Of a DNA stretch of 20,788 bases, positions 1 to 20,788 are shown piece after piece (the first letter of the stretch is position 1; each line of letters starts with the position of its first letter). Position numbers and translations under genes: made by a program. Source of the stretch: a virus; the IMG/VR virus record IMGVR_UViG_3300028027_000285, positions 1-20,788 of that record; one strand, 5' to 3'. The notes under the pieces were generated by a model. It did no database searches. It was not told the DNA's origin and saw only the letters and a program-made list of their open reading frames with translations.

Positions 1-1
1 T

Positions 2-238
2 GGTGGTGCGGCATTAATGTCAGATATTCGTACTAAAGAAAACATTGAGCCTATTGGTATAGCCAACAACGGCTTGACAATATATAAGTATGAATATAAA
101 CCTGAGTTTAAAGACCATGAATTAGCTGGATCAGGCGTTCATTATGGTTACATGGCTCAAGAAGTAGAGCAGGTATATCCTTACGCAGTTAAAACCCTAA
201 ATGACGGCTATAAAGTCGTAGATTACGGACTACTATGA
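2..238 (+). CDS. Tail fibre/spike C-terminal S74 intramolecular chaperone domain (5'-truncated)
   Basis: The reading frame is open to the left edge, so this is the C-terminal end of a larger tail fibre or spike. It matches the peptidase S74 (intramolecular chaperone auto-processing) domain: an LM-SDIRTKENI start, then a GYMAQEVE block, a P-(Y)-AV block and a terminal DG-x-KVVDYGLL. In this family the domain trimerises, folds the fibre and then cuts itself off just before the Ser of the SD motif, using a Ser-Lys dyad. Here those residues are the Ser at bases 20-22 and the Lys five residues later. The domain stops right after VDYGLL, without the long C-terminal helix seen in many relatives, so it is a short version. 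The stop codon overlaps the next ATG (ATGA), which indicates translational coupling. The internal ATG at 17 is unlikely to be a genuine start, because the conserved cleavage site lies right there. Confidence 0.85.
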   Translation, partial: GGAALMSDIRTKENIEPIGIANNGLTIYKYEYKPEFKDHELAGSGVHYGYMAQEVEQVYPYAVKTLNDGYKVVDYGLL

Positions 239-564
239 ATCCTTACATCCTACCCCAACAACCAATGCAAGATGTTAGTGGATTGCAACCCGTGTTTCAA
301 AACTTTGGTCAGCAACAAGCCAATCAACAAGCCGCACTTGCACAGCAAAACCAGTTAATGAACCAAGCTGGTCAATCTCAGGGCGGTGGTATGAACCCTA
401 TGGCTTTAGCCCAAGCGTTGCGTAATAAAGATCCACAAAGTTTAGCAAACAAACTAGGTAATTACGCTAGTTCTATTCCCCAAATGATGCAATACGGTGC
501 TGAAAATGTGTACGGTGGATTTGGTCGAGGTCAAGTACCGACAACCAGCACAGGAGAGAATTAA
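235..564 (+). CDS. Gln-rich small phage protein, probably virion-associated
   Basis: This 109-residue protein is not recognised. It is low in complexity and rich in Gln, Asn and Met, with many QQ/NQ runs in residues 8-55 (for example FGQQQANQQAALAQQNQ), and has a Gly-rich C-terminus. No transmembrane segment, signal peptide or catalytic motif is visible. The ATG overlaps the preceding fibre stop codon, and the following gene starts 2 bases after its stop, so it is translated within the late operon. Its neighbour at 567 also begins with a Gln-rich region, suggesting the two products act together, perhaps as virion or ejection components. That role is inferred from position and composition only. 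Confidence 0.6.
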   Translation: MNPYILPQQPMQDVSGLQPVFQNFGQQQANQQAALAQQNQLMNQAGQSQGGGMNPMALAQALRNKDPQSLANKLGNYASSIPQMMQYGAENVYGGFGRGQVPTTSTGEN

Positions 565-566
565 CA

Positions 567-1787
567 ATGGCTGATATTGGAACACTAAACCCCGAACAGA
601 TGTTGGAGCAACAAAAAATATTACGCCAACAAAAAATGGCTGAAATGTTGATGCAACAGGGTATGCAACAGCCACAAGGTCAGATGGTTAGTGGTCGCTA
701 TGTTGCCCCTAGCATATTTCAAAATCTAGCTGGTTTAGCTAATACTTATGTTGGTCAGCGTGGTATTAAAGAAGCCGAAGATGCCCAAATTAATTTAGCA
801 AAGCAGTTAAGAGCAGATGAAATTTCTGCTATGGCTGATTTTAACCAACGAAAAGAAGCTGGAAAAGTTGATTATGCAAATCTTTATGCAAATCCAAAAG
901 CATCTGCGGCACAAAGACAATTTGCTTTTGGCAAGATGAATGAAGGCCCAATAAAAGTAGGTGTAGAAGATACTTTAATTGATCCAATTACTATGAAACC
1001 TGTATTTACTGGGGCAGGTAAACCCCGTGCTCCATTGCAAATTGATACTGGTACAGCCATTGAATTGCGTGATCCAAACAATCCAATTGTAGTATTGCAA
1101 AGAATTCCTAAATCTATGAGCCCTGCTGATGCCGCTAGATTGGCTGATGAAGGAATTACTGGTTATGGTGGCGGTGGTCAGCCTATGGTTCGCACAGGTG
1201 TACCTATGGGTCAACCTCAAGGTCAACCAGCTTTTGCTCCAAGCACAATCCCAGCATACCAACCTGACCCAATGCTAAGTCCTAAACAAAATAGAGAACT
1301 AGCACTTGAATTTAGCAAAAAACAACAAGGTAATGTTGTTAATGCTAAAGACAGTTTTGAGTTAATGAAAGAAGCAGGAAAGATTTTGGCTTCTAACGCA
1401 CCAAGTTCAGGATTTTTATCTAATGTAGTTACAACTACTGGTGAAGCATTTAATTTGCCTTTTGGTGCTAGAAAACAAGAATCAGAAGCAGATGCACAAT
1501 TAAAAATGCTTTCAGGTGCTTTGACCATGAAGCAACCAAGATTTGAAGGCCCACAAGGTGTTCTTGATGTTATTTTGTATCAAAAATTAGCTGGTGATCT
1601 AGGAAACACAAACATTCCTAATGAATCTCGCCTTGCAACTATGAAGCAAATGGTTAATTTACAGAAAAAATATTACCCTAATGGTGATTGGGATACCATT
1701 GATACTCAACTTAAAGACACAGGTAAAGTTTCATTAGGCCCTAAAAAAGAAGTTGATTTCAATAGCTTACCTACAGGAAGAAGATAA
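567..1787 (+). CDS. Putative late virion/ejection-type protein, Gln-rich N-terminus
   Basis: This 406-residue protein has no catalytic motif I recognise. Residues 1-45 are Gln/Met-rich and probably helical (LEQQKILRQQKMAEML). Residues 50-105 look amphipathic and alpha-helical. A central Pro/Gly-rich linker lies around residues 190-240, and a conserved-looking helical C-terminal part covers residues 245-400. The start is supported by an AGGAG sequence about 10 bases upstream. It lies between a tail-fibre chaperone gene and another large late protein, where phages of this layout keep internal or tail-associated virion proteins. It has no hydrophobic segment. The structural role is inferred from context; nothing in the sequence proves it. 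Confidence 0.6.
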   Translation: MADIGTLNPEQMLEQQKILRQQKMAEMLMQQGMQQPQGQMVSGRYVAPSIFQNLAGLANTYVGQRGIKEAEDAQINLAKQLRADEISAMADFNQRKEAGKVDYANLYANPKASAAQRQFAFGKMNEGPIKVGVEDTLIDPITMKPVFTGAGKPRAPLQIDTGTAIELRDPNNPIVVLQRIPKSMSPADAARLADEGITGYGGGGQPMVRTGVPMGQPQGQPAFAPSTIPAYQPDPMLSPKQNRELALEFSKKQQGNVVNAKDSFELMKEAGKILASNAPSSGFLSNVVTTTGEAFNLPFGARKQESEADAQLKMLSGALTMKQPRFEGPQGVLDVILYQKLAGDLGNTNIPNESRLATMKQMVNLQKKYYPNGDWDTIDTQLKDTGKVSLGPKKEVDFNSLPTGRR

Positions 1788-1789
1788 GC

Positions 1790-3739
1790 ATGGATGTAAG
1801 GATGCCCGATGGCGTTTTAGTCAAAAATGTGCCTGATAATGTAACTCAGGCAGATTTGTTGGCTAGGTATCAACTATCGCAATCTCCTAATGCTGGGAAT
1901 GTCATTAATACTGATGTTCCTACCGTTGTAGGTTCACGCCCTAATGCAGTCAATCCGCAACCACAAGCTAGACCAGTAACAATGATGGATCGAGTAAAAG
2001 CCTTGTACGAAGTCCCTACGGCTATTGCTGGAGCAATGGTTACTGAGCCATTATCTATGGCTTATGGCGTTGCTAGAAGTATTCCTGAAGCTATTAGCAC
2101 GGGTCAAAACGCCCCTGAATTAGCTAACAAGTATTACAAACAAGCAAGCCAAGCAATGCAATACCAACCTACTTCCCCTGTATCTCAAGAGGCTTTGGGT
2201 GCTGTTGGTGAAGCGTTGACTGCGGCTAAGATTCCTGCTTTTACCCCTGTAATTGGCAAGATTCCATCTGCTATGCAAGCGGCAGGTGCAATACGCCCAA
2301 TGATTCAAGAATCCGTGATTCCTGCTGGTAGAAGAATGGCTGGAGCATTACGCAATGAAGGTCAGATGATTCAAGAAGCCGTGCAACCTGTTACAAGCAC
2401 AATAGCTGGTGCAGTTGAACCCGTTACATCAAGAATTGCAAGTGCTTTGCGTAGAGAACCAACGATGGCTGGCGTAGGTGCGGCAGAAGTACCTGAAGCT
2501 AGAACCCGTTTTGAAACTGCTCAAAACTTGCGTGTAAAAGTTCCCCTAACTAAAGGCATGGCAGAGCGTGATTTAGCTACCCAGCAGTTTGAAGCTGAAA
2601 CAGCCAAGTTATATCCTGACACTATTGGCAAACCTTTAATTGTAGGCAAAGCACAAGCCAATGACGCTATTTTGCAAAACTTTGATGCTTATGTAGACGC
2701 TACAGGTAAAGAAACCTTTGGTCTGCGTGAAACAGGTAAGGTTGTTGATTCTGCATTAGTACAGCAATCCAAAGATGCTAAAAAATTAATAAATGAAGCC
2801 TACACAAAAGCTAGGGCATCAGGTGAAATGCAAGAACCTGTTAATTATGCACCTTTAGAAGCCTATATTGCCAAACAAACCCCTACTGTTAGGGCTAAAT
2901 TAGCCCCTATTTTGGATGCGGTTGATGAGCAATTAAAAGTAAATGATCCAACAGGCACTAAAACTATTCCTATTAATTCAATGGAAGATATATTCCAGTT
3001 TATTAATAAAAACTACGATCCAAGCGATGCGGTAGGCATGATGCACGCTGGAGAAATGAAAAAATTAATTAATGCCGCTACCGAAAACAAAGGCGGTGAA
3101 CTTTATCAAACAGCTAGAGCCTTACGCACTAAATATTCTAGGCAGTTTGAAGATGTGGGTGCAATTGACAAGCTATTGCGTACCAAAAAAGGCACTACAG
3201 ACCGTGCCGTAGCGTTTGAAGATGTCTTTAAACATTCTATTTTGGATGGTTCTAGGGATGATGTTGCCACTCTTGGTCTAACCCTTAAAAAAGGTGGTCA
3301 ACAAGGTCAACAAGCGTGGAAAGAACTACAAGGTCAAACAATTCAGCACATTAAAGACAAGGTTACATCGTCTATTGATGTCGATTCTTTTGGCAATCCC
3401 GTTGTTTCCCCTGCTAAATTTAAGTCAGTTCTTAACGAAATAGATCAAGACGGCAAACTGGACTACATTTTTGGTAAAGCAGGTGCTAACGAAATTAGAA
3501 ACCTGTACGAAACTACCCTTAATGTAAATGCTCCGCTTAAAGGTGCTGTCAATTACTCCAATACTTCTAGTGCTTTAATGAAGGCTTTAGATGGTGTTGC
3601 TTTACTTCCTGTTGCCCGTGTAATTGGCGTAAAACAAGGATTAGAAAAAGTTAAAGAAATGGGTATCAAAAAGCAAGTTAAAGAATCAGTAAACTATACG
3701 CCTGAAGGTATGGCAGACGCATTGAGGAAAACAAAATGA
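1790..3739 (+). CDS. Large putative internal virion / DNA-ejection protein
   Basis: This is a 649-residue protein. Its N-terminus (residues 3-28, MPDGVLVKNVPDNVTQADLL) is a short module that recurs at the start of many large phage virion proteins. Residues 60-115 contain an Ala/Gly-rich stretch with weakly hydrophobic helices (AIAGAMVTEPLSMAYGVA). Around residues 245-300, an LTKGMAERDLATQQFEAE segment followed by LQNFDAYVDATG resembles a module I associate with long internal or tail-tip proteins of podovirus-like phages. The remainder is alpha-helical without an obvious enzyme motif, so no lysozyme or transglycosylase signature was found. GGAAG precedes the ATG. Its stop overlaps the next ATG. 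The likely role is a virion component delivered or acting at DNA entry, by analogy only. Confidence 0.55.
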   Translation: MDVRMPDGVLVKNVPDNVTQADLLARYQLSQSPNAGNVINTDVPTVVGSRPNAVNPQPQARPVTMMDRVKALYEVPTAIAGAMVTEPLSMAYGVARSIPEAISTGQNAPELANKYYKQASQAMQYQPTSPVSQEALGAVGEALTAAKIPAFTPVIGKIPSAMQAAGAIRPMIQESVIPAGRRMAGALRNEGQMIQEAVQPVTSTIAGAVEPVTSRIASALRREPTMAGVGAAEVPEARTRFETAQNLRVKVPLTKGMAERDLATQQFEAETAKLYPDTIGKPLIVGKAQANDAILQNFDAYVDATGKETFGLRETGKVVDSALVQQSKDAKKLINEAYTKARASGEMQEPVNYAPLEAYIAKQTPTVRAKLAPILDAVDEQLKVNDPTGTKTIPINSMEDIFQFINKNYDPSDAVGMMHAGEMKKLINAATENKGGELYQTARALRTKYSRQFEDVGAIDKLLRTKKGTTDRAVAFEDVFKHSILDGSRDDVATLGLTLKKGGQQGQQAWKELQGQTIQHIKDKVTSSIDVDSFGNPVVSPAKFKSVLNEIDQDGKLDYIFGKAGANEIRNLYETTLNVNAPLKGAVNYSNTSSALMKALDGVALLPVARVIGVKQGLEKVKEMGIKKQVKESVNYTPEGMADALRKTK

Positions 3740-4608
3740 GTAGAAACGGATCGGGTACATATACCCTACCTGCTGGTAATCCAGTAGTTACAGGAACAAC
3801 TATATCTAGCACATGGGCTAATAACACCCTTACAGATATTGCTACTGCCCTTACAGGATCTCTAGCGTCTGACGGACAAACTACCGCTACTGGCAACCTT
3901 AAAATGGGGGCTAATCGTATTACAGGGTTAGCTGATGGAATAGCATCAACCGATGCCGCCACAGTTAATCAAATTCCTAGCGGTGCTTTATTTTTGTTAA
4001 AAGCATCAAATTTGTCAGATGTTGCTAATGCTACTACATCACGCACTAATTTAGTTGCCGCTAAATCAGGTGCCAACAGCGACATTACTTCTATTACTGG
4101 TCTAACTACACCTTTAACGGTAGCACAGGGTGGTATAGGTGCGGCTACACTAACTGCAAATAATGTTTTGCTTGGTAATGGCACTTCTGCACCACAATTT
4201 GTGGCTCCAAGCACATTAGGAAATATTTTAACTTCTAATGGAACTACTTGGGTTTCTTCCGCACCTACTGTTTCATCTGGTACTGCAAAAGCATGGGTAA
4301 ATTTTAATATTAGTAGCGGTGCAAGCGTTATTAATCAAAGTTTTAATATCAGTTCTATAACATATAATTCAACAGGAAAAGTAACTTTAAACTTTACAAC
4401 ATCTTTTGCAAACGCAAATTATGTTCCTGTAACATCGTCAGGAAATACTGGTAGTACAACAACAACAGGCTTTGCTGGAACTGGACTGTCAAGCACTACT
4501 GCATACAATAATAAAACAACTTCAGCTTGTGATATTTGGATATTAGCTGGAAATAATCTTGCACTTTTAAATCAATTTGATATTAATGTTGCAATTTTTG
4601 GGGCATAA
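3736..4608 (+). CDS. Tail fibre protein
   Basis: This 290-residue protein has the composition and repeats of a phage tail fibre: few charged residues and abundant Thr, Ser, Asn, Gly and Ala. It starts with a characteristic N-terminal block (residues 1-45, GTYTLPAGNPVVTGTTISS then WANNTLTDIATAL). A GNLKMGANRITGLADG motif (residues 54-69) and a T-x-AQGGIGAATLTANNVLLGNG motif (around residues 127-149) follow; both are common in tail-fibre shafts of environmental phages. The C-terminal 100 residues are beta-rich and Asn/Thr-rich and would hold the receptor-binding tip. There is no S74 domain at its end, unlike the fibre cut by the left edge of the window. It is followed within 4 bases by a small fibre-associated gene. 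Confidence 0.85.
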   Translation: MSRNGSGTYTLPAGNPVVTGTTISSTWANNTLTDIATALTGSLASDGQTTATGNLKMGANRITGLADGIASTDAATVNQIPSGALFLLKASNLSDVANATTSRTNLVAAKSGANSDITSITGLTTPLTVAQGGIGAATLTANNVLLGNGTSAPQFVAPSTLGNILTSNGTTWVSSAPTVSSGTAKAWVNFNISSGASVINQSFNISSITYNSTGKVTLNFTTSFANANYVPVTSSGNTGSTTTTGFAGTGLSSTTAYNNKTTSACDIWILAGNNLALLNQFDINVAIFGA

Positions 4609-4611
4609 ATC

Positions 4612-4932
4612 ATGGCACAAGTAATTATTTATACAAATTTCAATAATGGTGTATCTGTTTGTATTCCTACAGGCGAACTTCCTATTGAAGAAGTATTGGC
4701 AAAAGACTGTCCAGCAGGTGCAATTATTGTTGATAACAGCATATTGCCACAAGGTGAAGATGCTAATTATTTTGATGCTTGGGAATTAGTAAATGGTCAA
4801 GTAGTTGTTAATCAAACTAAAAAACAAGCCATTATTGATGCAATTCAAGACACAATAAATGCTAAAGCATCAGCACTAGCTAAATTAACCGCACTTGGTC
4901 TAACCGAAGATGAAATTAAAGCATTAGGCTAA
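4612..4932 (+). CDS. Small phage protein of the tail-fibre-associated family
   Basis: This 106-residue protein begins with a VIIYTNFNNGVSVCIPTGE strand pair. It then shows an IEEVLAKDCPAGAIIVDNS-LP block followed by DAWELVNGQVVV, and ends in a helical tail (residues 65-104) closing with LGLTEDEIKALG. This combination (a Tyr/Asn-Gly-Gly-Val N-terminus, a 'KD-PAG-I-D-S-LP' core, 'F-DAWEL' and a helical C-terminus) is a small family routinely found directly after phage tail-fibre genes. A chaperone or tail-assembly role is often assumed but has not been shown. Its placement 3 bases after the fibre stop fits that. There is no membrane segment. Confidence 0.65.
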   Translation: MAQVIIYTNFNNGVSVCIPTGELPIEEVLAKDCPAGAIIVDNSILPQGEDANYFDAWELVNGQVVVNQTKKQAIIDAIQDTINAKASALAKLTALGLTEDEIKALG

Positions 4933-4933
4933 T

Positions 4934-5143
4934 ATGTCATTTGAAATTGACCCTGTGAAATACGGCCAACTTTGGGAAAAGGTTGACCAACTTACCGCCA
5001 AAGTAGATAAGCTAGAAGAAGGCATGGAAGAATTGCTTGCTTTAGCCAATAAAGGTCGAGGTGGATTTTGGGTAGGAATGATGGTTGTATCTGCCATATC
5101 TACCTTTATTGGGTTTATTTCACATTGGGTGACAGGCAAATAA
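4934..5143 (+). CDS. Coiled-coil / single-TM small protein, lysis region
   Basis: This 69-residue protein has two visible parts. The first is a heptad-like helical region at residues 9-42 (LWEKVDQLTAKVDKLEEGMEELL). The second is a C-terminal hydrophobic segment at residues 45-66 (FWVGMMVVSAISTFIGFISHWV), giving a tail-anchored topology. Similar small proteins with a coiled coil plus one C-terminal membrane helix occur in phage lysis regions and are sometimes annotated as holin-like. The annotated 3TM holin lies downstream, so this could be an accessory holin, antiholin or unrelated membrane protein. It sits just after the tail-fibre genes and is followed by a GTG-initiated gene overlapping or abutting its stop. 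Confidence 0.65.
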   Translation: MSFEIDPVKYGQLWEKVDQLTAKVDKLEEGMEELLALANKGRGGFWVGMMVVSAISTFIGFISHWVTGK

Positions 5144-5144
5144 T

Positions 5145-5591
5145 GTGTCAGACCCATTCGGAATTACAAATGGTGTCAAGCAAGTCACTAGTAGCATTAA
5201 TGAATCTGTAAAGGCTAGTCAAGAACTATCTAAAGCAATAGACGGGGTACTGGAAGTAGCAGATAAAGCGGCAAAAGACAGGGCAAATGCAAGAAAAAAA
5301 GCTAGGCAAGTTAACTTTGATACAACAACGATTATTGAAGCTGTAGATGAGTGGCAAAGGCTTTTAATAGCTAGGCAGTCAGAATCACGGATAAAAGAAC
5401 AAATAACCAAGAAATACGGCAGTAATGCTTGGGAAGAAATACAAGGTATTAAAGCTAGAAAGCAATGGGAAGATAAGCGTGATAAGTATCTAGAACAACA
5501 CGACAGACGGGTAATGAAAAGTGTTATGTTGTTATGTTATTTATTTGCCGCTTGGGTTTCTTATGAACTTACTTGGGGTATGTGGCGATGA
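5145..5591 (+). CDS. Tail-anchored helical membrane protein of unknown function
   Basis: This protein has 148 residues and a GTG start at 5145, just after the preceding TAA (5141-5143). The ATG at 5143 reads in a different frame and cannot start it. Residues 1-60 are Ser/Lys/Ala-rich helices. Residues 75-120 are a charged, probably coiled-coil region (many Arg, Lys, Glu and Gln). Residues 124-146 form a hydrophobic C-terminal segment (SVMLLCYLFAAWVSYEL), again a tail-anchored topology. No family is recognised. The stop overlaps the ATG of a 26-residue membrane peptide. Its position in the run of membrane proteins before the holin and endolysin suggests involvement in the lysis stage or envelope, but this is inference. 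Confidence 0.6.
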   Translation: MSDPFGITNGVKQVTSSINESVKASQELSKAIDGVLEVADKAAKDRANARKKARQVNFDTTTIIEAVDEWQRLLIARQSESRIKEQITKKYGSNAWEEIQGIKARKQWEDKRDKYLEQHDRRVMKSVMLLCYLFAAWVSYELTWGMWR

Positions 5592-5668
5592 AAGATGATT
5601 TGCTAATGTGGACATGGGTAGCATCCATAGTCATAATTTTATATACCATTTATAGTTATTTAGAGTAA
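5588..5668 (+). CDS. 26-residue single-TM membrane peptide
   Basis: This short gene starts with an ATG that overlaps the TGA of the upstream gene (ATGA at 5588-5591) and ends 2 bases before the next ATG. That is the gap expected of a translated operon member. It encodes MKDDLLMWTWVASIVIILYT followed by IYSYLE: a short acidic head and one hydrophobic helix (residues 6-25). Nothing identifies a function. Very small hydrophobic peptides next to holins often tune lysis timing, which is only an analogy here. Confidence rests on the exact fit between two neighbours and on the well-formed membrane segment. Confidence 0.5.
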   Translation: MKDDLLMWTWVASIVIILYTIYSYLE

Positions 5669-5670
5669 AT

Positions 5671-5937
5671 ATGAATATTCAAGACATTTTAAAAGCTGTA
5701 TTGCCAATTGTTGTAGCGTGTTTAGCTTGGTTATTAGGTCAAGTATCAGACTTTTCTACACGACTTACTAAAATTGAAGGGCAGATGCCAGCTTTAATTA
5801 CCAAAGAAAATGTACCAACTGATTCACCGCTTTCAGCCGAAAAACGCCATGCAATGAAAGAAGAAATTTACAAAGATATTCACCAATTACAAGTTAAGGT
5901 GCAATTACTTGAAGAACGAGAAAAGGGGAAAAAATAA
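5671..5937 (+). CDS. Signal-anchor coiled-coil protein, possible inner-membrane spanin
   Basis: This 88-residue protein has an N-terminal membrane anchor (residues 6-26, ILKAVLPIVVACLAWLLGQV). A hydrophilic, largely helical domain with a coiled coil follows at residues 55-88 (MKEEIYKDIHQLQVKVQLLEE). The N-in, C-out topology, the length and the position directly before the holin and endolysin match i-spanins (Rz-type), which with an outer-membrane lipoprotein fuse the two membranes at the end of lysis. No embedded Rz1-like lipoprotein frame was identified here, so the spanin call is tentative. Its stop overlaps the ATG of the holin (TAATG). Confidence 0.55.
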   Translation: MNIQDILKAVLPIVVACLAWLLGQVSDFSTRLTKIEGQMPALITKENVPTDSPLSAEKRHAMKEEIYKDIHQLQVKVQLLEEREKGKK

Positions 5938-6347
5938 TGTTTCCACTAGACGCACTATTAAATATTGGCGGTAAGATTCTAGATAAAGTCTTTCCTGACC
6001 CAGCACAGGCAGAGCAAGCAAAACTCAAATTACTTGAAATGCAACAAAATGGCGAGTTGGCTCAAATTGCCGCAGATACCGCAGAACAGCAAGAGCTTAC
6101 TAAAAGACAACAAGCTGACATGGCTTCTGACTCTACGCTATCCAAGAACATTAGACCAGCTACCCTTGTTTTTATTCTTATTGTTTACTCTACCTTTGCA
6201 ATGATGTCCGCTTGGGATATTGAGGTAAACAACAATTATGTAGAGTTGTTAGGCCAATGGGGTATGTTAATAATGTCGTTTTACTTTGGTGGTCGCACCC
6301 TTGAAAAAATTATGGACATGAAAAATGTTAAACAGCCGAAGCCTTAA
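5937..6347 (+). CDS. Holin of the GTA / 3TM family
   Basis: This 136-residue protein resembles the 'holin of 3TMs, for gene-transfer release' family. It has an N-terminal amphipathic MFPLDALLNIGGKILDKVFP segment, then DPAQAEQAKLKLLEMQQNGEL (residues 21-41) and a Gln-rich helix. A SDSTLSKNIRPATLVFI block (residues 64-80) leads into TM helix 1 (about 74-92). TM helix 2 lies at about 103-120 and is followed by GGRTLEKIM. The family's holins accumulate in the inner membrane and open at a set time so that the endolysin can reach the cell wall. The ATG overlaps the stop of the upstream gene. The endolysin gene begins inside its last 23 bases, a tight holin-endolysin coupling. Confidence 0.8.
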   Translation: MFPLDALLNIGGKILDKVFPDPAQAEQAKLKLLEMQQNGELAQIAADTAEQQELTKRQQADMASDSTLSKNIRPATLVFILIVYSTFAMMSAWDIEVNNNYVELLGQWGMLIMSFYFGGRTLEKIMDMKNVKQPKP

Positions 6348-6744
6348 TGACCTGATACCCCCAGCTAAAGAGCGTGTAGAGCACTTTCTTAGTCTTTGCA
6401 AGGATGAGGGTATAGACTTGCTAGTTACATCAACATACCGTGACAATGAATCCCAACAGGCTTTATACGAACAAGGTAGGACTACGGCAGGAAAGGTGGT
6501 TACCAATGCTAAAGCTGGTGATTCTTGGCATAACTGGCGTTGTGCTGTTGATGTCGTACCTTTGGTCAATGGCAAGCCTAATTGGGATGGTTCTGACCCT
6601 GTATGGGCTAAAATCGGAGAACTAGGAGAACAAGCAGGTTTGGAATGGGCTGGTAGATGGCGTTCATTCAAGGAATTAGCCCATTTCCAGTACACGGGTG
6701 GGCTAACCCTCACAGACCTTAAAGAAGGCAAGCAGATCGCCTAA
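6325..6744 (+). CDS. Endolysin, M15 family peptidase (L-alanyl-D-glutamate type)
   Basis: This 139-residue single-domain zinc peptidase of the VanY/M15 superfamily is expected to cut the peptide part of peptidoglycan. Visible motifs are the STYRDNESQQALYEQGR block (residues 36-52), the zinc-binding S-x-H-x-x-x-x-A-x-D motif (SWHNWRCAVDVV, His69 and Asp76) and the C-terminal ELAHFQY motif. That last motif supplies the likely catalytic Glu117 and third ligand His120. The Glu-to-His spacing matches the catalytic Asp/Glu and His of known phage M15 endolysins. There is no signal peptide, so it needs the holin encoded directly upstream, which it overlaps by 23 bases. Its length equals that of the domain, with no separate wall-binding module. 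The stop overlaps the stop of a convergent minus-strand gene. Confidence 0.9.
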   Translation: MLNSRSLNDLIPPAKERVEHFLSLCKDEGIDLLVTSTYRDNESQQALYEQGRTTAGKVVTNAKAGDSWHNWRCAVDVVPLVNGKPNWDGSDPVWAKIGELGEQAGLEWAGRWRSFKELAHFQYTGGLTLTDLKEGKQIA

Positions 6745-7043
6745 AACGGGGCGTATTGGTTGTGATAGCTTGCTTTACGAACTCTGAACTGAAATAACTC
6801 CTCATGTTCAGGGTATTCCTTGGCAAATTTTCTAGCGTAATGACTAATCCAACCGTCATCAATTTTAAAGTCCCCAGTATTACCAATGGCCGTTTCCCAG
6901 CGTACCCGATGAAATACGCACTTAGCTGAAAAGTATTGCCTTCTTGCCGCAACTTGTAATGAGAATTTTTTAAACATTTCCCATATATCAGGATGCTGGG
7001 CATCATAAATTTCAAAATTCTCTTTTGTCCATTTATTGTTCAT
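6741..7043 (-). CDS. Conserved small phage protein, unknown function
   Basis: This 100-residue soluble protein has a distinctive pattern. It contains YDAQHPDIWEMFKKFSLQ (residues 13-30), an FSAKCVFHRVRWET core (residues 38-51) and a DFKIDDGWISHYARKFAKEYPEHEELFQFR segment. I recognise this arrangement as a small family that recurs in phages and prophages, often annotated only as hypothetical, and no function can be assigned. It is the last gene of the minus-strand early operon. Its ATG overlaps the TGA of the gene upstream (ATGA at 7040-7043), and its TAG overlaps the TAA of the convergent endolysin gene. Confidence 0.7.
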   Translation of the reverse strand: MNNKWTKENFEIYDAQHPDIWEMFKKFSLQVAARRQYFSAKCVFHRVRWETAIGNTGDFKIDDGWISHYARKFAKEYPEHEELFQFRVRKASYHNQYAPF

Positions 7044-7294
7044 TCTTGTGCCTTTCTTAGTATTGCTCTAGCAAACCCTAATTGGTCAAAAATAACTTCT
7101 CTACTGTAATAGTCAGGGTTTTGATAATCCGCATACAGTTCGTTTATTTCCTCATCTGTTAGGGTATTTGCCAAGCCATAAACACCGCTAGATTTTTCAT
7201 ATTTCAATGTTTCTATTTCAGCTTGTTGCTTCCTATTTATGTCTTGCAAATACAAAATATCAGCACTCCATTGTTTTAATTGTTCTGATGTCAT
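7040..7294 (-). CDS. Small early phage protein with LTDEEI...FARAILRKAQE tail
   Basis: This 84-residue protein has a coiled-coil-like helical N-terminus (residues 1-32). It ends in a C-terminal module beginning LTDEEINELYADY and finishing FARAILRKAQE. The same module, diverged, ends the upstream gene at 7291. The corresponding DNA shares a 32-bp stretch with one mismatch, so the two are partial paralogues. No enzyme motif is present. Start and stop codons both overlap neighbours by 4 bases (ATGA), indicating coupled translation. Small proteins with this tail are common in environmental phages, and their function is unknown to me. Confidence 0.65.
   Translation of the reverse strand: MTSEQLKQWSADILYLQDINRKQQAEIETLKYEKSSGVYGLANTLTDEEINELYADYQNPDYYSREVIFDQLGFARAILRKAQE
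7044..7075. repeat. Direct repeat copy 1 (32 bp)
   Basis: This copy matches 7298-7329 at 31 of 32 positions; the single difference is a C/T at the 25th base. It covers the codons for the AILRKAQE-type C-terminus of the 84-residue protein, just before the overlap with the next gene. The near identity at DNA level, beyond what the protein similarity needs, points to a recent duplication or gene conversion. Confidence 0.85.
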
Positions 7295-7527
7295 TTCTCT
7301 TGTGCCTTTCTTAGTATTGCTTTAGCAAAATCGTACAAATCTTCATCCGTAGGCTTTTCAGCAACATCCGCAATTAAACTATCTATTTCTTGATCTGTTA
7401 AATCTTTTGGTTGAGTGTAGGTGTAAAGGGGCGTATCGTACTCCCCTGCCGTTTTAATGTATTCGTCAGGGTGAATAGCATCGTAATATTCTCCATCCCT
7501 AAACATGGCATAAGCTACTGGTTTCAT
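7291..7527 (-). CDS. Small early phage protein, paralogous C-terminus to its neighbour
   Basis: This 78-residue protein starts MKPVAYAMFRDGEYYDAIHP, a Tyr/Asp-rich N-terminal half. It then has LTDQEIDSLIADV and ends in FAKAILRKAQEK. The second half is a diverged copy of the C-terminus of the gene at 7040, while the N-terminal halves are unrelated. The MKPVAYAMF-type opening is a frequent start in small phage proteins of unknown role. Both ends overlap neighbours by ATGA. Nothing in it suggests a membrane protein or an enzyme. Confidence 0.65.
   Translation of the reverse strand: MKPVAYAMFRDGEYYDAIHPDEYIKTAGEYDTPLYTYTQPKDLTDQEIDSLIADVAEKPTDEDLYDFAKAILRKAQEK
7298..7329. repeat. Direct repeat copy 2 (32 bp)
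   Basis: This is the partner of 7044-7075, in the same orientation, with one mismatch. It encodes the C-terminal residues of the 78-residue protein. Copy spacing is 254 bp, equal to one gene unit, so the pair behaves like the scar of a tandem gene duplication. Confidence 0.85.
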
Positions 7528-7616
7528 ATTACATACCCGTGCATTAAGTAATTAGTACCAAAAATAATGACGCAGATCAAAATAGCTACTAAACCGCCCT
7601 GAATAAACTCTTTCAT
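7524..7616 (-). CDS. 30-residue membrane peptide
   Basis: This short gene encodes MKEFIQGGLVAILICVIIFG and then TNYLMHGYVI. It has one strong hydrophobic helix (residues 8-24) flanked by a charged N-terminus. It has a good ribosome-binding site (AGGAGAT, 4 bases before the ATG) that also contains the stop of the upstream lipoprotein gene. Its TGA overlaps the ATG of the next gene. Perfect insertion between two coupled genes plus a real Shine-Dalgarno supports translation despite its size. Function is unknown; small inner-membrane peptides of this kind could act in host takeover or superinfection exclusion, which is speculative. Confidence 0.6.
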   Translation of the reverse strand: MKEFIQGGLVAILICVIIFGTNYLMHGYVI

Positions 7617-7625
7617 GTTTATCTC

Positions 7626-7877
7626 CTAATGAAATATTTTGTAGCGTGGGTTACAGGTAACTTCTACAGGTACATCACTCATAACACCGTTGATTCTACG
7701 CTTTGCCGTAATGACTACAGGGCGTGTACCAGCATCTTCACACTCTGTGATACCCAGTATGACTTGAGCACGGCTCATGTGAAAAGCCTGTTTATCCGTT
7801 TCTAGATTGACATTGGGTGGCTCAAAAGAACTACAAGCGGCTAAGGCTAATGGGGTGAGTAGTAGTAAGTATTTCAT
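7626..7877 (-). CDS. Small phage lipoprotein
   Basis: This 83-residue protein has a classic lipoprotein signal: MKYLLLLTPLALAACSS, lipobox Leu12-Ala13-Ala14-Cys15. After cleavage and lipidation at Cys15 it would sit in the periplasm. There is no Asp at position +2, so the default destination is the outer membrane. The mature part contains ITECEDAGTRPVVITAKRRING and VPVEVTCNPRY; two Cys could form a disulphide. A longer frame exists upstream (start at 7898), but the ATG at 7877 overlaps the stop of the preceding gene (ATGA) and begins the signal peptide exactly, so I choose 7877. Early-operon lipoproteins in other phages can block superinfection. The lysis genes are on the other strand, so an o-spanin role is less likely but not excluded. 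Confidence 0.7.
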   Translation of the reverse strand: MKYLLLLTPLALAACSSFEPPNVNLETDKQAFHMSRAQVILGITECEDAGTRPVVITAKRRINGVMSDVPVEVTCNPRYKIFH

Positions 7878-8101
7878 TTGTCGTTCCGTTCTGACCAAGC
7901 CATTTGAGCCTGCTCGTTAAATTTATCAAAATTGAGTGCGTGGATCATTTCCCATACGCTTGTTTTAGTGTCGCAGGTGCAGACATCTTCAATTTCTATG
8001 CCGCCTACATGACCAACGCTAGGTTCGTCTTTATCTATATACCCATAAACATCTAGGTATGTGTTACCGCAGTACATCGAAAATAAATAGTTATTACTCA
8101 T
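7874..8101 (-). CDS. Small early protein, unknown function
   Basis: This 75-residue protein is acidic and aromatic: MSNNYLFSMYCGNTYLDVYG, then a GHVGGIEIEDVCTCDTKTSVWEM segment with a Cys-Thr-Cys pair and a helical, Gln/Asn-rich tail. The single C-x-C together with the N-terminal Cys is not a convincing metal site. The ATG follows directly after the TAA of the upstream gene and is preceded by AGGGGAAAT, a fair ribosome-binding site. Its stop overlaps the lipoprotein start. No family is recognised. Confidence 0.6.
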   Translation of the reverse strand: MSNNYLFSMYCGNTYLDVYGYIDKDEPSVGHVGGIEIEDVCTCDTKTSVWEMIHALNFDKFNEQAQMAWSERNDK

Positions 8102-8326
8102 TTATTTCCCCTTTAAATGTTTTTTTACTTCTTTGATGTCGCTTTTAGATAAAGCCAAGCCTGCTTTGTATCTTAAGCACATTTCTTTAATTCTAGCTGT
8201 TGTATCGCGGTTAGGCCATTCTGCATCACCAAATGCCCTAGCCCTTTCTTCAACAGTCAATTCAAAAGGCAAACCTAATTCTTTGCTTGCTTTTAAATCT
8301 GCTAGAAGTTGGTCGTTTGTTCTCAT
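8102..8326 (-). CDS. Small early protein, first gene of the minus-strand operon
   Basis: This 74-residue, charged, helical protein (MRTNDQLLADLKASKELGLP at the start, lysine-rich KSDIKEVKKHLKGK at the end) matches no family I can name. It is the promoter-proximal gene of the early operon. AAGGAG lies 7 bases before the ATG, the strongest ribosome-binding site in this operon. A consensus -35 with an operator-like palindrome sits 43-72 bases upstream. Early lead genes in phages often modify host functions, but no specific role is visible here. Confidence 0.6.
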   Translation of the reverse strand: MRTNDQLLADLKASKELGLPFELTVEERARAFGDAEWPNRDTTARIKEMCLRYKAGLALSKSDIKEVKKHLKGK

Positions 8327-8368
8327 TTAATGCTCCTTTTCTATTTCACTCGCCAATCGAGTAACACC

Positions 8369-8398
8369 AGTTTAGTTAAGTTAGCTTAACCCTGTCAA
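8369..8398 (-). promoter_or_regulatory. Sigma70-type promoter with palindromic operator in the spacer
   Basis: Read on the minus strand: -35 TTGACA (8398-8393, full consensus), an 18-bp spacer, then -10 TAAACT (8374-8369). The spacer holds the 14-bp operator-like repeat TTAAGCTAACTTAA (8389-8376), extended to GTTAAG...CTTAAC arms. This drives the operon starting at 8326. A repressor bound here would lie between the two promoter elements and block RNA polymerase. A small hairpin (CTAAGG/CCTTAG, 8408-8424) lies just upstream. Confidence 0.65.
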
Positions 8399-8624
8399 CA
8401 TATTTATCTAAGGAAAACCCTTAGTTGTAAAAAAGATACAGGGCAGTATTTGGCAGTTACTAGCTGTTAGGTGGAAAGCCGCAAAAACCCTAACTTACTG
8501 CATCCTACTATGGCGGCTTAACGCCCTAAAAATAGGCGGTTTGCAAACCTTTAACTGGCTGAAAATGCACAGACCTTAAATAAGTTGGGGTACTCCTTTC
8601 GTTTCCCCCGTTCCCGTGAAGGAA
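8399..8624. other. Non-coding stretch between two minus-strand operons, with several hairpins
   Basis: No convincing gene is present. Several inverted repeats are visible: CTAAGG-AAAAC-CCTTAG (8408-8424), GTTAGG/CCTAAC (8466-8471 with 8489-8494), AAGCCGC/GCGGCTT (8476-8482 with 8513-8519), GGCG/CGCC (8512-8515 with 8522-8525, or CGCC 8522-8525 with GGCG 8535-8538) and the perfect 12-bp palindrome GGTTTGCAAACC (8538-8549). Some pairings exclude each other. The stretch directly follows the nuclease stop on the minus strand. It may hold that operon's transcription terminator, although none of the stems is followed by a clean T tract. A small structured RNA is the alternative. Confidence 0.4.
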
Positions 8625-9395
8625 TTAAAGATTGTTTTTTACCTGATAAAAGCGTAATAAGTGTTGAAAGCACTCCCAGCCCTTTTGAAGCTGGGGTTCT
8701 TCTACTTCTACTAATTTTACTTGGTTAGTTGTGCCGTTGACAAATACGATGGCACACCGAGCGTTGGGCAAGTTTAGCCCTTCACGATATGCCGCTAACT
8801 GTAGTTCATGCTCAAACCATACATCAATTTTATCAAGATCGGTAGTCTTAGTCTTAAAATCTACTATGAACCCCGTACCTTGACCGTTGATTGGTTTAGC
8901 CATAAGGTCGCACTTTCCCCCAAAGCCCAAGGGGTGACCAAATGAGCGTTCACTTAGCCACGGCTGGCTTCCAAACGCACCTTTAAGCGTACTATCAATT
9001 GCATCAAGGTAAGCTGGTTTTTCAGGCATATACACTTGCTCAAAGTAACCTTCAATGATGTTATGAATAGCCGTACCGCGCTCTGCCGCTTCCCTACCAG
9101 TAGCCTTACTATCCTTCATTACCCTAGATAGCCAAACCCCTTCTTCTTCCCCTTCTAGGCGAGGTAATGTAAGCGCGGCAAGGATAGCTTGTTCTTGCAT
9201 CCATCGGAGCAATCCTTCACCTTTGCTGGCAACACCGATGATTGTAGTAACTGAGGGCAGTAAACCGAGTTTTCGTGCATCAGATACATTTGTTGCCCGT
9301 TCCTTGCCCGTAGACGATCCAATGACTGTATAGGCTGGACTGCCGTCTTTAGTATAGAAGTGACCACTTTTTTCTTCCTTTTCTTTAACTATCAT
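8625..9395 (-). CDS. PD-(D/E)XK superfamily nuclease (recombination exonuclease-like)
   Basis: This is a 256-residue protein from the ATG at 9395. That start overlaps the TGA of the methyltransferase (ATGA) and has GGGGA upstream; a TTG 12 bases further up is less likely. The order of motifs is that of Cas4/RecB-type nucleases: RGTAIHNIIEGYF with His111, a Glu149 region, GFGGKCDLM with Asp163, VDFKTKT with Asp179 and Lys181 (the D-x-K core), and QLAAY with Gln199 and Tyr203. Such phage enzymes degrade DNA ends and work with an SSB or annealing protein in recombination and replication. The SSB-like protein is two genes upstream. No cysteine cluster for a Cas4 iron-sulphur site is present. Confidence 0.8.
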   Translation of the reverse strand: MIVKEKEEKSGHFYTKDGSPAYTVIGSSTGKERATNVSDARKLGLLPSVTTIIGVASKGEGLLRWMQEQAILAALTLPRLEGEEEGVWLSRVMKDSKATGREAAERGTAIHNIIEGYFEQVYMPEKPAYLDAIDSTLKGAFGSQPWLSERSFGHPLGFGGKCDLMAKPINGQGTGFIVDFKTKTTDLDKIDVWFEHELQLAAYREGLNLPNARCAIVFVNGTTNQVKLVEVEEPQLQKGWECFQHLLRFYQVKNNL

Positions 9396-9907
9396 TTTTT
9401 TCCCCAAAAATACAAATCTTGACTGTCAGAATTAACAGCAAAGCCAAAATGCTTAAAAATGTTGTGGAAGTCAAAATTGTCCACAAAATCATGTATTGCT
9501 AAGTTTCTGTAATAGTCGTTTGTAAACGGTGATACATCTGCATTAGTGTCTGAAGTGCCGTGCTTGGGTCTGCCAGTAGTAGCACAAGTCATTACTACCA
9601 AGTCTTTAGACAGTTCGCACATCTTTTGAAAAGTTTTATCCCAATGCACATCGTGTTCTAAACATTCACAAGAAATGACGGTATCAAAAGACAGGTTAGG
9701 AAAAGTTAATTCATGCCCCTTGCAAACAAGGTCTACATCCCTACCTTCTCCAATGTCTACCCCTAAATAGTCGCATCCTGTAAAAAACTCCCTTACAGAC
9801 CCGTTAATGTTTAATGACCCTATTTCTAGGACTTTTTTGTTGGCAAAGCTGTCAGGGAAAAAACCCCTAACAGATTGCACAAAGAACATTTGATTAGGAT
9901 GGCTCAT
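9392..9907 (-). CDS. Class I SAM-dependent methyltransferase
   Basis: This 171-residue protein has a Rossmann methyltransferase layout. Motif I is VLEIGSLNINGSV (residues 26-38), motif II is YLGVDIGEGRDVDLV (residues 47-61), and the motif IV region is FDTVISCECLEH (residues 74-85). This matches the Methyltransf_11/type-11 class, which acts on small molecules, sugars, proteins or nucleic acids. No DNA-methylase signature (DPPY, NPPF or PCQ) is present, so a DNA target is not indicated. It sits between the SSB-like and nuclease genes with 1- and 4-base overlaps, so it is co-translated with recombination proteins. The substrate is unknown. Confidence 0.75.
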   Translation of the reverse strand: MSHPNQMFFVQSVRGFFPDSFANKKVLEIGSLNINGSVREFFTGCDYLGVDIGEGRDVDLVCKGHELTFPNLSFDTVISCECLEHDVHWDKTFQKMCELSKDLVVMTCATTGRPKHGTSDTNADVSPFTNDYYRNLAIHDFVDNFDFHNIFKHFGFAVNSDSQDLYFWGKK

Positions 9908-10521
9908 CAGAACGGAATATCGTCAAGGTTGGTATTTTCAATCTTAGGGGCATCAGCTTCACGCTGTTTCTGCCCACGCCATTCGCTTGATTCGGTAATC
10001 TTCTCCTTGTAATACTTTGGCAGGGCATCGTATTTAACTTGGTCAAATTCAGCCAACCAAAAATGCAGGGTAGGGTTGACACCTTCAGGCTGGGCGTTAC
10101 GCAAGGCAGACGGTACGGGGCTAATACCGCTAATGTTGGCGTACTTGCCATCTTCTGAATGGGTAATGTTGACCATGCAGAACTTACCTAATAAATTACG
10201 CAAGTCAAAGTTCTTGCGATCTTCTGCGGTCATCTTTTTGTTAGACCATGCTTCTAGATCTTGACGCAATCTAGCTTGGTCACCAAGGCTGACGGTATAA
10301 CGCTTAGACACAATCAATGGCTTTTTATCGTCAGTTTGTAATGGCTGGTCGCTATCGTCATTACCATGCAATTCCCAAGTAAGCACTACTTTGTGCATAA
10401 TTTTGGTTTCTCCAGCCCATTCGGTAGCTTGATGCCCTAGGTCAATGACCGAGTACAACCGAGCCATGTGTAACCCTGCTGGGGCTATTTTAAATTCTTT
10501 ACTGTTATCGCTAATAATCAT
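9907..10521 (-). CDS. Phage single-stranded DNA-binding protein
   Basis: This is a 204-residue protein. The N-terminal two thirds look beta-rich and OB-like (AGLHMARLYSVIDLG, KVVLTWELHG, PLIVSKRYTVSL, LRNLLGKFCMVNITHSED-GKYANISGI). The C-terminus is acidic and ends LDDIPF (residues 199-204), almost identical to the tip of bacterial SSB (DDDIPF), through which SSB recruits partner proteins. I recognise the pattern of the core as a common phage family placed in recombination operons. It would protect ssDNA during replication or recombination and could recruit host SSB partners. The ATG overlaps the stop of the upstream gene (ATGA), and the stop overlaps the methyltransferase start by one base (TGATG). 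Confidence 0.75.
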   Translation of the reverse strand: MIISDNSKEFKIAPAGLHMARLYSVIDLGHQATEWAGETKIMHKVVLTWELHGNDDSDQPLQTDDKKPLIVSKRYTVSLGDQARLRQDLEAWSNKKMTAEDRKNFDLRNLLGKFCMVNITHSEDGKYANISGISPVPSALRNAQPEGVNPTLHFWLAEFDQVKYDALPKYYKEKITESSEWRGQKQREADAPKIENTNLDDIPF

Positions 10522-10721
10522 TGCTTGCTCCTAAAAATGTTGAAATAGTCATTAAAGACTGCTTGTAATACAGGGTTTTTTCTTACTGGGGATGGCAGGC
10601 CACACGCATAGCGTAGGTCACCTATCTCATCTGCTGTAATAAATACCCCATCCTCGAGGTCTTTAAAGATGCGTTCCAAATGTTGTTGGAAGCTGTAAAA
10701 GTCTTGATCTTGCTCACTCAT
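10518..10721 (-). CDS. Small acidic protein leading the recombination operon
   Basis: This 67-residue protein starts MSEQDQDFYSFQQHLERIFK and contains FITADEIGDLRYACGLPSP. It is acidic and probably helical, and no family is recognised. It is the first gene of the minus-strand recombination operon, with AGGAGAAACTCTT before the ATG and a promoter/operator 41-69 bases upstream. It is coupled by ATGA to the SSB gene. A role as a small partner or regulator of the recombination proteins is plausible but only from position. Confidence 0.6.
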   Translation of the reverse strand: MSEQDQDFYSFQQHLERIFKDLEDGVFITADEIGDLRYACGLPSPVRKNPVLQAVFNDYFNIFRSKQ

Positions 10722-10741
10722 AAGAGTTTCTCCTAATTAAC

Positions 10742-10755
10742 ACGGCATATACCGT
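10742..10755. repeat. Second palindrome in the control region (ACGG-N-ATAT-N-CCGT)
   Basis: ACGGCATATACCGT is a 14-bp dyad with one mismatched pair. It lies in the predicted 5' leader of the recombination operon, between the promoter and the ribosome-binding site. It is different in sequence from the TTAAG-N4-CTTAA repeat and could bind another regulator, or form a short RNA hairpin in front of the AGGAG. Confidence 0.5.
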
Positions 10756-10761
10756 ATTTAG

Positions 10762-10790
10762 ATATTAAGCTAACTTAAAACATAAAGCAA
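10762..10790 (-). promoter_or_regulatory. Promoter/operator for the recombination operon
   Basis: Read on the minus strand: -35-like TTGCTT (10790-10785), a 17-bp spacer, then -10 TAATAT (10767-10762). The operator-like repeat, TTAAGTTAGCTTAA on this strand (10778-10765), overlaps the -10 and half of the spacer. It is the exact reverse complement of the plus-strand reading needed to match 8376-8389. It lies in the 110-bp divergent region shared with the Cro-like gene. Confidence 0.6.
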
Positions 10791-10798
10791 TACTTTAT

Positions 10799-10833
10799 TT
10801 GCAAATAGTTGTAAAAATGTTAAGATAGCTTAT
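10799..10833 (+). promoter_or_regulatory. Promoter/operator for the Cro-like gene, predicted leaderless start
   Basis: The -35-like TTGCAA (10799-10804), a 16-bp spacer and the -10 TAAGAT (10821-10826) place transcription start at about 10832-10834, on the ATG itself. The operator-like TTAAGATAGCTTAT (10820-10833) covers the -10 and the first two bases of the start codon. There is no Shine-Dalgarno in the preceding 25 bases. Binding of the encoded regulator here would give autorepression. Confidence 0.6.
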
Positions 10834-11062
10834 GGATAAAATTACCGCAACAGCAATGATTCGTCTTTTAGGTGGGCCAACAAGGGTATCAAAATTGGTC
10901 AATGTGTCAGTACCAGCCGTATCTATGTGGCAAAACGGGGACATTCCTTACGATAAGCTGGTGATTCTAGCCGCCACCCTAGAAAAAGAATCACATGGGC
11001 TAATTACCCGTAAAAACTTGTTTCCTAAGAATTACAAGCTAATTTGGCCTGAACTTGAATAA
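10832..11062 (+). CDS. Cro/YdaS-like helix-turn-helix regulator
   Basis: This 76-residue protein has the length and layout of Cro/YdaS-type phage regulators. An N-terminal helix is followed by a helix-turn-helix at about residues 17-35 (TRVSKLVNVSVPAVSMWQNG), a third helix (YDKLVILAATLEKES), and the typical tail LITRKNLFPKNYKLIWPEL. Such proteins bind palindromic operators as dimers and control early phage transcription. The gene is divergent from the recombination operon. Two copies of the TTAAG-N4-CTTAA repeat lie between them, one overlapping its own start codon. No CI-like partner is present in the window. The start lacks a ribosome-binding site, and the next in-frame ATG (10853) has none either, so a leaderless message is the simplest reading. 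Confidence 0.8.
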   Translation: MDKITATAMIRLLGGPTRVSKLVNVSVPAVSMWQNGDIPYDKLVILAATLEKESHGLITRKNLFPKNYKLIWPELE

Positions 11063-11609
11063 CATTACCCTTTGCTGTATTGATTCGGTACAGCCTGACA
11101 AGGCTAAAAAGGCAATGGACAGGTGCAAGGAATACTTTAATTTTGGCGGTGAAATCTTTATAACTGACCCCCAAATCAATAGCCGCCAAGCGTACAGCAA
11201 ATTTATCCTTCAGGAACTGCATAAACACATCTACACGGACTTTGTTTTGATTGTGCAATGGGATGGGTACATTATTAATCCTGACGCTTGGAACGATCAA
11301 TTTTTAGAATATGACTACATTGGGGCGGTATGGCCTTGGCATCCAATGGGTAGACAAGTGGGCAATGGTGGCTTTAGCCTACGCTCAAAAGTGCTTTGCC
11401 AGCTAACAGCCAGCCCTAACTTTGTTTATTCTGATGACAATGAAGATGACCAAATTTGCCATTTAAACAGGGTGTATCTAGAAAATCAAGGTATTAAGTT
11501 TGCCCCTGTAGAAATAGCCCGTTATTTTAGTTTTGAGCGTGAACTGTCTAATATCAAAACATTCGGTTTTCACGGGGATTTTAATTTTGAAAGACTTGGG
11601 TTATACTAA
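11055..11609 (+). CDS. DUF5672 glycosyltransferase-like protein
   Basis: This is a 184-residue protein with a TTG start at 11055, overlapping the Cro-like gene by 8 bases. A later ATG would delete the first beta strand (ITLCCID), so TTG is preferred. Family-like motifs are VLIVQWDG (residues 64-71, in the place of a DxD-type site), NPDAW, YDYIGAVWPW (residues 86-95), VGNGGFSLRS (residues 102-111) and EDDQIC (residues 130-135). This pattern matches DUF5672, a GT-A-fold-like family found in bacterial surface-glycan loci and in phages. It presumably transfers a sugar to an unknown acceptor. Being cotranscribed with an early regulator is unusual for a structural modifier and suggests action on a host or phage target early in infection; that is inference. 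Confidence 0.75.
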   Translation: MNNITLCCIDSVQPDKAKKAMDRCKEYFNFGGEIFITDPQINSRQAYSKFILQELHKHIYTDFVLIVQWDGYIINPDAWNDQFLEYDYIGAVWPWHPMGRQVGNGGFSLRSKVLCQLTASPNFVYSDDNEDDQICHLNRVYLENQGIKFAPVEIARYFSFERELSNIKTFGFHGDFNFERLGLY

Positions 11610-11641
11610 TCAACATTGAGGACTGAAACACTCGATAAGAT

Positions 11642-11735
11642 AGGGTTTTAGAAGTGACTTTGTGGGTTTAGGAAATAAGATAAGAGGTATTTCTTAAGCC
11701 GTTTCAGCATAAAGCCACTTTTAAAGCCCTTTTTT
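11642..11735 (+). terminator. Very long intrinsic terminator after the DUF5672 gene
   Basis: An outer stem pairs 11642-11664 with 11708-11730. It has one A/C mismatch and three G-U pairs and includes AAGTGACTTTGTG against CATAAAGCCACTT. It continues without a 5' gap into an inner 13-bp stem, 11665-11677 with 11688-11700 (two G-U pairs), capped by a 10-base loop. On the 3' side a 7-base bulge, GTTTCAG (11701-11707), separates the stems. The outer stem is followed at once by six Ts (11730-11735). This is the layout of a rho-independent terminator, but roughly three times the usual stem length. The bulge is the exact complement of CTGAAAC at 11623-11629. Confidence 0.75.
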
Positions 11736-12012
11736 ATTGTTCATTCCCATTCGTACTCCAAGCGTTATTAAGCACCTAAATGGGTGGCGTGGAATAGAAC
11801 ATGGGCTGGTTTACACCTGACAGCAAGCCCCGTAGCGTTGAGTGGCGACTACACAAGATACAAGGACAATGGTGATAGACAACCTTGTAATCGAATGAAC
11901 ACTACCTTTGGGAGCATTAGTTCGGGACACATCCTGAATGGATGAAGGCTTATCACCTTTGGGTAACCTATGGCAAAAAAGCAACACATTAGGGAAAACA
12001 CCTATAAATAAA
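11736..12012 (+). other. Non-coding region with consecutive hairpins, candidate structured RNA
   Basis: No supported gene lies between 11610 and 12049. After the terminator, successive inverted repeats occur: TGTTCATTCC with GGAATAGAACA (11738-11747 with 11791-11801, one bulged A) enclosing CACC/GGTG (11773-11776 with 11783-11786); GGGC/GCCC (11803-11806 with 11827-11830); GTAGCG/CG-a-CTAC (11832-11837 with 11846-11852); TACAAGG/CCTTGTA (11859-11865 with 11883-11889); and TTCGGGA/TCCTGAA (11921-11927 with 11932-11938). ACCTTTGGG occurs twice (11904 and 11955). The density of GC-containing stems is higher than in other gaps of this window. It may be a phage ncRNA or an origin-like element. No tRNA cloverleaf is visible. 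Confidence 0.4.
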
Positions 12013-12043
12013 TAGACATCATTAAGTTTACTTAACATATACT
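12013..12043 (+). promoter_or_regulatory. Promoter/operator for the replication operon
   Basis: The -35-like TAGACA (12013-12018) is followed by -10 TATACT (12038-12043, 19-bp spacing), or by CATATA (12036-12041) at 17 bp. The operator-like TTAAGTTTACTTAA (12022-12035) fills the spacer. With TATACT the predicted transcription start falls at 12050, the A of the first ATG, and no Shine-Dalgarno precedes that ATG. Confidence 0.6.
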
Positions 12044-12049
12044 TTCAAC

Positions 12050-12148
12050 ATGATTGAAAATTTGATATTAATTTTTTCTGTTGGAATCTTTGCCATATTA
12101 GGCGTGGCAATGCTCTTTATGGCTTTAATCTTTTATTGGGTGAAATAA
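12050..12148 (+). CDS. 32-residue membrane peptide, first gene of the replication operon
   Basis: It encodes MIENLILIFSVGIFAILGVA and then MLFMALIFYWVK: almost entirely hydrophobic, with a single transmembrane helix (about residues 5-28) and a basic end. The TAA overlaps the ATG of the next gene (TAATG). No ribosome-binding site is visible; the promoter places the transcript start on the ATG, so leaderless translation is likely. Function is unknown. Its position as lead gene and its coupling to a conserved small phage protein support it being real. Confidence 0.5.
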   Translation: MIENLILIFSVGIFAILGVAMLFMALIFYWVK

Positions 12149-12375
12149 TGACTTGGAACTTACGCTTGGTAAACATGAGTAATTCATACGAGGATTACTT
12201 TGAAATTCGTGAAGTGTATTACGACAACATGGGAAAGCCGATTGGACACAGCAATGCGGCTATTGGTGGCGAGGACAGGCTAGAAGTAGACCGTTACATA
12301 GAACTAGCTAAACTTGCTTTGGATAAACCTATTTTAAAGTTTGCAGACAATGAAAATACAAGTAAAGATCATTAA
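12148..12375 (+). CDS. Conserved small phage protein (RLVN...REVYYD...GG type)
   Basis: This 75-residue protein runs MTWNLRLVNMSNSYEDYFEI, then REVYYDNMGKPIGHSNAAIGG and a helical ELAKLALDKPILKF tail. The pattern 'W-RLV ... REVYYD..G.P.GH..A..GG ... L..AL.KP.L' recurs in small proteins of many phages whose function is not known. The ATG at 12148 overlaps the previous stop and has GGGTGA 5 bases upstream; a TTG 12 bases earlier in frame is less likely. Its end overlaps the next gene by 26 bases. Confidence 0.65.
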   Translation: MTWNLRLVNMSNSYEDYFEIREVYYDNMGKPIGHSNAAIGGEDRLEVDRYIELAKLALDKPILKFADNENTSKDH

Positions 12376-12592
12376 AGAAAACGCTGATGGCTCTGCCAAT
12401 GCTGAAGTTGATTTTGACAAAGAAGGACTTGAGTGCCTTGTTCAGCACGGACTTATCAGTCTTATTACCCAAGGACTTGATGTTCACAAAGTTAAACCCG
12501 AAGGTGATGAAGCACTTATTCAACGAGCAAAAGACATCATCAAAGATTTTATTGAAAAAGACAAAAAACTGATTGAAGCGGCAACTTTGTAG
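12350..12592 (+). CDS. Small phage protein, unknown function
   Basis: This 80-residue protein begins at the ATG at 12350, which fits the MKIQVKIIKENADGSANAEV opening; a TTG 9 bases earlier is the alternative. It appears to be a beta-strand pair followed by an FDKEGLECLVQHGLISLITQ helix and a lysine-rich C-terminal helix. The 'DKEGLE.L...G...L...' core is shared with small phage proteins of unknown role. It overlaps its upstream neighbour by 26 bases. Confidence 0.6.
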   Translation: MKIQVKIIKENADGSANAEVDFDKEGLECLVQHGLISLITQGLDVHKVKPEGDEALIQRAKDIIKDFIEKDKKLIEAATL

Positions 12593-12602
12593 AGATAGAC
12601 AA

Positions 12603-12980
12603 ATGACCTTTGCCGTGTTCTATGCCCTGTATCCCCGTAAAATGGCTCGTAAAGACGCTGAAAAGGCTTGGCGGTCTATGACTACCGATGAGCAGGAAAA
12701 AGCCTTAGAAGCCCTGCCACAGCATCTTAAATATTGGAAGATTAAGGAAACCGCCAAAGACTTTATTCCATACCCTGCCAGTTGGTTACGGGCTGGGCGT
12801 TATGATGACGAACTGGATATTGAACCTTTAAAGAAACCTGAGTTGCCTTGGTATTCCAGCGAAGAACTTACTGCTAAAAAAGCCCAAGAAGTTAATTGCC
12901 CTGCTTACGCTGGTGAGGGTTGGCAACAATGGCGAGCACGGATTAGTCAGAAGATAAAGCAACTTGAAGAACAAACCTGA
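12603..12980 (+). CDS. Phage replication-type protein with FYxLYPRK motif
   Basis: This is a 125-residue protein from the ATG at 12603 (AGAGA upstream; a TTG 30 bases earlier would add an unlikely basic leader). FYALYPRKMARKDAEKAW (residues 6-23) and the later KETAKDFIPYPASWLRAGRYDDE are the signature of the C-terminal domain of many phage replication initiators and helicase-loader-like proteins, here as a stand-alone protein. In relatives this domain lies behind a DNA-binding winged helix, which is missing here. The protein may recruit or load the host replicative helicase. This is the only replication-type gene in the operon, implying that the phage depends on host replisome parts or encodes others elsewhere. 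Confidence 0.7.
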   Translation: MTFAVFYALYPRKMARKDAEKAWRSMTTDEQEKALEALPQHLKYWKIKETAKDFIPYPASWLRAGRYDDELDIEPLKKPELPWYSSEELTAKKAQEVNCPAYAGEGWQQWRARISQKIKQLEEQT

Positions 12981-13167
12981 CCCATTTGCAGGAATGATCC
13001 ACGGGATCATACACAGACCTAAAGCAGTAAAACAAATGTATCTTGTAGATTGGTATATCGGTGTAGCAAAGAAGCGTGGCTGGGATGCGGTGGTTAAGTT
13101 AATACAACAATACCCCGAAACCGAAGCGGAAATAAAAATGTTAATTAAAAAGAGATTAGGAAAATGA
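12964..13167 (+). CDS. Small phage protein, unknown function (TTG start uncertain)
   Basis: This is a 67-residue protein if begun at the TTG at 12964, overlapping the replication gene by 17 bases. The alternative ATG at 12994 would give 57 residues but has its AGGA only 2 bases away. The sequence KNKPDPFAGMIHGIIHRPKA followed by VDWYIGVAKKRGWDAVVKLIQQYPETEAEI is helical and basic. The Pro-Asp-Pro-Phe opening speaks for the longer form. No family is identified. Its stop overlaps the next ATG (ATGA at 13164). Confidence 0.55.
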   Translation: MKNKPDPFAGMIHGIIHRPKAVKQMYLVDWYIGVAKKRGWDAVVKLIQQYPETEAEIKMLIKKRLGK

Positions 13168-13493
13168 GAGAGATAGACCCCAATAAGTGTATAGACTTTA
13201 TTCTTGAAAACGCAGGTAAGTACGCACAAGCTAAAGGTGAATTAGCCCAGCTAGAAACTTTTAAAAGTTCATTAAAATCTATTATGATGAAGAAGTCAGG
13301 TGAGCAAGCTATTGGAGCACAAGAGCGTGAAGCCTACGCCAGCCAAGAATACCAAGACCTATGCAACTCTATTGGTACGGCTACAGAAAACGCTGAAAAG
13401 CTAAAGTGGGAACTTGAAGCCGCCCGACTAAGACACGCTACATGGCAAACCCTTGAAGTATCTAACCGTACACAAGATCGGATATTAAAATGA
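13164..13493 (+). CDS. Conserved phage coiled-coil protein, unknown function
   Basis: This 109-residue, highly helical protein has the frame REIDPNKCIDFILENAGKYA, LETFKSSLKSIMM, then AIGAQEREAYASQEYQDLC and a long coiled coil ending EVSNRTQDRILK. I recognise this as a widespread small phage protein (typical core 'AAQEREAYAHPEY') always lacking a known activity and usually near replication and recombination genes. ATGA overlaps exist on both sides. A DNA-metabolism scaffold role is a guess from neighbours only. Confidence 0.7.
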   Translation: MREIDPNKCIDFILENAGKYAQAKGELAQLETFKSSLKSIMMKKSGEQAIGAQEREAYASQEYQDLCNSIGTATENAEKLKWELEAARLRHATWQTLEVSNRTQDRILK

Positions 13494-13669
13494 CACCATT
13501 AAAATTAACCGAAGAATTTTTAATTCTTAAATTATTTTGCAAAATGTATGAGGATGCTTTAAACCGTAAGGACTACACACAAATGCTGGAATTAAGCGTT
13601 GACATTGCAGAATCAGGCGAAAAGCTGGAACAAATGACCGTGGATCATATCAATGGCCACCAAAAATGA
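13490..13669 (+). CDS. Small unknown protein overlapping both neighbours
   Basis: It encodes 59 residues, MTPLKLTEEFLILKLFCKMY, then EDALNRKDYTQMLELSVDIA, then ESGEKLEQMTVDHINGHQK. It is soluble, helical and slightly acidic. The ATG overlaps the TGA of the upstream gene (ATGA), and the last 17 bases overlap the start of the Ref-like nuclease. This continuous chain of overlapping genes with no gap is the main evidence that it is translated. Confidence 0.6.
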   Translation: MTPLKLTEEFLILKLFCKMYEDALNRKDYTQMLELSVDIAESGEKLEQMTVDHINGHQK

Positions 13670-13931
13670 GAAAGAAAAGTACAGAAAAATCGCTGAATTG
13701 GGATGCTCATTATGTAGGCATCAAGGCAACGAGGGAACTCCAGCAGAATTGCATCACATTAGACGAGGTAATATCCCTCGCTCTCAAGCACCCGTCATTC
13801 CGCTCTGCCCCTATCACCATCGCGGATCAAATACCAGTATTCACGGCATGGGTAGAAAACGCTTTGAAAGGGAGTACGCTATCTCGGAAGAACAGTTGTT
13901 GGAGAAAACGGAAAGCCTTTTAAATGAGTAG
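13653..13931 (+). CDS. Ref-like HNH nuclease (RecA-dependent nuclease family)
   Basis: This is a 92-residue protein. Its motifs are CSLCRHQG (Cys18, Cys21), AELHHIRRG (His34, His35), RSQAPVIPLCPYHHRGSN (Cys52, His55, His56, Asn60), then SIHGMGRKRFEREY (His64). This order (a Cys pair, LHH, PLC-x-x-HH and GSxxxIHGMG) is typical of the Ref family named after the P1 recombination enhancement function, an HNH-type nuclease that cuts DNA at RecA filaments. It covers the nuclease domain only, without the DNA-binding N-terminal extension of P1 Ref. The start at 13653 overlaps the upstream gene by 17 bases, and its end overlaps a small membrane-protein gene. Confidence 0.8.
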   Translation: MATKNEKEKYRKIAELGCSLCRHQGNEGTPAELHHIRRGNIPRSQAPVIPLCPYHHRGSNTSIHGMGRKRFEREYAISEEQLLEKTESLLNE

Positions 13932-14067
13932 CTGGTTAATCATTGTTACTGGTCTGATTTACGCTTACATAGGGTTAGAACAAGTCTTTAAAGGCAATGT
14001 ACCTATGGGCGTGACTTATATGTCTTACGCAACCGCCAACATTGGTTTGTATTACATGGCTAAGTAA
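13924..14067 (+). CDS. 47-residue membrane protein
   Basis: It encodes MSSWLIIVTGLIYAYIGLEQ, then VFKGNVPMGVTYMSYATANI, then GLYYMAK. It is probably two short membrane helices (residues 3-18 and 27-44) around a KGN turn. The ATG lies 8 bases inside the end of the Ref-like gene. It is the last gene of the replication operon. The pattern 'Y.YIG..Q...GN..MG..Y..YA..NIGL' is typical of small phage membrane proteins with unknown role. Confidence 0.55.
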   Translation: MSSWLIIVTGLIYAYIGLEQVFKGNVPMGVTYMSYATANIGLYYMAK

Positions 14068-14175
14068 TGTGTAACATATTGCACAATATGCAAGTTGATA
14101 TGTACACTTTTCTTAGTTTTTTATACATATAGATATTAATATGTATACGCAATCAATATATACAAAATATATATT
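14068..14175. other. AT-rich gap between convergent operons with two inverted repeats
   Basis: CATATTG-CA-CAATATG (14075-14090) has perfect 7-bp arms. TATACATAT/ATATGTATA (14122-14130 with 14139-14147) has perfect 9-bp arms around an 8-base loop. The stretch is almost only A and T. Between convergent genes it may work as a weak two-way transcription terminator; a replication origin or DNA-unwinding element is the alternative. Neither stem is GC-rich, so intrinsic termination would be weak. Confidence 0.45.
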
Positions 14176-14529
14176 TTAAAGTTCTAGCGGATCAAACCCT
14201 AGTTCGCTGGCTACCATTTTGCAACGGGTTCTAAACGGTTTTCCATGTTGCATCCACTTTTCACCTTTTTGCTTGTGAAAACTCATGTGTACACACTCAT
14301 GGGCAAGGGTGGTTAAAACGGTGTAGAAGTGGCTACAACGCCCCGATGAGATAGTAATGGTATGACTGTAATCCTCGCCCGTATCTAGCAGGTATGTACC
14401 CATTACTTCAGGATCAGCCGTAACAACAAACTCTATTTCTTCAGGCAATGGCATAGGCCATTTAGTAAACGGATAACAGCAATACAGGCTTGCATACAGG
14501 TTTTTTAATACTTCAGGATTTAATCTCAT
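14176..14529 (-). CDS. SprT-like zinc metalloprotease domain protein
   Basis: This is a 117-residue protein from the ATG at 14529, chosen because GGGGTGA lies 5 bases upstream; a longer in-frame start at 14568 lies inside the upstream gene. The zinc site is LAHECVHMSFH (His77, Glu78, His81), followed by HGKPFRTRCKMVASELGFDP, where the His95 of HGxxF is the likely third ligand. This spacing is characteristic of SprT-like domains, related to proteases that degrade DNA-bound proteins. The protein lacks the C-terminal zinc ribbon of SprT. It overlaps the phosphoesterase gene by 17 bases and so is coupled to it. The substrate is unknown. Confidence 0.75.
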   Translation of the reverse strand: MRLNPEVLKNLYASLYCCYPFTKWPMPLPEEIEFVVTADPEVMGTYLLDTGEDYSHTITISSGRCSHFYTVLTTLAHECVHMSFHKQKGEKWMQHGKPFRTRCKMVASELGFDPLEL

Positions 14530-15478
14530 ATAGTTCACCCCTAAAGAACACAAGCCCCTCATCTTCATTAATAACCTGTACTAATTCAGGTGGCATTAAA
14601 TGACCGTTGACATAGGTAAGAACTGCAAATCCTGCTCTCCAGTTGACGCTTGAATCTTCATGGTATAGGAACTGTTCATCCTTAACTGCCGCCATCATTC
14701 CAGTATCAACACCGTACAGGTCACCAGTATAGTTAGTCCACGGGGTTACTTTAAGGGAATGTAGATGCCCCGTAACCATTGATTTGCCACCTTTAAGGAC
14801 ATTGTTGTATACCGCATGAATACCATTATGCCAACGGTGCTTGACCATCGTATTGTTATTAATCATTACAGACCAGCTATACGACCAGCCGTATAAGTGA
14901 TCTGCTAGGCACATACCCTTAACGCCTTCATACTGGGGTAAGACATTGGACAACTTGCCATCAAAGCGTAAATCGTGATTACCTATGGTGCGGTGCAATA
15001 TACAACCAGCAGGGCGTACAGCTTCAATATCACCTAACCTTGCTTGGACTTCTTCTAATTCTTGCTGGACTGTAGGGTGGTCTTGATAACCTATCCTGTT
15101 GTGCTGGCTTATTACCGCAAAATCAAACAAATCCCCATTGAGGATGACCATGTTCGGCTTTAATTGTTTCGTAAAATATACAAAAGCACGGTGGGCAGTA
15201 GATATATATTTAGGGTTGTAATGGCAATCTGACCCCACCATAACCACGCCATTTTTTAATTCGTATTCACAGCGTATTTTATTTTCGGGGATAGTAAATC
15301 TTGGAATACCCCGATTATTATTAGATTCAAGCACAATATCGTGTTTTTTTTCTATGTTTTTTCTTCTTAACATTACACTTCTAGGATCAATACCTAATAT
15401 CCTAGCTACTGTTGTAGGAGATCGATGTTCTTTATACAATGCGATAAACTCTTGCTCACTACACGCTGGCTTGGTCAT
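14513..15478 (-). CDS. Calcineurin-like metallophosphoesterase with N-terminal HTH
   Basis: This is a 321-residue protein. Residues 8-40 resemble a small helix-turn-helix (EFIALYKEHRSPTTVARILG). The catalytic domain shows the metallophosphoesterase motif series: GSDCHY (Asp84, His86), NGDLFDF (Asp116 in the GD-x-x-D motif), GNHDLR (Asn167, His168), HRWH (His214-His217) and GHLHS (His238, His240). Such enzymes need two metal ions and cut phosphodiester or monoester bonds; phage members are found near DNA-metabolism genes. The HTH-plus-phosphoesterase arrangement suggests a DNA-directed activity. AAAGGTG precedes the ATG, and the SprT-like gene follows with an overlap. Confidence 0.8.
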   Translation of the reverse strand: MTKPACSEQEFIALYKEHRSPTTVARILGIDPRSVMLRRKNIEKKHDIVLESNNNRGIPRFTIPENKIRCEYELKNGVVMVGSDCHYNPKYISTAHRAFVYFTKQLKPNMVILNGDLFDFAVISQHNRIGYQDHPTVQQELEEVQARLGDIEAVRPAGCILHRTIGNHDLRFDGKLSNVLPQYEGVKGMCLADHLYGWSYSWSVMINNNTMVKHRWHNGIHAVYNNVLKGGKSMVTGHLHSLKVTPWTNYTGDLYGVDTGMMAAVKDEQFLYHEDSSVNWRAGFAVLTYVNGHLMPPELVQVINEDEGLVFFRGELYEIKS

Positions 15479-15488
15479 ACCACACCTT

Positions 15489-15536
15489 TATAATGGTAAA
15501 GTTAGCTAATACTAATCTATTTTAATTGAAAATCAA
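15489..15536. promoter_or_regulatory. Divergent promoter region with a weaker operator copy
   Basis: On the minus strand, TTGATT (15536-15531) and -10 TAGTAT (15514-15509) are 16 bp apart and would drive the phosphoesterase operon. On the plus strand a perfect TATAAT (15489-15494) with no good -35 could serve the VRR-NUC gene. TAAAGTTAGCTAAT (15497-15510) matches the TTAAGTTAGCTTAA operator at 11 of 14 positions, including an identical AAGTTAGCT core, and overlaps the start region of both promoters. Confidence 0.45.
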
Positions 15537-15820
15537 TGACATACGCACGAATTGATACAAACCACAAAGAGATAGTCAAAGCATTACGAGAAGCTGGTGC
15601 TACTGTGGTGTCACTTGCCGAAATGAAGCACGGCTGTCCTGATTTACTTGTGGGCTACGCTGGCGAAACATTGCTTATGGAAATCAAGCGAGATTCAAAA
15701 GCCAAGTTCACCTCTGACCAATTAGACTTTATGGGCAAGTGGAAAGGTGGTGCAATTAGCCGTGTAGATAGCGTAGATGCCGCAATTAGAGCACTAGGTA
15801 TTACTAGAAAAGTGTTATAA
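15536..15820 (+). CDS. VRR-NUC domain nuclease
   Basis: This is a 94-residue protein, a single compact PD-(D/E)XK nuclease domain. Motifs are RIDTNHKEIVKALREAGATV, GCPDLLVG (Gly33-Asp36), LLMEIKRDSK (Glu49, Lys51) and a DQLDFM segment with Gln62. Family members include Holliday-junction-type resolvases and structure-specific nucleases used by phages to process recombination or packaging intermediates. The ATG lacks a clear ribosome-binding site; GAAAATCA precedes it. It stands 22 bases before a gene with a strong Shine-Dalgarno. Confidence 0.8.
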   Translation: MTYARIDTNHKEIVKALREAGATVVSLAEMKHGCPDLLVGYAGETLLMEIKRDSKAKFTSDQLDFMGKWKGGAISRVDSVDAAIRALGITRKVL

Positions 15821-15842
15821 AATAGATTAAAAGGAGCGTTTT

Positions 15843-16202
15843 ATGGAAAAGTCAATGGCATTATTCCTAGCAACATTGCTACATTCGGGGACTAATACCC
15901 ATTTTTTCCATTGGGCTACCAAGTCTTACGCCAAGCACAAGGCATTAAGACACTTTTACGAGAATATTATTGGTCTTACCGATACATTGGCTGAAACCTA
16001 TTTTGGTGTCTACGGTCAGATTACTGACTTTCCTGCTACCTACCACCAGCCAAAAGAACCGTTGGCATACCTGCAATCCTTACAACGGTTTGTAAAAGAA
16101 GCACGGTCAGACCTGCCACAAGACCCTGAAATCTGCCAGCTTATTGACAATATCGCCCAAGAGATCGATACAACCATCTACCTACTTAAATTTAAGGCTT
16201 AA
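15843..16202 (+). CDS. DUF5856-like helical protein (ferritin-like fold suspected)
   Basis: This 119-residue protein is fully helical, with HFFHWATKSYAKHKALRHFYENI (His- and Glu-containing helix, residues 20-42), then LTDTLAETYFGVYGQI and a C-terminal helix ending IDTTIYLLKFKA. The pattern 'H-x-x-HW-x-T-x-SYA-x-H-x-AL-x-x-FY' is that of DUF5856 phage proteins and resembles one half of a ferritin/Dps-like four-helix bundle. A metal-binding or DNA-protecting function is possible but unproven. AAAAGGAG lies 7 bases upstream of the ATG, the clearest ribosome-binding site in this area. Confidence 0.7.
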   Translation: MEKSMALFLATLLHSGTNTHFFHWATKSYAKHKALRHFYENIIGLTDTLAETYFGVYGQITDFPATYHQPKEPLAYLQSLQRFVKEARSDLPQDPEICQLIDNIAQEIDTTIYLLKFKA

Positions 16203-16204
16203 TC

Positions 16205-16390
16205 ATGCCATTAGACAAATCAGGATCAGCCGAATCTGTCGGCAAGAATATTAAAGCAGAAGTCAAAGCTGGTAAGCCTAAAAAACAGGCACTTGCTATT
16301 GCCCTCAATGTTGAGCGTGAAAACGCCAAAGGTGCTCGCAAAGCCAAGTTAGAAGATGCCTACGCTAAATACATTGAGGAAAAAGCATGA
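16205..16390 (+). CDS. DUF6496-like small basic protein
   Basis: This 61-residue protein starts MPLDKSGSAESVGKNIKAEV and contains GKPKKQALAIALNVER, the 'KGxSxxxxxxNIxxExxAGKPxKQAxAIAL' signature of DUF6496-type phage proteins. It is strongly basic and helical. These small proteins typically stand next to structural or packaging genes, and their role is unknown. The ATG follows the previous stop by two bases, and the stop overlaps the following ATG. Confidence 0.7.
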   Translation: MPLDKSGSAESVGKNIKAEVKAGKPKKQALAIALNVERENAKGARKAKLEDAYAKYIEEKA

Positions 16391-16557
16391 AGAACGGACT
16401 TTATGCCAATATCCACGCAAAGCGTGAACGGATAGCTGAAGGTTCAGGCGAAAAAATGCGTAAAGTAGGTTCTAAAGGTGCTCCAAGTGCCAAAGATTTT
16501 AAAGAATCTGCCAAAACCCGTAAAGATGTCATTACTGAAAAAATGAAGGATATGTAA
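16387..16557 (+). CDS. Small basic phage protein (KNGLYANIHAKRERI type)
   Basis: It encodes 56 residues: MKNGLYANIHAKRERIAEGS, then GEKMRKVGSKGAPSAKDFKE, then SAKTRKDVITEKMKDM. The opening 'NGLY.NIHAKR.RIA.GSGE.MR..G..G.P....F..SA' recurs in many environmental phages directly before terminase or portal genes, without a known function. It is Lys/Arg-rich and possibly nucleic-acid or scaffold associated. The start overlaps the TGA upstream (ATGA), and its stop overlaps the next start (TAATG). Confidence 0.7.
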   Translation: MKNGLYANIHAKRERIAEGSGEKMRKVGSKGAPSAKDFKESAKTRKDVITEKMKDM

Positions 16558-16706
16558 TGGAACACATGAGCCGCAAATACAAAAAAGAAGATGCCATGCT
16601 ACGCAAAGAGCATGAATCAACCCTTGAAAAACAACAGCGTTTAAGGTTAGAGCGTAGAGCCACAATAGCTAATAAACTTAAAGACTTGGATAAAGAAGTC
16701 AAGTAA
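16557..16706 (+). CDS. Small highly charged protein, unknown
   Basis: It encodes 49 residues: MEHMSRKYKKEDAMLRKEHE, then STLEKQQRLRLERRATIANK, then LKDLDKEVK. It is nearly all Lys, Arg, Glu and Leu and would be a single long charged helix. TAATG overlaps on both sides link it to the basic protein upstream and to the ART-like gene downstream. No family is known to me. Confidence 0.55.
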   Translation: MEHMSRKYKKEDAMLRKEHESTLEKQQRLRLERRATIANKLKDLDKEVK

Positions 16707-18151
16707 TGGCTACGCTGGCAGAAATGTTACGGCAAACTGGCTACGCCAAAGACGGTCAGTTACAAGCCCCTGCCCCCACACAACCTAATCTGTCAACAAT
16801 GGCAGGTGATTACTTTAAACAATTGCCAGCAAAAACTGCTCAGAACGCTATTGACATGAATTACATGGTGCAAAACGCCATGCCGTACAACCCACAAACA
16901 GGTAAGTTTGATACAGGGCCAACCTTTTCAGAGTTTGCCAACTATGTACCTAACCTTATGGGTACTACTAATGCTGTAAAAACTGCAAAAGCATTACTTT
17001 CTGCTGAAAAACAAGCCGCATTGCCAGTAACAGAAGGTGGATTGGGTTTAACAAAAGGGAACACTTCAGCAGAACGGGCGGCCGCACAAGGTTACATTGA
17101 CTATTACCACGGTACTGAACGCCTTGATAGGTTGCTTGAAGGTAAAACATTAAACCCTAAACGGGCTACTTCAGGGCCTATGCCATTTGGAACGGACAAT
17201 CCTAATGTTGCTTCAAATTATTCTATTGGCAAGCAAGACACTAGCCGTGTAGCTAATGATGTGGGAGATTTTGCTAACTATTTTCAAGTTTCGCCTAAAG
17301 ACTTAGGTTACACACGGCAGAAAACGCCTTATACCGTAGAACAAACTTGGTATCATTTAGACCCAGAAAAGAAAGCTGAAATACTAGATAAAGCTAGACG
17401 CATTGGATATGAAGTTCCTGATGAAGCTACTGGTAAATTTGTAGTCCATGAATCTGCTGAAAACGCCCCATTTAGCCAACAACATTTTGATTACACTTTG
17501 CAACGGGAAGCTAAAGGCAATCCTTTAACAGCTTTACGCCAGTTATACGCTGAAAGCGGAATGTTAGACGCTTATGCCCCAAAAGAATTGTCTGACATAT
17601 ACAAATTAGCTGGTTACCCTTATGAAATTAGCCAAGCAAATGCTCCGTGGAGTTCTGCTAAAGGGGTTATGTTGGGTAAAGCTCGAATAACTAATCCCTT
17701 GGTAACTGAAAATGCCGATGAATTAAAATCTACTGTTTTGCCAGCATTGCAAGAAGCATTTAAAAATGACCGCACTAGAACAAAAGCCTATGGTGCTGAC
17801 CAATGGTCTAAAGATGTCAGATATAGCCCTAAAGAATGGGTATCTACATTAGCTAAAGACCTTGAAGAAGGTAACAATTCCTATGTATGGACATCTATTC
17901 CTGACAAAGTAACCGCTGAACTTAAAAAGCTAGGTTATAACGGCATTATTGATACAGGTGGTAAAGGTGGTTCTACGGGGCATCAAGTAGTTATTCCTTT
18001 TGATCCTGCTCAAGTTCGTTCTAAATATGCGGCATTTAATCCAGCCGATGTAAACAAACCTGATTTACTTGCTGGAGCATTAGCTGTTCCTATGGTGGAT
18101 GAAGATACCCGTAAGGCAACGCTAGAGAAATTGTTTAAAAAACAGAAATAG
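16706..18151 (+). CDS. ADP-ribosyltransferase-like phage protein (polyvalent-protein type)
   Basis: This is a 481-residue protein. Residues 1-110 are a low-complexity N-terminal region with Gln, Ala and Pro. At residues 131-137 stands DYYHGTE, matching the His-containing first motif of ART-like enzymes. A G-x-x-x-FGTDNPNVASNYS segment (about 157-173) follows, then ITNPLV (328-333). The C-terminal block is LGYNGIIDTGG (409-419) with HQVVIPFDPAQVRSKYAAFN (426-445). That last block is the hallmark ending of ART domains in phage polyvalent proteins ('GYDGI...VVFdpsQIKS...FdP'). A Gln or His stands where many members have the catalytic Glu, so activity is uncertain. It would modify host proteins, possibly after delivery with the DNA. 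The start overlaps the upstream stop (TAATG). Confidence 0.6.
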   Translation: MATLAEMLRQTGYAKDGQLQAPAPTQPNLSTMAGDYFKQLPAKTAQNAIDMNYMVQNAMPYNPQTGKFDTGPTFSEFANYVPNLMGTTNAVKTAKALLSAEKQAALPVTEGGLGLTKGNTSAERAAAQGYIDYYHGTERLDRLLEGKTLNPKRATSGPMPFGTDNPNVASNYSIGKQDTSRVANDVGDFANYFQVSPKDLGYTRQKTPYTVEQTWYHLDPEKKAEILDKARRIGYEVPDEATGKFVVHESAENAPFSQQHFDYTLQREAKGNPLTALRQLYAESGMLDAYAPKELSDIYKLAGYPYEISQANAPWSSAKGVMLGKARITNPLVTENADELKSTVLPALQEAFKNDRTRTKAYGADQWSKDVRYSPKEWVSTLAKDLEEGNNSYVWTSIPDKVTAELKKLGYNGIIDTGGKGGSTGHQVVIPFDPAQVRSKYAAFNPADVNKPDLLAGALAVPMVDEDTRKATLEKLFKKQK

Positions 18152-18172
18152 AGTAGAATTAACTTATCTTAA
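18131..18172 (+). promoter_or_regulatory. Promoter/operator in front of the terminase genes
   Basis: The -35-like TTGTTT (18131-18136), a 17-bp spacer and -10 TAGAAT (18154-18159) are followed by the operator-like TTAACTTATCTTAA (18159-18172, 12 of 14 matches to TTAAGTTAGCTTAA), which covers the predicted start point. The promoter begins inside the end of the ART-like gene and would drive the terminase-portal operon. Confidence 0.5.
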
Positions 18173-18191
18173 TCAACCACTTGGATAAGGT

Positions 18192-18515
18192 ATGGATTCT
18201 AAAGTAGAACAAACTAGAAAAAAGACAGGCGGTCGCTCTGTAGGTACTCCTAATAAGTCCACAGCAATGGCTAGGGAAGCGATAGCACAGTTCGTAGAGG
18301 GTAACGCCTACAAGATGCAAGAATGGCTAGAACAGGTCGCTGTTGGCGTTAAAAACGATGACGATAAATTTATAGTATTACCTAATCCTGAAAAGGCTTT
18401 TGGTATGTTGCAGAGCGTCATGGAATATCACTTGCCTAAATTAGCCCGTACTGAACACTCAGGTGATGAAGATCAACCTGTCAAGATCATTCACGAACAC
18501 AAGTTCTTAGATTGA
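18192..18515 (+). CDS. Terminase small subunit-like protein
   Basis: This 107-residue protein lies directly before and overlaps the large terminase by 4 bases (TTGA), the normal place for the small subunit. Its N-terminus is basic with KKTGGRSVGTPNKST (residues 10-24), a linker-like DNA-contact segment found in many small terminases of this type. A helical EAIAQFVEGNAYKMQEWLEQ region and a C-terminal IIHEHKFLD follow. AAGG stands 4 bases before the ATG. It would recognise the packaging site and feed DNA to the large subunit. The call depends strongly on position; the sequence itself is less specific. Confidence 0.7.
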   Translation: MDSKVEQTRKKTGGRSVGTPNKSTAMAREAIAQFVEGNAYKMQEWLEQVAVGVKNDDDKFIVLPNPEKAFGMLQSVMEYHLPKLARTEHSGDEDQPVKIIHEHKFLD

Positions 18516-19861
18516 AAGAATTAGTTAAGAGGTACGAATACCCTTACAAGGCAAGGGATGCGTTCCTAGACTTTCATAGACGAGATCAACGCTGGGCAGT
18601 TTTAGTATGTCATAGGAGAGCAGGGAAAACGGTTGCTACTATATGCGACACGATCCGCAGGGCAGTCATGGAAAAGAAACCTGACGGCAGATACGCTTAC
18701 ATTGCACCGTACTACGCACAGGCTAAGAACATTGCTTGGGACTATCTACTAAAGTTTGCAGAGCCAGCCATAGTTAAAGCCAATCAATCTGAATTATGGG
18801 TAGAGTTAGTCAATGGCTCAAAGATACGCTTATTTGGTGCTGACAACCCTGACGCATTACGGGGTTTATACCTAGATGGGGTAGTTCTTGATGAGTATGC
18901 AGACATGAAGCCTAGATTATGGGGTGAGATTGTTAGACCTTTACTTACAGACCGTCAAGGTTGGGCTACCTTTATTGGTACGCCAAAGGGACACAATGCG
19001 TTCTATGACATATACAACGAAGCCCAAAAGAACGACAACTGGTATGTTAAAACATTAAAAGCAGATAAATCAGGGTTACTACCAATAGCTGAATTGGAAG
19101 ATGCTCAAGCAACCATGTCTACCAACCAGTACGAGCAGGAATTCTTATGCTCATTTGAAGCCGCTATCCTTGGGGCGTATTACGGTCAGGAAATGCGTAG
19201 GATCACCGATCTTGATCGTATTACTACGGTTGACTATGACCCGATGTTTCCCTGCCATACCGTTTGGGATCTTGGTTTCAATGACAGTACGGCTATTTGG
19301 TGGTTTCAGGTGGTATACGGTGAGATACGGGTATTGGATCACCACTCTAGCAATGGTCAATCCATACCGTTTTACACTATGTTGCTAGACCAAAAAGAAA
19401 ATGAATTTGGGTACAAATATGGCTTTCATTACCTGCCGCATGACGCTAGAGCCAAAACACTAGCTAGTGGTGGTAAGAGCATAATTGAGCAAATTTCTGC
19501 AAAAATTGACATAAAACATCTAAAAATTGTTCCAAACCTGTCAATTCAGGATGGAATACAAGCAACACGACTTGCATTAACTCGCACTTGGTTTGATAAT
19601 AGATGTGAAGAAGGTATCGAATGTTTAAGACAATATCAAAGGGAGTGGGATGATGATAAAAAATGTTTTAGAGATCGCCCGAAACACGATTTCACCAGTC
19701 ATTCAGCAGACGCTATGCGGTATCTCAGCATTGTATGGAAGGATGAGGACAGCCCTATCCTCAAAGATACAAGGATTAAAGGACTTCATGTCGGTCAAAC
19801 AGAAGTAACTCTGCAAGAATTATGGAATCAAACCCCCAAAGTAATTAACAGGAGAATTTAA
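18512..19861 (+). CDS. Terminase large subunit
   Basis: This 449-residue protein has a TTG start overlapping the small-subunit stop. The ATPase domain shows Walker A CHRRAGKT (residues 33-40), Walker B GVVLDEYA (Asp127, Glu128) and coupling motif GTPKG (156-160). The nuclease domain shows WDLGFNDST (Asp253), PHDAR (Asp311) and FTSHSADAMRY (Asp400), the three acidic residues of an RNase-H-like active site. Together with the small subunit it pumps DNA into the prohead and cuts the concatemer. The length is normal for compact phage terminases. The next gene begins immediately after the stop, preceded by AGGAG. Confidence 0.95.
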   Translation: MKELVKRYEYPYKARDAFLDFHRRDQRWAVLVCHRRAGKTVATICDTIRRAVMEKKPDGRYAYIAPYYAQAKNIAWDYLLKFAEPAIVKANQSELWVELVNGSKIRLFGADNPDALRGLYLDGVVLDEYADMKPRLWGEIVRPLLTDRQGWATFIGTPKGHNAFYDIYNEAQKNDNWYVKTLKADKSGLLPIAELEDAQATMSTNQYEQEFLCSFEAAILGAYYGQEMRRITDLDRITTVDYDPMFPCHTVWDLGFNDSTAIWWFQVVYGEIRVLDHHSSNGQSIPFYTMLLDQKENEFGYKYGFHYLPHDARAKTLASGGKSIIEQISAKIDIKHLKIVPNLSIQDGIQATRLALTRTWFDNRCEEGIECLRQYQREWDDDKKCFRDRPKHDFTSHSADAMRYLSIVWKDEDSPILKDTRIKGLHVGQTEVTLQELWNQTPKVINRRI

Positions 19862-20164
19862 ATGACAACAGCAGCCGCAACCTACGCACTACCCTACGAA
19901 CACGTACCAGCTTCACAAACAGCCCAAGTATTAGGCACAACTGGCGCAATTGGCGATTATTTACACCGTTTAGTTATTACAGTATCCGCTACAGCTACTT
20001 CTACTGTAAGCCTGTTAGACAATACAACAGCCCATGTATTAGTAGCCGCCAATACTGCAATCGGTGTTTATTCCATTGAAGTAAACACTTTTTCTAAAAA
20101 TGGTGCTTGGAAAGTAACTACGGGTGCTGGTGCAGAAGTTATAGCAATTGGTAACTTTACCTAG
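19862..20164 (+). CDS. Small virion-type protein between terminase and portal
   Basis: This 100-residue, beta-rich, mainly neutral protein starts MTTAAATYALPYEHVPASQT, with GAIGDYLHRLVITVSATATS at residues 27-46 and a C-terminal GAWKVTTGAGAEVIAIGNFT. The pattern 'GDYL.RLVI.....S..VS..D......V' ending 'G.WKVTTGA...VIAIG.FT' is a common small structural family at this spot in environmental phages (head fibre or decoration type). AGGAG lies 8 bases before the ATG. The function is inferred from family and position. Confidence 0.7.
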   Translation: MTTAAATYALPYEHVPASQTAQVLGTTGAIGDYLHRLVITVSATATSTVSLLDNTTAHVLVAANTAIGVYSIEVNTFSKNGAWKVTTGAGAEVIAIGNFT

Positions 20165-20172
20165 GAATAAAG

Positions 20173-20788
20173 ATGGAACATACATACACCGATTGGTACA
20201 ACTGCATTGCCCAGTATGAGCGTACATTTAAGGAATGGGAAGGGCGAGCCGATAAGATTGTTAAGCGTTATCGTGATGACCAACGCAGTCGCAACAATCC
20301 TAACGCCAAGTTCAATATCCTTTGGTCTAATGTCCAAACCATTACCCCTGCTGTATTTGCAAGGTTGCCAAGACCTGATGTAAGCCGCAGATTTAGGGAC
20401 AATGACCCAATTGGTCGTGTAGCGTCAATGATGTTAGAACGAGCATTAGAGTACGAGATTGAGCATTATGGTGACTACGCTAGTGCCATGAAACAGTCAG
20501 TTCAAGATCGTTTACTTGGTGGGCGTGGTACAGCTTGGGTTCGTTATGAACCGCATATTGTCGGTGAAGAAGGCGGTGAAGCTGACGGTGCTCCCGAAGA
20601 TGGCTTTCAGGTTACAGAAGATATTGACGAAGCAGAAACCGAAGGTGGCATACATAAAGAAGATCAAGAACGCATTGAGTACGAGTGTGCTCCTGTAGAT
20701 TATGTACATTGGCGTGATTTTGGTTTAACCGTTGCCCGTACATGGGAAGAAGTAACAGCAGTATGGCGTAAGGTTTCCATTGGGTTTT
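20173..20788 (+). CDS. Portal protein, N-terminal part (runs off the window)
   Basis: The reading frame runs without stop from the ATG at 20173 to the window end, giving 205 complete codons. It starts MEHTYTDWYNCIAQYERTFK and holds KFNILWSNVQTITPAVFARL, PDVSRRFRDNDPIGRVASMM, DRLLGGRGTAWVRYEP, an acidic insert (EEGGEADGAPEDG) and YECAPVDYVHWRDFG-x-x-VARTWEEV. These are the conserved blocks of P22-like portal proteins of environmental podo- and siphophages. The portal forms the ring through which DNA enters and leaves the head, docking the terminase encoded upstream. AGGA precedes the ATG. The C-terminal part is outside the window. Confidence 0.85.
   Translation, partial: MEHTYTDWYNCIAQYERTFKEWEGRADKIVKRYRDDQRSRNNPNAKFNILWSNVQTITPAVFARLPRPDVSRRFRDNDPIGRVASMMLERALEYEIEHYGDYASAMKQSVQDRLLGGRGTAWVRYEPHIVGEEGGEADGAPEDGFQVTEDIDEAETEGGIHKEDQERIEYECAPVDYVHWRDFGLTVARTWEEVTAVWRKVSIGF

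Follow-up and report, generated by a model that had tools for sequence, protein, structure and literature searches.

Like intrinsic terminators, the element described here has a stem with a GC-rich base and a T tract after it. Unlike these terminators, it has a two-turn stem with an inner stem, a 7-nt bulge that pairs with the loop of a hairpin further upstream, and a predicted promoter of its own. In type III toxin-antitoxin systems, pseudoknot repeats in tandem precede a toxin gene. The element has one pseudoknot and precedes a noncoding RNA, and no gene next to it was noticed, in passing, to be toxin-like. The putL and putR RNAs of phage HK022, which are about 70 nt long and contain two stem-loops, act on the polymerase to suppress terminators (PMC9378689). 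Both the put RNAs and the element are folded phage RNAs from near an early promoter, but their architecture differs. GOLLD and ROOL are large structured phage RNAs that are often located near tRNA islands, and several pseudoknots are reported for ROOL (PMC12286853). These RNAs, like the element, are phage-encoded, but they are much larger; the element has no Rfam match, and an association with tRNA islands was rejected because only 3 of the 60 loci tested contained tRNAs. AgvB is a trans-acting phage small RNA that mimics targets of a host small RNA (reviewed in PMC12197685). It and the element are both short phage RNAs; for the element, no antisense match of 13 nt or longer was found elsewhere in the same locus, to which this comparison applies.

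No Rfam 15 family matched the element itself at the gathering score, and the best hit, MIR8706 (29.6 bits versus a threshold of 95), is a chance hairpin match. Another family, RF02932 (Betaproteobacteria-1 RNA), is a possible partner of the element and not the element itself. We call the element a member of the phage structured small RNAs, since its predicted promoter, 5' hairpin (P0) and pseudoknot exceed what belongs to the terminator family. It adds a widespread phage RNA family that is missing from Rfam 15, with a fold that rests on dozens of independently matched pairings, and the orphan family RF02932 is now located in a recurring genomic pair. The combination of a small RNA conserved in shape with an exchangeable large RNA provides a direct handle on the role of large structured phage RNAs.

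Anatomy of the element

The window, i.e., the whole stretch of DNA that was analyzed, is a virus record of 20,788 bases. It encodes an endolysin (6325-6744), an exonuclease (8625-9407), a repressor-like protein (10832-11062), a replication initiation-like protein (12573-12980), an HNH/Ref-like protein (13653-13931) and a terminase (18512-19861). The element is located on the + strand, in a noncoding stretch between the end of an open reading frame at 11609 and an early gene block that begins at about 12136. A predicted -10 hexamer, TATACT (11602-11607), overlaps the 3' end of this reading frame (11055-11609). It is followed by the hairpin P0 (11615-11620 paired with 11631-11636), the first base of which approximates the predicted transcription start, and the loop of which contains CTGAAAC (11623-11629), the 5' strand of the pseudoknot. 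The outer stem P1 (5' arm, 11643-11664; 3' arm, 11708-11729) has 21 pairs and one A.C mismatch and spans about two helical turns. It encloses the inner hairpin P2 (11665-11700, with 11665-11677 paired to 11688-11700; 13 pairs and a 10-nt loop) and, at the P1/P2 junction, the 7-nt 3' bulge GTTTCAG (11701-11707), which is the exact complement of CTGAAAC and the 3' strand of the pseudoknot. Six T residues directly 3' of P1 (11730-11735) form the T tract and the expected RNA 3' end; a stable stem with a T run immediately 3' is what characterizes intrinsic terminators at the sequence level.

A preliminary description of this hairpin gave the correct coordinates. Its inner stem of about 13 bp and the single mismatch are retained here, and the outer stem, put at about 23 bp, is slightly shorter. 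That description overlooked the position of CTGAAAC within the P0 loop, which makes the pairing one between a loop and a bulge.

The + strand RNA of positions 11600-11760 has a folding energy of -52.1 kcal/mol, compared to a mean of -28.9 for shuffled sequences (z = -6.2, with 0 of 200 shuffles as good), and the isolated unit (11615-11736) has a folding z of -6.26. An RNA transcribed from the - strand was ruled out, as its folding z is -0.97 and it has no T run.

Conservation of the loop-bulge pairing

A 20-mer at position 11770, just downstream of the element, is present in 34 viral contigs, and at least 119 stretches matched the downstream element when it was written in degenerate form. Relatives collected in this way, via the downstream element, yielded 95 distinct upstream regions, 87 of which contain a long stem that ends in a T tract (T4 or longer directly after the stem). 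Among annotated phages and plasmids, the notable matches were only MW202753 and Acidovorax phage AP1. Automated folding yielded P1, P2 and a 3' bulge for 54 loci, and in these the bulge was compared with its own 5' flank. The bulge is 7 nt long in 49 of these loci, and a perfect Watson-Crick match of at least 7 bp to the own flank was found in 48. The corresponding frequency was 0.55% when the bulge was compared to the flank of another locus and 1.5% for shuffled flanks. A looser test that included all 87 loci gave matches of at least 7 bp in 69 of them, compared to 7% across loci. Matches to the own flank thus far exceed the cross-locus and shuffled rates, so that the exact complementarity pointed out in the preliminary description is not a product of chance. 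Altogether, 25 distinct helix sequences occur among 51 folded loci, each matched to its own bulge (for example, GTAGCAA/TTGCTAC, TTGATACC/GGTATCAA and GTCGGAG/CTCCGAC).

Other features of the fold are similarly constant among the 51 loci: P0 has at least 4 bp in 50 loci, P1 has 20-24 pairs in 50 (21-22 pairs in 35), the length is 117-132 nt in 47, and the P1/P2 junction lacks a 5' gap in 46. A P1 of about two turns and a gapless junction would allow P0 to reach the bulge. In the class of loci whose linker measures at least 20 nt, a second pseudoknot between the linker and the P2 loop (at least 6 bp, G-U allowed) can be drawn in 18 of 18 loci; the cross-locus rate is high (46% for at least 6 bp, 23% for at least 7 bp), the loci being closely related and the control accordingly weak. 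This second pseudoknot is absent from the class to which the window belongs.

P0, P1, P2 and the pseudoknot were examined for covariation in 26 aligned close relatives, among them the named phage MW202753. In this alignment, 96.3% of cells are paired, and both sides change in 23 pairs, compared to 8.9 in shuffles and 2-8 when the structure is slid. The helix formed by 11623-11629 and 11701-11707 is paired in 100% of cells; four of its pairs are altered on both sides, and a single position takes GC, UA, AU and CG. Twelve P1 pairs are altered on both sides, and P0 covaries as well. Within helices, G-U pairs outnumber A.C mismatches (107 versus 34), which favors the + strand as the RNA. The compensatory changes on both strands of the loop-bulge helix strongly support the pseudoknot that the preliminary description had proposed; that description had also named covariation in relatives as one check, and the absence of compensatory changes, together with no effect of disrupting either segment, as grounds to abandon the idea.

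The slot RNA and its exchange

A second conserved structured RNA, hereafter the slot RNA, is located on the + strand at 11752-11972, its first base lying 22 nt past the point where the T tract begins. It is present in more than 100 viral contigs, its stems covary (11 pairs altered on both sides in an alignment of 26 sequences), and no Rfam family matched 11752-11972, or the window as a whole, at the gathering score. A search with a pattern of the element alone recovered 36 contigs, 24 of them distinct (class 1), and in each of these 24 loci the slot is occupied by a second conserved RNA-like element. The occupant is the slot RNA of the window in 13 loci, a variant of it in four, RF02932 in five, and a third conserved sequence, a candidate RNA, in two. 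RF02932 was detected directly 3' of the element in L129, L132, L136, L138 and L150 with scores of 87-93 bits (the threshold is 49.4 bits, which is not reached in the window itself).

A search with the RF02932 motif alone returned 113 distinct loci, some of which are plainly coding. A long terminator stem is present upstream in 50 of them, and in 30 of the latter the pseudoknot match reaches at least 7 bp, compared to about 7% across loci; about half of the RF02932-motif loci lack the element. In Acidovorax phage AP1, RF02932 follows the primase gene and the element is absent. Likewise, in L002 and L013 the slot RNA directly follows the repressor-like gene with no element. Hence, the element often accompanies structured phage RNAs, and these are of more than one kind; the reverse does not hold.

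In most loci, the T tract precedes the slot RNA by 18-34 nt, and no -10-like element was seen by eye in this spacer. Complementarity between the element and the slot RNA is not above the cross-locus level (mean 7.02 versus 7.07), and pairing between the two RNAs was therefore rejected. The identification of the slot RNA as a group I intron or an IRES-like element was dropped for want of evidence.

Several additional features of the slot RNA were observed. Its 5' domain is nearly invariant (CGTACTCC...AAGCACC...GGTGGCG), its end is TCACCYTTGGGNAACCTATG (alignment A2), and a long-range pairing GGTGA/TCACC is likely. In L007, L095, L043 and L097, the 5' domain is fused to quite different 3' parts. 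The third conserved slot sequence (GTAAAGGCTGTAAATAC...) directly follows the element in L139 and L140 and possibly represents a further RNA family. In L100, L108, L122 and L124, the slot RNA has its 3' end at the position where the next gene has its start codon (CCTATG, GCTATG); this ATG is not kept in L015, L061 and L107. In L107, which has three tRNA genes upstream, the element and the slot RNA are separated by an extra segment of about 200 nt that is closed by the long inverted repeat GACTGCTTAAAGATGATG/CATCATCTTTAAGCAGTT. In L126 (MW202753.1, 31883-32669, - strand), both RNAs lie under annotated "hypothetical protein" CDSs that are probably spurious.

Transcription and possible functions of the element

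When the best -10 hexamer is sought over 60 nt, it ends 2-9 nt 5' of P0 in 45 of 49 loci; no clear -35 is present in the window copy of the predicted promoter. Given the fixed place of the hexamer before P0, the element probably gives rise to a separate RNA of about 120 nt, which would extend from promoter to terminator at about 11615-11735. The suggestion of a regulatory small RNA in the preliminary description thus gains support from the hexamer together with the T tract. We favor, with moderate confidence, the interpretation that the hairpin forms the main body of a compact phage small RNA, about 120 nt long, that is transcribed on its own, is made by many lake phages and is encoded on the + strand of the window.

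The loop-bulge pairing could, as previously proposed, switch termination by competing with the outer stem. However, the bulge and its partner share no bases with P1, the two helices can coexist, and no competition with termination is expected. Because the pairing can form alongside the terminator stem, we read it as a fixed tertiary contact and not as a switch. Folding of successive prefixes of the window RNA suggested formation of the loop-bulge helix with the polymerase near 11707-11718 and closure of P1 from 11724 on. Transcription would start at P0 from the adjacent -10 element, the loop-bulge contact would form before P1 closes, and P1 with the T tract would then release the RNA. The product would have both ends in helices, within a single rigid fold.

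How such an RNA might act is suggested by what is conserved. The shape is kept while nearly every paired base is replaceable, there is no complementarity to the slot RNA above the cross-locus level, and the locus contains no long antisense match; we infer from this that antisense pairing is a less likely mode of action for the small RNA than its shape, to which a protein or a large complex would bind. As for the slot RNA, no promoter of its own was seen, and partial read-through of the element's terminator would be the simplest route to its synthesis. Tentatively, the two may form a two-RNA phage cassette, in which a small RNA of fixed shape and an exchangeable large RNA (at least three sequence families) would jointly serve as an early-infection device; we regard this as possible and would not yet rely on it. 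If true, it would be an RNA device, e.g., for host takeover or counter-defence.

Points against the small-RNA interpretation are the missing clear -35 in the window and the loci in which the second RNA occurs without the element (L002 and L013 for the slot RNA; phage AP1 and about half of the motif loci for RF02932). A cis-acting role would likewise agree with the close and rather constant distance between the element and the slot RNA, and the main rival to the small-RNA interpretation is control of read-through into the latter. Lambdoid phages place regulated terminators between the repressor and replication genes. The element is likewise located between a repressor-like gene and replication genes, and could be a conditional terminator or attenuator that stops repressor-side transcription before the slot RNA, unless read-through to the slot RNA and early genes is permitted by a pseudoknot-sensing factor of the phage or the host. 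The short distance from the T tract to the slot RNA and a spacer devoid of -10-like elements are in line with this model. Against it, the pseudoknot and the terminator stem share no bases and show no two-state competition, neither an antiterminator helix nor a strong competitor was apparent in the prefix folds of the window, and a promoter directly before P0 would give a separate transcript. On balance, we consider conditional termination rather unlikely.

RNase III can use duplexes of 20-24 pairs, and the near-perfect P1 duplex has this length in nearly all loci. The P1/P2 duplex might thus be a processing site, as was also raised in the preliminary description, that would cut the upstream transcript off from the slot RNA and the genes after it. 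Such a role leaves the T tract, the promoter before P0 and the conserved pseudoknot unexplained, and we regard it as improbable. It is still less probable that the element acts on the transcribing polymerase in the manner of the HK022 put RNAs and confers terminator resistance. Its position in the early region near a promoter, a folded nascent RNA, and the two stem-loops of the likewise phage-borne put RNAs (PMC9378689) are compatible with this idea; however, put RNAs are about 70 nt long, "pseudoknot" is not mentioned in that article, and the RNA of the element ends in its own terminator. No better chance is given to an ordinary strong terminator of the upstream gene, for which the stem, T tract and very stable fold would speak: it is rejected by the covariation and by the own versus cross-locus bulge matches, since with 25 perfectly matched pseudoknot versions in 51 loci the pairing cannot be incidental, and P0 and the promoter are also conserved.

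It should be noted that conserved inverted repeats, TAGGGAAAACACCTA and TTAAGNNNACTTAA, follow the slot RNA in many loci (about 11985-12040 in the window) and have the appearance of repressor operators with a promoter; in L007 and L109, TAGGGAAAACACCTA recurs on the upstream side of the element. In L101 and L121, other inverted repeats (CGCTGTC..GCGACAG and ACACAC..GTGTGT, respectively) overlap the predicted promoter of the element, and this arrangement suggests repressor control.
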